A stretch of DNA of 64,000 bases from NCBI RefSeq assembly GCF_017352195.1, contig NZ_CP071445.1:2232001-2296000 (forward strand), written 5' to 3'. Position 1 is the first letter of the stretch. Each line of letters opens with the position of its first letter. This DNA is from Sedimentibacter sp. zth1. Lineage in GTDB: Bacteria > Bacillota > Clostridia > Tissierellales > Sedimentibacteraceae. The notes below the pieces were generated by a model. The model did no database searches, was not told the origin of the DNA, and was given only the letters and a program-made list of their open reading frames with translations. Below, piece after piece: positions 1-64,000 of the stretch. Both the position numbers and the translations under genes were made by a program.

Positions 1-655
1 CTAAAAAAATACTTTCTGAACTTATATTTAAAAAATATATCTTGTCTAAATGCATTATTTTTTCTATAATTTCTTCAATAATAATAATAATGTTTATACC
101 TTTAACTGAAGTATTAATTATATTAAATATAAATAACAGAACAAAACTAAAAATTAATGGAATAAAATAATTAAATACACTAGTTAAAACTGCAACTATA
201 GTATTTCCAGTAATCACACTAGATAATGCAATGAAAAATATATAGATTAATGTCCAAGAAAATGGTTTTAAAACAACATCTAAAACTTTTTCACTAAAAC
301 TTAAAAAATCAAGCTTACCAATTAATGTGCAAGAAACTGAAGATATAACTAAAATTGAAACAAAAGAGATTATACAAAATGCTATATTTACTAAAATTTT
401 AGTATTTACTATATTCATTAAACTTACAGGTTTGGATAAATAATATGCAACTTTATTTTTCCTGTGCAAAAACGAAAAATCTCCAAATGTACTTATAATA
501 ACAATTACTAATGAAATTAAAATAGATATAATTGCAAAGATATCATAATACATTTTAAACAAAAACGATAACATTATTGAAAATACAAAGCATATAACAA
601 TGTTTAGTAAATACCAAGTTTTCTTTTCTTTTAAATAATATAAAAACATACTCAT
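1..655 (-). CDS. ABC-type transporter membrane subunit (partial, runs off the left edge)
   Basis: An open frame starts with ATG at 655 and stays open to base 1, giving about 218 residues with no stop, so the C-terminus lies outside the window. I translated it by hand. It begins MSMFLYYLKEKKTWYLLNIV and has about five hydrophobic stretches separated by short polar loops, as expected of an ABC-2-like permease. Its start codon overlaps the TAA stop of the upstream ATPase gene (sequence TAATG), so the two are translationally coupled, and an AGGAGGG ribosome-binding site precedes it. Together with the ATPase and the GntR regulator it forms a three-gene unit like the ytrA-type operons of Firmicutes. 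The substrate is unknown. No closer family can be assigned from the visible part. Confidence 0.75.
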   Translation of the reverse strand, partial: MSMFLYYLKEKKTWYLLNIVICFVFSIMLSFLFKMYYDIFAIISILISLVIVIISTFGDFSFLHRKNKVAYYLSKPVSLMNIVNTKILVNIAFCIISFVSILVISSVSCTLIGKLDFLSFSEKVLDVVLKPFSWTLIYIFFIALSSVITGNTIVAVLTSVFNYFIPLIFSFVLLFIFNIINTSVKGINIIIIIEEIIEKIMHLDKIYFLNISSESIFL

Positions 656-1590
656 TATTTACCCTCCTCAAAATCTGTGGTAATACTCTTATACACTTCG
701 TTTCCATATCCATGTTCAGTTAATTCTGTCACAAATACTTCTTCCAAATTCATTTGTAATTCTTCAAAAAGTATAATTTTATAATTCTTTGATATAAAAT
801 CTTTTAATTCTTCAACATTTCCTTTAAGAGTATATATATTTATACTTCCTATTTTCATTTCCTTCATAATACCACACTTCTGTTTACATTCATCTGTTAA
901 AATAAATTCTCTATCTACTGCAAATTGAACTCTTTTTACGCTTAGCTTTATATCCTCTAAAGATTTTTCCATAATTATTTTACCTTCATGCATTATACCA
1001 ACTTTATTGCATATATTATCTAATTCTTTCAAGTCATGTGAAGACACTATTATAGTTGTTTTGTTTTCTAACACCTCACGTATTAAAACATCCCAAAACT
1101 TTCTTTTCACAACTGCATCTAACCCATCAACTATTTCATCAAGTAAAAGTACCTGCGGATTTGTAGATATTGCCAATATAAATGCTGCCTGCTTTTTTTG
1201 TCCCTTTGACATTTTATTCAAAGATTTGTTGGCATCAATATTAAAAAAATTTATTAAACTATTAAATTTTTCTTTTGATATGTTTGTATAAAACAATTTT
1301 TCATAATTATATAGCTTATTTAGACTAATATTGCTTGAAAAATATAGATTATCTTGTACATAGTAGAATTTTTCTAAATCAGTTTTATTTTTACCTAACA
1401 GGTGGTCATTAAAAAAAATTTCACCACTATCTGCTTTATATATATTTATTATATGTTTTAAAAGAGTAGTTTTTCCACAACCATTTGAACCTACTAAACC
1501 ATAAATTTCACCACAATTAGCTGTTAGATTTATGCCATCCAATATCTTTTGATTATCAATTATTTTATGTAAATCTTTTATAGCTAACAT
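655..1590 (-). CDS. ABC transporter ATP-binding protein (YtrB-like)
   Basis: A 311-residue ATPase that would energise the membrane subunit encoded directly downstream. Walker A is GSNGCGKT at about residues 34-41. The signature region is MSKGQKK, Walker B is VLLLDEIVDGLD, where the usual proline of LDEP is Ile, and the switch histidine lies in SSHD. The first 210 residues are the nucleotide-binding domain. The C-terminal 100 residues are an accessory domain typical of exporters and of YtrB-type proteins. An AGGAGG site precedes the ATG. The gene follows the GntR regulator by 9 bases, so regulator, ATPase and permease are probably one transcript repressed by the regulator. The transported compound cannot be told from the sequence. 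Confidence 0.9.
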   Translation of the reverse strand: MLAIKDLHKIIDNQKILDGINLTANCGEIYGLVGSNGCGKTTLLKHIINIYKADSGEIFFNDHLLGKNKTDLEKFYYVQDNLYFSSNISLNKLYNYEKLFYTNISKEKFNSLINFFNIDANKSLNKMSKGQKKQAAFILAISTNPQVLLLDEIVDGLDAVVKRKFWDVLIREVLENKTTIIVSSHDLKELDNICNKVGIMHEGKIIMEKSLEDIKLSVKRVQFAVDREFILTDECKQKCGIMKEMKIGSINIYTLKGNVEELKDFISKNYKIILFEELQMNLEEVFVTELTEHGYGNEVYKSITTDFEEGK

Positions 1591-1599
1591 ATAACCTCC

Positions 1600-1965
1600 T
1601 TATAAAGTATCTAAAATTTCACTTACTAATTTTATAATTTGGGATTTTTCTATCGATAATTTATTTAAACTTTCCAATATAATTTTTAATTCTTCACTTT
1701 TCTTAGCCATATATGCACTAACAATTTCATCATTACCCTTAACAAAATTACCTTTCCCTTTAACAGTACATATATAATTACCACTTTCCAATGCTTTATA
1801 CGCCTTTTGTATTGTATTAGGATTAACCTTTGTTAATGTAGCCAATTCTCTAACAGATGGCAACTTATCATTAGGTTTTAGCGCTTTATTAAGTATTAGT
1901 TTTATAAATTCATCATAAATTTGCTCGTAAATAGGTTTATTACTATTATAGTTAATATTAATCAA
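1600..1965 (-). CDS. GntR-family transcriptional regulator, YtrA subfamily
   Basis: A 121-residue protein with an N-terminal winged helix-turn-helix (about residues 10-75, including the motif LPSVRELATLTKVNPNTIQKA) and only a short helical tail. This is the compact YtrA layout, with no large effector domain. The start is TTG at 1965, placed by an AGGGGG ribosome-binding site eight bases upstream; an ATG just before it is out of frame. It is the first gene of the unit with the ABC ATPase and permease. Two overlapping palindromes lie between its promoter and its start codon, so autorepression is the natural reading. YtrA-type regulators often respond to cell-envelope antibiotics, but the ligand here is unknown. 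Confidence 0.88.
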   Translation of the reverse strand: MININYNSNKPIYEQIYDEFIKLILNKALKPNDKLPSVRELATLTKVNPNTIQKAYKALESGNYICTVKGKGNFVKGNDEIVSAYMAKKSEELKIILESLNKLSIEKSQIIKLVSEILDTL

Positions 1966-1986
1966 TCATACAACCCCCTTGAAATT

Positions 1987-2009
1987 AAGTGTACTAATAC
2001 ACTTAGTAC
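1987..2009. promoter_or_regulatory. Overlapping palindromic operators for the GntR regulator
   Basis: Two perfect inverted repeats share bases. AAGTGTA (1987-1993) pairs with TACACTT (1998-2004) across four bases, and GTACTAA (1991-1997) pairs with TTAGTAC (2003-2009) across five. They sit directly downstream of the -10 box of the regulator's own promoter, where a bound repressor would block transcription. The link to the adjacent GntR protein is inference from position and symmetry. Confidence 0.65.
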
Positions 2010-2014
2010 AGTCA

Positions 2015-2043
2015 ATTATACTATAAATAAAATTAATAGTCAA
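2015..2043 (-). promoter_or_regulatory. Sigma-A type promoter of the GntR-ABC operon
   Basis: On the minus strand TTGACT (2038-2043) and TATAAT (2015-2020) are separated by exactly 17 bases, close to the housekeeping consensus. The palindromic operators follow immediately downstream. Confidence 0.75.
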
Positions 2044-2050
2044 TTCTTAA

Positions 2051-2086
2051 CAAAAAAAAGCGCAATGTTTAACATTGCACTTTGAA
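2051..2086 (-). terminator. Intrinsic terminator after the zinc-ribbon protein gene
   Basis: On the minus strand AAGTGCAATGTT pairs with AACATTGCGCTT (one G-U pair), followed by a run of eight T. It lies 13 bases beyond the stop codon of the gene that ends at 2099. Confidence 0.85.
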
Positions 2087-2098
2087 AAATACTTTTAT

Positions 2099-3856
2099 TT
2101 AAACCATATTATTATAGGTTTCAAATAATAATTCAAATTTATTTATAAATTTAGTTTTAAATGTATCTAACAAATCATTTCTTTCAATTTCATCCATATC
2201 ATTAAGATATAATATTTTTTTATCATTTACATTTTTAATTATACGTATTTTATTATTTTGTATATATCCTTTTAAATCTAAAGAGATATTAACGTCATCT
2301 ACAAACATTGAAATATGTATATTATCAATATTAAGTCTATCTTTACCCTCTTTTTCTGCTTCTGTTTTTAAACTAACTTTAATATTTTCATTATATGTGT
2401 TCATAATTATATCTATATTATTTTCACATGTTTTATCTGACTTTATACAATCATTATTTAAAAACTTTATATTATCTCCAGTTTCTTTTATTAAACATTC
2501 TATCTCGAATGTTCTGTTTTTTTCTTTTTTTGTTTCTTCAAAAGATAATTTTGTACTAATAGTATTCAAAATATCTGTTCCAAACTTAAGAGACATTCTT
2601 ATTTCTCTGTTGTTTTTTTCTTCCTCACAATCCAAATTTGCCTGAATTTTAACATTTTCATTTGTTTTAACATTAATTATGTTTAATTTTAATGTCGCAT
2701 AACTAATTTTATTTTTGCTTGTTGAAACATTAACTATAATATCATCTATCTGTATTAACTCTTTTAAGTACTCAATTTCATCTGGTAATCTTAATTTTAT
2801 ACTATCTAATAAATCAATATAATATTGCTTTGAATATTGAGAATCTGATGCATACATGCAATCAATTATATAATTTTTTATCTCTTCATCGTTTAATATC
2901 TCTAATACAAAATTTTCAACTAATTCTATAATTTTATTTCCTTCAATTTTAGCTGTGTAACTATCCTTTTTTTCCTTTTCGAAATCTAACTCACTTAATA
3001 AATAATTTGCATATTTTTTACTAATTGAATTTATCTTTTCATTTATATTCTTTGCATCTTCAATGTTGTAAAAGTTGCTGTTAAAAAGTTTATCAATTTT
3101 ATTTTCACTGTCTTTTATATCTTCATTATCTCTGTTAAAATTAATACCTACTAAATCATCTAATAATTTTGGTATTTCTGCTACAATTTTATCTTCATCA
3201 AAATAAAAATCACCGCTTATAAAATCACTACTGTTATTTTGTACAGATATACCATAATAACCATTAGTACATTTTTTATTTAACTGCGTTTTTATATTTA
3301 CTTCTAAATCTTTAATTACATTTTTTATACTATTTGTTATTATTCCATTATCACCTAAGTTTAAATCCTTAAATTGCAATTCTAATTCTTTTTCCTTATC
3401 ACCATCAAAATTATAAAACATATTTGTTATATTATTATCTTTGTTAAAGTTGTTATTTTCTTTTTCATAATATTTATATGTATTTAAAAAAGCTATTTTA
3501 ACGGAATAATTTGGTGAAAACATTAAGAATATTTTAAAACCAACGAGCCCTATTAATAACAATCCTACTACGATGAGCGCTGGAATATATACTTTTTTAT
3601 AATTTTTTTTGCTTTTGTTATCTAGTTTATTATTGTCAATAAATGTTTCATCTAATTTTTCTGAACTTTCAACAGCTATAGCATCACTATTATTGGAAGT
3701 TGTTTGTTTTACTTCAATTGGTTCATTAAATATATTTGAATCTACAGATTTATTTACTTCTAAAAATTCATTTTTTGTTCCACAGGTTGTACAAAATTTT
3801 TGATTTTCATTCAACAATTTCCCACATTTTGTGCATACATATTTTTTATCAGCCAT
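2099..3856 (-). CDS. Zinc-ribbon, single-pass membrane protein of unknown function
   Basis: A 585-residue protein. It starts with a short zinc ribbon (cysteines at about residues 8, 11, 22 and 25, in CTKCG and CTTCG) and continues with a polar linker rich in Asn, Ser and Asp. One strong membrane helix lies at about residues 89-113. The following 470 residues are polar, rich in Lys, Asn, Asp and Ile, and probably extracellular. The topology would be an inside zinc ribbon and an outside domain. Such proteins are common in Clostridia and are usually annotated only as zinc-ribbon domain-containing proteins. It lies 21 bases after the lipoprotein gene, so the two are probably co-transcribed and may act together at the envelope. 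I cannot assign a function. Confidence 0.8.
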   Translation of the reverse strand: MADKKYVCTKCGKLLNENQKFCTTCGTKNEFLEVNKSVDSNIFNEPIEVKQTTSNNSDAIAVESSEKLDETFIDNNKLDNKSKKNYKKVYIPALIVVGLLLIGLVGFKIFLMFSPNYSVKIAFLNTYKYYEKENNNFNKDNNITNMFYNFDGDKEKELELQFKDLNLGDNGIITNSIKNVIKDLEVNIKTQLNKKCTNGYYGISVQNNSSDFISGDFYFDEDKIVAEIPKLLDDLVGINFNRDNEDIKDSENKIDKLFNSNFYNIEDAKNINEKINSISKKYANYLLSELDFEKEKKDSYTAKIEGNKIIELVENFVLEILNDEEIKNYIIDCMYASDSQYSKQYYIDLLDSIKLRLPDEIEYLKELIQIDDIIVNVSTSKNKISYATLKLNIINVKTNENVKIQANLDCEEEKNNREIRMSLKFGTDILNTISTKLSFEETKKEKNRTFEIECLIKETGDNIKFLNNDCIKSDKTCENNIDIIMNTYNENIKVSLKTEAEKEGKDRLNIDNIHISMFVDDVNISLDLKGYIQNNKIRIIKNVNDKKILYLNDMDEIERNDLLDTFKTKFINKFELLFETYNNMV

Positions 3857-3877
3857 TTTTATCTCCTTATTGATTTT

Positions 3878-5848
3878 TTATTCATACTCTATACACAACC
3901 ATAGATATATATAACTTCCATCTGCTTTACCCATAATTTGTAACCAAATATCATTATTATCATCTACAAAATAATCTTCTACGTTATAATTATTGCCTAT
4001 AATTGTATTGTATGTTGTAGGTGAAGAGTAATCTGCAGTATCATATAGCACTTCTTCATCATAAGCACTATATCCATTATAATAATAATTTTGTGCTTTT
4101 TCATTTACAAAGTCTTTTATAAAATTGTTAATTGTCTCTTCATACTCAGTAGATGTAACCATTTCTACATCATAATAATCATAATACATTTCAATTCCTT
4201 GATTATTACCTTCTATATAAAATGTACAAATCTCATCATTATCGCTGTCATAAAAAGTTATATAATCTTCTGTTGCTTCTACACTTTCAAAAAAATAATC
4301 ATATGCTTCACTATAACTATTTATATATGTAATTTTATCATTTTGAATGTTAAATAATGTATTATCACCATTTATATCTTTATAATATCCAACAACATCT
4401 TTCAATTCTAAACTTTTCATATATACATACTGATTGTTGGCTAAAATATTAGAATATGTATAGCAATTGTTAAATACTGTTTTTACTCCATCTTTTTCAT
4501 TATAACTAAAAAGCTTAGTATTACTACCAACAAAATATATAGTATCATTATAATTATTTGTAGCAAAATTAACTACATTGTTACCAATTTCTTCTTTGTA
4601 AACTTTGTCTGTTTTTTTAAATGTATTTAATTTATCACCTTCTAGATAAACCAACATATCATCTACAAAATAGAATTGATTATACACATCACTTATCTTT
4701 TCTGCTTTTTCATTATCTATTGATACATACAAACTATCATCAGAGTCGCATGCAACATATTTACCTGTTTTATCTACATCAAAACAGTATACATTTTCAC
4801 ATAATAGTTTTTTTTCAATTTTACTTAACTCTTCGTTTATATCTTCTTCTTTACTTTTTGATGTTATATCTGGTAATTTACAACTGTATAAATTATTCTC
4901 GCTATCTGTATAATATATTTTGTTATCTATAATTCTTATGTTGTAATATCCAAACGAATAACCTATATTATCATCTATTACTTTAGGTTCAGTAAATGGT
5001 GTAACATACATTAAGCTTGCTTTATCATTTTCACCATAAGCACTGAACAAACAAGATAAACCATTATCTAAAATTTCTAAATAATAAGGAACTTCATAGT
5101 TTTTTATGTATTGTGTCTTTATACATCCTCCCCATTTTATATAAAGTCTATCATTGTAAGTATTATATGCAAATGCGCTACCATCAGATGTTATATCAAA
5201 ATCATAAACATTAGATACTAGCTTTTCAACTTTACCATTTTTAATTTTACATAGTGTGTCAAAATTTCCTCTGTAATAAAATATATTTTTATTATCTGTA
5301 AATTTTACTCCATAATTATAATCATTGTAGTTATTTTCTACTGAATCATACAAATTAATTATTTCACCATTAGGTTGAATGTACACATCCCTGTAATTTT
5401 CTATATCAGTTTTACTATCAATATAATACTGTCTAATATATATTTCATTGTTAACCGAAACATTCAGATTGTAAAAATCAACATCATCAAGTAGCTTAAC
5501 AGTATCTTCTCCATATTTTTTGTAATACAAATTATTATCTTTATCGCAATATATTACATCGTTATTGTTTAATAACATGTAGTAATTTTTTTGAACTCCT
5601 TGCGCTACTGTTTCTTCAGCTTTATCAGCAATTTTTATGTACAAATCTCCTGTTAATTTATTGGTGCTACTTTCTTTAAACATTAAAACTGAATTACTTT
5701 TATATATTTCACTTTGGTCTATAATGCTAGCTTCCTTGTACTCTATTTTCTTATTTTTACTATCTAAACTATCAGTTTTAGAGCATGCAGAAAATAAAAA
5801 AACGAAAATAAAAGTAACTAATATGTAAAAAATTTTGTGCTTTTTCAT
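3878..5848 (-). CDS. Large predicted lipoprotein of unknown function
   Basis: A 656-residue exported protein. The N-terminus is a lipoprotein signal peptide: MKKHK, a hydrophobic stretch, then the lipobox LFSAC with the lipidated cysteine at about residue 22. The mature part is rich in Tyr, Asp and Asn, with many short repeated beta-strand-like segments of the kind YYKKYGEDT, VYCFDVDKTG and NLYSCKLPD. This suggests a beta-propeller-like fold, as in DUF5050-type or WD40-like surface proteins, but no catalytic motif is visible. It is the first gene of a pair with the zinc-ribbon membrane protein. Both appear to be envelope proteins, but their job is unknown. Confidence 0.78.
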   Translation of the reverse strand: MKKHKIFYILVTFIFVFLFSACSKTDSLDSKNKKIEYKEASIIDQSEIYKSNSVLMFKESSTNKLTGDLYIKIADKAEETVAQGVQKNYYMLLNNNDVIYCDKDNNLYYKKYGEDTVKLLDDVDFYNLNVSVNNEIYIRQYYIDSKTDIENYRDVYIQPNGEIINLYDSVENNYNDYNYGVKFTDNKNIFYYRGNFDTLCKIKNGKVEKLVSNVYDFDITSDGSAFAYNTYNDRLYIKWGGCIKTQYIKNYEVPYYLEILDNGLSCLFSAYGENDKASLMYVTPFTEPKVIDDNIGYSFGYYNIRIIDNKIYYTDSENNLYSCKLPDITSKSKEEDINEELSKIEKKLLCENVYCFDVDKTGKYVACDSDDSLYVSIDNEKAEKISDVYNQFYFVDDMLVYLEGDKLNTFKKTDKVYKEEIGNNVVNFATNNYNDTIYFVGSNTKLFSYNEKDGVKTVFNNCYTYSNILANNQYVYMKSLELKDVVGYYKDINGDNTLFNIQNDKITYINSYSEAYDYFFESVEATEDYITFYDSDNDEICTFYIEGNNQGIEMYYDYYDVEMVTSTEYEETINNFIKDFVNEKAQNYYYNGYSAYDEEVLYDTADYSSPTTYNTIIGNNYNVEDYFVDDNNDIWLQIMGKADGSYIYLWLCIEYE

Positions 5849-5933
5849 TCTATTCTCCTTTGTTTTTATTATTTAATAATATACTAGATTATTACAATTG
5901 TCTATAAATTATTAAGTTTAGAACTTTTCTAGT

Positions 5934-5978
5934 GTATAAAAAACTACAAACAAAATTTAAAATTAAGTTTGTAGTTTA
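5934..5978 (-). terminator. Intrinsic terminator downstream of tRNA-Arg
   Basis: AAACTACAAAC (5941-5951) and GTTTGTAGTTT (5967-5977) form a perfect 11-base stem. On the minus strand the stem runs directly into a T-rich tail. It lies six bases beyond the 3' CCA of the tRNA. Confidence 0.75.
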
Positions 5979-5983
5979 TTTTT

Positions 5984-6060
5984 TGGTGCACCTGAGAGGA
6001 ATCGAACCCCCGACACATGCCTTAGGAGGGCACTGCTCTATCCTACTGAGCTACAGATGC
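5984..6060 (-). tRNA. tRNA-Arg (anticodon CCT)
   Basis: The reverse complement folds as a full cloverleaf of 77 bases. The acceptor arm GCATCTG pairs with CAGGTGC with one wobble, and the D-arm contains AGCTCAG. The anticodon stem TGCC/GGCA carries the loop CTCCTAA with anticodon CCT, which reads the AGG arginine codon. The T-arm has GGGGGTTCGATTCC, and CCA is encoded. It is followed by a terminator. Confidence 0.95.
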
Positions 6061-6104
6061 AATTTTATTAACATTATTGATTTTACAATAATATAATCAA
6101 TTTG

Positions 6105-6674
6105 TCAATACATTGGTGGTGTTAAAATACCAATTCCTTCTACAAAATCGTCAGTTGCATTATACATCATATGAGATGTGTTTTTAGGTATGTATATAGT
6201 ATCGTATTTTTTAACAGTATATACTTTACCATCTATATGATATTCAACCTCACCTTCTAATATATAATTACATTCATCAGCTTCATGAAGCATTAACTCA
6301 TCGCTAACCCAACCCTTGGGATCAATTTTATAATAAAAAACTTCCATATTAGGTGAATTTTTAGATGAATTTTCTTTATCCTTAATAGAGGGTGTTAAAA
6401 ATTCGAAATACATTCTTTTATCTCTAAATCTCACTTCAGTTCTTTCCTCAGATTTTATTAGAACAACTCCTGGAGCTGATTCTTCTGAAAACAACACAGA
6501 TAATGGTGTTTGCAACTCTTTACAAAGCCTTTTCAAAACTGAAAGAGACGGATCTATTAAATCCCTTTCAATTTGTGAAATATAACCTGGTGTTACCTCA
6601 ATAGCATCTGCTAATGCACTAATTGTTAGATTCATTTCTTTACGTATTGTTCTAATTTTTTCACCAATTAACAT
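6105..6674 (-). CDS. XRE-family regulator with C-terminal cupin domain
   Basis: A 189-residue transcription factor. Residues 5-60 are an XRE helix-turn-helix (IRTIRKEMNLTISALADAIE, then VTPGYISQIERDLIDPS). Residues 100-185 are a small-molecule-binding cupin with the motif HEADECNYILEGEVEYHIDG and a closing KNTSHMMYN. This architecture belongs to the PuuR/SutR-like group, which regulates amine, amino-acid or sulfur metabolism. The gene starts 13 bases after the D,D-carboxypeptidase gene and could be read through from it. No operator was identified, and the ligand is unknown. Confidence 0.88.
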   Translation of the reverse strand: MLIGEKIRTIRKEMNLTISALADAIEVTPGYISQIERDLIDPSLSVLKRLCKELQTPLSVLFSEESAPGVVLIKSEERTEVRFRDKRMYFEFLTPSIKDKENSSKNSPNMEVFYYKIDPKGWVSDELMLHEADECNYILEGEVEYHIDGKVYTVKKYDTIYIPKNTSHMMYNATDDFVEGIGILTPPMY

Positions 6675-6687
6675 TTAAATTTACTCC

Positions 6688-7872
6688 TTACTTATTGAAT
6701 AAGCCTTTAAAAAATCTGAATATTCTAACAAATATATTTGCTTTTTCAACATCATCTCTTACAACTATATCCATAGTTTTAATAACTTCATCATTTATAG
6801 AATATTTTATTTGACCTATTTTTGTCCCCTTTTCTATAGGAGCTTTTATTTCTTCATTATAAACAATTTCTGATTTTATTGTTTCACCATTTTTGATTAA
6901 CTTATTATAATCCTCTATAGTATAAACATCAACATCTGTAATTTTAGCATTTTTTATATAAATCTTATCTACTGGTGTATCTTTTACTGATAACTTTTGA
7001 TTAATAAAATTATTTCTTCCATAGTCCAATAGTGCTTGTGATTTTTCAATACGCTCTGGATGAGTTTGAGCACCCATAACTATAGATATAATTCTATAAT
7101 CTTCTGTTCCTTCACCTTGTTTACCAACTGGTAATGTTGACACTAGACATATTCCTGCTTCATCCGTATACCCAGTTTTCAAACCATCAACTCCATCTAC
7201 TATACCAAATAAAGGATTCGTTGATGACTTGCTAAAGTTTCTTTCTGGCAAATTTAATTCTGGTTTTTTAGTAGTTTCTAAAATTTCAGGATAAGTTTTC
7301 AATACATATTGTACAAAAGTATATAAATCTCTCACACTCATATAGTTTTGATCTGGTGTTACATTATCTTCAGGCAATCCATTAGGATTAATAAATATTG
7401 CTGATGTTAATCCTAGTTCTTTTGCTTTTTCATTCATTTGAAATACAAAACTTTCAACACTTCCAGATACATTTTCTGCAATTGCAGTAGCTACATCATT
7501 TCCAGAAACAATTAATAATGCTTCTATCATTTTAGATACTTTTATTTTTTCTCCCTCTACCATTCCAAAAACACTTCCTACAGTGTTTGCAGCATTGTGA
7601 GATATTGTCATTTCATCGTCTAATTTAAGTTTACCTTCTTTAATATTATCCATTAAAATAGTATAAGTCATAAGCTTAGTTATACTAGCTAAAGCTAAAG
7701 GCTTGTCTATATTATATTCATACAAAATTGTACCTGAATCTAAATCTCCAAGTAATGCTCCCTTAATTTTTTCACTAACATTTTCTACATCTGCATAAAT
7801 GAAACAAGGTAGTATCATGCAAAAAACAATAGTTAGTATTAAAACTTTCTTTAATTTTGTTCTTAAATTCAT
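6688..7872 (-). CDS. D-alanyl-D-alanine carboxypeptidase (DacF/DacA type, penicillin-binding protein 5 family)
   Basis: A 394-residue exported serine-type D-Ala-D-Ala carboxypeptidase that trims the pentapeptide of peptidoglycan. The signal peptide covers roughly residues 1-27 and ends in the sequence CFIYADVE. The three active-site motifs of the family are present in order: SITK (nucleophile Ser), SGN, and KTG in LKTGYTDEAG. A beta-rich C-terminal domain ends in a short basic amphipathic tail (VRIFRFFKGLFNK), which would anchor it to the membrane surface. The upstream gene is serS and the downstream gene is the XRE-cupin regulator. Whether it is the vegetative or the sporulation paralogue cannot be decided here. 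Confidence 0.92.
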   Translation of the reverse strand: MNLRTKLKKVLILTIVFCMILPCFIYADVENVSEKIKGALLGDLDSGTILYEYNIDKPLALASITKLMTYTILMDNIKEGKLKLDDEMTISHNAANTVGSVFGMVEGEKIKVSKMIEALLIVSGNDVATAIAENVSGSVESFVFQMNEKAKELGLTSAIFINPNGLPEDNVTPDQNYMSVRDLYTFVQYVLKTYPEILETTKKPELNLPERNFSKSSTNPLFGIVDGVDGLKTGYTDEAGICLVSTLPVGKQGEGTEDYRIISIVMGAQTHPERIEKSQALLDYGRNNFINQKLSVKDTPVDKIYIKNAKITDVDVYTIEDYNKLIKNGETIKSEIVYNEEIKAPIEKGTKIGQIKYSINDEVIKTMDIVVRDDVEKANIFVRIFRFFKGLFNK

Positions 7873-7939
7873 ATTTCCTCCATTTTATATTATATTAGTA
7901 CTTATTTATATATTATATAACAAAAAAACAAAAAAATCA

Positions 7940-9211
7940 CTAAGAAATAATTTTACTAATTCCTCTCATATATGGTATTAATACTTTTGGTATATCTACA
8001 CTTCCATCAATATTTTGATAATTTTCAAGTATTGCTGCAAATGTTCTTCCTACAGCTAGTCCTGAACCATTTAATGTGTGTATATATTGATGCTTTTTAT
8101 TACTGTCTTTATATTTTATATTTGCCCTTCTAGCTTGATAATCTTCAAAATTTGTACACGATGATATTTCAACATACCTATTGTAGCTTGGCATCCATAC
8201 CTCTATATCGTAGGTTTTTGAAGCTGAAAATCCCAAGTCGCCAGTACATAGTTCAATAACTCTATATGGTAACTCTAATTTTTTTAGTATATTTTCTGCA
8301 AAACCTGTTAATTTTTCTAAATTCTCATATGAATTTTGTGGTTTTGAGTATATGACCATCTCCACCTTATCAAATTGATGGTTTCTTATTAATCCTCTTG
8401 TATCTCTACATGCTGAACCTGATTCAAGTCTAAAACAAGGAGTATATGCTGTCATACATAAAGGTAATTCTGTTTCTTTTAAAATTTCATTTCTGTATAT
8501 ATTTGTTACAGGAACTTCAGCAGTTGGTACTAAATAATATTCTTTATTTGATATTTCAAACATATCGTCTTTAAATTTAGGAAGCTGACCTGTTCCTAAC
8601 ATACTTTCTTTATTAACCATATAAGGTGTGGCAACCTCTAAAAATCCATGCTCGAATACATGTGTATCTAGCATAAACTGTGTTAACGCCCTTTCAAGCA
8701 TTGCACCCTTTCCCTTATAGATAGAAAATCTTGGTCCTGTTATTTTACCTGCTCTTTCAAAATCTAATATATCTAAATTCACTCCTAAATCCCAATGTGG
8801 TTTAGTACAAAAATTAAATTCTGTAGGATTACCTATTTTTCTAATCTCTTTATTGTCTATATCTGATTTACCTACAATAACAGTTTCATTAGGAGTATTT
8901 GGCAATGACAAAAGTTCTTCTTTTATTTGTTTATCTAAATTATCTAATTCTTTATCTAAATTTTTTATATTATCCGACAGTTTTCTCATTTTATAGACTA
9001 TAGTTGAAATATCTCTGCACTCTTTCTTTAGCTGAGGTATTTGCTTAGAAACTAAGTTATGTTCTGCTTTTTTTTGTTCAACTTCTAGTAAAATATTTCT
9101 TTTTTTAAAATCCAAATTTAATATCTTATCCAATGATATTTCGGGATTTTTTCTTTTTAATAGTTCTTCAATTTTTTTAGGATTTTTTCTTATCTGCCTT
9201 ATTTCTAACAA
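7940..9211 (-). CDS. serS: Serine--tRNA ligase
   Basis: A 423-residue class II aminoacyl-tRNA synthetase that charges tRNA-Ser with serine. Residues 1-105 are the antiparallel coiled-coil arm that grips tRNA-Ser. The catalytic domain shows motif 2 in the form [18 protein letters not shown], followed by HQFDKVE, and motif 3 in [18 protein letters not shown]. Length and layout are normal. The usual FRSEAGSAGRDTRG reads slightly differently here, which may mark the divergent SerS subgroup found in some Clostridia. There is no room for a T-box leader in the 85 bases before it, which hold only the terminator of the preceding gene. Confidence 0.95.
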
Positions 9212-9236
9212 TTATTTCTCACCCTTTTAGTATTAA

Positions 9237-9276
9237 TAAATAAACTCGCCTCATATAATTAGAGACGAGTTTATTT
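9237..9276 (-). terminator. Probable terminator after the UPF0182 gene
   Basis: ATAAACTCG (starting near 9238) pairs with CGAGTTTAT (ending near 9275), extended by CTC/GAG inside the stem. The T-run on the minus-strand side is interrupted (TTTATTTATTAAT), so efficiency is uncertain. It lies 21 bases past the stop of the gene ending at 9297. Confidence 0.5.
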
Positions 9277-9296
9277 CTATCTTTTTTTATTATTTA

Positions 9297-12140
9297 TTAC
9301 TCGTTACCTTCTGAATCTGTATTATCTTCATTATTTATATTTTCTTGAATCTCTTCATTTGTCTTAGTTTCATCTACACCTATTATTTGATTTAACTTTT
9401 TCAAAGTGTTTTCTAATAAATTAATTTTTTCACCATATAATGCCCAATCTCCACTCTTAAGAGCATTATCAGCTTCTACAAATAAAGTATTCGATTGTTT
9501 AACTAATTGTTCTATTGTTTTATCTTCTGTTCCATTATCGACAATTGGTTCTTGTGGATTGAAATTTTCAGAATAAATGCTACCTAATATTTTATCAAGT
9601 GCTTTATCTAATGTTGATTCCATTACAATTTTATCGTTATATGCAACTATTACCATTTTCATTTCAGGAAAATTACTTTGAGTATCTGCCTGCATATAAA
9701 TAGGTTCAACATATAACAATGAATTTTGTATTGGTATAACCAAAGTATTTCCTCTTAATACATTTGAACCTTTTTGGCTCCAGAGTGTTAATTGAGATGA
9801 AATTTCTGTATCTTGGTCAATCTTTGACTCAATTAAAGCTGTACCCTGTATAGTTTTGTTTTTAGGGAATTTATACAACAATAACTCACCATAATTTTCT
9901 CCATCATTTCTTGCTACTAGCATTGCAGACATATTGTCCTTAGCTTGTGGTGTATAAGGTATTGTCAATAAAAATTCTATTTCCTCTTCTCCTGGAAGTT
10001 TAAACATATAATAGTTTGGTATAACTTTTTCTTCACCAGCCATATATTTTTGCTTAGAAATATCCCAATTATCTTCTCTTCCAAAGAATACTGTTGGATT
10101 TTCCATATGGTAAGTTCTGTAAAGATCAGCTTGTATGTTAAACATTTCTTTAGAATATCTTATATGAGATTTAATTTCATCTGGCATTTCACTCATAGGC
10201 TTAAATAGCTCTTTAAATATTTCATTGTATGTCATTACAATAGGATCAGATTCATCTACTATATAAAAATCTGTATCTCCATTATATGCATCAACTACAA
10301 CCTTTACTGAATTTCTTAAATAGTTTATTTTAGAATCAGAAATTGGTTGCGAATATGGATACCTATTAGTCATTGTAAATCCGTCAATTATCCAATATAA
10401 TTTACCATCGTCTTTGTTTATAACTACATATGGATCATTCTCAAAAGATAAAAATGGTGCTATTTCTTGTACTCTTTTTATAATATTTCTATTAATAACA
10501 ATTTTACTTTCTTTATTGATATTGTTTGATATCAATAATTTATAGCTACCTTGTCTAATAGAAAATAATAATTTATTCATAAATGTTAAATTAATACCAG
10601 CAGTACCTTCGTATTTTGTTTCAACATTATCAGAACCAGCTGGATAGTCAAATTCATTTTCGTCTGTATTTACAATAACATAATCATTTGTTTTCTCACC
10701 AAAATATATTTCTGGTCTAGTTATCTCTAAATCAGTGTTTGATACTGGTGGAATATCCTTAATCAATAATTCTGGCTGTCCTTGTGGCGTTACTTTGTTT
10801 ACTTGAGATAATGCTATACCATAACCATGTGTATATTTTAAATATTGGTTTATCCAAGTTTTAGCTTGATCATTTAATAAACTTTGATCCAATTCCCTTG
10901 AAGATAAATATACCTGTTTATACTTGCCATCTATATAATATCTATCAATATCTACATCGTTAAAAACATAGTATGGTCTTATACCTTGTAGTTTATTGTA
11001 CACTTGATTTAATGGTGCTTTATCATTAATTCTTATGTTCTCTATTACTTCTTTATTATTTTCTATTTGTTCTTTAGTAAGACTATCATCAACATCAAAA
11101 TCAAGCTCCTCAACATTATCAAGACCATAAGCTAACTGTGTATATTTTATATTATTTAATAAATATTTTGATTCTTTTGATAATTGATCAGGTTCAACTA
11201 CAAATTTTTCTACCACACCAGCAGCCATACTTCCAAAAATAGAAACAGCTATAACAACTACTGGAACAACTAAAGCAATTTTAAGATTTTTCTTTCTTGA
11301 ACCGTAGAAAAATGTAAATGCTGAAATTATACACAATACAGCCATAATTCTATATACGTTTAATGTAACTGCTATATCTGTATAACCCGCACCAAATACT
11401 CTTCCTCTTGGTGAATATAATAAATCAAAAGTTGATAAAAATATCTTTGCTCCAAATAAAATTAATAGAAAAAATCCTAGAAAAGATACTTGGTTAATTA
11501 TACGCTGGAAAGTACTTTTATTAGCAAACTTTGAAAAATCAATATTTGAAGCTCCACCAGTTCCTTGTCCAGTAAACTCTTGAGAAATATCTTTAAATTT
11601 TTTACCTGCTCCATTTATTAAATTAAATACTACTGATAATATAATCATTAAAAATAATACATTTATAATAATTCCTACAACAGTATTTATAAGTGGTAAC
11701 TTAAATATATAAAAAGATAAATCGTTATTAAAAATTGGATCCAATACATTAAAACTTTGACTATTAAAAAATTGTAGAATTTCTAGCCATAATTTTGAAG
11801 TAACCCCCATTGTAAAAAAGAAGCTTATTGCTACTGACCCTAAAGCTATAAAAAGATTTGCTCTTTTTTTATTTTTAGTAATTTCAATCATTTTATCACT
11901 GTTCATATTTCTCTTCATAAGTTTCTTTATAAAAAAGAAAAATATTAAAAATAATATTGTAAATAGCGGCACTCCAATAACTAATTCAGCTTTTATTTTA
12001 GTTAAATATGCCTTTATATAACCAATTTCATTAAACCATAAATAATTAGTTATAAATTTTAAAATAGATCCAAATGAGGTTAAAAGTATAACAAGTAAAA
12101 CACTAATACTAATAATTCCAAATTTGCTTTTGTTTTTCAT
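9297..12140 (-). CDS. UPF0182 family integral membrane protein
   Basis: A 947-residue protein matching the UPF0182 (COG1615) family in length and layout. About seven membrane helices fill the first 310 residues (the first at about 8-28). A large soluble domain follows, probably outside the cell, with family-like segments such as YTHGYGIALSQVNKVTPQGQP, DIPP and FGRED. The acidic C-terminal tail (NEEIQENINNEDNTDSEGNE) is low-complexity. The biochemical role of the family is unknown. It stands alone between sigB and serS with a terminator on each side. Confidence 0.88.
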   Translation of the reverse strand: MKNKSKFGIISISVLLVILLTSFGSILKFITNYLWFNEIGYIKAYLTKIKAELVIGVPLFTILFLIFFFFIKKLMKRNMNSDKMIEITKNKKRANLFIALGSVAISFFFTMGVTSKLWLEILQFFNSQSFNVLDPIFNNDLSFYIFKLPLINTVVGIIINVLFLMIILSVVFNLINGAGKKFKDISQEFTGQGTGGASNIDFSKFANKSTFQRIINQVSFLGFFLLILFGAKIFLSTFDLLYSPRGRVFGAGYTDIAVTLNVYRIMAVLCIISAFTFFYGSRKKNLKIALVVPVVVIAVSIFGSMAAGVVEKFVVEPDQLSKESKYLLNNIKYTQLAYGLDNVEELDFDVDDSLTKEQIENNKEVIENIRINDKAPLNQVYNKLQGIRPYYVFNDVDIDRYYIDGKYKQVYLSSRELDQSLLNDQAKTWINQYLKYTHGYGIALSQVNKVTPQGQPELLIKDIPPVSNTDLEITRPEIYFGEKTNDYVIVNTDENEFDYPAGSDNVETKYEGTAGINLTFMNKLLFSIRQGSYKLLISNNINKESKIVINRNIIKRVQEIAPFLSFENDPYVVINKDDGKLYWIIDGFTMTNRYPYSQPISDSKINYLRNSVKVVVDAYNGDTDFYIVDESDPIVMTYNEIFKELFKPMSEMPDEIKSHIRYSKEMFNIQADLYRTYHMENPTVFFGREDNWDISKQKYMAGEEKVIPNYYMFKLPGEEEIEFLLTIPYTPQAKDNMSAMLVARNDGENYGELLLYKFPKNKTIQGTALIESKIDQDTEISSQLTLWSQKGSNVLRGNTLVIPIQNSLLYVEPIYMQADTQSNFPEMKMVIVAYNDKIVMESTLDKALDKILGSIYSENFNPQEPIVDNGTEDKTIEQLVKQSNTLFVEADNALKSGDWALYGEKINLLENTLKKLNQIIGVDETKTNEEIQENINNEDNTDSEGNE

Positions 12141-12242
12141 AGTTTTCTCCTTCTTTATTTTAAAGTTATTTATTATCTTTTAAGTTAAAACGTATTGTAT
12201 CATTTTTATATTTTTAAATCAACAAAAATATGTTGAAATGTT

Positions 12243-12279
12243 AAAAAAAGCAAAACTTACTTTAGTTTTGCTTTTTTTT
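12243..12279 (-). terminator. Intrinsic terminator after the sigma-factor gene
   Basis: GCAAAACT (12250-12257) pairs with AGTTTTGC (12264-12271), extended by flanking A and T runs, giving a hairpin with a T-run on both strands. It lies directly after the stop codon of sigB at 12281. Confidence 0.85.
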
Positions 12280-12280
12280 A

Positions 12281-13033
12281 CTATTTGTCAACTAATGCAT
12301 TTAATTTTTGTAGTGCTTTTTTTTCTAGTCTTGATACTGTCATTTGTGAAATATTAAGATTTTTTGCTATTTCAATTTGAGTTTTACTATTAAAGAACCT
12401 CTCTATTATAATCTTTTTTTCTAGCTCATTTAGTAAATTTAATGAATTTTTTATAAAATCATTGTTTTCAAAAATTTCATAACTATCTTTATTATCTTTA
12501 ATAGTGTCAACTAATTCTATTTCTTTACTATCGCTACCACTATCATAAGTCACATTTAAAGACTGAGTAGTAAACAACTTTCCAGCCTCCATTGCTTCCA
12601 AAACTTCTTCTTCAGAATATTTTAAATAATCTGCAATTTCTTTGACCGTTGGAACCCTATTAAGACTAAACGATAAAGTTTCATTTACAATATTTATTTT
12701 TTTAGATATTTCTTGAATACGCCTAGGCACTTTTATAGACCAACCCTTATCCCTAAAATACTTTTTAATTTCTCCAAGTATAGTTGGTGTAGCAAAACTC
12801 GTAAATTCAAAACCTCTTGATACATCATATCTTTCTATAGCGTATATTAATCCAATACTTGCTATTTGATATAGATCCTCGTACTCAACACCCTTATTTA
12901 TATATTTTTTTGATATAATTTCTGCAAGGTATTGATACTTATTAAATATTTGGTTTCTTATTTTAACACTTTTTTCTTTGCTATAAGTATTAAAAATATC
13001 ATAGTTTCTTATCTCATTTCTAGTATCATTCAC
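12281..13033 (-). CDS. sigB: RNA polymerase sigma factor, SigB/SigF/SigG family
   Basis: A 250-residue sigma factor with regions 2, 3 and 4. Region 2 contains YEDLYQIASIGLIYAIERYD and the promoter-melting segment GFEFTSFATPTILGEIKKYFRD. Region 3 is around PRRIQEISKKI. Region 4 has the helix-turn-helix KTQIEIAKNLNISQMTVSRLEKKALQKL. Length and sequence fit the partner-switching subgroup (general stress SigB or sporulation SigF/SigG). The order rsbV-rsbW-sigB next to gyrA matches my recollection of C. difficile, favouring a general stress factor over SigF. A SigF role cannot be excluded, because spoIIAA-spoIIAB-sigF has the same gene order. Confidence 0.85.
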   Translation of the reverse strand: MNDTRNEIRNYDIFNTYSKEKSVKIRNQIFNKYQYLAEIISKKYINKGVEYEDLYQIASIGLIYAIERYDVSRGFEFTSFATPTILGEIKKYFRDKGWSIKVPRRIQEISKKINIVNETLSFSLNRVPTVKEIADYLKYSEEEVLEAMEAGKLFTTQSLNVTYDSGSDSKEIELVDTIKDNKDSYEIFENNDFIKNSLNLLNELEKKIIIERFFNSKTQIEIAKNLNISQMTVSRLEKKALQKLNALVDK

Positions 13034-13048
13034 AATATCAACGCCTAC

Positions 13049-13420
13049 CTATTTAGAGTGTTTTAATTTAAATGTAATATTATTGTTTTCATAATTTATA
13101 TTATAATAATCTGCTAAACTATCAATTATCAAAACAAACATTTCACTATCTTCTATAGCACTTTTTGACAACATTTCTTTGTTTTTATCTGTAACCGTAA
13201 TTTCTATTTCATTATCATTCAAAAAATATTCTATTAAAAACGGTTCATTATTATCTTTAATACTATTAATAAAAAATGTACAAATTTCTGATATTATAAC
13301 CTTAATATCATTAATTTTATCTATATCAAAATTATAATAATTAGAAATCGAAGAAGTTGTTAATCTTACACAACTAATAAATTCAGATTTCTTAGGTATT
13401 TCGAGTTTAATAGTATCCAT
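13049..13420 (-). CDS. rsbW: RsbW/SpoIIAB-like anti-sigma factor with degenerate ATP-binding motifs
   Basis: A 123-residue protein between rsbV and sigB, the position of the anti-sigma serine kinase. The overall HATPase_c layout can be followed (MDTIKLEIPKKSEFISCVRL at the start, SEICTFF at the N-box, ITVTD before box G1). The nucleotide-binding residues are missing: the N-box Asn is Phe at about residue 49, the DxGxG box reads DKNKE (78-82), and the glycine-rich G2 loop reads EMFVLII. It may bind the sigma factor but is not expected to bind ATP or phosphorylate RsbV in the normal way. The rsbV gene ends 4 bases upstream, and sigB starts 15 bases downstream. Confidence 0.75.
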   Translation of the reverse strand: MDTIKLEIPKKSEFISCVRLTTSSISNYYNFDIDKINDIKVIISEICTFFINSIKDNNEPFLIEYFLNDNEIEITVTDKNKEMLSKSAIEDSEMFVLIIDSLADYYNINYENNNITFKLKHSK

Positions 13421-13424
13421 ATTT

Positions 13425-13742
13425 TCACACTTCTATATTAAAAACTTTATTTAAACCAGTAATATCAAATAACTTATATATATTTGGTTTTAAATTTTTA
13501 ATTTTTATTTCTATATGATTTTCTTTTGTAGTTTTTAAAATACTCATTAATGCTCCTAAACCAGTACTATCTAAATACTCAAGCTTTTCGGCATTTATTA
13601 TAATATTTTTGTTAGAATTATTAATAGTATTTAAAACATTTTCTTTAAATTTAGGAGACGTATAAATATCTACTTCACCTATTGGTAATACTTCAATATA
13701 ATTTTCTTCACATTCTTTATTTTCTTCTAATATTAGTGACAT
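13425..13742 (-). CDS. rsbV: Anti-anti-sigma factor, STAS domain (RsbV/SpoIIAA type)
   Basis: A 105-residue STAS-domain protein when started at ATG 13742, which has a GGAGGG site at good distance. A longer frame to 13754 would put that site inside the gene. The conserved phosphorylation motif is LEYLDSTGLGALMSILK, with the acceptor Ser at about residue 59 intact. In this family the unphosphorylated protein binds the anti-sigma factor and frees the sigma factor. The gene follows gyrA by 32 bases. The partner kinase next to it looks inactive, so the phosphorylating enzyme, if any, may be encoded elsewhere. Confidence 0.88.
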   Translation of the reverse strand: MSLILEENKECEENYIEVLPIGEVDIYTSPKFKENVLNTINNSNKNIIINAEKLEYLDSTGLGALMSILKTTKENHIEIKIKNLKPNIYKLFDITGLNKVFNIEV

Positions 13743-13774
13743 ATTACCCTCCATTTTAATTGTTTTATAGTTAA

Positions 13775-16291
13775 TTATTCAACGTCCTCTTCTTCTTCAT
13801 CATCAGTTAATAATTTTGCTAATGTTACAACTTTGTCACCATCATTTAATCTCATAACAGTAACCCCTTGAGTATCTCTTCCAGTTACTGATATATCAGA
13901 TACATGCATTCTAATTATAGATCCAACTTGACTAATAATCATTATGTCATTATTAGTTTCTGTAATCATTGCTCCAATAACATCTCCAGTTTTGTCATTA
14001 ATATTATGTGTTTTAACACCTTTACCTGCTCTTGCTTGTCTTCTATAAGCAGTTGTGCTTGTCATTTTTCCAAAACCATTTTCTGTTATTGTTAATAATT
14101 TTTCGTTGGTTTCAACAATACTTTCTTCACTTTCTTCAATTATATTATCTTCTAACTCAGAATAATTATTGGCATCTATTATTAACATAGCAACAAGGTT
14201 ATCATCCTTAGATGTGGATATCGCTTTTACCCCCATAGAAATTCTTCCTGTTGCTCGAACATCCTGTTCGCTAAATCTAATAGCTTTACCTTTTTTAGTT
14301 ATTACCAAGATATCCTTAGTTCCATCTGTTTTATTTACACTAATAAGTTCATCATCTTCTGCTATTTTTATAGCCATTAATCCTGATTTTCTTGATGTAT
14401 CAAAATCAATAAGTTTAGTTTTCTTTATAATACCTTTTTTTGTTGATAATATTAAATATTCATTTTCATTTGTAAAATCTTTCATAGGTATTATAGCAGC
14501 AACTTTTTCTCCTGCATCTAAATTAATCAAGTTTACAACAGCTGTTCCTTTTGCTTGACGTCTAGCTTCTGGAATTTCGTAAGCCTTAATTCTATATACT
14601 TTTCCCTTATTTGTAAAGAACATTAAATAATCATGTGTACTTGTTATAAATAAATCTTTTACAAAGTCTTCTTCCCTAGTAGTTAAGCCTGTTATTCCCT
14701 TTCCACCACGTCTCTGTGCTTTATAAGTATCTTCAGGTAGTCTTTTTATATAACCAAAATGTGTTAATGTTATTGCTACATTTTCTACTTCTATTAAATC
14801 CTCATAATGTATTTCATCTTCATCATGAGTAATTTCAGTTCTTCTTTCATCATAATACTTATTTTTAATTTCTGTTAATTCTGTTTTAACTATTTCATCA
14901 ATTAAATATGGACTAGCTAAAATTTCCTCATACTTGTTAATCAACTTAATTAATTCTCCATACTCGTCCTCAAGTTTTTCTCTTTCTAAACCTTGAAGAC
15001 GTCTAAGTCTCATATCTACTATAGATTTTGCTTGAATATCAGATAAATTAAATCTATTCATTAAATTTTCTTCTGCATCATTGTAAGAAGATCTAATAAT
15101 TTTTATTACCTCATCAATATTATCTATTGCGATTCTTAAACCCTCTAAAATATGAGCTCTTGCTTGAGCCTTCTTTAAATCGTACTCAGTTCTTCTTGTA
15201 ACTATTACTCTTTGATGAGCAACATAGTGAAAAATCATATCTTTTAAATTTAATACTTTTGGTTCACCGTTTACGAGAGCAATCATAATTATACTAAAAT
15301 TATCTTGTAATTGTGTATGTTTATATAAATTATTTAAAACTATATTTGCATTGTAATCTTTTTTAATTTCTACTACAATTCTCATACCAGTTCTATCACT
15401 TTCATCTCTTAAATCAGTTATACCTTCAATTTTCTTATCTTTTACAAGGTTAGCTATTTTTTCAATTAATCTAGCTTTATTAACTTGATAAGGGATTTCA
15501 TGAACTACTATTCTACTTTTATTATTTTTCATTTCTTCTATTTCAAGTTTAGATTTTACTTTAACAAATCCTCTACCTGTCATATAAGCATTTTTTATGT
15601 TATCCTTTCCAACTATTATTGACCCTGTTGGAAAATCTGGTCCTTTTATATATTTCATTAATTCTGGAATAGTTATTTCTGGATTATCTATAAATGCTAT
15701 TGTTCCGTTTATTACCTCACCTAAATTATGAGGTGGAATTGAACTTGCCATTCCTACTGCAATACCAGATGAACCATTTACTAATAAATTAGGAAATCTA
15801 CTCGGTAAAACAACTGGTTCTTTCAATGTTTCATCAAAGTTCAGTCTATAATCTACAGTTTCTTTACCAATATCTCTTAACATTTCCAAAGCCATTTTTG
15901 ACATTCTGGCTTCTGTATATCTCATTGCAGCTGCTCCATCTCCATCAACAGAACCAAAGTTTCCATGTCCATCTATCAATGTATATCTCATTGAAAAATC
16001 TTGTGCAAGTCTAACCATTGCATCATAAACTGCTGTATCACCGTGAGGGTGATACTTACCTAAAACATCCCCAACGATACGCGCACATTTTCTATGAGGC
16101 TTATCAGGAGAAAGCCCAAGTTCATTAGCAGCATATAAAATTCTTCTATGAACTGGTTTTAAACCATCTCTAACATCCGGCAAAGCTCTGCTTACAATAA
16201 CTGTCATAGCATATGCAAGATATGAATTTTGCATTTCTTGCTCTATGTTTTTATGCAAAACTTTATCATTATTGTTTTCTAAATTACTCAT
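13775..16291 (-). CDS. gyrA: DNA gyrase subunit A
   Basis: An 838-residue subunit that breaks and rejoins DNA during negative supercoiling. The start region contains [20 protein letters not shown]. The catalytic tyrosine lies in [12 protein letters not shown]. The GyrA box QRRGGKG, which marks gyrase rather than topoisomerase IV, is present in the C-terminal wrapping domain. The C-terminus ends in an acidic stretch (DDEEEEDVE). It follows gyrB by 25 bases and has a ribosome-binding site (GGAGG) before the ATG. Length and order are standard for the origin region of Firmicutes. Confidence 0.98.
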
Positions 16292-16316
16292 TAAAAGTCC
16301 TCCACTATAAGATTTA

Positions 16317-19359
<3,043 letters not shown>

Positions 19360-19360
19360 A

Positions 19361-19576
19361 TTATTCCTCGTCTGAAACAATAATTTTTGAATTATCAAAT
19401 TCAACTATATCATTATGTCTAATTTTTTTGCCTCTTTGCGTACAAATTTCTCCATTAACTTTAACTAGACCATCTATTATAACCATTTTAGCAATTCCAC
19501 CACTTTCAACAATACTTGCAAATTTCAGTAATTGGTCTAATCTTATAAATTCTGTACTTATTTTTATTTTTTCCAT
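19361..19576 (-). CDS. yaaA: S4-domain RNA-binding protein YaaA
   Basis: A 71-residue S4-like protein found between dnaN and recF throughout Firmicutes. The S4 fold is seen in IRLDQLLKFASIVESGGIAKMVI followed by DGLVKVNGEICTQRGKKIRHND. The exact role is not settled; an involvement in ribosome assembly has been proposed for the family. It starts 12 bases after dnaN and its 3' end carries the ribosome-binding site for recF, suggesting coupled translation. Confidence 0.93.
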   Translation of the reverse strand: MEKIKISTEFIRLDQLLKFASIVESGGIAKMVIIDGLVKVNGEICTQRGKKIRHNDIVEFDNSKIIVSDEE

Positions 19577-19588
19577 TTATTCTTTCCT

Positions 19589-20692
19589 TTAGCTTATTCT
19601 AACAGGTAAAACCATGTATTTAAAATTAGTATTATCTGCTTCAGTTATAAAACATGGATTTATATTACCCATAAATTTCATTTCAACATCATCAGCATCT
19701 ATAATTTTTAAAACTTCACTTATATATTTTGAGTTGAATCCTATTTTTAAATCATTTCCTTCTTTTTGTTGTAAAATTATAAATTCTTCAGCATTTCCAT
19801 ATTCAGATGTAGAATTGATTTGCATAGTATTTTCTTTAATATCTAAAATTATTAAATTATTTTTATCTTCTCTAGCAAGTAAGGATGCTCTCTCTATACT
19901 ATTTTTAAATTCACTAGCATTAAGTTTTATAGTAGTTATAAAGTCATTTTTTAAAAGAGATTTATAATCTACAAATTTTCCTTCTAATATACTTGACATT
20001 ATCGTTGTGTTTTCAATTATAAATGAAATATGACTTTCAGAAATAACTACATTTACTTCATAGTCATCTTCTTCTAATATTCTAGTAATTTCATTTAGAA
20101 CTTTAGATGGTATAATTGTTGAAATTTCTTCAGTAGTATTTATACTCTCTGATTTTACAGACATTCTAAAAGTATCTAAACCTACAAAAGTACATATACC
20201 ATTTTTTACCTCTAATAAACAACCTGTAAATATAGGTTTCATTGTATCTTGAGATACTGCAAATGAAGTATATTTTATAAGTTTTTTCAATACTTCAGAT
20301 GTAATTTGAAAATTAACACCTTCATTTTCAAATGTGTTTTTGGGAAATTCTTTTGCTGCATTTCCTAATATACTAAAATCTGAATTTAGACATTTAATTT
20401 CTAAATTATTATTTTCTGTTGTTTTAATATTTACTGTTGAGTTTGAAGGTAATTTTCTAACAAAATCCCCTAATAGTTTAGAATGTACAACTATTTCTCC
20501 TTCTTCAATTATATCGCATTCAACATAAGTATTAATACCAAGCTCTAAATCAGTTGCTGTAAGATGCAATCTATTATTATAAGCTTCAATTAATATTCCA
20601 GACAAAATAGGTAATGATGTTCTAGAAGTAACAGCTTTTTGTACTATATTTATAGCTTTATTTAAATCTTTTTGACTAATAGATATTTTCAT
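19589..20692 (-). CDS. dnaN: DNA polymerase III subunit beta (sliding clamp)
   Basis: A 367-residue beta clamp with the family's three similar domains in tandem. Recognisable pieces are LPILSGILIEAYNNRLHLTATDLE near the N-terminus and the C-terminal YMVLPVRIS, which ends in the usual way. The length equals the family norm. It is preceded by the 293-base dnaA-dnaN spacer, which carries part of the origin, and is followed closely by yaaA and recF. Confidence 0.98.
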   Translation of the reverse strand: MKISISQKDLNKAINIVQKAVTSRTSLPILSGILIEAYNNRLHLTATDLELGINTYVECDIIEEGEIVVHSKLLGDFVRKLPSNSTVNIKTTENNNLEIKCLNSDFSILGNAAKEFPKNTFENEGVNFQITSEVLKKLIKYTSFAVSQDTMKPIFTGCLLEVKNGICTFVGLDTFRMSVKSESINTTEEISTIIPSKVLNEITRILEEDDYEVNVVISESHISFIIENTTIMSSILEGKFVDYKSLLKNDFITTIKLNASEFKNSIERASLLAREDKNNLIILDIKENTMQINSTSEYGNAEEFIILQQKEGNDLKIGFNSKYISEVLKIIDADDVEMKFMGNINPCFITEADNTNFKYMVLPVRIS

Positions 20693-20985
20693 AATTTCTC
20701 CTTTTTTAATTTTTTATATTATTATATTTCTTATTTTAAATTATTTTATTGTATTATTTTAAAAGTTATTAACAGGAAATTTATTTTGAGATTTCTTAAT
20801 AATAATATAAATATATAAACAGTAATAGTAATAGGGGCTGTTAATTTGTTTAAAACTAATGCATCAATTGTAAATAGAATACTTAATTCAATCGACTAAC
20901 TGTGCATATGTTTTTAATTTTAATTAATAGATTTTTATGATTTTCTAATATTAAAAGTTATTAACATTTTGATAACAACTAAATG
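20693..20985 (-). other. oriC part 2: dnaA-dnaN spacer with DnaA boxes, DnaA-trio and AT-rich unwinding stretch
   Basis: This 293-base gap holds no gene. On the minus strand, reading from dnaA to dnaN, there is GTTATCAAAA (20967-20976) and TTATTAACA as 9-base DnaA-box-like words in both orientations (20958-20966 and 20766-20774). Next is a short GC patch (AGCCCC), immediately followed by CTATTACTATTACTG (20821-20835), a run of triplets with TA in register as in B. subtilis DnaA-trios. After that come about 35 bases of nearly pure A and T (ATATATTTATATTATTATTA). This box, GC patch, trio and AT-rich order matches the known DNA-unwinding element of Firmicutes, also located between dnaA and dnaN. 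Box strength is inferred, not measured. Confidence 0.75.
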
Positions 20986-22332
20986 TTAATTGTTTAGCAT
21001 TGAAATAATATCATCGATTTTCTTTTTTATTTCGGAGCTATTTTCTATTTCTTCAGTAATTTTATTACAAGCATGAAGTACCGTTGAATGATCTCTACCT
21101 CCAAAATCTTTACCTATTTTAGGAAGGCTACAATCTGTTAATTTTCTAGTAATATACATTGCTATTTGTCTTGGATAAGCAATATTTCTATTTTTTTTCT
21201 TTGATGTTAATTCATCTAAAGAAATATTATAATAATTTGCAACAACCTCTTGTATATCCTTTATAGTAACTTTTTTATTAGAGGATATAAGATGTTTTAG
21301 AGCTTCTTGTGCTAGTTCAAGAGTAACTTCTCTATTAGATAAAGAAGAATAAGCATAGATTCTAATTAATGCTCCTTCTAATTTTCTTATATTGGATTGT
21401 ATATTTTGAGCAATATAATTTATAACTTCGTCAGGAACTTGATAATTTTCACTTTCAGCTTTTTTTCTTAATATAGCAATTCTTGTTTCAAAGTCGGGTG
21501 GTTGTATATCAGCTATAAGTCCCCATTCAAATCTTGATCTTAATCTGTCTTCTAGTGTAGGAATTTCACTAGGTGGATTATCACTAGAAATAATAATTTG
21601 CTTATTAGCTTCATATAGAGCATTAAAAGTATGGAAAAACTCTTCTTGTGTTCTTTCTTTTCCAACTATAAATTGTATATCATCTATTAAAAGTACATCA
21701 ATATTTCTATATTTATTTCTAAAAGCATCATTTCTATTATCTTTTATAGAATTTATAAGGTCGTTTGTAAATTTTTCACTTGTTACATATACAACTTGAG
21801 ATTTTGGGTTACAATCTAAAATATAATGACCAATTGCATGCATTAAGTGGGTTTTTCCTAAACCAACACCTCCATACAAAAAAAGGGGATTATAGGTAGT
21901 TGCAGGTGCTTCTGCAACCGCTAAAGATGCTGCATGGGCAAATCTGTTACTATTCCCTATAACAAAATTATCAAATTTGTATTTTGAATTTAGTTTTCTA
22001 TTTGTAAACTCAGGATTATCTGAATTATCTATATTAACAGAATTTGGAGTTGCTTTATTAACATTATTATTATTAGCAAAAATATTCTCTCCTGGTACTG
22101 TAAAAATTAATTCTGTTTCTTGCTTTAACACAAAATTAAAAGCATTTTTTAAAAGAGTATAATGTCTTTGTTTTAGCATATTTCTAACAAATTCATTTTC
22201 TGCTTCTAAGAATACGGTGTTATTTTGATAAGCAATAATTTTTAGTGGTTCATACCAAGTTTTAAAGCTAACTTTATTAACGTCTTCTTTTATAATTTCT
22301 AGAACATTGCTCCAGATTTCATTTAGGTTCAC
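20986..22332 (-). CDS. dnaA: Chromosomal replication initiator protein DnaA
   Basis: A 448-residue AAA+ initiator when started at GTG 22332 (protein [18 protein letters not shown]), which has an AGGAGG site. A frame extending 21 codons further upstream gives an atypical hydrophobic leader and is rejected. Domain I is residues 1-80, followed by a Ser/Asn-rich linker. Walker A is [15 protein letters not shown], Walker B is VLLIDDIQF, and the DnaA signature helix-turn-helix is [15 protein letters not shown]. It is transcribed away from the rpmH side, and DnaA boxes lie both upstream and downstream. Confidence 0.98.
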
Positions 22333-22845
22333 TATTTTACCTCCTGTTATTAAAATTAATAAACAGTTTGTTAATAAGTTATAAAAATAAAGCAAATATT
22401 TATATGTATTAACATATGTTTATAGAATTTATTAAAAGTTTTTTTATTTTTTTTTAAACAAAAAAATATGTTTGTTAATAGTTATCAACAATGTTAGTAT
22501 ATATTAAAAAGTTATCAACAATTAATCGTATATTATATGGATAACCTGTTAATAAAATAGTAACTCAAATGTATATTATCATTTTTTATCAACAATTTCA
22601 AATTTTATTTAAATTTTTTTATAAATTTGTAAAAAACATTTGCATATATTATAAAAATGTAGTATATTACAAGAGTTACACATGTATATTTTTTTATTTA
22701 GTAATTATGTAATATATTTAGACTTGACACAAGTTAAATAAATTAATATAATATTTGCGAGTAATTTATTTTTTATTCGATTACGTATAGAAAATATATG
22801 ATATTTGATATAGATATCTGATATTATTAAGGAGGTGTTTATAAG
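22333..22845. other. oriC part 1: dnaA-rpmH intergenic region with DnaA boxes
   Basis: A 513-base gene-free, extremely AT-rich region between two divergent transcripts. DnaA-box words: TTATCAACA at 22482-22490, 22512-22520 and 22586-22594 on the plus strand, and TTATCCATA on the minus strand at 22536-22544. The repeated TTATCAACA is one base from the TTATCCACA consensus and is typical of AT-rich Firmicutes. The strand bias of genes switches here (all minus to the left, all plus to the right), as expected for a bidirectional origin. The promoter of rpmH lies at the right end. The dnaA promoter must also be here, but I could not choose between several AT-rich candidates. Confidence 0.85.
22724..22752 (+). 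promoter_or_regulatory. Promoter of rpmH
   Basis: TTGACA (22724-22729) and TATAAT (22747-22752) are perfect consensus boxes separated by 17 bases. They lie about 95 bases before the rpmH start codon, leaving an untranslated leader. Confidence 0.88.
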
Positions 22846-22980
22846 ATGAAAAGAACTTATCAACCAAAAAGAAAACAAAGAAGTAGAGAACATGGATTCA
22901 GAAAAAGAATGAGCACAAAAAATGGAAGAAGAGTATTAAAAAGTAGAAGAGACAAGGGAAGAAAGAAATTGTCAGCATAA
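22846..22980 (+). CDS. rpmH: Large ribosomal subunit protein bL34
   Basis: A 44-residue basic protein, translated by hand: it begins [20 protein letters not shown] and ends in GRKKLSA. This matches the highly conserved L34 family along its whole length. It is a structural protein of the 50S subunit. An AAGGAGGTG ribosome-binding site lies nine bases upstream of the ATG. It is the first gene right of the origin and has a consensus promoter. A small hairpin with a T-run follows the stop codon, so full-length and read-through transcripts are both likely. Confidence 0.98.
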
Positions 22981-23003
22981 GGTCGCGAAAGTGACCTTTT
23001 TAT
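22981..23003 (+). terminator. Hairpin terminator/attenuator between rpmH and rnpA
   Basis: GGTCGC (22981-22986) pairs with GTGACC (22991-22996) around a GAAA tetraloop, with one G-U pair, followed by TTTTT. It begins right after the rpmH stop codon. It probably lowers transcription of rnpA and following genes relative to L34, which is needed in far larger amounts. Confidence 0.72.
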
Positions 23004-23026
23004 TCCATTTGGAGAAAAAAAGCAAA

Positions 23027-23356
23027 ATGAATAAAATTAAGAAAAATAGAGAATATAAAGCTGTATATAATTGTAATAATTCTGTTGCTGACTACAATCT
23101 AGTTCTTTTTTTTAATAAGAATAAAGATGATAATAGTAGATTTGGATTTACTTGTGCAAAAAAAATAAAAAAAGCCGTAGATAGAAATAGAATAAGGCGA
23201 ATAATAAAAGAAATTGTCAGATTAAATGATGATAAAATTAAACAAAATTATGATATAATATTTATGGCAAGAGTTAATGCTGTAAATGCAAATTATAAAG
23301 CATTGGAAAAATCTTTTTATAAGGTTTTAAGTAGAGCTGATTTATTAAATAAATAG
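23027..23356 (+). CDS. rnpA: Ribonuclease P protein component
   Basis: A 109-residue basic protein subunit of RNase P, which matures the 5' ends of tRNAs. The start chosen is ATG 23027 ([15 protein letters not shown]), with GGAGAAAA 11 bases upstream. A longer frame from 22991 would begin inside the terminator hairpin and adds a non-conserved segment. The RNP motif appears as [28 protein letters not shown], split in the usual way around the conserved Lys and Arg residues. It follows rpmH and overlaps the ribosome-binding region of yidD. Confidence 0.94.
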
Positions 23357-23357
23357 G

Positions 23358-23579
23358 GTGGTTAATATTATTACTAAGATTTTAATAAAAATAATTAGAA
23401 TATATCAAAAATTATCTTTTAGCACAGGTATTAGACATTGTAGGTTTTATCCTACATGTTCGCAATACTTTGTTGAAGCATTACAAAAATATGGAATTAT
23501 TAAAGGGTCATATTTAGGAATAAAAAGAATATTAAGATGTAATCCTTACTGTGAAGGAGGATATGATCCGCTTAAGTAA
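23358..23579 (+). CDS. yidD: Membrane protein insertion efficiency factor YidD
   Basis: A 73-residue member of the YidD family (UPF0161), which assists YidC-dependent membrane protein insertion. The conserved core is [19 protein letters not shown], then [20 protein letters not shown] hydrophobic amphipathic N-terminus precedes the core. The start is uncertain. GTG at 23358 has no ribosome-binding site of its own, while the sequence GGGTGG around it would suit an ATT codon about 10 bases later. It is between rnpA and yidC as in most Firmicutes. Confidence 0.9.
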
Positions 23580-23595
23580 ACATGGAGGATATATA

Positions 23596-24564
23596 ATGAA
23601 TTTAGATTTTATAGCTAAACCTATGGGTTGGATTATGAGATTATTTTATAATTTAGTTTCTTCACTAAATATAGAAGTACTTTCTGCTTATGCAATAGCA
23701 ATTATATTATCAACTATTGCAATTAAACTATTAATATTACCGTTAACATTGAAACAAACTAAATCAATGAAAATAATGCAAGATCTATCTCCAAGACTGA
23801 AAGATATACAAGAAAAATATGGGAAAGATCCTCAAACATTACAAAGAAAACAAATGGAGTTGTATAAAGAAGTTAAATATAATCCTCTTTCGGGTTGTTT
23901 ACCAATGCTTATACAATTACCTTTAATATTTGCATTTTTTTGGGTTATAAGAGATCCTGGATTTGCTTTTTCTGATATGGGTAGTTATTTTAATTTATCA
24001 CAGTTAGCAAGTCAAATAAATTTAAACTTAGCAGATATAAATGCATCATTAAAGTTAGCAGATGAAAGCACAATAAAATCATTGCAAGGTTTATTTAATT
24101 ATGCACAATTAAACAACATAGACTATTCGTCAATTAAAGATGCAATAATGTTAAGTGGAGATAAATTTTGGATTTGGACAACAGATATGAACAGAGCTTT
24201 TTTCTGGATTAAAGATTTAAGTTTTGCTTCAAATTCAATATTGCCAGGAACAACAATTGTAAATGGTTTAAATATTGGTGTTAAATTACCTTTCTTTGGT
24301 CAAGCATTGCCAATATTAGCGGTAATATCTGCATATACAACTTACTTAACTACTAAAATGATGTCAGGCACACAAATGTCTGCTATGAATGAACAGGCAA
24401 AAACAACAAATAATATGATGACTAAAATGATGCCAGTAATAATATTTATTACTGCAATTAATTTTTCATCAGGACTTGCTTTATATTGGGTAGTAACTAA
24501 TATATTCCAGTTAGTTCAACAATATGTAGTTTTACATTCATCAAAAAAGGTTAGGGAGGAATAA
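23596..24564 (+). CDS. yidC: Membrane protein insertase YidC/Oxa1/SpoIIIJ
   Basis: A 322-residue insertase that puts proteins into the cytoplasmic membrane alone or with Sec. The start is ATG 23596 (MNLDFIAKPMGWIM), preceded by GGAGG; an earlier in-frame ATG overlaps yidD and is unlikely. Five membrane segments are visible, with the conserved cytoplasmic hairpin KQTKSMKIMQDLSPRLKDIQEKY between the first two and NPLSGCLPMLIQLPLIFAFF after it. There is no lipobox cysteine near the start, unlike B. subtilis SpoIIIJ. It is followed by jag after two bases. Confidence 0.95.
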   Translation: MNLDFIAKPMGWIMRLFYNLVSSLNIEVLSAYAIAIILSTIAIKLLILPLTLKQTKSMKIMQDLSPRLKDIQEKYGKDPQTLQRKQMELYKEVKYNPLSGCLPMLIQLPLIFAFFWVIRDPGFAFSDMGSYFNLSQLASQINLNLADINASLKLADESTIKSLQGLFNYAQLNNIDYSSIKDAIMLSGDKFWIWTTDMNRAFFWIKDLSFASNSILPGTTIVNGLNIGVKLPFFGQALPILAVISAYTTYLTTKMMSGTQMSAMNEQAKTTNNMMTKMMPVIIFITAINFSSGLALYWVVTNIFQLVQQYVVLHSSKKVREE

Positions 24565-24566
24565 TT

Positions 24567-25193
24567 GTGAGTAGTATTATTATTGAAAAACCGACAGTAG
24601 ATGAAGCCGTTAAAGTAGCATTAGAGGAATTAAAAGCAGAAATTAACGAAGTAGATATAGATATTTTAAAAGAACCATCAAAAGGTATACTGAGTTTTTT
24701 AGGAAGTAAAGTAGCAAAAGTAAAAGTTACAGTAATAAATGGACCTGAGGAAAAAGCTAAAAACTATATAGAAACTGTTTGTAAATACATGAACATTCAG
24801 ATAGAATATGAAATTAAATTAGTTGTAAATGTACTTAAGGTTGATATTACAAAAGTTGATGAAAAAGATAAAGGAATTCTAATTGGTAAAAGAGGTAATA
24901 CTCTAGATGAAATTCAATTTTTATTAAGTTTAGTGGTTAATAAAAACAGAGAATCTTATATAAGAACTTTAGTTAATGTAGAAGATTATAGAGAAAAAAG
25001 AGAAGAAACTCTTAAAAAATTAGCAAGGAAAACTGCTGATAAATGTAGGTATTACAATAAGAAAATAAGACTAGAACCTATGAATCCTTATGAAAGAAGA
25101 ATTATTCATTCTACTTTACAAGAAGAAAAAGATATAATGACATATAGTGAAGGTGACGAACCTTATAGAAAAGTAGTAATAGATAAGAGATAA
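24567..25193 (+). CDS. jag: RNA-binding protein Jag/KhpB (SpoIIIJ-associated)
   Basis: A 208-residue protein with an N-terminal Jag domain (VDEAVKVALEELKAEINEVD), a central KH-II domain with GKRGNTLDEIQFLLSLVVNK, and a C-terminal R3H domain with MNPYERRIIHSTLQ. The start is GTG 24567 with AGGGAGGA upstream. The family binds RNA and, with KhpA, affects cell-wall synthesis and division. It is separated from yidC by two bases and followed by a terminator. Confidence 0.94.
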   Translation: MSSIIIEKPTVDEAVKVALEELKAEINEVDIDILKEPSKGILSFLGSKVAKVKVTVINGPEEKAKNYIETVCKYMNIQIEYEIKLVVNVLKVDITKVDEKDKGILIGKRGNTLDEIQFLLSLVVNKNRESYIRTLVNVEDYREKREETLKKLARKTADKCRYYNKKIRLEPMNPYERRIIHSTLQEEKDIMTYSEGDEPYRKVVIDKR

Positions 25194-25209
25194 AACAATA
25201 GTAAATTAA

Positions 25210-25282
25210 ATAACCACAAAGTACACAATAATATGAATTACTATTTCATATCGATAGTGACTATGTGGTTTTTATTTTATTT
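25210..25282 (+). terminator. Terminator after jag
   Basis: AACCACA (25212-25218) pairs with TGTGGTT (25264-25270), and an inner hairpin ATATGAA/TTCATAT (25231-25251) fills the loop. TTTTTATTTTATTT follows. It ends the rpmH-jag transcript. Confidence 0.75.
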
Positions 25283-25374
25283 AAAAAATTATTTGATAAA
25301 ACAAATAAAAATATATACACTAAGAATATAATATTGTAAAATATATGTATAAATATAAAGATAGGAAAAAAAAT

Positions 25375-26748
25375 ATGAATCAAGAAACAATAGCTGCAAT
25401 AGCTACAGCACTAGGAAATGCTGGTATTAGTATAATAAGAATAAGCGGAGAAAATGCTTTAAACATTGCATTAGATATTTTTATTAATAAATCTCATAAT
25501 AAAGTTAGTGAATTTAAAAGTAGATATTTAAACTACGGTTCAATAGTCGATAAAAATAATAAAGTATTAGATGAAGTTTTACTGACATATATGAAAGCAC
25601 CATATACATTTACAAAAGAAGATGTAGTAGAAATACATTGCCATGGTGGTGTTATTTCTGCTAAAAAAATATTAGATTTAGTTTTAACATATGATTGTAG
25701 AATGGCTGATAATGGTGAATTCACCAAAAGAGCATTTTTAAATGGTAGAATAGATTTAACACAAGCTGAAGCAGTAATAGACATAATTAATTCAAAAACA
25801 GATAGAAATCAGGAAATTTCAGTTAATCAGTTAGAAGGTAGATTATCTAAGCAGATAAATAAATTAATTGAAATAATAATTGAATTACTTGCAAATATAG
25901 AGGTAAATATTGATTTCCCTGAGTATGATGAAGATAATATAACTATTGAAAGAGTAAAAGAAAAATCTAACTTAATGCTAAATGAAATTAATAAGTTAAT
26001 TGAAACAGCTGATACAGGTAAAATATATAAAGAAGGTATAAAAACTTTAATTTTAGGAAAACCAAACGTTGGCAAATCGTCCTTAATGAATTTTTTATTA
26101 AACGAAAATAGAGCTATAGTTACAGAAGTTCCAGGAACAACTAGGGATACAATAGAAGAGTATGTTAATATTAAAGGTGTACCATTAAATATTATTGATA
26201 CAGCTGGAATTAGAAAAACTGAAGATACTGTAGAAAAAATTGGTGTAGAGAAAGCATTAAGTAAAATTTATGAAGCAGATTTAATTATAATGGTTTTAGA
26301 TGCATCAAAGGAATTAGAAATAGAAGATAAACAAATACTAGATTATGTAAAAAATAAAAAAGTAATTTATATAAAAAACAAGACAGACTTAGAACAAAAA
26401 CTTAATTTAGATGATTATGAAAATATATCAAAAAATATAATAAATATTTCAGTATTAAATAATAAAGGCTTAGAGGATATAATAAAATCAATACATGATA
26501 TGTTCTTTAAAGGTAAAATTAACATTGACAATAGTATTATAATAAATAATGCAAGGCATAAAAATTTATTGGTTAACGCTTCTAAAAATTTAAAAGAAGT
26601 ATTAAAATCCATTGATAATAATATGCCAATAGACTTTATTGAAATTGATTTAAAAAGCTGTATGGAAAACCTCGGTTTAATTATTGGTAAAGCTGTTAGC
26701 GATGATTTAGTTGATAAAATATTTAGTGATTTTTGTATAGGTAAATAA
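25375..26748 (+). CDS. mnmE: tRNA uridine-5-carboxymethylaminomethyl modification GTPase MnmE
   Basis: A 457-residue GTPase that, with MnmG, modifies U34 of several tRNAs. The start chosen is ATG 25375 (MNQETIAAIATALG), with AGGAAAA before it; ten extra codons upstream are not conserved. The N-terminal tetrahydrofolate-binding domain covers residues 1-120. The G domain shows GKPNVGKSSLMN, DTAGIRKTED and NKTD. The C-terminus ends in FCIGK with the functional cysteine. It is followed by mnmG after 50 bases. Confidence 0.97.
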   Translation: MNQETIAAIATALGNAGISIIRISGENALNIALDIFINKSHNKVSEFKSRYLNYGSIVDKNNKVLDEVLLTYMKAPYTFTKEDVVEIHCHGGVISAKKILDLVLTYDCRMADNGEFTKRAFLNGRIDLTQAEAVIDIINSKTDRNQEISVNQLEGRLSKQINKLIEIIIELLANIEVNIDFPEYDEDNITIERVKEKSNLMLNEINKLIETADTGKIYKEGIKTLILGKPNVGKSSLMNFLLNENRAIVTEVPGTTRDTIEEYVNIKGVPLNIIDTAGIRKTEDTVEKIGVEKALSKIYEADLIIMVLDASKELEIEDKQILDYVKNKKVIYIKNKTDLEQKLNLDDYENISKNIINISVLNNKGLEDIIKSIHDMFFKGKINIDNSIIINNARHKNLLVNASKNLKEVLKSIDNNMPIDFIEIDLKSCMENLGLIIGKAVSDDLVDKIFSDFCIGK

Positions 26749-26798
26749 TTTTGATTAATAGTTACAAAAAACATTAGTAATTTACAGGAAGTGATAAA

Positions 26799-28715
26799 AT
26801 GAAACAAAATAATAGTAATAAAATGGGTGAATTAAAGAAATTTTTAGCTAAAAAATATGATATAATTGTTGTAGGTGCAGGTCATGCTGGTTGTGAAGCT
26901 GCATTAGCTGGTGCTAGAATGGGAATGAAAACCCTAATGTTAACAATGAGTTTAGATTCAATTGCAATGTTAGCTTGTAATCCGTCAATAGGTGGAACTG
27001 GAAAGGGACATTTAGTTAGAGAAATAGATGCACTTGGCGGACAAATGGGAATTAATATTGATAAAACTATGATTCAATGCAAGATGCTAAATATATCTAA
27101 AGGCCCGGCAGTCCATTCGCTTAGAGCACAAGCAGATAAAAATTTATATCATACTGAAATGAAAAAAGTTATAGAAAATCAACAAAATCTTGATTTAGTT
27201 CAATCAGAAGTTACAGATATAAAAGTAAAAGATGATGGTGTATTTGAGGTATGTACTAAATATGGGGCCTATTACGAGGCGAAAGCTGTTATAATTACAA
27301 CTGGAACATATTTAAAAGGTAGAGTATATATTGGAGAATTGAATTATTCATCTGGGCCTAATGAATTAGCTCCTGCTAATGAATTATCACAATCTTTAAT
27401 AAATCTTGGGTTAGTATTAAGAAAATTTAAAACTGGAACTCCTGCAAGGGTGTTTTCGGATTCAATTAACTATGATAAAATGGAAATACAAAATGGGGAT
27501 AATAAAATAGTTCCATTCTCTTTTATGACAGAAGAAATTGAAATTGAACAAGTACCATGTTATTTAACATATACAACAGAGGCAACACATGAAATCATTA
27601 GAAATAATTTAGATAGATCACCCTTATATACTGGATTAATTGAAAGTGTAGGTCCTAGATATTGTCCCTCAATAGAAGATAAAGTTGTTAAATTTGCAGA
27701 CAAAAATAAACATCAAATGTTTATAGAACCAGAAGGTTTAAGTACAAAAGAAATGTATATACAAGGTATGTCATCGTCTTTACCATTTGAAGTTCAAATA
27801 CAAATGTATAAAACTATGATAGGACTTGAAAATTCTGAAATTATGAGACCGGCTTATGCAATAGAGTATGATTGTATAGATCCAACACAATTGAAACCAA
27901 CATTAGAATATAAAAATGTTAAAAATATGTTTTTCGCAGGTCAAGTAAATGGTAGTTCTGGATATGAAGAAGCTGCTGGACAGGGTATTATAGCTGGAAT
28001 TAATGCAGTTTTATCAATAGAAAACAAAGAACAATTGATATTGGATAGATCAGAAGCTTATATAGGTGTATTAATAGATGATTTAGTAACAAAAGGAACT
28101 AATGAGCCATATCGTATGATGACATCTCGTGCAGAGTATAGATTAGTATTAAGACAAGATAATGCAGACGAAAGGTTAACTCAAAAGGGATATGATGCAG
28201 GTCTAGTAACTGAAGAAAGATATCAAAAATTTATTGATAAAAAAAATACAATATATAAAGAAATAGAGAGATTAAAAAATATTAAAATTACACCTAAAAA
28301 TGAGATTAACGAATTTTTACAATCAAAAGAAACTTCTCCATTATCAAAACCTATAAATATATATGAATTGTTAAAAAGACCTGAAATATCATATAGGGAT
28401 ACAGAATTTTTAGATAATGAACGAGTTAGTTTATCTGGTAATATTATTGATTATATAGAGACATTAATTAAATACGAAGGATATATAATTAAACAGATAA
28501 AGCAAATAGAACAATTTAAAAAATTAGAAGAAAAGAAAATACAAAAAGATATTAATTATAATGAAATTAATGGTCTAAGGATAGAAGCAAAGCAAAAACT
28601 TTCAAAAATATTACCTAGCTCAATTGGTCAAGCTTCTAGAATATCTGGTGTTTCACCAGCAGATATTAATGTACTTCTAATATATTTAGAACAAATGAAA
28701 AGAAAAAATAAATAA
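26799..28715 (+). CDS. mnmG: tRNA uridine-5-carboxymethylaminomethyl modification enzyme MnmG
   Basis: A 638-residue FAD-dependent partner of MnmE. The FAD-binding motif is [19 protein letters not shown], after a short family-atypical extension ([19 protein letters not shown]). Further family signatures are [33 protein letters not shown] and [17 protein letters not shown]. The C-terminal helical part binds MnmE and tRNA. Start ATG 26799 has AGGAAGTG upstream; an internal ATG at 26823 (MGELKK) could also serve. Confidence 0.97.
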
Positions 28716-28730
28716 TAAGAGTGGTATAGT

Positions 28731-29444
28731 ATGTTAATAAAAACGTTACAAACGGGTTTTAATAAATTAGGCCTAAGTTATACTGATGATATTGAAAATA
28801 AATTAATAAAATATAAAGAGTTATTGCTTGAGTGGAATCAAAAAATTAACATAACAAGGATACAAGACGAAGAAGAAATCTATATAAAGCATTACTTAGA
28901 TAGTATAATTATTTTAAATAGTCAAAATGTTAATTCAACAAATAGAATAATAGATGTTGGTACAGGGGGAGGTTTCCCTGGCTTTCCTCTTAAGATTGTT
29001 AATAACAATATAGATTTAACTTTGCTTGACAGTTTAAGAAAAAGAACAGATTTTTTACAACTTGTTGCAAATACTTTAAAATTAGACAAGGTAAATGTAA
29101 TACATGGAAGAGCTGAAGATTTTGGACATGATAAAAATTATAGAGAAAAATATGATATATGTGTTTCGAGAGCGGTTGCTCCATTAAATATATTGTGTGA
29201 GTTTTGTTTACCATTTGTAAAGGTTGGAGGTTTTTTTGCAGCTTATAAAAGTGAAAATATTGCCGAGGAAATCGAAGCATCAAAAAATGCTATAGAAAAA
29301 CTATGTGGTAAAATTAAAGAAATTAAACAAATTAAAATACCAAACTCACAAATTGTTAGAAATATTATAATTATAGAAAAAATAAACAAATTACCTAATG
29401 TATATCCACGAAAAGCTGGAACACCAGCAAAAAAACCATTATAA
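28731..29444 (+). CDS. rsmG: 16S rRNA (guanine527-N7)-methyltransferase RsmG
   Basis: A 237-residue S-adenosylmethionine-dependent methyltransferase that modifies G527 of 16S rRNA. The AdoMet site is IDVGTGGGFPGFPLKI, and later motifs are HGRAEDFG and CVSRAVAPLNILCEFCLPF. The C-terminal YPRKAGTPAKKPL is the family ending. It follows mnmG by 15 bases and precedes noc by 18 bases, which makes one transcript likely. Confidence 0.96.
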   Translation: MLIKTLQTGFNKLGLSYTDDIENKLIKYKELLLEWNQKINITRIQDEEEIYIKHYLDSIIILNSQNVNSTNRIIDVGTGGGFPGFPLKIVNNNIDLTLLDSLRKRTDFLQLVANTLKLDKVNVIHGRAEDFGHDKNYREKYDICVSRAVAPLNILCEFCLPFVKVGGFFAAYKSENIAEEIEASKNAIEKLCGKIKEIKQIKIPNSQIVRNIIIIEKINKLPNVYPRKAGTPAKKPL

Positions 29445-29462
29445 AAATTTTAGGGGGATACA

Positions 29463-30254
29463 ATGAGTGATAATAATGTAAAAAATATTAGTGTGAGTCA
29501 AATCATACCTAATAAAAACCAACCAAGAAAAAATTTCGATAAGAAAGCTTTAGAGGAGCTCAGCTTATCTATAAAGAATTATGGTTTAATTCAACCTATT
29601 GTGGTTAGAAAACTTGCGGATGAGTTATACGAGCTTATAGCTGGTGAAAGAAGATTTAAAGCATCTAAATTAATTAACTTAGAAGAAATTCCAGCTATAG
29701 TTATTTCAGTTGGAGAAGAAGAGTCTGCAGCAATGGCGTTAATAGAAAACTTACAAAGAGAGAATTTGAATTTTCTAGAGGAAGCTATAGCTTTTGAAAA
29801 AATTATCAATGATTTTAATATAACACAACAAGTATTGGCAGAAAAAATTGGTAAAACACAATCAACAGTAGCAAACAAAATGAGGTTATTAAAACTTCCA
29901 ACAAAGGTAAAAGAAGTATTAATAGATAATAATTTAAGTGAAAGACATGCTAGAGCGTTATTAAAAATTAATGACGAAAATTTAATGATAGATGTTCTTG
30001 ATAAAGTAATAAAAAAAGATTTAAATGTTAGTGAAACTGAGAAATTGATACAATCACTTGTTAATGATATTAATAAGGAAAAATTAAAGAATAAACTTTA
30101 TATAAAAAATTTTATTAACTATAAAATTTATATAAATACAATAAAAAATGCATACAAAGAAATTGTTAAAACTGGAATAGATGCTAAATTTGAAGAAGTT
30201 GAGTCAGAAAATTTTATAGAACTTAAAGTTAAAATACCTAAAAAAAGTATATAA
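29463..30254 (+). CDS. noc: Nucleoid occlusion protein Noc (ParB-like)
   Basis: A 263-residue ParB-family CTPase/DNA-binding protein. The CTP-binding box is ELIAGERRFKASKL and the second box is ENLQRENLNFLEEA. The helix-turn-helix lies in TQQVLAEKIGKTQSTVANKMRLLKLP. It is named Noc rather than ParB from its place upstream of parA (rsmG-noc-parA-parB, as in B. subtilis). In that organism Noc blocks division over the nucleoid. No copy of the Noc-binding palindrome was found by eye in this window, so the Noc assignment rests on context. Confidence 0.85.
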   Translation: MSDNNVKNISVSQIIPNKNQPRKNFDKKALEELSLSIKNYGLIQPIVVRKLADELYELIAGERRFKASKLINLEEIPAIVISVGEEESAAMALIENLQRENLNFLEEAIAFEKIINDFNITQQVLAEKIGKTQSTVANKMRLLKLPTKVKEVLIDNNLSERHARALLKINDENLMIDVLDKVIKKDLNVSETEKLIQSLVNDINKEKLKNKLYIKNFINYKIYINTIKNAYKEIVKTGIDAKFEEVESENFIELKVKIPKKSI

Positions 30255-30268
30255 TAAAGGTGGTTAAA

Positions 30269-31042
30269 ATGGCTAAAATTATAAGTATTTTTAATCAAAA
30301 GGGTGGAGTTGGCAAAACTACTACAAACGTAAATTTATGTGCAGCTTTGGCTTTGCTAGGGAAAAAAGTACTGAGTATTGATATAGATCCTCAAGCTAAT
30401 TCAACAAGTGGATTTGGTATTGAAAAGAATGCTTTAGAATTTACTATTTATGATGTATTAATGAACAATTATGATATTAATAAAATTGTAATTAAAACTG
30501 AAGTTGATAATTTATTTGTAGTACCTTCGAGAATAGAATTATCAGGAGCAGAAATTGAATTAGCTACATCTGTAAAAAGAGAAAAATCGTTAAAAGAAAG
30601 TTTAAAAAATTTGAAAGAAGAATTTGATTATATCATTATAGATTGCCCTCCATCATTAGGATTGCTATCATTAAATGCTTTAACAGCATCTAGCTCAGTA
30701 ATAATTCCAATTCAATGTGAATACTATTCGCTAGAAGGTGTTGGTCAATTAATTGAAACAATTAGGTTAGTAAATAGGACATTAAATCCCAAATTGTATG
30801 TTGAAGGTGTATTATTAAATATGTTTGATGGAAGAACAAATTTGTCTTTACAAGTAGTAGAAGAAGTAAAAAAATATTTTAAGGATAGAGTATACCAAAC
30901 TATTATTCCTAGAAATATTAGATTAGCAGAAGCACCAAGTTATGGACAACCTATAATGCTTTATGATGATAAATCAAAAGGCAGTGAAGCTTATAAAAAG
31001 TTAGCTATTGAAATAAATGAGATATGTCAAAAATCAAAGTAA
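30269..31042 (+). CDS. parA: Chromosome partitioning ATPase ParA/Soj
   Basis: A 257-residue deviant Walker ATPase. The start is ATG 30269 (MAKIISIFNQKGGVGKTT), with AAAGGTGG upstream; a GTG three codons earlier overlaps that site. The P-loop KGGVGKTTTNVNL has the signature lysine, and IDIDPQANSTSGFG and IIDCPPSLGLLSLNAL follow. With ParB it drives origin segregation and affects DnaA activity. It has no N-terminal DNA-binding extension, as expected of the chromosomal Soj type. Confidence 0.96.
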   Translation: MAKIISIFNQKGGVGKTTTNVNLCAALALLGKKVLSIDIDPQANSTSGFGIEKNALEFTIYDVLMNNYDINKIVIKTEVDNLFVVPSRIELSGAEIELATSVKREKSLKESLKNLKEEFDYIIIDCPPSLGLLSLNALTASSSVIIPIQCEYYSLEGVGQLIETIRLVNRTLNPKLYVEGVLLNMFDGRTNLSLQVVEEVKKYFKDRVYQTIIPRNIRLAEAPSYGQPIMLYDDKSKGSEAYKKLAIEINEICQKSK

Positions 31043-31063
31043 AATAGTAAGGATGGTGTAAAA

Positions 31064-31909
31064 ATGGCAAATGCAAGAAAAGCATTAGGAAGGGGATTGT
31101 CTGCGTTAATACCAGATAATTTAGAAGATGAAGATTTAAACAAAGTACGAGAAATAGATATTGATCTAATCGTTCCTAATCCAAATCAACCAAGAAAAAG
31201 TTTTGAACCAATAAAGCTTAAAGAACTTTCAGAGTCAATAAAAAAATATGGAATGATTCAACCGATTATTGTGAAGAAAGAAGATTCTGTATATACTATT
31301 ATAGCTGGTGAAAGAAGATGGAGAGCTTCTAAAATTGCTAATTTAAAAACTATACCTTGTATTATTAGAGATATAGAAAATAAAAATGCATCTGAAATTG
31401 CTTTGATTGAAAATATTCAAAGAGAAGATTTAAATCCAATTGATGAAGCAACTGCTTATGAATATATAATGAATAGATACGCTATAACGCAGGAAGAACT
31501 AGCTGAAATAGTTGGAAAAAGTAGAGTATATGTAACAAATACACTTAGGTTATTAAATTTAGATAGTTATGCTAAAGAAAAAATTATTAGTAATGAAATA
31601 ACTCAAGGTCATGCGCGTGCTATATTGTCATTAGAAAAAAGTGTACAAAAAAAGTTAGTAGATGATATTATAGAGAATGGTTTAAGTGTTAGAGACGTAG
31701 AAAAAATAGTAAGAAATATGAAAAGTAATAAAGTTAAAAAAATTGTTAAAAAAGATAAATACATACTCAATATAGAAGAGTCATTAACTAATAAATTTGC
31801 AGTAAAAGTTAAAGTTATAAATAATAAAAATAAGGGGAAAATACAACTGGAGTATAAAAATTTAAACGAATTGAATAGGCTGTTGGATATTTTCAACATA
31901 AACGAGTAA
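31064..31909 (+). CDS. parB: Chromosome partitioning protein ParB/Spo0J
   Basis: A 281-residue ParB. The CTP-binding box is TIIAGERRWRASKI, the next is ENIQREDLNPIDEA, and the helix-turn-helix is TQEELAEIVGKSRVYVTNTLRLL. The C-terminal 45 residues form the dimerisation domain. It is expected to load at parS and spread; a perfect parS lies 6 kb downstream at 38016. It begins with GLGRGLSALIPD, the ParA-contacting motif found at the start of ParB proteins. It is the last gene of the rsmG-noc-parA-parB run. Confidence 0.97.
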   Translation: MANARKALGRGLSALIPDNLEDEDLNKVREIDIDLIVPNPNQPRKSFEPIKLKELSESIKKYGMIQPIIVKKEDSVYTIIAGERRWRASKIANLKTIPCIIRDIENKNASEIALIENIQREDLNPIDEATAYEYIMNRYAITQEELAEIVGKSRVYVTNTLRLLNLDSYAKEKIISNEITQGHARAILSLEKSVQKKLVDDIIENGLSVRDVEKIVRNMKSNKVKKIVKKDKYILNIEESLTNKFAVKVKVINNKNKGKIQLEYKNLNELNRLLDIFNINE

Positions 31910-31991
31910 CATCTAAAAAGCACGAAACATGTAGAAATTTGTCGAATGATGTAGAAAATTAATTATTTAATTATAATTATTCAAAATATCA

Positions 31992-32020
31992 TTGACAAAT
32001 TTTTTTTATATTTATATAAT
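31992..32020 (+). promoter_or_regulatory. Promoter of the hydrogenase operon
   Basis: TTGACA (31992-31997) and TATAAT (32015-32020) are perfect boxes separated by 17 bases, 38 bases before the hndA start codon. It separates the hydrogenase operon from parB, which has no clear terminator. Confidence 0.85.
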
Positions 32021-32057
32021 TTTAGTAGTTGAATTTATTTTATAAGGGGGCAGTAAA

Positions 32058-32543
32058 GTGCAAGATGATTTTAGTGTAGAAGAAAAGAAGAAAGAATTTT
32101 TAGAATTGAAAAATTTTATAGATTCTATTGACAACCATAGTGGCTCATTAATGCAAATTTTACATAAAGCACAAGAAATTTTTGGATATTTACCTTTCCA
32201 AGTTCAAAAGTTTATATCAGAAAAAACGAACATACCGATATCAGAAATTTATGGCGTAGCGACATTTTATACACAGTTTACTATCAATCCAAAAGGAAAG
32301 CATAAAATCGGAGTTTGCTTAGGAACAGCATGTTACGTAAGAAATTCCCAAGCTATTTTAGAAAAAATAATGGATGAATTAAAAATTAAAGTTGGTGAAA
32401 CAACTAGTGATAATCTATTTACATTAGATGCAACTAGATGTTTAGGTTGCTGTGGATTAGCACCTGTAATGATGATTGATGATGAGGTGTATGGAAAGGT
32501 AGACCCATCAAAAGTACCAGAAATACTTAATTCATATAAATAA
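32058..32543 (+). CDS. hndA: NAD(P)-reducing [FeFe] hydrogenase subunit A (NuoE-like, 2Fe-2S)
   Basis: A 161-residue thioredoxin-fold protein of the NuoE/HydC family. The start is GTG 32058 with AAGGGGGC upstream. The cluster ligands are in GVCLGTACYVRNS and, further on, ATRCLGCCGLAPVMMI. It passes electrons between the flavin subunit and the hydrogenase. Four-gene order (this, a second 2Fe-2S protein, a NuoF-like subunit, then the H-cluster subunit) matches the hndABCD operon of Desulfovibrio. Enzymes of this kind couple NAD(P) and often ferredoxin to hydrogen by electron bifurcation. Bifurcation here is inference. Confidence 0.92.
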   Translation: MQDDFSVEEKKKEFLELKNFIDSIDNHSGSLMQILHKAQEIFGYLPFQVQKFISEKTNIPISEIYGVATFYTQFTINPKGKHKIGVCLGTACYVRNSQAILEKIMDELKIKVGETTSDNLFTLDATRCLGCCGLAPVMMIDDEVYGKVDPSKVPEILNSYK

Positions 32544-32558
32544 TAATGAGGTGTATAT

Positions 32559-32918
32559 ATGAAATCTTTAGATGAATTAAAAAAAATCAGAGATAATTCG
32601 ATTGCAAATTTGGAAATGAGAAATACAGACAAGGATATAAGAATTGTTGTCGGTATGGCTACATGTGGAATAGCCGCAGGTGCAAGAAAAGTGCTAAATA
32701 CACTTGTAGAAGAAGTAGCAAAGAGAAACATTAAAAATGTTCAAGTAGTACAAACTGGTTGTATTGGTATGTGTACCTTTGAGCCTATTGTTGAGGTTTG
32801 CGAAAAGGGTAAAGAAAAAGTTACATATATTAATATAGACGAAGAAAAAGCTAAAAGAATCATAGCAGAGCATATAGTTAACAATCAGATTGTAAGTGAA
32901 TATACAATTGGTATATAA
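32559..32918 (+). CDS. hndB: [FeFe] hydrogenase accessory 2Fe-2S ferredoxin-like subunit B
   Basis: A 119-residue thioredoxin-like [2Fe-2S] protein. Ligand-type cysteines occur in GMATCGIAAGARK and in QTGCIGMCTFEPIVEV, the same spacing as in the N-terminal domain of the following NuoF-like subunit. It corresponds to HndB. It lies between hndA (15 bases) and hndC (34 bases) and is expected to be part of the same complex or to serve as an electron relay. Confidence 0.88.
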   Translation: MKSLDELKKIRDNSIANLEMRNTDKDIRIVVGMATCGIAAGARKVLNTLVEEVAKRNIKNVQVVQTGCIGMCTFEPIVEVCEKGKEKVTYINIDEEKAKRIIAEHIVNNQIVSEYTIGI

Positions 32919-32952
32919 AATAATGTTATAAGACATTTTTTGGAGGTATTAT

Positions 32953-34743
32953 ATGGCTATTTTTAGATCGCATGTTTTAGTATGTGGTGGAACCGGGTGT
33001 ACTTCATCACATTCAGATTTAATTAGGAAAAGGTTTGTCGAACAAATAAAAGAAAATGATCTTGACAAGGAAGTACAAGTAGTTTCAACTGGTTGCTTTG
33101 GATTATGTGAGCAAGGACCAATTGTTGTTATATATCCGGAAGGTGCATTTTATTCAAAAATGTCAGTGGATAGAGTTGATGAAATTGTACAAGAGCATTT
33201 GATAAAAGGAAGAGTTGTAAAAAAATATTTATTTGAGGAAAGCGTTAGATCAGAAAAAATTAAATCTTTAAATGAAATTGAATTTTATAACAAACAGAAG
33301 AGAGTAGTACTTAGAAATTGTGGTGTTATTAATCCTGAAAATATTGATGAATATATTGCAAAAGAAGGATATATGGCATTAGGTAAAGTTTTAACTAAGA
33401 TGGCTCCTGAAGAAGTTATTAAGGTAGTTAAAGATTCTGGTTTAAGAGGAAGAGGCGGCGGAGGATTCCCAACTGGTGTAAAATGGGGATTTGCAGCTCC
33501 AAATAAAGCTGATCAAAAGTACATAATATGTAACGCAGATGAAGGTGACCCAGGTGCATTTATGGATAGAAGTGTTCTAGAAGGTGACCCTCACTCAGTT
33601 ATAGAAGCAATGGAAATAGCAGGATATGCTATTGGAGCAACAAAAGGATTTATATATGTAAGAGCAGAATATCCTATAGCAGTTCATAGATTGGAAATTG
33701 CAATAGAGCAAGCTAGAGAATATGGGTTATTGGGTAAAAACATATTCAATTCGAATTTTGATTTTGATGTAGAGATTAGGTTAGGCGCGGGCGCTTTTGT
33801 ATGTGGTGAAGAAACTGCATTAATGGCTTCTATAGAAGGAAAAAGAGGAATGTCTAGAAACAAGCCACCATTTCCTGCAAATAAAGGATTATGGGGAAAA
33901 CCTACTGTAATAAACAATGTTGAAACATTATCAAATATTCCTCAGATTATAAATAACGGTGCTGAGTGGTTTAGAAGTTTTGGAACAGAAAAATCTCCGG
34001 GAACAAAAGTTTTTGCATTGGGTGGAAAAATAAATAATACAGGTCTTGTTGAAGTACCAATGGGAACTACGTTAAGAGAAGTTATTTATGAAATTGGCGG
34101 AGGATGTCCTAACGGAAAAAAATTTAAAGCTGTTCAAACTGGAGGACCTTCAGGTGGATGTATAACAGCAGAAAATCTTGATTTACCAATAGATTTTGAT
34201 AACTTAATTGCTATAGGATCAATGATGGGTTCTGGTGGGATGATAGTTATGGATGAAGATAACTGTATGGTTGATATAGCAAGATTTTTCTTAGAATTTA
34301 CTGTTGATGAATCATGTGGTAAATGTACTCCGTGTCGTGAAGGTACAAAGAGAATGCTTGAGATATTAAATAGAATTACTGAAGGAAAAGGTACTATGGA
34401 GGACCTAGATAAATTAGAATCTTTGGGTAATGTTATCAAAGAAACTTCTTTATGTGGTTTAGGACAAACTGCTCCAAATCCAGTGCTTTCTACATTGAAA
34501 CATTTCAGAAATGAGTATATATCACACGTTAAGGATAAGAAATGTCCAGCAGGTGTATGTAAAGCGTTGTCATGTTATATTATAACTGATGCATGTAAGG
34601 GATGTACAAAATGTGCTAGACAATGTCCTGTTGGTGCAATACAAGGAAAAGTTAAAGAAAAACATGTTATAGATCAAAACAAATGTATTAAATGTGGTGT
34701 TTGTATGAGCAATTGTCCATTTAATGCAATAATTAGAAAGTAG
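32953..34743 (+). CDS. hndC: NAD(P)-reducing [FeFe] hydrogenase flavin subunit C (NuoF-like)
   Basis: A 596-residue subunit. In order: an N-terminal thioredoxin-like 2Fe-2S domain (VCGGTGCTSSHSD and STGCFGLCEQGP, residues 1-110), and the NuoF core with FMN and NADH sites (RGRGGGGFPTGVKW, NADEGDPGAFMDR, GAGAYVCGEE-like GAGAFVCGEETALM). The NuoF 4Fe-4S motif is SCGKCTPCREGTKRM. Two C-terminal ferredoxin-type 4Fe-4S clusters follow (CKGCTKCARQCPVGAI and CIKCGVCMSNCPFNAI). It oxidises or reduces NAD(P)H and feeds hndD, whose gene follows after only a few bases. Confidence 0.95.
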   Translation: MAIFRSHVLVCGGTGCTSSHSDLIRKRFVEQIKENDLDKEVQVVSTGCFGLCEQGPIVVIYPEGAFYSKMSVDRVDEIVQEHLIKGRVVKKYLFEESVRSEKIKSLNEIEFYNKQKRVVLRNCGVINPENIDEYIAKEGYMALGKVLTKMAPEEVIKVVKDSGLRGRGGGGFPTGVKWGFAAPNKADQKYIICNADEGDPGAFMDRSVLEGDPHSVIEAMEIAGYAIGATKGFIYVRAEYPIAVHRLEIAIEQAREYGLLGKNIFNSNFDFDVEIRLGAGAFVCGEETALMASIEGKRGMSRNKPPFPANKGLWGKPTVINNVETLSNIPQIINNGAEWFRSFGTEKSPGTKVFALGGKINNTGLVEVPMGTTLREVIYEIGGGCPNGKKFKAVQTGGPSGGCITAENLDLPIDFDNLIAIGSMMGSGGMIVMDEDNCMVDIARFFLEFTVDESCGKCTPCREGTKRMLEILNRITEGKGTMEDLDKLESLGNVIKETSLCGLGQTAPNPVLSTLKHFRNEYISHVKDKKCPAGVCKALSCYIITDACKGCTKCARQCPVGAIQGKVKEKHVIDQNKCIKCGVCMSNCPFNAIIRK

Positions 34744-34760
34744 TAAAGGTGGGTGTAAAT

Positions 34761-36533
34761 ATGGATAAAGTAAAAGTAACTATTAATGGTATTGAAGTTG
34801 AAGTTCCTAGAGATTATACAGTTTTAATGGCTGCTAAAGAAGCAGGCATCAATATACCTACACTTTGCTATTTAAAAGATGTTAATGAAGTAGCTGCGTG
34901 TAGACTATGTGTTGTTGAAGTAGATGTAAAAGGTGTTCCAATGCGTAATTTACCAGCATCTTGCGTTTTACAAGTACAAGATGGAATGAATGTAAGAACA
35001 AATACTAAAAGAGTAAGAAATGCTGTTAAAACAAATTTAGAGTTAATTCTTGCTAATCATGAAAGAGATTGTTTATTATGCAACAGAAATGGGAACTGTG
35101 AATTACAAAAACTTTGTGATGAAATGGGTATTAAAGAAGTTCCTTTTAAAGGTGAAGTTAGGGAAAGAAAAATTGATAATTTTTCAAATTCAATAGTAAG
35201 AGATTCTGGAAAATGTATTTTATGCGGTAGATGTGTTAGTACATGCAAAAATGTTCAAAATATAGGTATTATAGATTTTGTTAACAGAGGATTTAATACA
35301 CAAATAACACCTGCTTTTGACATGAGTTTAAATAAAATAGATTGTATTTATTGTGGTCAATGTATCAATGCATGTCCTGTTGGAGCCCTTAGAGAAAAAA
35401 GCAGTATAGATGATGCTTGGGATGCAATATATGATAAGGACAAATATGTGGTAGTTCAGACTGCACCAGCTGTAAGAGCAGCTTTAGGTGAAGAATTTGG
35501 TTTACCAATAGGAACTAGAGTTACTGGAAAAATGGTTGCTGCTCTTAAACGATTAGGGTTTGATAAAGTATTTGATACAGACTTTTCAGCAGACTTAACA
35601 ATTATGGAAGAAGGAACAGAACTATTAAGTAGAGTACAAAATGGTGGTGTATTACCATTAATAACTTCTTGTTCTCCAGGATGGATAAGATATTGTGAAT
35701 TAAATTATCCTGAATTTATTGACAATTTATCTACATGTAAATCTCCTCAACAAATGTTTGGAGCCATAGCAAAAACATATTATGCTGAGAAAATGGGTAT
35801 AGATCCTAAAAAAATGGTTGTAGTGTCAATTATGCCTTGTACAGCTAAAAAAACCGAATTAGCACGTCCTGAAATGGAAAATAACAAACTTAGAGATGTA
35901 GATATATCTTTAACTACTAGAGAACTTGGGGATATGATAAAGCAAGCTAGGATTAAATTTACAGAACTAGAAGACGAAAACTATGATGAAATCATGGGTG
36001 AATATTCAGGCGCAGGTGTTATATTTGGAGCAACTGGTGGTGTTATGGAAGCAGCATTAAGAACAGTAGCAGATATATTAACAGGTAAGGATTTAGAAAA
36101 ATTTGAATATAAAGAAGAAAGAGGATTAAAAGGAATTAAAGAATCTTCAGTAATGTTACCTATTAATGGAAAAGATACACAAATAAATGTAGCTGTTGCA
36201 CATGGTACTGCAAATGCCAAAAAACTTCTTGAATCAATAAAGAGTGGTGAAAAGCAATATCATTTCGTAGAAATCATGGCATGTCCTGGTGGATGTGTAA
36301 ATGGTGGAGGACAACCACATGTTGATGCTAAAACAAGGATGTCTGTTAATGTATTAGAAAAAAGAGCTAGTGCATTATATGAAGAAGATGAAATGAGACA
36401 AATTCGTAAATCTCATAAGAATCCTGAAATTCAAAAACTTTACAATGATTTCTTGACAAAACCAAACAGTCATTTAGCACATACACTATTGCATACACAT
36501 TATGAAAAGAGAGAAAAATTTAATATAAAATAA
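34761..36533 (+). CDS. hndD: [FeFe] hydrogenase catalytic subunit D
   Basis: A 590-residue enzyme from ATG 34761, preceded by AAAGGTGGG. In order: N-terminal plant-type 2Fe-2S domain (residues 1-80), a His-ligated 4Fe-4S domain (HERDCLLCNRNGNCELQKLC), two 4Fe-4S clusters (CILCGRCVSTCKNV, CIYCGQCINACPVGA), then the H-cluster domain. Its three motifs are TSCSPGW at about residues 302-308, MPCTAKK at 358-364 and MACPGGCVNGGGQP at 506-519. The whole C-terminal half closely resembles Clostridium pasteurianum CpI, but the first motif has Ser where CpI has a second Cys. It catalyses reversible proton reduction to H2. Confidence 0.95.
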   Translation: MDKVKVTINGIEVEVPRDYTVLMAAKEAGINIPTLCYLKDVNEVAACRLCVVEVDVKGVPMRNLPASCVLQVQDGMNVRTNTKRVRNAVKTNLELILANHERDCLLCNRNGNCELQKLCDEMGIKEVPFKGEVRERKIDNFSNSIVRDSGKCILCGRCVSTCKNVQNIGIIDFVNRGFNTQITPAFDMSLNKIDCIYCGQCINACPVGALREKSSIDDAWDAIYDKDKYVVVQTAPAVRAALGEEFGLPIGTRVTGKMVAALKRLGFDKVFDTDFSADLTIMEEGTELLSRVQNGGVLPLITSCSPGWIRYCELNYPEFIDNLSTCKSPQQMFGAIAKTYYAEKMGIDPKKMVVVSIMPCTAKKTELARPEMENNKLRDVDISLTTRELGDMIKQARIKFTELEDENYDEIMGEYSGAGVIFGATGGVMEAALRTVADILTGKDLEKFEYKEERGLKGIKESSVMLPINGKDTQINVAVAHGTANAKKLLESIKSGEKQYHFVEIMACPGGCVNGGGQPHVDAKTRMSVNVLEKRASALYEEDEMRQIRKSHKNPEIQKLYNDFLTKPNSHLAHTLLHTHYEKREKFNIK

Positions 36534-36547
36534 TATTTAACTAGAGG

Positions 36548-36590
36548 CGAGTATAATTTATTTTAAATAAATTATACTTGTTTTTTTTTT
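36548..36590 (+). terminator. Terminator of the hydrogenase operon
   Basis: AGTATAATTTATTT (36550-36563) pairs with AAATAAATTATACT (36565-36578), followed by a run of ten T. It lies 15 bases past the hndD stop codon. Confidence 0.9.
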
Positions 36591-36781
36591 ACACAAATTT
36601 TATATAAAAAAAATTCATAGACATCATATTAGGTATAAAAAACTGTTATATGTAAACCTTTGTATTTGCTTGTAACAAATATTTAAATGTATTATACTTA
36701 GTGAGTACGGAATTCTAATTAATGCATATAATATAATTAATAAAATATAAAGTAAAACTATGTTTAAAAGTAGGTGAAATA

Positions 36782-37921
36782 ATGATTTATTTAGATAATG
36801 CCGCAACAACTTATCCAAAGCCTAAAACTGTTTATAAAAATATAATGGATTGTATGACGAATTATTGTGCAAACCCAGGTAGGAGCAGTCATACGATGGC
36901 AATTGAAGGAGCTAAAGTTATTTATGAGACTAGGGAATTAGTAGCTAAACTTTTTAATTTTGATGATCCATTGAGAGTGATTTTTACAAGTAATGCTACT
37001 GATAGTTTGAATTTAGCTATAAAAGGGTATTTAAAAACAGGAGACCATGTAATAACTACTTCTATGGAACATAATTCAGTTCTAAGACCTATACATCATT
37101 TGGAAGCAATAGGAGTAGAACATACAATTATTAATTGCAATGATGAGGGATTAATAAATCTTAATGATTTACAAAAGTCAATAAAAGCAAATACTAAACT
37201 TATTGTAACTACGCATGTATCTAATTTAACGGGAACAATATTTCCTATAAAAGAAATTGGAGCTATTTGTAGAAAAAACAATATTTGTTATTTAGTTGAC
37301 GCTTCACAAAGCGCTGGAGTTTTAGATATAGATATGAAAGAATGTAATATTGATATGTTGGCAGCACCAGGACATAAAGGCCTTTTGGGACCACAAGGCG
37401 TTGGTATTCTTTTATTAGGAAATGGTATTGAATTACAAGAATTAAAAGAAGGTGGTACTGGAAGTGAATCTAGTAAACTAACACAACCAATTTTTTGTCC
37501 AGATAAATACGAAAGCGGTACGCCTAACCTTCCAGGTATAGCAGGACTGAATGCGGGAATAAAGTATATTATGTCCAAGGGCGTAAATTCGATTTATAAC
37601 CACGAAAAAAAACTTTTAGACCTATTCATCAATGAAGCAAGTAAAAACGATAAAATCCAAATCTATGGCCCTAAAAGCGAAAAAGACAGATGCTCGGTAG
37701 TTTGTTTAAATATTATTGATAAAGATTCATCAGAAGTTGCATATAATTTAGATAGTATTTATGGTATAGCAGTTAGGCCGGGATTACATTGTGCTCCTCT
37801 TGCACATAAGACAATAGGCACCAAAAAAATAGGAGCAGTTAGATTTAGTTTTGGACCTTTTAATAAAAAGGAAGAAATAATGTATGCAATAAAAGCTTTG
37901 AATGAGATTTCTAACAAATAG
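36782..37921 (+). CDS. Cysteine desulfurase / selenocysteine lyase family aminotransferase (class V)
   Basis: A 379-residue PLP enzyme. The PLP-binding lysine is in AAPGHKGLLGPQGVGIL, and the active-site cysteine is in RPGLHCAPLAHKTIG, close to the C-terminus as in the group II SufS/CsdB-like enzymes. The N-terminus IYLDNAATTYPKP is typical. It removes sulfur (or selenium) from cysteine (or selenocysteine) and hands it to acceptors. A YedF-type sulfur carrier is encoded 840 bases downstream, which suggests a shared role in sulfur or selenium transfer. It lies between two terminators and so is probably its own transcript. Confidence 0.88.
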   Translation: MIYLDNAATTYPKPKTVYKNIMDCMTNYCANPGRSSHTMAIEGAKVIYETRELVAKLFNFDDPLRVIFTSNATDSLNLAIKGYLKTGDHVITTSMEHNSVLRPIHHLEAIGVEHTIINCNDEGLINLNDLQKSIKANTKLIVTTHVSNLTGTIFPIKEIGAICRKNNICYLVDASQSAGVLDIDMKECNIDMLAAPGHKGLLGPQGVGILLLGNGIELQELKEGGTGSESSKLTQPIFCPDKYESGTPNLPGIAGLNAGIKYIMSKGVNSIYNHEKKLLDLFINEASKNDKIQIYGPKSEKDRCSVVCLNIIDKDSSEVAYNLDSIYGIAVRPGLHCAPLAHKTIGTKKIGAVRFSFGPFNKKEEIMYAIKALNEISNK

Positions 37922-37931
37922 ATAAATTAGG

Positions 37932-37971
37932 TTGCGCATATGTCAAAATTATGCGCAATATTTTATTTTTA
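37932..37971 (+). terminator. Terminator after the cysteine desulfurase gene
   Basis: TTGCGCATA (37932-37940) and TATGCGCAA (37950-37958) form a perfect nine-base stem, followed by ATTTTATTTTT. Confidence 0.88.
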
Positions 37972-38015
37972 AAATACTATAAAGTATGGTATAATTTATG
38001 TAATATAATAATAAT

Positions 38016-38031
38016 TGTTTCACGTGAAACA
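38016..38031. promoter_or_regulatory. parS centromere site
   Basis: TGTTTCACGTGAAACA is the perfect 16-base palindromic consensus for Spo0J/ParB binding in Bacillus and relatives. It is intergenic, 18 bases before the cvpA start codon, about 15.5 kb from oriC and 6 kb from parB. It is the only copy I found in the window. Confidence 0.97.
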
Positions 38032-38048
38032 TTATAAGGAGAATAAAA

Positions 38049-38732
38049 ATGAATTATATAGATATTATAATATTAGTTTTTATTGGCTTGATTTTGTTAG
38101 AGGGATTTAAAAAAGGATTAATTAAAATGACATTTGAAACATTAGGTTTAATTATTGCCTTTTTTATAAGTAAACAATACAGTTACATAGTTGAGGAATT
38201 TCTATTAAATAGAACAAAGCTATATTTGATAGTACATGATTTTTTTCAGAACAAAGCACAATGGTTAACTCAAATGATTCAAGAAGGTACTACAGATGTA
38301 GTTGCAAAATTTAAAGAGATTATTAAATTACCTCAAGAGATGCAAATGATATTTATAGATTCTTTTAAAGATGGTGCAGTTAATAATTTTGATATGTTTG
38401 TAAATAATATTAGTGATTTCATTGTAAAATCGATTAGTTTTTTAGTTACATTTTTAATTGTATACTTATTGCTACTGATTATTTGCAATATAGCTGATAC
38501 AATATTAAAATTACCATTATTGAATTTAACCAATAAAATTGGTGGATGTATAATAGGAATAGTAAAAGGTGTTTTAATACTATATTTAGTTTTTGCATTA
38601 TCATCGCCTTTAATCGCTTTTATGCCAGAAAATAATATAGTAAAAAATATAACCGAATCAAAATCTCATGAATTCTTTTATGACAAAAATATAATTTTAA
38701 ACTATCTATCATATAAAGGATTTTATGAATAA
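38049..38732 (+). CDS. CvpA family membrane protein
   Basis: A 227-residue membrane protein with the CvpA/colicin V production domain. The N-terminal signature is IDIIILVFIGLILLEGFKKGLIKMTFETLGLIIAFFISK. Four membrane helices are seen, the last pair at about residues 135-160 and 175-200. The role in Clostridia is not known. ParB bound at the parS just upstream could influence its transcription, but nothing in the sequence proves this. It is followed by the YedF-like gene after 27 bases. Confidence 0.88.
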   Translation: MNYIDIIILVFIGLILLEGFKKGLIKMTFETLGLIIAFFISKQYSYIVEEFLLNRTKLYLIVHDFFQNKAQWLTQMIQEGTTDVVAKFKEIIKLPQEMQMIFIDSFKDGAVNNFDMFVNNISDFIVKSISFLVTFLIVYLLLLIICNIADTILKLPLLNLTNKIGGCIIGIVKGVLILYLVFALSSPLIAFMPENNIVKNITESKSHEFFYDKNIILNYLSYKGFYE

Positions 38733-38759
38733 AAAACATATAATTAAACAGGAGCAAAT

Positions 38760-39356
38760 ATGAAAATAATAAATGCAGAAAAATTAAATTGTCCTCAGCC
38801 ACTTATATTAACTAAGAATGCATTAGAGGAAGAAAATAATATACAAATAATTGTTGATAATGAAATAGCAAGTCAAAATATAATAAAGTTTTGCAAAAAA
38901 ATGAATTTTAAATTCAATATAGAAGAAAAAGAAAATAAGTTTTATATCAACATTACTAAAGAAAATAACAATACTAAGTGTGATGTTGAAAATAAAACAA
39001 ATTCAAAAATTGATATAAATAATAAGGTTTACTTCATTGAATCTGACAAACTTGGTAGTGGTTCTGATGAACTTGGAAAATTGTTGATGAAAGGTTTCAT
39101 TTATACTATTACTCAAGTAAAACCTTATCCAGAACACATAATATTTTTAAATAGTGGAGTTAAAATAGCATGTGAAAATTCTGATTCAATTGATGACCTA
39201 AACAAGTTAATTCAATGTGGTACAAAGATTGTTTCATGTGGAACATGTTTGGATTATTACCAATTGACAAAGAAATTAAAGGTTGGAGAAATATCAAATA
39301 TGTATGATATAGTAGAAATAATAAGTAGTTCAAATGATGTAATAACAATTGGATAA
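38760..39356 (+). CDS. yedF: YedF-like sulfurtransferase-like protein (selenium/sulfur metabolism)
   Basis: A 198-residue fusion of a TusA/SirA-like N-terminal domain (INAEKLNCPQPLILTKNALEE, with the sulfur-carrying Cys in CPQP, residues 1-70) and a DsrE-like C-terminal domain (GSGSDELGKLLMKGF, later CGTCLDYYQL with two cysteines). This is the TIGR03527 architecture, linked in genomes to selenium metabolism. A cysteine desulfurase lies two genes upstream, but no selD or selA is in the window. It is an orphan member of the family here. Confidence 0.88.
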   Translation: MKIINAEKLNCPQPLILTKNALEEENNIQIIVDNEIASQNIIKFCKKMNFKFNIEEKENKFYINITKENNNTKCDVENKTNSKIDINNKVYFIESDKLGSGSDELGKLLMKGFIYTITQVKPYPEHIIFLNSGVKIACENSDSIDDLNKLIQCGTKIVSCGTCLDYYQLTKKLKVGEISNMYDIVEIISSSNDVITIG

Positions 39357-39370
39357 TTCAAATAATATTG

Positions 39371-39405
39371 CTCGCAAGTTATTACACTTTGTGGGCAATA
39401 GTTTG
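39371..39405 (+). terminator. Weak hairpin after the yedF-like gene
   Basis: ATTGCTCGCAAG pairs with CTTTGTGGGCAAT through several base pairs and wobble pairs. There is no real T-run after it, so it may be a processing or pausing site rather than a terminator. Confidence 0.35.
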
Positions 39406-39428
39406 TTATAAAGGAGTTATAAATAGAA

Positions 39429-39611
39429 ATGGATTTAAAAGTAGGAGATAAAATAAAATTAAAAAAACAACATCCATGTGGTGGATATGAGTGGGAAATA
39501 CTTAGAGTAGGTGCTGATTTTAGGATTAAATGTTTAACTTGTGGTAGACAAATATGGTTGCCAAGAAAAGAAGTAGAAAGAAGAATAACAAAAATAATAA
39601 CAGAAGAATAA
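39429..39611 (+). CDS. DUF951 domain protein
   Basis: A 60-residue protein with the whole DUF951 domain (VGDKIKLKKQHPCGGYEWEI, then LTCGRQIWLPRKEVERR). Two separated cysteine positions (HPCGG and CLTCG) could bind metal. The family is universal in Clostridia and often sits near the origin; structures suggest an OB-like nucleic-acid-binding fold. The role is unknown. AAGGAG is twelve bases before the ATG, a little far. It stands alone between yedF and gdpD. Confidence 0.88.
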   Translation: MDLKVGDKIKLKKQHPCGGYEWEILRVGADFRIKCLTCGRQIWLPRKEVERRITKIITEE

Positions 39612-39644
39612 CTGATTTTTAAATAATTATTTTAGGAGGTCATT

Positions 39645-40370
39645 ATGACAAAAGTATGGGCTCATAGAGGTGCTAAGGGATATTATCCTGAAAACACACT
39701 AATTTCTTTTGAAGGAGCAATAAAACAAAAAGCTGATGGTATTGAGCTTGATGTGCAATTATCAAAAGATGGATATATCATGGTATGCCATGATGAAACT
39801 TTAAATAGGACGACCAATGGTAAAGGATTTATAAAAAATTATAATTTATATGAATTAAAACAATTAGATGCTGGTGCATGGTATGACAAGAAGTTCAAGG
39901 GTGAAAAGCTCCCACTCTTAGACGAGGTATTAGAACTAATAAAGGGTACAAATATGGATTTAAATATAGAAATAAAAGCAGGTTCAATATTTTATCCCGG
40001 AATAGAAGAAAAAGTTATAAAAATGGTAAATAAATTTGGAATAAAGGAGCAAGTCATTATTTCTTCATTTGATCACTATGCATTATTAAAAGCAAAGGAA
40101 ATAGATAATACAATTAAAACAGGTCTATTGTATATGGAATCTTTATACAAACCATTAAAGTATGTAAAAACTATAAAAGTGAATGCTTTATATCCAAATT
40201 ATATAACTTTAAACAAAGAACTAGTTGAAGAAGCAAATGAGTTAAATGTAGATATAAATACATATACAGTCAACCATGAAGATGATGCTAAACTTATAAA
40301 GCAATTAGATATTAATGCAATAATAACAGATTATCCTGATATTGTTAAAAATATATTGGAAAACAATTGA
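39645..40370 (+). CDS. Glycerophosphodiester phosphodiesterase
   Basis: A 241-residue GDPD-family TIM-barrel enzyme that hydrolyses glycerophosphodiesters to glycerol-3-phosphate and an alcohol. Catalytic residues are in WAHRGAKGYYPENTL, GIELDVQLSKDGYIMVCHDETLNRTTNG and LNIEIK, where His, Glu and Asp form the active site and bind the metal. No signal peptide is seen, so it is cytoplasmic. AGGAGG precedes the ATG. A bidirectional terminator separates it from the MATE gene, which is on the other strand. Confidence 0.94.
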   Translation: MTKVWAHRGAKGYYPENTLISFEGAIKQKADGIELDVQLSKDGYIMVCHDETLNRTTNGKGFIKNYNLYELKQLDAGAWYDKKFKGEKLPLLDEVLELIKGTNMDLNIEIKAGSIFYPGIEEKVIKMVNKFGIKEQVIISSFDHYALLKAKEIDNTIKTGLLYMESLYKPLKYVKTIKVNALYPNYITLNKELVEEANELNVDINTYTVNHEDDAKLIKQLDINAIITDYPDIVKNILENN

Positions 40371-40453
40371 TTATGTGTTATAGAATTAAAAATAATAATT
40401 AAAAATAGAATGTATAATAATATACTAGTTAAAAATATCGTTTAAATATAAAT

Positions 40454-40497
40454 AAAAAAAGCTTTAAAATAGTAAAGTATTTTATAAGCTTTTTTTA
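40454..40497. terminator. Bidirectional terminator between gdpD and the MATE gene
   Basis: AAAAAAAGCTTTAAAATA pairs with TATTTTATAAGCTTTTTTT around a six-base loop with a bulged base. T-runs follow on both strands. It serves the convergent genes on each side. Confidence 0.88.
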
Positions 40498-40502
40498 ATA
40501 AT

Positions 40503-41858
40503 TTAAATTAAATTATTCAACCAATTTTTAGTTTTATACCTTTTTACAATAATAAATAATTTTATAATCTCTTCACTAAAAACAAGTGTAAGGACCCAGT
40601 GTAAAGGAAGCTTAAGTACTAAAACTCCAAAAAAAGCTAAAGGAACACCAATTAGCCAAATAGTTATAAGTTCAACAGTCATACAGTATTTAGTGTCTCC
40701 ACCCGAACGTAAAATACCACAAATAAATACATATGTAAACATCTTTGGAGTTGTAAATAAAGCAAAAACAATTAATGATTTTTCAAGCATAATACTTGTA
40801 TTGGAATCAAAATTATATATATCAACAATAATATTTCTAACTAAAATCAAAGCAATGGAAACAACAATATTCAATATAAAAGTTATTTTAATCAATTTTT
40901 TACTGTAATTTTCAGCTTTTTCTAAGTTGTTTTTACCAATTTCATTACCTAAAATAACTGATGCTGCATTACCTACTCCAAGGAACATTGATTGAAATAA
41001 ATCATTTATAATATATGCAACCTGTACAACAGCAATTGCTGATGGCCCAATAATACCATATGCTATATAATAAACTGTAGTTCCAAGTGCCCAAGATGAT
41101 TCTGAAACTATTACTGGAAAGGATGTTTTGATAACATTCTTTAGCATAGTAATATCCCAAGAAAGCATTTCCTTAAAAGTAGCAGCTAGAGGATGATTTT
41201 TTGATTTATAAATATATAAAAACATAAAAATAAATTCAATAATTCGCGCAATAAATGTTGCAATAGCTGCCCCTTTTACCCCAAATTCTGGAAAACCAAA
41301 TTTTCCATAAATAAGCAAGTAATTAAGAAATGTATTTATCATAATTGCTATAGCACTTATCAATGTAGGAATTCTTAGTTTATGAATAGCTCTTGAATTA
41401 AAACTGGCTGCAAAGGACAATGCGGTAAATATGTATGAAAAGCAAATAATTCTTAAATAATCAACGCCTTGTTCAACTACAGAATTGTCACTACTAAATA
41501 TTGATAAAATTTGTTTTGAAAAAATTAAAACTACTATAGTCGAAACAAGTGATAAAGCAGTACCCAAAAAAATATTAATACCGAATACCTTTTTTATGTT
41601 TTTAATATCTTTTACTCCCCAATATTGAGCAATAAATATCGAAGAACCACTAAATATACCAAAGCAGATCATGGAAAAAATAAAATATATTCTATTTGCT
41701 AAACCAACGGCTGCTAATGGGTTTACACCAAGTTTTCCAATCATTATAGAATCCACCATGTTTAATCCAATAGAAATAAGATTTTGAATTATGATAGGAA
41801 TAGCTACAACAATTAGCAACTTATAAAATTCTTTGTCTAATTTTCTGTTTTTTTTCAT
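40503..41858 (-). CDS. MATE family efflux transporter
   Basis: A 451-residue membrane protein with 12 predicted helices in two similar halves, the MATE/NorM fold. Family landmarks are the N-terminal IIIQNLISIGLNMVDSIMIGKLG and AAVGLANRIYFIF, and in the second half QVAYIINDLFQSMFLGVGNAASVILGNEIG. It is an Na+- or H+-driven exporter of drugs or cationic metabolites. The start ATG 41858 has AGGTG upstream. It is the only minus-strand gene between the origin and position 49858. No regulator lies next to it. Confidence 0.93.
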   Translation of the reverse strand: MKKNRKLDKEFYKLLIVVAIPIIIQNLISIGLNMVDSIMIGKLGVNPLAAVGLANRIYFIFSMICFGIFSGSSIFIAQYWGVKDIKNIKKVFGINIFLGTALSLVSTIVVLIFSKQILSIFSSDNSVVEQGVDYLRIICFSYIFTALSFAASFNSRAIHKLRIPTLISAIAIMINTFLNYLLIYGKFGFPEFGVKGAAIATFIARIIEFIFMFLYIYKSKNHPLAATFKEMLSWDITMLKNVIKTSFPVIVSESSWALGTTVYYIAYGIIGPSAIAVVQVAYIINDLFQSMFLGVGNAASVILGNEIGKNNLEKAENYSKKLIKITFILNIVVSIALILVRNIIVDIYNFDSNTSIMLEKSLIVFALFTTPKMFTYVFICGILRSGGDTKYCMTVELITIWLIGVPLAFFGVLVLKLPLHWVLTLVFSEEIIKLFIIVKRYKTKNWLNNLI

Positions 41859-42009
41859 TTTTATGCACCTTTTTAAATATGATATACTAAATTATAACAT
41901 AACATTAACAATAATATAATTAAATTTTAAATAATGCACATAAAATATAGTAATTAAAAAATACTAGAAGTAGTAAAAATAATAAATTAATAAAATGCAA
42001 GAAAAATAG

Positions 42010-42038
42010 TTGACATATACGTAAAAATATATTATTAT
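42010..42038 (+). promoter_or_regulatory. Promoter of the pyrimidine operon
   Basis: TTGACA (42010-42015) and TATTAT (42033-42038) are 17 bases apart. They precede the leader with the PyrR-like loop and terminator. Confidence 0.8.
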
Positions 42039-42053
42039 ATATAAGATAAATAA

Positions 42054-42150
42054 CCTTTAATTAAGCACAGAGAGGCTCAAAAGGAAAACATAGTATAAAC
42101 AACGTATATAATACGTCTTCCTTGCATGTCTTGGAAGACTTTTTGTTTTT
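42054..42150 (+). promoter_or_regulatory. PyrR-type attenuator leader before the hutD-like gene
   Basis: The 314-base gap 41859-42172 holds this leader and its promoter. CCTTT (42055-42059) pairs with AAAGG (42080-42084), enclosing GCACAGAGAGGCT, which resembles the PyrR-binding loop (consensus AGUCCAGAGAGGCU) but departs at two bases. A clear terminator follows: GTCTTCC (42115-42121) with GGAAGAC (42133-42139) and TTTTT. Binding loop, then terminator, is the layout of pyr attenuators in Bacillus. The PyrR gene itself is not in the window. Confidence 0.68.
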
Positions 42151-42172
42151 ACAAACTATTTGAGGTGATAAA

Positions 42173-42796
42173 ATGCTTTGTGATTATAAAGTTATAAGAA
42201 AAAATGATTTTAAAAAAGACGTTTGGTCTGGAGGAACAACTACACAATTAGCTATTTTTCCAGAAAATGAATTATACAAAGATAGAAAATTTTTGTGGAG
42301 ATTAAGCTCTGCAACAGTAGAACAAGAGACATCAACTTTTACGCCATTACCATATTATAACAGAATATTGATGATTTTAGATGGAAAAATCGAGTTAAAT
42401 CATAGTGATACTGAAATAATTAATTTAAATGCTTTTGATCAAAATGAGTTTGATGGAGCAAATCAAACAGTAAGCAAAGGTAAGGTTGTAGATTTCAACC
42501 TAATGATGCGAAAAGGAAAGTGTACAGGAAAAGTTAAAAATATAAATGTACCAAAAGGTAGTAAAATATTAACTAATGAAATAAATGGTTTTTATACGTA
42601 TGATAATTATACATTAGCAATATATAACTATAAATCAGATGCAATAATAAATATTGGCAATAATATAATTCAAAAGCTTTATCAGGGAGATTTATTTTTA
42701 GTAACATACAAGGAGCAAATAAGTTCTTTGCGAATTGAATTTGAAAATACTTCTGAAGAAGACAGTGAAATTATTATAGCTCAAATATTTTATTAA
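42173..42796 (+). CDS. HutD/Ves family protein in the pyr operon
   Basis: A 207-residue cupin-like protein of the HutD/Ves family. Landmarks are VWSGGTTTQLAIFPEN, FLWRLSSATVEQETSTFTPLPYYNRILMILDGKIEL, and VDFNLMMRKGKCTGK. In Pseudomonas HutD is linked to histidine breakdown, and in E. coli Ves responds to cold; the biochemical role is open. Here it is the first gene of the pyrimidine operon, 47 bases before pyrB, and lies behind a PyrR-type leader. No histidine-degradation genes are near. A link with pyrimidine or carbamoyl-aspartate metabolism is inference from context only. Confidence 0.85.
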   Translation: MLCDYKVIRKNDFKKDVWSGGTTTQLAIFPENELYKDRKFLWRLSSATVEQETSTFTPLPYYNRILMILDGKIELNHSDTEIINLNAFDQNEFDGANQTVSKGKVVDFNLMMRKGKCTGKVKNINVPKGSKILTNEINGFYTYDNYTLAIYNYKSDAIINIGNNIIQKLYQGDLFLVTYKEQISSLRIEFENTSEEDSEIIIAQIFY

Positions 42797-42815
42797 ATAA
42801 AATAAACTTTAAAAT

Positions 42816-42840
42816 AGTCCAGTGAGGCTAAAAAGGAGGA
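42816..42840 (+). promoter_or_regulatory. PyrR-binding RNA site overlapping the pyrB ribosome-binding site
   Basis: AGTCCAGTGAGGCT (42816-42829) matches the PyrR-binding consensus ARUCCNGNGAGGYU at every position. The upper stem pairs AG-CC with GG-CT across AGTGA, and the lower stem would pair CTTT upstream with AAAAGG, part of the AGGAGGA ribosome-binding site (42834-42840). No T-run follows, so control by PyrR and UMP would be on translation start rather than on termination. Confidence 0.8.
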
Positions 42841-42843
42841 TAT

Positions 42844-43767
42844 ATGTTAAAAGGAAGACATTTAATAGATCCAATGGATTTATCATTACAAGAATTAGAC
42901 TCAATATTTGACTTAGCAGATAAGATTATTGCTAATCCTGAAAAATATTCAGAGGTATGTAAGGGAAAAATACTTGCAACATTGTTTTATGAGCCAAGTA
43001 CAAGAACAAGATTAAGTTTTGAAGCAGCAATGCTAAGACTAGGTGGAAGTATCATGGGATTTTCATCAGCAAATTCGAGTTCTGCTGCAAAAGGTGAGAG
43101 CGTAGCAGATACTATAAGAACAATAGCTTGTTATGCAGATATAGCAGCTATGAGACATCCAAAAGAGGGTGCACCAAAAGTTGCATCATTAAGTACAAAT
43201 ATGCCGGTTATCAATGCTGGAGATGGTGGACACCAACACCCAACACAAACATTAACAGATTTACTAACAATAAGATCGCTTAAAAAAAGACTAAACAATT
43301 TTACAATAGGATTTTGCGGGGACTTAAAATTTGGTAGAACTGTACATTCACTTATCAAAGCCTTATCAAGGTACGAAAATATTAAATTTGTTTTAATATC
43401 CCCACAAGAATTAAGAATCCCAGATTATATTAGACAAGAAGTACTTATAAAAAACAATATAGAATTTATTGAAGTAGAAAAATTAGAAGATAGCATAAAT
43501 GATTTAGATGTAATGTACATGACAAGAGTGCAAAAAGAAAGATTTTTTAATGAAGCAGATTATATAAGATTAAAAGATAGTTATATACTAGATTTAAAGA
43601 AACTTGAAAATGCTAAAAAAGATTTAAATATATTACACCCACTTCCAAGAGTAAATGAAATATCAGTAGAAGTAGATAATGATGAAAGAGCATGTTATTT
43701 TAAACAAGCCAAATACGGAATGTTTGTTAGAATGGCATTAATAATTAAATTATTGGGGGTAGAATAA
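42844..43767 (+). CDS. pyrB: Aspartate carbamoyltransferase catalytic subunit
   Basis: A 307-residue enzyme joining carbamoyl phosphate and aspartate, the first committed step of pyrimidine synthesis. The carbamoyl phosphate motif is [16 protein letters not shown], and [18 protein letters not shown] and HPLPRVNEI are also present. It has the length of the class B catalytic chain, which assembles with PyrI, and pyrI follows after two bases. A PyrR site overlaps its ribosome-binding site. Confidence 0.98.
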
Positions 43768-43769
43768 TA

Positions 43770-44198
43770 ATGTTAAAAATAGATAGCATAGAAAAAGGAT
43801 TAGTAATAGACCATATTCAAGCTGGTAAAGGCATGGAGTTAGTGCAACACTTAAATTTAGACAAATTAGAAAGTAGTGTTGCTATTATTAAAAATGCTAA
43901 AAGTAACAAAATGGGTAGAAAAGATATAATTAAAATAGAAAATGTTATAGATTTAGATTTAAAAGTTTTGGGATTCATTGACCCTACCATAACAATAAAC
44001 GTTATAGAAAATGATAAAATTGTAGATAAAATAAATTTATCATTACCAGAAAAGGTAGTAAATGTAGTTAAATGTAAAAACCCAAGATGTATTACATCAA
44101 TAGAGCAAGAAATTCCAAATATTTTCAGATTAACAGATAAGGAAACTAAAACATATAGATGTGTTTATTGTGATATGGCTTATGATGGAAATAATTAA
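43770..44198 (+). CDS. pyrI: Aspartate carbamoyltransferase regulatory subunit
   Basis: A 142-residue regulatory chain that binds CTP or ATP in its N-terminal allosteric domain (IEKGLVIDHIQAGKGMELVQHL). It bridges catalytic trimers through a C-terminal zinc domain with cysteines in VKCKNPRCITS and YRCVYCDMAY. Its presence means the enzyme is probably feedback-regulated. The gene overlaps the start of pyrC by 14 bases. Confidence 0.96.
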   Translation: MLKIDSIEKGLVIDHIQAGKGMELVQHLNLDKLESSVAIIKNAKSNKMGRKDIIKIENVIDLDLKVLGFIDPTITINVIENDKIVDKINLSLPEKVVNVVKCKNPRCITSIEQEIPNIFRLTDKETKTYRCVYCDMAYDGNN

Positions 44199-45372
44199 AA
44201 TAAAAAATGTTAGAATAATAGATAAATATACGGATAAATTAGGTACTGTAACCATAGTAGATGGTAAGATATCAGAAAACTATATAGATGATGACTTGTG
44301 TAATATTATAGATGGAATTGGACTAGTAATAATGCCTGCATTTGCAGATTTACATTCTCATTTTAGAGATCCAGGCTATACATACAAAGAAGATATTCTA
44401 ACAGCAAGTAAAGCTGCTGTTAGAGGTGGTTATACATCAGCTGTTGTGATGGCAAATACTAATCCTGTATGCGCCAATATGGAAGTTTATAATTATGTAA
44501 AATCTAAAGCGCAAGAAATAGGGCTAGTAGATGTTGAACCTGTTATAGCTATTTCAGAGGGGCTTAAAGGTGAAAGTATAGAACATCTTGAAAAACTAGA
44601 TAAATGCGTTAAATTTCTTTCTGATGACGGAAAAGGTGTTATGTCTAGCAAGATGATGGAGGATGCTTTAACATTTGCTAAGAAAAATGATATGGTTGTT
44701 ATGTCTCATGCAGAGGACACTAGTTTTTCTAAAGCAGATATGAGAAAAGCTGAAAATTATATGACACTTAGAGATTTATATGCATGTCATGAAACAGGTG
44801 GTAGACTTCATTTATGCCATGTGAGTACAAAGGAAGCTATAAGCATGCTAAAAGATGCAAAATCTAAAAATGTAAATGTGACCTGTGAAGTAACACCACA
44901 TCATATATTTTTTAATAGTGAAATGTCTAATTATAGAGTAAATCCACCAATTAGACAAAAGAAAGACGTAGAAGCAATAATCAGTGCTATAAATGAAGAT
45001 ATAGTATTTGCTATAGCTACCGACCACGCTCCTCATAGCGAAGAAGATAAAAGAAATGGTTCACCAGGTATGTGTGGATTAGAAACAGCTTTTTCAGTAT
45101 GCTATACAAAATTAGTAAAACAAAATAATATCAGTTTAAATAAATTATCAGAACTAATGTCTTATAATCCATGTAGTATGATGAGACTAAACAAGGGTTT
45201 AATAAAACATTCATATGATGCAGATTTAGTTTTGATAGATATTAATAAAAAAGTTAAAATCAATGTAAATGAATTTGCATCTAAAAGCAAAAACTCTCCA
45301 TTCGATAGTTATGAACTTTATGGAGAAATAGTAACAACAATAAAAAATGGTAAAATTGTTTATAATAATTAA
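44185..45372 (+). CDS. pyrC: Dihydroorotase
   Basis: A 395-residue amidohydrolase, third step of pyrimidine synthesis. The start was set at one of two adjacent ATG codons (44182 or 44185), inside the end of pyrI, implying translational coupling; a longer frame from 44161 gives a hydrophobic leader unlike the family. Metal ligands are in DLHSHFRDPGYTYKED, later SHAED, LCHVST and IATDHAPHS. It belongs to the longer class of bacterial dihydroorotases (PyrC of Gram-positives). Confidence 0.95.
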   Translation: MEIIKIKNVRIIDKYTDKLGTVTIVDGKISENYIDDDLCNIIDGIGLVIMPAFADLHSHFRDPGYTYKEDILTASKAAVRGGYTSAVVMANTNPVCANMEVYNYVKSKAQEIGLVDVEPVIAISEGLKGESIEHLEKLDKCVKFLSDDGKGVMSSKMMEDALTFAKKNDMVVMSHAEDTSFSKADMRKAENYMTLRDLYACHETGGRLHLCHVSTKEAISMLKDAKSKNVNVTCEVTPHHIFFNSEMSNYRVNPPIRQKKDVEAIISAINEDIVFAIATDHAPHSEEDKRNGSPGMCGLETAFSVCYTKLVKQNNISLNKLSELMSYNPCSMMRLNKGLIKHSYDADLVLIDINKKVKINVNEFASKSKNSPFDSYELYGEIVTTIKNGKIVYNN

Positions 45373-45376
45373 CTTG

Positions 45377-45400
45377 GGCTGATGAGTATTCTCATCAGCC
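45377..45400 (+). other. Strong hairpin between pyrC and pyrF
   Basis: GGCTGATGAG and CTCATCAGCC form a perfect ten-base stem with the tetraloop TATT. It is not followed by a T-run (ATATATTTAATA). It may be an RNA stability or processing element inside the operon rather than a terminator. Confidence 0.6.
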
Positions 45401-45431
45401 ATATATTTAATAAGAAATAGCGAGGGTAAAA

Positions 45432-46295
45432 ATGATAGTAGATAGGCTTTATAAAAATGTAGAAAAAAATGGACATGTATGCTTAGGACTTGACACAGAT
45501 TATGAATATATACCTGAATGGTTTAGAAACAAATTCTCTTCAAAAGGAGAAGCAATATTTAACTTTAATAAAAATATAATAGACGAAACGCTAGATGTTG
45601 TTGCATGTTACAAAGTACAAATAGCTTATTATGAAGCATTAGGTTTTGAAGGATTAAAAGCCTACTCTGATACACTTAAATATATTAGACAAAAGGGTTC
45701 AATAGTTATAGCAGACATAAAGAGGGGAGATATATCAAAAACAGCTCAAATGTATGCAAAGGGACATTTTACAGGAGATTTTGAAGCCGATTTTGTAACA
45801 TTAAATCCATATATGGGTGTTAATGATAGTATTGAGCCATTTTTAAATTATGTTAAAAATAATGAAAAAGGATTATTTATATTAGTTAGAACATCAAACA
45901 AAGGAGCAAGAGATTTCCAATATATAAAAGACGCACAAAATAAAGCTCTATATGAAACAGTAGGAGAAAAACTTAATGATTTAGCTAGTGAAAATTTAGG
46001 TCATTGTGGATTTAGCTCAATAGGTGCAGTAGTTGGTTGTACAAACAATGAAGAGGGAATAGCATTAAGGGAAAAAATAAATAAAATGTTTTTACTTATA
46101 CCTGGCTATGGAGCTCAAGGTGGTACAAAAGATGATATAAAAAATTACTTGATAAAAGGTAATGGTGCAGTAGTTAATTCTTCTAGGGGTATTTTATTAT
46201 CATATAAAAAAGTAGAAAATGGTGATAAAATATTTGCAAAATGTGCAAGAAATGAAGCTATAAAAATGAGAGATGATATAAGAAGCTGTTTATAG
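45432..46295 (+). CDS. pyrF: Orotidine 5'-phosphate decarboxylase (type 2)
   Basis: A 287-residue TIM-barrel enzyme that makes UMP from OMP. The catalytic motif is IADIKRGDISKTAQMYAKGHF, with the usual Asp-Lys-Asp network. Length and the N-terminal GLDTDYEYIPEWF mark the longer subfamily (TIGR02127, PyrF_2) rather than the short B. subtilis form. It lies 59 bases after pyrC and 30 before pyrK. Confidence 0.95.
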   Translation: MIVDRLYKNVEKNGHVCLGLDTDYEYIPEWFRNKFSSKGEAIFNFNKNIIDETLDVVACYKVQIAYYEALGFEGLKAYSDTLKYIRQKGSIVIADIKRGDISKTAQMYAKGHFTGDFEADFVTLNPYMGVNDSIEPFLNYVKNNEKGLFILVRTSNKGARDFQYIKDAQNKALYETVGEKLNDLASENLGHCGFSSIGAVVGCTNNEEGIALREKINKMFLLIPGYGAQGGTKDDIKNYLIKGNGAVVNSSRGILLSYKKVENGDKIFAKCARNEAIKMRDDIRSCL

Positions 46296-46325
46296 AATAT
46301 ATAGCACAAAAAATAAGGAGGAATA

Positions 46326-47051
46326 ATGAAAGTTACAGTTAGTAAAATAATTTGCAATCAACAAGTTATAAATAACATATTTAAAATTGTAATACAATTC
46401 TCAGACGTAATAAAGGCTGGACAGTTTTTTATGCTAAAAACATTAAATGATGAATTTTTATTGCCTAGACCTATTAGTGTACACGATTGCAATAGTAACT
46501 CTGTTACATTTTTGTATAGAGTAGGAGGAAGAGGTACACAAGTTATAAGTAAACTACAAGCAAATGACGAAATTCAAGTATTTGGTCCATTAGGCAATGG
46601 ATTTGATATTGATAAAATTAAAGGTAAAATTGCAATAGTTGGAGGGGGTATAGGAACAGCTCCACTTTTGTATTTAACAAAAAAATTAAATAAAGATGTA
46701 GATGTTTTTTTAGGATTTAAAGATGTTGTGTATAGTGTTGATGAATTCAGTAAACATTCTAATAACGTGTGGATAACTACTGAAGATGGAAGTGTAGGAC
46801 AAAAGGGGTTTGTAACAAGTTTAATAGATTTCAAAAAATATGATACAGTTGTAACTTGTGGACCGGAAGTTATGATGAATGTAGTTATGAATAAATGTGA
46901 AGAAGAAAATATTAGATGTTTTGTTTCATTAGAAAAACGAATGGCTTGTGGGTTGGGAGCTTGTCTTGGTTGTGCAATAGAAACGAAGGACGGAATGAAG
47001 AGAGTTTGCAAAGATGGACCAGTATTTGAAATATCTGAGCTAGTGAGGTAA
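46326..47051 (+). CDS. pyrK: Dihydroorotate dehydrogenase electron transfer subunit
   Basis: A 241-residue FAD and 2Fe-2S protein that links PyrD to NAD+. The FAD-binding domain includes [10 protein letters not shown]. The NAD-binding loop is [17 protein letters not shown]. The cluster ligands are [23 protein letters not shown]. It precedes pyrD by five bases. Its presence shows that the class 1B, NAD-linked enzyme is used. Confidence 0.96.
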
Positions 47052-47056
47052 TAAAG

Positions 47057-47956
47057 ATGAGTATGATAGTTAAAACTTTAAATAAAGAATTTAAAAATCC
47101 AGTTTTAGTAGCTTCAGGTACTTTTGGCTTTGGAGAAGAATACAATGAAATTTATGATATTTCATGTTTAGGAGGAATATGCTCAAAAGGATTAACAATA
47201 AATCCGAAAAACGGAAACACTGGTATAAGAATTTGGGAAACACCAATGGGTATGATAAATAGTATAGGTTTACAAAACCCAGGTGTAGATAAATTTATAA
47301 TAGAAGAATTACCTAAAATGAAAAAATATAACACAAATATTATAGCAAATTTAGGTGGGGGAACAATAGATGAATACTTAAAAGGTATAGAAAAATTAAA
47401 CAACACTGATGTTGATATTATTGAGTTAAACATATCATGCCCAAATGTAAAAAGTGGTGGAATGGCATTTGGTATAAAAAGCTCAGTAGCTTATAAGGTT
47501 GTAAAAGAAGTAAAAACCATTTGCAAAAAACCTTTAATGGTTAAATTATCACCAAATGCAGAAAATATAGTAGATATGGCAATAACGTGCGAAAAGGCAG
47601 GAGCAGATGCTATTTCTTTGATTAATACAATTAAATCAATGGCAATAGATATTAATACAAAAAAAGCTGTATTTGATAATGTTTATGCAGGTCTTTCAGG
47701 TCCCTGTATTAAGCCAATAGCACTTAGAATGGTGCATGAGGTATGCAAAGCAGTTAGTGTTCCTGTTTGCGGATTAGGTGGAATTTCTAATGCAACAGAT
47801 GCGATTGAATTTATTATGGCAGGAGCTACATTAGTGCAAGTTGGAACATGTAATTTTATCAAACCAAATATTGCAAAAGATATAATAAATGGAATTGATA
47901 AATATATGAAAAAAGAAGGTATAAACAGTTTAGAAGAAATAAGAGGAATTATTTAA
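47057..47956 (+). CDS. pyrD: Dihydroorotate dehydrogenase (NAD+) catalytic subunit
   Basis: A 299-residue FMN TIM-barrel protein oxidising dihydroorotate to orotate. The active-site cysteine is in [17 protein letters not shown]. The FMN phosphate site is [21 protein letters not shown]. It is class 1B because pyrK is adjacent. It is followed by pyrE after 14 bases. Confidence 0.97.
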
Positions 47957-47970
47957 AGGAGAGCAAAAGT

Positions 47971-48531
47971 ATGACAAATGTAATAGAAATTTTAAAAGAA
48001 TGTGAAGCATTATTAGAAGGACATTTCTTATTATCATCCGGAAGACATAGCAACAGATATTGCCAATGTGCAAAATTATTGCAATATCCAGACAAGGCTG
48101 AAGAAGTTATCTCTATTGTAAAGGAAAAAGTAAAAGATTTAGGAATTAACGTAGTAGTTGGACCAGCAATGGGTGGAATAACAGCAGCTTATGAATTAGG
48201 AAAACAACTAGGTGTAAAAGCTATATTTACTGAAAGAGAAAATAATATTATGACACTTAGAAGAGGATTTGAAATAAACTCTGGCGACAAAATACTTATT
48301 ATGGAAGATGTTGTTACAACAGGTAAATCATCACTAGAAACTGCAAAAGTATTAGAATTACTTGGTGGAATAGTAATAGGTATTGGTTGCGTAGTAGATA
48401 GGAAATCAAGTCAAATAGACTTACCGATATATAGCAGTGTGCAATTAGAGTTTGAAACATATGAAGCAGAAAATTGTCCGTTATGCAAAAAAGGTTCTAA
48501 GCCAGTAAAACCAGGAAGTCGAAAATTTTAA
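47971..48531 (+). CDS. pyrE: Orotate phosphoribosyltransferase
   Basis: A 186-residue enzyme that makes OMP from orotate and PRPP. The PRPP-binding motif is [22 protein letters not shown]. The N-terminal [17 protein letters not shown] is family-typical, and a C-terminal [19 protein letters not shown] is found in the thermophile- and Clostridia-type enzymes. It closes the operon and is followed by a terminator. The genes for carbamoyl phosphate synthase and PyrR are not in the window. Confidence 0.97.
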
Positions 48532-48573
48532 TTACCTGGGTAATAATGTAATATTATAAATATAATTAGTATT

Positions 48574-48627
48574 AACTCTAGATGGTTATAAGTATGTATA
48601 ATACAAATAAACTATTTAGAGTTTTTT
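48574..48627 (+). terminator. Terminator of the pyr operon
   Basis: AACTCTAGATGGTT (48574-48587) pairs with AACTATTTAGAGTT (48610-48623), with two wobble pairs, followed by TTTTT. Its T-run overlaps the left arm of a separate long inverted repeat. Confidence 0.78.
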
Positions 48628-48664
48628 ATATACTAGAAAGTTCTATTACTAGTATATAAAAAAC
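48621..48664. repeat. Perfect 16-base inverted repeat
   Basis: GTTTTTTATATACTAG (48621-48636) and CTAGTATATAAAAAAC (48649-48664) are exact reverse complements around a 12-base loop. It overlaps the tail of the pyr terminator. A weaker hairpin with AAAGTT (48697-48702), AACTTT (48710-48715) and a T-rich tail follows it in the leader of the deacetylase gene. The function is unknown. Confidence 0.7.
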
Positions 48665-48803
48665 AAGGATTGCAAAGAACAGTACGTCTCCCTAGCAAAG
48701 TTGCGTAGTAACTTTTTATTAGCTCCATAAAAACAATATGATGTATTCAATAGTTATAAACTAAATATAAAAGCATACTATTATATAGTTAGGGGGAATA
48801 GTT

Positions 48804-49664
48804 TTGAAGATTAAAAGACAGTTTACATATAAGAGCTTTGTAAATTTAGTTTTAATATTTGTAATTATAGCACTATATTTTAATTTTTCATTATATCAAA
48901 CTGCTGAAGTTAGAACAAATTCAGCAATAAAGCTTCCTATTGTTATGTATCATCACTTTTTAAAAGATTCAAAAGCTTGGGGAAAATATGTTATTTCTCC
49001 AGACGAATTTGAAATGGATTTAGTATATATAAAAAAAAAGGGTTATACAACTGTTGATATGCAAGATTTAATAAATTATGTTTATAACGACATACCATTA
49101 CCTGAAAAGCCAATAATGTTAACATTTGATGATGGATATTTAAGTCAAGTAGAATATATATTACCAATATTAAAAAAATATAATTGTAAAGCTATAATTT
49201 CAATTGTTGGAATATATACAGATACATTTACAGAAAGTAAGGACACTTGTTTGTCATATGCATATCTTAGTTGGGGAAGGATAAAAGATTTAGTAAAATC
49301 AGATTATATAGAAATACAAAATCACTCATACGATTTGCACAAGATAGGAAAAAGAAAAGGTGTTGGAAAAAAATTTGGGGAAACATATGAAAAATACAAA
49401 CAGGCACTCAATAATGATATACTATACATGCAAAATTTAATAGAAAAAAATGTAGGATACAGACCAACAACATTTACATATCCATTTGGCGAAATGAGTG
49501 ATGAATCAGAAACAATACTAAAAGATATAGGGTTTTTAGCAACATTGAGTTGTGCAGAGGGTGTAAATTATATAACAAAAAATAAAGAGGATTTATATAA
49601 ACTAAAAAGGTGTAATAGACCATATAAAATCAATAGAGAAAAGTTTTTCGATAGGTTTGACTAA
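48804..49664 (+). CDS. Polysaccharide deacetylase family protein (membrane-anchored)
   Basis: A 286-residue protein with an N-terminal membrane anchor at about residues 12-30 (VNLVLIFVIIALYFNFSLYQ) and an extracellular NodB-homology domain. The metal and catalytic motifs are LTFDDGYLSQ, with the catalytic Asp and first metal Asp, and IQNHSYDLHKIG, with the metal His residues; TYPFGEM also occurs. The start is TTG 48804, seven bases after AGGGGG. It probably deacetylates peptidoglycan or another cell-wall glycan. A leader of about 140 bases separates it from the pyr terminator. Confidence 0.9.
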   Translation: MKIKRQFTYKSFVNLVLIFVIIALYFNFSLYQTAEVRTNSAIKLPIVMYHHFLKDSKAWGKYVISPDEFEMDLVYIKKKGYTTVDMQDLINYVYNDIPLPEKPIMLTFDDGYLSQVEYILPILKKYNCKAIISIVGIYTDTFTESKDTCLSYAYLSWGRIKDLVKSDYIEIQNHSYDLHKIGKRKGVGKKFGETYEKYKQALNNDILYMQNLIEKNVGYRPTTFTYPFGEMSDESETILKDIGFLATLSCAEGVNYITKNKEDLYKLKRCNRPYKINREKFFDRFD

Positions 49665-49700
49665 ATAAAAAAGATTATTATTAATCAATCTTTCAAAGCA

Positions 49701-49736
49701 AAGATAAAGTCGGTGTTAAAACACTGGCTCTATCTT
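49701..49736. other. Hairpin in the gap between deacetylase and GNAT genes
   Basis: AAGATA (49701-49706) pairs with TATCTT (49731-49736), and CGGTGTT (49711-49717) with AACACTG (49720-49726), one G-U pair. No T-run follows directly on either strand. The genes on each side converge, so it may still help terminate transcription. Confidence 0.45.
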
Positions 49737-49857
49737 AAAATCATAAATTTATTTAGGTTTACTGAAATCACTTGTTCTTACATATTCATATTTGTATAAA
49801 ACCAGCTTTTCTGTTGTTTATTTGATAATATGGTGTATTGAACATCAACAATATAAA

Positions 49858-50397
49858 TTACTTAATTTTTTTCCAGTTAATTTTTGAAATAGACATTTCA
49901 TATAAATTCCAATAACCTTCTGATGCCTTTCTTGCATTCTCTAAAAATTTTTCTTTTATAAATCCTACATTTTCATAACATTTAATTGCACCATGATTAA
50001 AATCAAATACTCCAAGTGTTATTTTTTTAAATTCTAAATCTTCAAATCCAATTCTTAATACTTCTTTTAATACCTGAGTTCCAATACCTTTGCCTCTACA
50101 ATTATCTTCTCCAATTAAAAATCTACACACCTTACCTACTTTATTACTTTTATCTATTTCACGAAGTTCAATAGTTCCAATAAATCCATTTTTATCAACT
50201 AACTGTATTTTGAAAACATTTATATTGAAACCTTCTTTTTTAATAGTGTTAAAATAATAATCATTAACCTGTTCAAGTGTTAAAGGAGAAGTATAGATAG
50301 GTCCAGCCCATTGTAATAAATAATCATCAGATTTATTTTTGTTCCATTCTACAATTTTTTTCAAATCTTCTTTTTCTATATGTTCAAGTTTTATCAT
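49858..50397 (-). CDS. GNAT family N-acetyltransferase
   Basis: A 179-residue acetyltransferase. The acetyl-CoA-binding motif is GEDNCRGKGIGTQVLKEVL, and GVFDFNHGAIKCYENVGF follows, typical of RimJ-like or antibiotic/spermidine-acetylating GNATs. The N-terminus begins IKLEHIEKEDLKKIVEW. The substrate is unknown. It lies 67 bases downstream of the response regulator, on the same strand, so it may be carried in the same transcript. Confidence 0.88.
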   Translation of the reverse strand: MIKLEHIEKEDLKKIVEWNKNKSDDYLLQWAGPIYTSPLTLEQVNDYYFNTIKKEGFNINVFKIQLVDKNGFIGTIELREIDKSNKVGKVCRFLIGEDNCRGKGIGTQVLKEVLRIGFEDLEFKKITLGVFDFNHGAIKCYENVGFIKEKFLENARKASEGYWNLYEMSISKINWKKIK

Positions 50398-50464
50398 TTT
50401 AAAATATCTCCTAATAATGTATAATTCTTTTTCTATATCAATAGTAATCTTTAATTATTTGTAA

Positions 50465-51091
50465 TTAATTTAATAAGTTATTGTAATAAAATATAGCTAA
50501 TTGGGTTCTATCTCTTAGCGTTAATTTATCTAAAATAGTGCTAATATAATTTCTTACTGTGCCTTCACTTAAAAAAAGTTCTTTTGAGATTTCTTTATTA
50601 GACAATCCTTTTGCAACAAGGTTAATAATATCATTTTCTTTTTCACACAATCCAAATTCAGTATAACTTTTTTTATTACTTTTATCTAGCATATTTGGTA
50701 ATTTAGAGACAATTTCATTTCCAAAAACATTTTGACCATTATAAATAGCAGAAAGAGAAGGAATAATACTCTCAAAATGTTGTTTAAGGATATAACCTTT
50801 AGCTCCTATTTTCAAAGCGTTAATTATATACTCATCATCTGAAAAGGTAGTAAGGAATAAGATTTTTGCATTACAATCAAAATTTATTATTTCAGCGGCT
50901 GCTTCAATACCGGTCATACCGTTCATTTGTATATCCATTAAAAGAATATCAGGTTTATATATTTTATATAATTTAATTGCTTCTAATCCGCTATTTCCAA
51001 CACCAAGAACAGATATATTACTGTTAGATTCTATGATTGTTTTTAGTGATGTAGATACAAGTATATCATCATCGACAATTACTATTTTCAT
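50465..51091 (-). CDS. NarL/FixJ-family response regulator (LnrK-like)
   Basis: A 208-residue regulator. The receiver domain has the acidic pocket VDDD and the phosphoacceptor Asp at about residue 53 in LLMDIQMNGMTG. A LuxR-type DNA-binding domain (residues 145-205) includes GLSNKEISKELFLSEGTVRNYIS. It overlaps the end of the histidine kinase gene by 23 bases. With the kinase it is divergent from an ABC exporter, which is its likely target. The layout recalls B. subtilis LnrJK-LnrLMN, the linearmycin-response system. Confidence 0.93.
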   Translation of the reverse strand: MKIVIVDDDILVSTSLKTIIESNSNISVLGVGNSGLEAIKLYKIYKPDILLMDIQMNGMTGIEAAAEIINFDCNAKILFLTTFSDDEYIINALKIGAKGYILKQHFESIIPSLSAIYNGQNVFGNEIVSKLPNMLDKSNKKSYTEFGLCEKENDIINLVAKGLSNKEISKELFLSEGTVRNYISTILDKLTLRDRTQLAIFYYNNLLN

Positions 51092-52160
51092 TTAAATCCT
51101 CCTTATTAAAAGAAATAAAAATTTTAAAACCGTTAGTAGTAGAAATATTTATAATTCCATTTAAAGATAAAACTCGTTGTTTGATACCTTCAATACCCAT
51201 TCCTGTAGTATATGTTATATTTGTGTTGATAGATCCATTATCAAATATAATTACCTGTAAAATCTTAGGATGTTCATATAAATTTATTGTAACTTGTGTG
51301 GCATTGGAGTGTTTTATGACATTGTTTAATGCTTCTTTTACAATTGATATAATTGCATACTTAGCTTTTATACATATGATAGATCTAATCTCATAATTGA
51401 AATTAATACTACAGTAATTAAAGCTATCAACTATTTCTTTAAGTTGCATATATAAATTTATTGAAGTATCTCTTAAACCGTGGACACTATTTCTTATCGA
51501 CGTCATGCCGGTATCAAGTGTGTTTTTCACGATTTCTAAATTATTTTTTGTTGATTCATCCTTAGTGGTTAACATAATAGCTCCAATCTGTAATATAGAG
51601 CTTGTTAGCAAGTGACCAACATTGTCATGTATTTCTCTTGCAATTCTATTTCTTTCATTTAGAGTTGCTAAATTAACCTCTTCATCTTGTCTATCTTTTA
51701 ATTCATTTAATTTTGATTTTAAACTAATGTTAAGTTCAACAAGTGTATCACGTTGTGTTAAATATAAAGTTTTATTTCTAACATATTGATTAGATTTGTA
51801 TTTCATTAATATTGTAATTGGTACAGTAATAAAAATAATAATTAATGTGTTAAATGTAAAGAGTTCATAGTGTATTATAATAGGGACTATGCCAAAGAAA
51901 GCTAAATAATAAAACTTTGTAAAAAGCACGTCATAAAGCATAAGTGGCAAAAAATATATAAAATTAGGAAACTTAATACATAGTGAAATATATGCAATTG
52001 TAACAATATTACTAAATTTATTATTATTATAGTATTCTTCTATTAGGCTTATTGCAATAGCTATATTTATATATAATATGGCAGCATCTGTTGCTTTATT
52101 ATTTAAAACAAGTATAACTAATATAAACATAACTAATAATCTGTTAAAAAGATTTGTCAA
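51069..52160 (-). CDS. Sensor histidine kinase (NarX/DesK class)
   Basis: A 363-residue kinase with about five membrane helices in the first 120 residues and almost no external loops, so it probably senses within the membrane. A linker follows, then a HisKA_3 dimerisation domain with the phosphorylated His at about 178 in REIHDNVGHLLTSSI. The ATPase domain shows IVKEALNNVIKHSNA and DNGSINTN followed by GMGIEGIKQRV. It shares the transcript with the response regulator. Confidence 0.93.
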   Translation of the reverse strand: MTNLFNRLLVMFILVILVLNNKATDAAILYINIAIAISLIEEYYNNNKFSNIVTIAYISLCIKFPNFIYFLPLMLYDVLFTKFYYLAFFGIVPIIIHYELFTFNTLIIIFITVPITILMKYKSNQYVRNKTLYLTQRDTLVELNISLKSKLNELKDRQDEEVNLATLNERNRIAREIHDNVGHLLTSSILQIGAIMLTTKDESTKNNLEIVKNTLDTGMTSIRNSVHGLRDTSINLYMQLKEIVDSFNYCSINFNYEIRSIICIKAKYAIISIVKEALNNVIKHSNATQVTINLYEHPKILQVIIFDNGSINTNITYTTGMGIEGIKQRVLSLNGIINISTTNGFKIFISFNKEDLNENSNCR

Positions 52161-52266
52161 ATAAATTCCCCCCAGGACAAAATTATATATAGCTATATTT
52201 TATAATAAATATATATTATTAGCAAATACATTAGATAATAATATAGATAATAATATAAAATATTAC

Positions 52267-52285
52267 ATTTGTCATATATACAAAT
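52267..52285. promoter_or_regulatory. Candidate response-regulator operator
   Basis: ATTTGT (52267-52272) and ACAAAT (52280-52285) form a six-base inverted repeat with a seven-base AT spacer. It lies between the divergent kinase and transporter genes, just upstream of the putative transporter promoter. NarL-family regulators often bind such repeats. This is inference from position and symmetry. Confidence 0.4.
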
Positions 52286-52297
52286 TACATTTAACAC

Positions 52298-52326
52298 TTA
52301 TCAAATTAAATAAAAAGCAATACAAT
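52298..52326 (+). promoter_or_regulatory. Putative promoter of the ABC exporter operon
   Basis: TTATCA (52298-52303) and TACAAT (52321-52326) are 17 bases apart. The -35 box is poor, as is usual for activated promoters. An inverted repeat lies 12 bases upstream. Confidence 0.4.
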
Positions 52327-52356
52327 ATATTCATAGAGAATAAGGAGGATTCAAAA

Positions 52357-53292
52357 ATGCCTATAGTAGAAATAGAAAATTTAGTTAAAAGATATAAAGA
52401 AGTAACAGCACTAGATCACTTAAGTTTAAATATAGATGAAGGCGAGATATTTGGATTACTTGGTCCAAATGGCTCAGGAAAAACAACAGTTATAAATTGT
52501 ATACTTTCATTATTGCAATACGATAAAGGCAATATTAAGGTATTTGGCAAGGAAATGACGCCGTCTTCGTATGATATAAAAAAAGATATTGGAGTTGTAA
52601 TGCAAAATGTTGCTGTATACAATGAACTAACAGTATATGAGAATATTGATTATTTTTGTAGTTTATATGTAAAAGATAAAAACAATAGAAAGCAGTTAGT
52701 AGAAGAAGCAATTGATTTTGTAGAGTTAGGAGAATTCAGAAAATTCGTTCCTAAAAAATTAAGTGGTGGATTGTTAAGAAGATTAAATATAGCATGTGGT
52801 ATAGCACATAAACCTAAGCTAATTATTTTAGACGAGCCTACAGTCGCAGTAGATCCACAAAGTAGGAACAACATACTTGAGGGCATAAAAAGATTAAATA
52901 AAGATGGAGCAACAGTCATATACACTTCACATTATATGGAGGAAGTAGAGCAAATATGTTCAAAAATTGCTATACTAGATAATGGAAAGGTAATAGCTAG
53001 TGGAACAAAGGAAGATTTAAAGTCAATAATATCACTTGGTGAAAAAGTAATTGTTGAAGCTTATGATTTAAAACAAGAACAATTACAACAAATAAAATTA
53101 TTACCATATATATTAAATATAGAATACGAGCATAATACTTTAACTGTTTGTACAAAAAGCGGAAAAAGTAATTTGTCAAATGTTATTGATATTATAAATC
53201 AAAATAATATTGCGTATGGTAAAATATATTCAGAATTACCTACATTAAATGATGTTTTCCTTGAAATAACAGGCAAACAGTTAAGGGATTAG
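52357..53292 (+). CDS. ABC transporter ATP-binding protein (LnrL-like)
   Basis: A 311-residue ATPase. Walker A is GPNGSGKT at about residues 36-43, the Q-loop is VVMQN, the signature is LSGGL, and Walker B is LIILDEPTVAVDP. The switch His is in YTSHYMEE. A C-terminal accessory domain (residues 215-311) is typical of DrrA-type exporters. It is the first gene of a three-gene operon with two permeases and lies divergent from a NarL-type two-component system. An AAGGAGG site precedes the ATG. Confidence 0.94.
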   Translation: MPIVEIENLVKRYKEVTALDHLSLNIDEGEIFGLLGPNGSGKTTVINCILSLLQYDKGNIKVFGKEMTPSSYDIKKDIGVVMQNVAVYNELTVYENIDYFCSLYVKDKNNRKQLVEEAIDFVELGEFRKFVPKKLSGGLLRRLNIACGIAHKPKLIILDEPTVAVDPQSRNNILEGIKRLNKDGATVIYTSHYMEEVEQICSKIAILDNGKVIASGTKEDLKSIISLGEKVIVEAYDLKQEQLQQIKLLPYILNIEYEHNTLTVCTKSGKSNLSNVIDIINQNNIAYGKIYSELPTLNDVFLEITGKQLRD

Positions 53293-53302
53293 AGGTGAAA
53301 AA

Positions 53303-54427
53303 ATGTTTTTTAACATATTTAAATACAATTTTAAATGTTTGATTAAAGACAAAACAACTGTGTTTTGGCTTCTTATATACCCAATTTTATTGTTCACATT
53401 TTTTAATTTAGCATTTGCTAATTTATTAGATGGAGAAAGCTTTAATACTATAGATATAGCGGTAGTACAAGAGGAAAACAATGCCCAAACCACAAATAAT
53501 TTTATTACTGCTTTAGATGATTCCAATATGTTTAGTTATTCAATAACTACAATGGATAAAGCTGAAGAATTACTTGACAATGGTAAAATCACAGCTATTG
53601 TTAATTGTAAAAATGATATTGAGTTAATAGTGAATCAATCTGGTATGAATGAAACAATAACAAAAACTTTTATGGATACATTTAAGCAAATGACACAAAC
53701 ATATAAAACAATAATAATAAGCAATCCAAGTGCATTGGAAAACAACTTATTTGACAAAGCAAATATTAGCAATTCTTATGTTAAAAATGTTCAAATAAAT
53801 AAAAACACAAATGTTATGGTCATTTTTTTCTATGCTGCTTTGGCAATGACTTGTCTGCTTAGTAGTACTATAGGTAGTGATGCAGTTACAAGAGTTCAAG
53901 CTAATCAATCTATGGTTGCAGCAAGAATTAATATAGCTCCTACTCATAAGCTTAAATCATTTATGGCAATGATACTTTCTGCAATGACATTTCATTTAAT
54001 AATAGTGTTTATCGCATTATTTTACGTTATACAAATACTAGGTGTTAATTTTGGAAGCAATATATATTTAGTACTTTTATTATGTGTGGTAAGTAGTTTC
54101 ACAGGTATAACATTTGGTGCATTTATTAGTGCGGTTATAGTTAAAAAGGAAGGATTGAAATTAATTATTAACTTAGTTATGTGTATTTTTGGTGGATTTT
54201 TATCTGGTATGATGGATGTTAATATTAAATATATAATACAAACAAAAGCACCAATTGTAGCTTATATTAATCCAGCAAGTCTAATAACTGATGGGTTTTA
54301 TGCTCTTTATTACTATGATACACTAGATAAATATTTTTTAAATATAGAAATATTGTTATTATTAGGAGCTGTTTTTAGCTTCCTGACATATTTAATTTTA
54401 AGGAGGCAAAAATATGCAAGTATTTAA
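53303..54427 (+). CDS. ABC-2 type transporter permease (LnrM-like)
   Basis: A 374-residue permease. One N-terminal helix at about residues 20-40 is followed by a large extracellular domain of about 125 residues, then five C-terminal helices. This is the ABC2_membrane_3 fold. It ends with RRQKYASI, overlapping the next permease gene by 14 bases. With its partner it would form a heterodimeric channel. Exporters of this design remove lipid-active antibiotics such as linearmycins in B. subtilis; the substrate here is unknown. Confidence 0.9.
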   Translation: MFFNIFKYNFKCLIKDKTTVFWLLIYPILLFTFFNLAFANLLDGESFNTIDIAVVQEENNAQTTNNFITALDDSNMFSYSITTMDKAEELLDNGKITAIVNCKNDIELIVNQSGMNETITKTFMDTFKQMTQTYKTIIISNPSALENNLFDKANISNSYVKNVQINKNTNVMVIFFYAALAMTCLLSSTIGSDAVTRVQANQSMVAARINIAPTHKLKSFMAMILSAMTFHLIIVFIALFYVIQILGVNFGSNIYLVLLLCVVSSFTGITFGAFISAVIVKKEGLKLIINLVMCIFGGFLSGMMDVNIKYIIQTKAPIVAYINPASLITDGFYALYYYDTLDKYFLNIEILLLLGAVFSFLTYLILRRQKYASI

Positions 54428-55574
54428 AGCATACTTCAAAATATTATTTAAAGAGTTAATTATACCTATATCTATATATATTGTAATATTTGCAGCTATA
54501 TCACTTATGGCTACACATTCAAATCAAGGTATAGAAGATGGCAATTTTAATTCAAAAAAATGTAAAGTTACAATAATAGACAATGATAATTCATATTTAT
54601 CAAAACAACTAGCTGAATTTATATCTGATAATTCTATATTAGTAGAAATAGACAATTCAGATACTAGTAATATAAAAGATATGCTTTTTTATAGAAAAGT
54701 CGTATATGTTTGTACAATTCCAAAAAATTTCGAACAAAATTTATTGAACAATCAAAAATCAAATATAGAGACTATGAAATTGCCTGATTCAACTTCAGGG
54801 ATACTTTTAGATACATTAGTAAATAAATATCTAAACAATGTTAATTTATATCTAAATAATACGGACCTTAATTTGGAAGAAGCTATAGAAAAAACAAAAA
54901 GTACAATGAAAATAAGTACAAATGTAAGTTTAAAGAATAAAGAAAAAAAAGATTTACCACAATATATATATTATTATAATTATTACGCATTTATTATTAT
55001 AAGTTTATTGATATTAATCATTTCTCAATTATCAGTAGTATTTAATGATATTGAAATAAAAAGAAGAAATTATTGTTCTCCATTATCAATAACAAATTAT
55101 ACCTCACAATTGTTAATATCTCATGTAGTAATTACTATATGTGTATATATTGTATTTTTTATGTTTGCTGTATTCTTATATAAAGATAGTATATTTACTA
55201 CAGCAGGTCAATTTGTTATATTAAATTCAATTATATTTACAGTAGTCAGTTTGTGTTTAAGTTTTATGATATCAAACTTTGCAACCAAAAACAGTGTATC
55301 AGCCATAAGCAATACTTTAGGTTTAGGATGTTCATTCTTAGGAGGAGTATTTGTGCCACAAAGTATGTTATCGGATACTGTTTTGAAAATAGCATCATTT
55401 AATCCAACGTATTGGTACGTTAAAGCAAATAATACATTAAGTAGTCTTTCAAATTTTAATGCTGAAACATTAAAACCAGTATATATGTCATTATTCATAC
55501 AAATTTGCTTTGCAGTAGTATTTCTAGCAATATCTTTAGTAATTATCAAGCAAAAAAGAACATCTGAAAATTAA
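54414..55574 (+). CDS. ABC-2 type transporter permease (LnrN-like)
   Basis: A 386-residue permease of the same design as the preceding protein: one helix at about residues 15-33, an extracellular domain to about 190, then five helices. The conserved NTLGLGCSFLGGVFVPQSML region lies in the last part. AGGAGG precedes the ATG, inside the end of the previous gene. The overlap suggests coupled translation and a fixed ratio of the two permeases. A moderate terminator follows. Confidence 0.9.
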   Translation: MQVFKAYFKILFKELIIPISIYIVIFAAISLMATHSNQGIEDGNFNSKKCKVTIIDNDNSYLSKQLAEFISDNSILVEIDNSDTSNIKDMLFYRKVVYVCTIPKNFEQNLLNNQKSNIETMKLPDSTSGILLDTLVNKYLNNVNLYLNNTDLNLEEAIEKTKSTMKISTNVSLKNKEKKDLPQYIYYYNYYAFIIISLLILIISQLSVVFNDIEIKRRNYCSPLSITNYTSQLLISHVVITICVYIVFFMFAVFLYKDSIFTTAGQFVILNSIIFTVVSLCLSFMISNFATKNSVSAISNTLGLGCSFLGGVFVPQSMLSDTVLKIASFNPTYWYVKANNTLSSLSNFNAETLKPVYMSLFIQICFAVVFLAISLVIIKQKRTSEN

Positions 55575-55596
55575 ATAATAATCATAATTTTAAAAA

Positions 55597-55632
55597 AAGT
55601 ACACATCCTCAAAAATGTGTGCTTCTTTATAT
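55597..55632 (+). terminator. Terminator after the ABC exporter operon
   Basis: AAGTACACAT (55597-55606) pairs with ATGTGTGCTT (55615-55624) with one G-U pair around an eight-base loop. It is followed by CTTTAT, an imperfect T-run. Confidence 0.65.
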
Positions 55633-55718
55633 ACTAGGAGTATACATATTTATTAAAAGCTCATATCAATTAAAATAAAGCATATATAAATAATAATACA
55701 ATAATTGGGGGAACAAAA

Positions 55719-56336
55719 ATGATTAATTATATATGGTTTATACTTATTTTTTTAGGAATTTTAACTAGTATATTAACAGGTAATGTTGAGGCAGTTACTG
55801 ATGCTACAATTGAAAGCGCAAAATTAGCAGTACATCTATCTATAGGACTAATTGGAGTAATGTGTTTATGGCTAGGTATAATGAAAATAGCAGAGAAATC
55901 AGGGTTAGTTGAAAAACTTAGCATATTGCTTATGCCATTGATGAAAAAGTTATTTCCAGACATACCAGAAAACCATCCAGCAATGGGAGCAATGGTTATG
56001 AATATTTCGGCAAATATATTAGGCATAGGTGATGCGGCTACTCCGCTTGGATTAAAGGCAATGCAAGATTTACAAACTTTAAATAAAACGAAGGATACAG
56101 CAACTGATTCTATGTGCACATTTCTTGCTATAAATACATCTTCTGTAACTCTAATACCAGCAACGGTTATAGCTTATCGTTCGGCTGCAGGGTCAATAAA
56201 CCCGACACAAATTGTAGGCCCAACAATTATATCTACTATGATTGCGACGATTACTGCAATCATTGCTGTAAAAATGTTAAGTAAGCTTCCAATATATCAT
56301 ATTACAAAACCAGATATTATAAGGAGAAAACTATAA
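55719..56336 (+). CDS. spmA: Spore maturation protein A
   Basis: A 205-residue membrane protein with the SpmA landmarks GIMKIAEKSGLVEKL, MKKLFPDIPENHPAMGAMVMN and NILGIGDAATPLGLKAM. About five helices. In B. subtilis SpmA and SpmB are needed for full dehydration of the spore core; homologues also occur in some non-sporulating bacteria, so on its own this does not prove sporulation. Overlaps spmB by one base. Confidence 0.93.
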   Translation: MINYIWFILIFLGILTSILTGNVEAVTDATIESAKLAVHLSIGLIGVMCLWLGIMKIAEKSGLVEKLSILLMPLMKKLFPDIPENHPAMGAMVMNISANILGIGDAATPLGLKAMQDLQTLNKTKDTATDSMCTFLAINTSSVTLIPATVIAYRSAAGSINPTQIVGPTIISTMIATITAIIAVKMLSKLPIYHITKPDIIRRKL

Positions 56337-56869
56337 TGTTTAATTTATTAAGTAATATTTCAAAATTTTCTATACCCATAGTAATTTTATTTATTACTTC
56401 TTATGGAATATTTAAAAAGGTTAAATTATATGAAGCTTTTACAGAAGGGGCTAAAGATGGAATAAAAACTGCTATTAGAGTAGTTCCACATTTAACAGGA
56501 ATGTTGGTTGCTATAGGAATATTTAGAGCTTCAGGAGCAATGGATTATTTATGCATTATGATGTCGCCATTGACAAATCTAATCAACATGCCTGCAGAGG
56601 TTTTGCCCATGGCTCTTATGAGACCATTGTCCGGTGGTGGAGCAATGGGCATTATGAACAGCTTATTTCAAAAGTATGGACCAGACTCATTAATAGGCAA
56701 TATTACTTCTATTATGGCGGGTTCAACAGATACAACATTTTATATATTAGCTGTTTATTTTGGTTCTATAAATATAAAAAATAGTAGGCATGCTCTTCCA
56801 TCAGGTTTATTAGCTGATGCTGGGGGAATATTAGCTGCAACTTTTATAGCTAACTTACTATTTAGTTAA
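56336..56869 (+). CDS. spmB: Spore maturation protein B
   Basis: A 177-residue membrane protein with the SpmB landmarks FTEGAKDGIKTAIRVVPHL, FRASGAMDYL, PLSGGGAMGIM and GSTDTTFYILAVYFGS. It overlaps the end of spmA (TAATG), so the two are translated together. It acts with SpmA in the spore envelope. Both are nucleoside-transporter-like gate domain proteins. Confidence 0.93.
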   Translation: MFNLLSNISKFSIPIVILFITSYGIFKKVKLYEAFTEGAKDGIKTAIRVVPHLTGMLVAIGIFRASGAMDYLCIMMSPLTNLINMPAEVLPMALMRPLSGGGAMGIMNSLFQKYGPDSLIGNITSIMAGSTDTTFYILAVYFGSINIKNSRHALPSGLLADAGGILAATFIANLLFS

Positions 56870-56904
56870 TAAAATTTCTAAAAAAACGTTTTCACATAAC
56901 CATT

Positions 56905-56933
56905 TTGACATATTTTATTACTAATGTTATAAT
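56905..56933 (+). promoter_or_regulatory. Promoter of the first diguanylate cyclase gene
   Basis: TTGACA (56905-56910) and TATAAT (56928-56933) are perfect boxes separated by 17 bases, 50 bases before the start codon at 56983. Confidence 0.88.
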
Positions 56934-56982
56934 AAACTTAGTATAGATAAAATTAATGAAAAGTGTAATAGGGGTATAGCAT

Positions 56983-59067
56983 ATGAATAGATATTCAATA
57001 TATGCGCAGGATTTAAATAATTTAATAGAAAATCAAAATAACATATCATTCTTCTGTAACATAATAAAAGGCAATATTAGAAATAATGTTCAATATTGCA
57101 ATGAAATTATTGATTATATAAGTAATTTTTGTATTGAAAATAATTTGGAAGATGCTAGAGGATATATGTTATATTATAGCACAAGTGTGTTTTTTCAAAT
57201 AGCTGATTTTACTAAGGCATTAGAATTATGCAATGAAGCTAAGGTTATATTTGAAAAAAATGACAATAAGGAAGGCTTGGCACTTAGTTATAATGGATTG
57301 TCTATAATTTACAGTGTAAAGGGTTACGAGGAACTTTCAAATGAGTATAGTTTAAAAGGAATATCGATAGCAAAACAAATAGATAATAAAGAAATATTAT
57401 ATAAAATACTAATGAATGTTGCAAGTTATAATGTTAGAAAAAATGATATAGATAATGCAATTGAAATTTTGAATTATGTAGAATTAAATTTTGATAAAAC
57501 AGAAAAATATTTAGATATAATTATGCAAAACATTACTTTTGCACAAATCAAAATAGAACAAGGCAAAATTGAAGAAGCAAAAAAATATTTAAATGAGGCT
57601 ATAATTTTAGATACTAATAAAGGCATAAGTAGAATAACATCAGAACTATATAAATTATTAGCTATATGTAGTTATAAAAATAATAAAAAAGATGCTGAAA
57701 AATATTTTTTATATTCTTTAAATTTAGCAAATAAAAATGATGATATATATGAAAAATGTGAAATACTTCTTGAATTTGGTAAATATAAATTTAAACAATT
57801 AGACAACGAAGGTGCAATAAATGACTTAAAAAAGTCTTTGGATATTGCAATGAAATATGAATTTATAAAAATAGTTAAAAAAACTAGTAATATGTTATAT
57901 AAATATTATAAAAAAATAGAGGATTATGAAAGTTCTTTAGAATATTTGGAAATTTATATAAAAGGAAACAAAAAACAAAGCATATTATCTTCAAATGAAA
58001 TATCAAATAAGAGTAATCAATTTTTGTCAATAGATAAAAAAATATCTAACATTTTATATAGAAATGCAGAAATTTTATTTACAATAGGACAAGAAATTAT
58101 ATCTAAAAAGGAAATAAATAATATTATTTCAACATTGGATATGAATATTAGTCGTATTGTAGACAAGGACTATTTAGTAATTTCATTTTATGATGAAGAG
58201 TCTAATAAAATTAAAATTGCAAGTATAATATCAAATAACATAGTAGTAAAAGATGAAGTTATGATAGAAGATAAAAACTCATTTTCAGCTTATTGTATAA
58301 AAAATAAAAAATGTATACTTATAAATGATTTCCAAGCTGAGTATAAAAAATATGTTAAAAAAATTAGAATAATGAATACAAATCCAACAACAAAGGCTGA
58401 ATCGAGTATTTATATACCACTAATAGTAAATTATAAGGCTATAGGTACAATGTCTGTACAAAGTGTGAAAAAACATCAATATAGTACAGATGATTTAGCC
58501 GTATTAAAAATCATTGCAAACTATGTTGCAATAGCATGTAAAAATGCAATAGAGTTTAAAAAAATGGAACAAATAGCTGTATATGATAGTTTAACAGGGT
58601 TTTTAACAAGAAGAGAAATTTTAAAAGAAGGAAATAATATAAAATACAATTATGACAAAACAAAAGATAGTTTTTGTATTTTAATGTTTGATATAGATAA
58701 TTTTAAATCAGTTAATAATACATATGGGCATGTTGCAGGTGACCAGGTATTAAGGATGCTTACACAAACAATTAGTAGTTATATAAGAGAAAGTGATTAT
58801 ATAGGAAGATATGGCGGAGATGAGTTTTTGCTATTATGTCCTAATGCAACAAAAGAAAATATTATAATGACGGCTGAAAGAATAAGAAAAGTAGTAGAGA
58901 ATACGGATTATTTGATAGACGATAGGAAAGTGGTAAAAATAACATTAAGTATTGGACTTTACGAATTTAACAAAGCTTCAGAAACATTCATAGACGGTGT
59001 AGAGCACGCGGATAAGGTTTTATATAGTATAAAAAACACTACAAAAAATGCAGTTGTTTGCTGTTAA
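56983..59067 (+). CDS. TPR-GAF-GGDEF protein (probable diguanylate cyclase), copy 1
   Basis: A 694-residue soluble protein. Residues 1-330 are helical repeats of the tetratricopeptide type (for example FTKALELCNEAKVIFEKNDN and KIEEAKKYLNEAI). Residues 350-525 are a GAF-like sensor domain. Residues 530-690 are a GGDEF domain with DSLTGFLTRREI, DIDNFKSVNNTYGHVAGD and an intact GGDEF at about 610-614. An RESD inhibitory site sits five residues before the GGDEF motif. It should make cyclic di-GMP under product control. A consensus promoter precedes it. Confidence 0.9.
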   Translation: MNRYSIYAQDLNNLIENQNNISFFCNIIKGNIRNNVQYCNEIIDYISNFCIENNLEDARGYMLYYSTSVFFQIADFTKALELCNEAKVIFEKNDNKEGLALSYNGLSIIYSVKGYEELSNEYSLKGISIAKQIDNKEILYKILMNVASYNVRKNDIDNAIEILNYVELNFDKTEKYLDIIMQNITFAQIKIEQGKIEEAKKYLNEAIILDTNKGISRITSELYKLLAICSYKNNKKDAEKYFLYSLNLANKNDDIYEKCEILLEFGKYKFKQLDNEGAINDLKKSLDIAMKYEFIKIVKKTSNMLYKYYKKIEDYESSLEYLEIYIKGNKKQSILSSNEISNKSNQFLSIDKKISNILYRNAEILFTIGQEIISKKEINNIISTLDMNISRIVDKDYLVISFYDEESNKIKIASIISNNIVVKDEVMIEDKNSFSAYCIKNKKCILINDFQAEYKKYVKKIRIMNTNPTTKAESSIYIPLIVNYKAIGTMSVQSVKKHQYSTDDLAVLKIIANYVAIACKNAIEFKKMEQIAVYDSLTGFLTRREILKEGNNIKYNYDKTKDSFCILMFDIDNFKSVNNTYGHVAGDQVLRMLTQTISSYIRESDYIGRYGGDEFLLLCPNATKENIIMTAERIRKVVENTDYLIDDRKVVKITLSIGLYEFNKASETFIDGVEHADKVLYSIKNTTKNAVVCC

Positions 59068-59120
59068 TTATGAAAAAAGTAATTTTAAATAATAAGAAAG
59101 TAAAAAAGTAGGTATATGTT

Positions 59121-61205
59121 ATGTATGATTTTACAGAATATGATAAAGAGTTAGAATTACTATTAATAAACGAAAATAATATAGAAAAAATTAAAGAAAT
59201 ATTATTAAACTACAAATCAGATGATTTAGTTGGTTGTCGTAAAATTATAGATCATAGTATTGAATTCTGTAAAAAGAATAACCTAAACAATCAAATAGCT
59301 TGGTTTTATTATTGTCTGGGATGGAACTACCTTGATTTTCAGAACATACAAGAAGCATTAAATGTATTTTATGAAGCAAAGGAAATGTTTGAAAAATATG
59401 ATAACTTAGAGGGTATGGCTTATGCCTATAATGGCTTATCATCTATGTATAGTCAGCTTGGTCAGTACGATGTATCAAGTGAAGTTAGAATTAGAGGTAT
59501 AGTGCTTGCTGTACAAGGTAATTATGCTGATATTCTAAATAAACTTTTAATAAACTTTAGTATAGAATTAATTAGCAATAATGAATATTCTAAAGCAAAA
59601 GAAATTATAGAATACATAGATGCAGAATATAAATATTCCCAAAAAAATATATTGAACCAATTTTTTTATAAAAATACTTTAGCACAAATTGAAATAAATA
59701 TTGGTAATGCAAATCTTGCATTAAAATATCTATTCGAACTAAATGATATTATAAATGTAAAAGAAGCACAAAGATACAAGTGCGAACTAAATCAATCATT
59801 TGGCATGGCATATTTTAAACTAAAAGATTATAAAAAAGCAGAACAATATTTTAAATTATCCTATGATCAAGCCTTAAGCAATAGTTCATATTTCGAAGCA
59901 TGCAATATTTTAGTTGAATGGCTAAAATTAAACAAGACTCTAAATGACAATAAATCATATATTAAAAATATTATGTTAATCTTGAGCTATGCTAAAGATA
60001 ATAAATTATATATTTTTTTGAAAATGTCATATAAAAAGTTATATGACTATTACAAAGAAATAGGTGATTATAAAAAATCTTTATACTACTTAGAAATGTA
60101 TGATGAAATAGAGAGTATATTAAATACTCCAAGCTATAACAAATTATTGGCTAAATTAAATATAGTTTTTTCCGATAAACAAATGAGTCTTGATAAACTA
60201 ATGAAAGATAAAACAGAGCTTATTTCAGATATAGGACAAAAAATTATTTCAGTACTTGATATAGACAAAATCTATATTATTTTAAATGATAATATAGATA
60301 AAATAATTAACAGAGATTATTTTAATATTGCAGTATATAATTCAGTAGATAACGAAATTTTGTATTTAAGATTAGAAAACAATAAAATTGAATACATTAG
60401 ATATAAAAATACCAACGATAACAACTCATTAACAGAATATTGTTTAAATCATAGAAAAACAATTTTAATAAATGATTTGAAAAAAGAGTATAAGGTGTAT
60501 ACAAAAAATATAAATATAGATATAGATGAATTGGGATTAACAAAACCGCTATCTATTATTTATGTACCTTTGCTAGTCGATAATATAGCAATAGGTGTAA
60601 TGACAGTTCAAAGCATGAAGAAAAATGCATATGCTAATCATGATGTGAACATATTAAAGGTTATTGGAAACTATGCAGCCATTGCATTTAAAAATGCTAT
60701 TGAATATAAAAGTATACAAGAAGAAGCGGTTTATGACAGTCTAACAGGATTTTTGACAAAAAGAGAAATACTAAAAGAAGGACAAATATTAATTGATAGA
60801 TTTAAAAAATTAAAAGAAAGCTTCTGTGTATTCATGGTTGATATAGATAATTTCAGTAATATAAACAATACTTTTGGACATGTATCGGGAGATAATATCA
60901 TAAAGAAAATATCTAAAACAATAAATTCTATAATAAGATCAACTGATTTAATTGGTAGGTATGGTGGAGATGAATTTTTACTGTTTTGCCCGGGTTTAAA
61001 AAAAGAAAAGGGTATTATATTAGCAGAAAGACTAAAGAGTGAAATTTATAGTACTGAATTCAAGACATTGAGCAATGAGTTAGTACAAGTTTCAGTTAGT
61101 ATTGGTGTTTATGAATATAGTGAAGATAATATAAAAATTATGGAAGCAATAAACAATGCAGATATATCATTGTATAGAGAAAAAGAAAGTTTAAAAATAA
61201 GGTAA
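59121..61205 (+). CDS. TPR-GAF-GGDEF protein (probable diguanylate cyclase), copy 2
   Basis: A 694-residue paralogue of the preceding protein, with the same layout and length: TPR-type repeats (1-335), GAF-like domain (350-530), GGDEF domain (535-690). The GGDEF motif at about 614-618 is intact, and RSTD forms the inhibitory site. The N-terminal repeat region is less similar than the GGDEF part, so the inputs have probably diverged. It starts 53 bases after copy 1 and is likely in the same transcript, although it could have its own promoter. Confidence 0.9.
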   Translation: MYDFTEYDKELELLLINENNIEKIKEILLNYKSDDLVGCRKIIDHSIEFCKKNNLNNQIAWFYYCLGWNYLDFQNIQEALNVFYEAKEMFEKYDNLEGMAYAYNGLSSMYSQLGQYDVSSEVRIRGIVLAVQGNYADILNKLLINFSIELISNNEYSKAKEIIEYIDAEYKYSQKNILNQFFYKNTLAQIEINIGNANLALKYLFELNDIINVKEAQRYKCELNQSFGMAYFKLKDYKKAEQYFKLSYDQALSNSSYFEACNILVEWLKLNKTLNDNKSYIKNIMLILSYAKDNKLYIFLKMSYKKLYDYYKEIGDYKKSLYYLEMYDEIESILNTPSYNKLLAKLNIVFSDKQMSLDKLMKDKTELISDIGQKIISVLDIDKIYIILNDNIDKIINRDYFNIAVYNSVDNEILYLRLENNKIEYIRYKNTNDNNSLTEYCLNHRKTILINDLKKEYKVYTKNINIDIDELGLTKPLSIIYVPLLVDNIAIGVMTVQSMKKNAYANHDVNILKVIGNYAAIAFKNAIEYKSIQEEAVYDSLTGFLTKREILKEGQILIDRFKKLKESFCVFMVDIDNFSNINNTFGHVSGDNIIKKISKTINSIIRSTDLIGRYGGDEFLLFCPGLKKEKGIILAERLKSEIYSTEFKTLSNELVQVSVSIGVYEYSEDNIKIMEAINNADISLYREKESLKIR

Positions 61206-61223
61206 TGCGTTGTTAGAAATCAT

Positions 61224-61259
61224 AAAAAACTGACAAATTTATTAATTGCCAGTTTTTTT
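61224..61259. terminator. Bidirectional terminator
   Basis: AAAAACTGACAA pairs with TTGCCAGTTTTT with one mismatch. T-runs lie on both strands. It serves the diguanylate cyclase gene on the left and the helicase gene on the right, which converge here. Confidence 0.85.
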
Positions 61260-61269
61260 ATTTACAAAA

Positions 61270-64000
61270 TTAATTAACATCAAATAAGCTTTGTATTTCT
61301 TCCTTAGTTAAAGAGTTAAATAAGATCTCTTTTTCAGTTATAACTGAATCAACTAAATTTTGCTTTCTATTTTGGAGTCTTTCAATTTTTTCCTCTATAG
61401 TATCTTTTGTGATAAGTTTAAAAACTTGAACTTTGTTTTTTTGACCAATCCTATGGGCTCTATCTGTTGCTTGATTTTGAGCGCTATTATTCCACCAAGG
61501 ATCAAAGTGTATAACTATGTCAGCTCCAGTTAAATTAAGTCCTGTTCCACCAGCTTTTAAAGATATCAAGAAAATTGGAGTATTATTGATATTAAACTTA
61601 TCAATAAGTTCCATTCTTGTTTTCGCTTTTGTGCTTCCTGTCAATAAAAAGTAAGGAATGTTTTTAAGTTTTAAATTTTCTGCAATAATATCAAGCATTG
61701 AAGTAAATTGAGAAAAAATAAGTATTTTATGATTACTTTGTATACTATCAGTAACAATTTGCATACACAAATTTAATTTTGCGCTTTCACCGTTATAATT
61801 ATCAATATATAAAGAAGGATGACAACAAATTTGTCTAAGTCTAGTTAGCATTGATAGAATTTTTATTTGACTTTTTTCAAAACCTTGTGTATTTATTTCT
61901 AAATTATACTCTTTATTAATTTTAACAACCTCAGCCATATAAAGTTTTCGTTGTTTATCTTCCATTTTTGTATAGCTTGATATTTCCATTTTATCTGGTA
62001 AGTCCTTCAATACATCACGTTTTAATCTTCTCAATATAAATGGTTCAATTATGCTATGCAGTTTATCTAATGTGTTAATATCATTATTCTTAATAATAGG
62101 TGTTTCATATTTATTCTTGAAATTATTGTATGATAATAAAAAATTAGGCATAATAAAATCAAAAATAGACCATAAATCGGACAATGAGTTTTCAATAGGA
62201 GTACCGGTTAATGCAAATCGCACATTGCTTTTTATACATTTAACCGATTCAGCATTTAAAGTATATGAATTTTTGATATATTGAGCTTCATCAAGTATGC
62301 AGTAATTAAAATCAAAATCTTTATATATATTAATATCTCTTTTGAGTAAATCGTAAGATGTTATAATTAAATTTATGCCCTCAATATTTTTTAGTAATTC
62401 AACTCTTTGGGATTTTGCTCCGACAATTGCTATTGTAGAAATTTCAGGAGCAAATTTGTCAACCTCGTTAATCCAGTTGTATATCAAAGACGTAGGGCAA
62501 ACAACAATTGATGGTAAATTATTATTCTTTTCTGATAGCAATAAAGCTATAATTTGCAATGTCTTACCAAGTCCCATATCATCTGCCAGTATTCCACCAA
62601 GCCCATAAAAAGCTAATGTTTTTAACCATTTAAAACCTGTTTTTTGGTAATTTCTTAATATATTTTCCAATGAATTAGGAATTTCAAAATCAAAATCTTT
62701 ATGTGCACCTAAGTTCTTAACAATATTTACAAAATCAGAGTTTTTATGTGCATTAATTATTTCATTTTTACTTAGTAGGTCTTCTATGTTAATCGACCTG
62801 AATTTTGGAAGTAAAACTGTATTATCATCATGTTTTGAGTTTATTATATCTAAGTCGTCAGATAGAGATTGAATAGTATCAAAATAATCATCATCTAAAT
62901 TTAAAAAAGAACCATCTTTTAATCTAAAATATTTTTTCTTAACCTTATATTGGCTAAGTATGTTTTTTAAATCCGAGAGGCTAAATTCTAAATTATTTAA
63001 ATCCAATTCAATTAAATTATTAGCTAATTTAACACCCATTGAAATAGTTTTAGGAGTTTTGACTTTTATTTTTCCAAAGCTTTCGCTAACATTTACTTCA
63101 CACATTTTAATTAATTTATTTACACCATCAGTAACAAAATTGTATATAGAATTTTCATTTGTTAAAATGTATTTTTTGTTTTTTTGAACGAAACCACAAT
63201 TTTTAATAAAAGAAGTAATATTTAATTCGCCTTTTAAATCTCTAATAATTATTTCTTTAGTATTTTTTTTTATATTTTCAACAAAAGGATTAATATCAAC
63301 ATTGTCGTAGTTAAATACATAATCCAAAATTATTGCATTAGATGTATTAGTATCTAAATATATTTTTGCAACTAATGGATTAATTATTAGCATATCCGAA
63401 ATGTCTTCAGGAATTCTAACACTTGTAAACTTATTTAATGTAGATAAAACGGTAGAATAAAATTTTGATAAATTATCTTGCAGTATTGGTATAGATAAAT
63501 TATTAGTCGCCTTTATTTTTTCAATTGCAGGCAAAACATTATCTATAAATGTACTATCACATTTATAAAAAAATTCATCATGTATTATATAAGCTTTGTT
63601 CAAAAATTTATATATAAAAATTTTATTTTCAAAAAAGTTTTCAATGCAAAAATCATATTTATTAGTCTTAGAATTTTTTTCTAAGTAGAAATTAACAACT
63701 GGATTTTGATTTAAAAATTTTATTTTATTACTTTCATTGTTATGAATGAAAATAACACTTTTATTTTCCAGTAAATCAAATAACAAATCAAGTTGTGAAT
63801 TTGGTATTTTTATATTTTTTTTCGATGGGATATTTTCTGTATTATATCCGTACATATCTAAATAATCATAACACAAATTAACTATAAATTTTGCAAGTGA
63901 TTTTGACAGTTCATCAAAATTATCAATATTGTGGTTAATAACAAAACTTTTACCATAACGATAACTACTAGATGATTTTATATTCTCAGCCAAAGCAAAA
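61270..64000 (-). CDS. SNF2-family DEAD/DEAH-box helicase (5' end beyond the window)
   Basis: At least 907 residues, open to the right edge at 64000. A TTG at 63993 could start it, but the upstream codons are also open and the family usually has about 1050-1100 residues with an N-terminal SWIM zinc finger. I therefore regard it as truncated by the window. The helicase core covers the C-terminal 450 residues: ILADDMGLGKTLQIIALL (motif I), ILDEAQYIKN (II), LTGTPIENSLSDLWSIFDF (III), LISLKAGGTGLNL, and QATDRAHRIGQ (VI). The long N-terminal part is a bacterial SNF2-type region. The role in the cell is unknown. Confidence 0.93.
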   Translation of the reverse strand, partial: FALAENIKSSSSYRYGKSFVINHNIDNFDELSKSLAKFIVNLCYDYLDMYGYNTENIPSKKNIKIPNSQLDLLFDLLENKSVIFIHNNESNKIKFLNQNPVVNFYLEKNSKTNKYDFCIENFFENKIFIYKFLNKAYIIHDEFFYKCDSTFIDNVLPAIEKIKATNNLSIPILQDNLSKFYSTVLSTLNKFTSVRIPEDISDMLIINPLVAKIYLDTNTSNAIILDYVFNYDNVDINPFVENIKKNTKEIIIRDLKGELNITSFIKNCGFVQKNKKYILTNENSIYNFVTDGVNKLIKMCEVNVSESFGKIKVKTPKTISMGVKLANNLIELDLNNLEFSLSDLKNILSQYKVKKKYFRLKDGSFLNLDDDYFDTIQSLSDDLDIINSKHDDNTVLLPKFRSINIEDLLSKNEIINAHKNSDFVNIVKNLGAHKDFDFEIPNSLENILRNYQKTGFKWLKTLAFYGLGGILADDMGLGKTLQIIALLLSEKNNNLPSIVVCPTSLIYNWINEVDKFAPEISTIAIVGAKSQRVELLKNIEGINLIITSYDLLKRDINIYKDFDFNYCILDEAQYIKNSYTLNAESVKCIKSNVRFALTGTPIENSLSDLWSIFDFIMPNFLLSYNNFKNKYETPIIKNNDINTLDKLHSIIEPFILRRLKRDVLKDLPDKMEISSYTKMEDKQRKLYMAEVVKINKEYNLEINTQGFEKSQIKILSMLTRLRQICCHPSLYIDNYNGESAKLNLCMQIVTDSIQSNHKILIFSQFTSMLDIIAENLKLKNIPYFLLTGSTKAKTRMELIDKFNINNTPIFLISLKAGGTGLNLTGADIVIHFDPWWNNSAQNQATDRAHRIGQKNKVQVFKLITKDTIEEKIERLQNRKQNLVDSVITEKEILFNSLTKEEIQSLFDVN

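Follow-up and report, generated by a model that had tools for sequence, protein, structure and literature searches.

An RsbW-type anti-sigma factor without ATP-binding motifs and a candidate separate kinase for RsbV in Clostridia

The W locus and its ATP site

In the usual partner switch, one bifunctional protein both holds the sigma factor and phosphorylates its antagonist. A locus of Sedimentibacter sp. zth1 raises the question of where the kinase reaction resides, if anywhere, when the ATP-binding motifs of that protein are gone. The locus lies in the window, a stretch of 64,000 nucleotides that is part of a 3.13-Mb one-contig genome whose family (f1) contains Sedimentibacter. The gene concerned, here called W, stands between rsbV and a sigma factor gene (Table 1), which is the gene order of RsbW and SpoIIAB kinase systems. 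A first-pass annotation had placed W at the position of the anti-sigma kinase with a fold that can be followed, and had raised a partner switch without the usual switch, control through another enzyme, and an unusual nucleotide site as possible explanations. The placement is borne out by the flanking genes, and the fold by a structure model described below.

The minus-strand series consists of gyrB, gyrA, rsbV, W and sigma, and is followed by a terminator-like hairpin; the gene beyond the hairpin encodes a 947-aa protein that is not the protein K introduced below. Gaps of 20, 4 and 15 bp precede rsbV, W and the sigma gene, respectively. Because only 20 bp separate them, gyrA and rsbV are probably in one transcription unit. 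A promoter scan of positions 12100-14200 gave 20 sites against a shuffle mean of 17.0, which is near chance. The encoded sigma factor scores 258.6 bits against the SigBFG model (cut-off 234.35). The names gyrA, gyrB, engB, lon, yvcK, rapZ, spoVAC, spoIIGA, sigE and sigG used here were given by eye from translations.

Table 1. Positions of the genes, residues and signals discussed (window coordinates, except for protein K)
Feature	Positions	Strand	Description and basis
gyrA	13775-16291	-	20 bp upstream of rsbV; name by eye from translation
rsbV	13425-13754	-	Anti-anti-sigma STAS protein, 109 aa, intact; upstream of W
RsbV Ser63	13566-13568	-	In LDSTGLG, expected phosphorylation site; sequence
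W	13049-13420	-	RsbW-type anti-sigma factor without ATP-binding motifs, 123 aa, ATG start
W Arg19	13364-13366	-	Equivalent of RsbW Arg23 (RsbV contact); alignments
W Asp38-Ile39-Lys40	13301-13309	-	Asp38 and Lys40 equivalent to RsbW Asp42 and Lys44 (RsbV contacts)
W Glu45	13286-13288	-	Equivalent of RsbW Glu49, which contacts RsbV Ser56
W Phe49 codon	13274-13276	-	At the N-box Asn position; alignment
W D78 K79 N80 K81 E82	13175-13189	-	DKNKE at the DxGxG position; alignment
W E93 M94 F95	13136-13144	-	Glu-Met-Phe at the GxG position of the G2 loop; alignment
Sigma factor gene	12281-13033	-	SigB/F/G subfamily, 250 aa, GTG start; downstream of W
Terminator-like hairpin	12243-12278	.	Intrinsic-terminator type, directly past the sigma gene; 1 found, shuffle mean 0.2
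Protein K	G000:C1:1106108-1106488	-	Stand-alone GHKL protein, 127 aa; also L002 / L087:3106-3489

The residues of W were read off an alignment with C. difficile RsbW and others. The alignment agrees with the substitutions first described at all three motifs (Asn to Phe in the N-box, DKNKE in place of DxGxG, and no glycine in G2). The broader statement that all ATP-binding motifs are lost is correct for the motifs themselves; however, E45 and D78 remain, and thus not every active-site residue is gone. Against the NCBIfam RsbW models, which are its best curated matches, W scores 52.7 bits (cut-off 145) and 51.5 bits (cut-off 155.05), and its 18.9 bits against Pfam HATPase_c_2 are likewise below the cut-off of 27.4. 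The best PDB match is B. subtilis RsbW (6m36, E 2e-8). The homology of W to RsbW is real, although it falls under every curated cut-off.

A structure model of W built on 52 sequences has a mean pLDDT of 93.8. It was compared with both RsbW and SpoIIAB, giving Z 19.2 (rmsd 1.4, 112 residues aligned) to B. subtilis RsbW 6m37 and Z 17.8 to SpoIIAB 1l0o. The predicted protein has a GHKL fold of the RsbW type, and the ATP-site motifs are absent from it. The structural alignment spans residues 2-122, nearly the whole chain; since W matches RsbW over almost the full length, the motifs do not lie hidden at another site, and no equivalent residues were found at other places in the chain. The unusual nucleotide site first suggested is not supported, as the alignment puts Phe and other residues at the motif positions and no glycine loop occurs elsewhere within the aligned span. 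From its sequence and model, we infer that W binds no ATP.

Conservation of W and of its contacts with RsbV

The same loss was sought in relatives and is common to the whole family. A W homologue occurs in all 61 genomes of a sample of the window's order, its own included. It is beside a sigma gene in 61/61 and beside rsbV in 59/61; in the other two (L021, L035) the contig ends there. Three ATP positions were tested, the N-box Asn (49), the first Gly of DxGxG (80) and the last Gly of G2 (95), and W was scored as 'lost' when fewer than three of these were kept. None of the three is kept in any of the 27 family genomes, the window's own included, which rules out a loss limited to one genome. The omega values of W are 0.04-0.34 in 11 pairs, indicating purifying selection, and exceed those of the sigma gene in 10 of the 11. 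No stop falls within the W match in the 27 family genomes. The omega range shows the gene to be in use and rules out a pseudogene. A tie to sporulation was also considered: W with a lost ATP site occurs in f3 genomes, which have, among the matches listed, one SigB/F/G sigma above the cut-off and none that is possibly sigG. The loss is therefore not tied to sporulation.

In the crystal of the B. subtilis RsbV-RsbW complex, as reported in PMC7340262, RsbW contacts RsbV through Arg23, Asp42, Lys44/Ser48, Glu49 and Tyr118, with Glu49 touching the phosphorylatable Ser56 of RsbV. By sequence and structure alignments, the numbering of W is that of B. subtilis RsbW minus 4. Contacts were tallied for four positions (the equivalents of Arg23, Asp42, Lys44 and Glu49), and W has all of them. 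Over 223 distinct W homologues, R19 is kept in 223, D38 in 222, K40 in 217 (with Arg in 6) and E45 in 223, in homologues with an intact and with a lost ATP site alike. The N-box Asn, by comparison, is present in 0/69 genomes with protein K in the operon. In terms of sequence, the binding residues of W are retained and the catalytic ones are not; W would still bind sigma and RsbV.

The neighbouring RsbV is intact and has its phosphorylatable Ser, as first described, and the Asp-Ser pair is kept in 214/214 RsbV found. In a locus-level look, rsbV was not seen at L021 and L035, where the contigs end, nor at seven class loci (those of family f20 and G094).

Protein K and its association with W

A second RsbW-like kinase was sought in the window's genome with PF13581, and the search returned SpoIIAB (L001), protein K (L002) and weaker matches. 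The ATP motifs of K are intact (ELIINSIQHGN, DEGDG and GRGL), and this genome thus has both an ATP-less anti-sigma homologue and a separate GHKL protein with intact motifs. Here K adjoins putative engB and lon and is unlinked to rsbV-W-sigma. One strong match to K occurs in 60/61 genomes of the order sample, its own included, and it is absent only from a fragmented MAG. Of the 20 loci read, 16 have an engB motif inside the 5-kb K locus. Almost throughout the order sample (L200-L219 among the loci) K belongs to the core genes and mostly stands next to engB; genomes with an intact W have it too. In K, the E, N, D and glycines are conserved in 98-100% of 134 distinct sequences. The N-terminal region of K is divergent; the same region dimerises in RsbW. 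In a quick tree with long branches, in which 38 of 94 inner branches are weak, W groups with SpoIIAB in a supported set of 48 rows (98), and K falls outside it with other GHKL proteins. An origin of K as a recent copy of W is not supported by this placement.

Of 20 genomes searched, 12 have no small STAS protein other than the operon RsbV, and in all 12 the ATP site of W is lost (G028, G045, G058, G029, G046, G059, G030, G060, G040, G054, G042 and G055). Among the matches listed, PP2C-family proteins are present in all 61 order-sample genomes. One in the window's genome (L088:3126-4220) has a PAS-like N-terminus with a KCGEC motif and lies beside putative rapZ and yvcK; this protein is a candidate for the sensor and for the RsbV phosphatase.

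The W profile matched a reported 141 of 393 genomes sampled across the class, and the K profile 102. Outside the window's order, where 79 of the 102 lie, K is on the same strand as W and 0.83-1.68 kb after it in 65. All 65 linked loci read rsbV-W-sigma-K, with K as the fourth gene; Ruminiclostridium cellobioparum (L158, L467) is a named example of this arrangement. Four further cases of K in the operon are G133, G444, G070 and G478. G478 (L468) has the order rsbV-W-K, in which K abuts the end of W and no intervening sigma gene was found. K searches in C. difficile, Acetobacterium and Alkaliphilus, and in Romboutsia, Intestinibacter and Terrisporobacter, gave no match better than RsbW or SpoIIAB, and RsbW is intact in all six.

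The association between K and the ATP site of W was counted over 223 distinct rows. The tabulation held 236 rows, one per genome, comprising the order sample (61), the class sample (133, i.e. 140 of the 141 W-matching genomes minus 7 already in the order sample) and named genomes (42). Seven rows were removed as SpoIIAB rather than RsbW (G097, G125, G128, G228, G254, G309 and G400, all reading as no K with an intact site), leaving 229, and six more as duplicate genomes or proteins. Because most of the proteins behind the W profile are ATP-less, the class sample may be biased towards such W. All three ATP positions are kept in W in 0/69 genomes with K in the operon, 10/79 with K elsewhere and 65/75 without K, where a K score of at least 45 in a fetched locus counted as 'in the operon' and 'elsewhere' was taken from profile searches. 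The K called elsewhere in G297 and G489 are probably not orthologs, and moving these two genomes gives 8/77 and 67/77 intact. By family, the counts are 34 with K and a lost site, 5 with K and an intact site, 9 intact without K, and 1 lost without K (Fisher 8.6e-6, the families not being independent).

Exceptions occur in both directions. The presence of K with an intact W in 10 genomes indicates that K is not kept only where the ATP site of W is lost. Those of the window's order look like the state before the loss, and could also mean another job for K. A lost site with no K called was found in G094, G240 and G350, where either another kinase is needed or none; G240 keeps rsbV, and G350 has a weaker K-like match of 58 bits. 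A further exception, G004, is a fragmented MAG.

On the sigma-protein tree, each of the two traits changes 7 times. An independent-pairs sign test on this tree was not significant and had no power (a mean of 0.5 pairs the same way and 0.1 the other), and the association is therefore described as co-inheritance. If regain is disallowed and the tree is rooted on C. difficile (FastTree), there are 11 loss clades; in 10 of these K is found in nearly all members, and the eleventh is f20. L148 and L165 were omitted from the trees. The pattern is mostly an old split that has been co-inherited, together with repeated losses in the window's order, and the independent changes are few.

Proposed mechanism and related systems

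We consider it probable, from these comparisons and the model, that the kinase-dead W is a plain anti-sigma factor and that the kinase reaction resides on the separate K, the partner switch being spread over two proteins. W would hold sigma and bind RsbV without nucleotide, and K would phosphorylate RsbV on the Ser of DSTGLG. Phosphorylated RsbV would be unable to press this Ser against Glu45, and W would keep sigma. A PP2C-family phosphatase would strip the phosphate, upon which RsbV would take W through the kept contacts and free sigma. The role of K is suggested by operon linkage and by elimination, and that of a PP2C-family phosphatase is likewise putative. Since the RsbV-contact residues, the RsbV Ser, PP2C proteins and a candidate kinase are all kept, a phospho-switch probably persists with its kinase on another chain. 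The partner switch without the usual switch first proposed is for these reasons not favoured. Control through another enzyme is favoured by the intact K in the window's genome and by the class-wide coincidence of K with loss in W. Family f20, the only one with a lost site and no K, also has no rsbV beside W, which speaks for this reading.

The least improbable of the other readings, itself unlikely, is a mixed GHKL dimer of W and K, an obligate heterodimeric kinase in which W provides the surface for sigma and RsbV and K supplies ATP. RsbW and SpoIIAB each form homodimers, in the case of RsbW by way of strand 1 and helix 1 (PMC7340262); M. smegmatis RsbW1 and RsbW3 interact, as reported in PMC7693655; and W and K are linked in the operon. 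However, it is the dimerising part of RsbW that is divergent in K, K lacks this linkage in the window's order, and it stands outside the RsbW/SpoIIAB set in the tree.

It is less likely again that no phosphorylation takes place, RsbV and W competing by their amounts, with the Ser kept for its contact with Glu45 and K employed elsewhere. Conservation of both residues would follow from the Ser-Glu contact by itself, K also occurs with an intact W, and G240 has rsbV with a lost site and no K called. Against this stand the presence of K in the rsbV-W-sigma operon of 69/223 genomes with its catalytic residues kept, the 12 genomes in which RsbV is the only small STAS protein, and the persistence of PP2C-family phosphatases.

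The reading in which K is the RsbV kinase also has to be weighed against other known kinases. SpoIIAB or a Hanks-type kinase could phosphorylate RsbV while K serves another pathway, and the window's genome indeed has an intact SpoIIAB without sigF beside it. This seems to us more doubtful still: operon linkage points to K, and in three genomes with a lost site in W (G055, G059 and G060) the matches listed at E<=1e-4 include no HATPase_c_2 protein other than K, so that no SpoIIAB is seen there.

Binding of nucleotide by W through a rebuilt site that keeps E45 and D78 is very improbable. E45 never varies, and 34 of 69 lost-site W with K elsewhere retain D78; however, E45 is explained by its contact with RsbV, D78 survives in no more than 14 of 69 operon-K genomes, and neither the alignment nor the model has a glycine loop, the lid region being shortened in both. 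That W is a decaying gene heading for loss, as its missing motifs and its omega above that of the sigma gene might suggest, is refuted for practical purposes by purifying selection, the uninterrupted matches in the family and the near invariance of the RsbV-contact residues.

The principle of a split switch is already known from M. smegmatis, in which SigF is held by RsbW1, a protein without kinase activity, and RsbW2 alone phosphorylates RsfB, a division of labour established by kinase assay in vitro and with a deletion strain (PMC7693655). The likeness lies in this division, the mycobacterial side being taken here from PMC7693655 alone. The two cases differ in phylum and in arrangement, as rsbW2 is in an operon with rsfB according to the same source, whereas K follows sigma or adjoins engB. 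C. difficile has the same V-W-sigma order and the same DSTGLG in RsbV, which is phosphorylated at Ser57 in vivo (reported in PMC8730811 and PMC9674922). Unlike W, its RsbW keeps the N-box, DNGKG and GLG, and its genome has no K match better than SpoIIAB, whereas the window's genome has K. The B. subtilis RsbV-RsbW-SigB system is similar in the fold and RsbV-contact residues of RsbW and in the DSTGLG of RsbV. The SpoIIAA-SpoIIAB-SigF system is similar in fold, but SpoIIAB keeps its ATP motifs, also in the window's genome. UsfX, the anti-SigF of M. tuberculosis (8ih8, 8jzt), gives Z 18.1 (8ih8) to the W model, but only 15% identity in the structural alignment.

A literature search, covering largely papers available without subscription, found no description of a split switch for Clostridia. 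What is new here is the split in this class, the four-gene operon, a candidate kinase outside the RsbW/SpoIIAB set, and the retention of the RsbV grip where the ATP site is lost. The analysis thereby names K as a candidate kinase for RsbV. If the proposal is correct, the holding of sigma is untied from ATP in W, and K is a new control point. If the jobs are split in much of Clostridia, naming such W genes as kinases would mislead.

Six f20 loci (L416, L419, L425, L433, L434 and L438) carry W-sigma without rsbV and without K beside them, and gyrA is upstream in both of those read (L416 and L433). Five of the six W proteins contain SCHG, with an H in the former DxGxG loop (plus a C in four) and CxxC in the former lid. 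These Cys and His residues in the dead nucleotide pocket are a possible metal or redox site. We suggest tentatively, as something rather less than an even prospect, that much of Clostridia (98 of 133 class-sample genomes with RsbW) has a gyrA-linked or similar stress-type sigma under an anciently split kinase and anti-sigma factor, and that the f20 W is a direct metal or redox sensor. If so, a dead W pocket, freed from ATP, can take new roles.

At L462 and L465, more distant stand-alone GHKL proteins adjoin a STAS gene, with no W or sigma gene found in the locus. The spoIIA operon of the window's genome consists of spoIIAA-spoIIAB with spoVAC immediately after them and no sigF (L086:4282-5699, i.e. 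G000:C1:564281-565698; L085:5684-8107); sigE and sigG are present. Among the matches listed, genomes of the family have at most two SigB/F/G sigmas above the cut-off (sigG and the window's sigma), and many relatives in the order have three (e.g. G032, G033 and G053).
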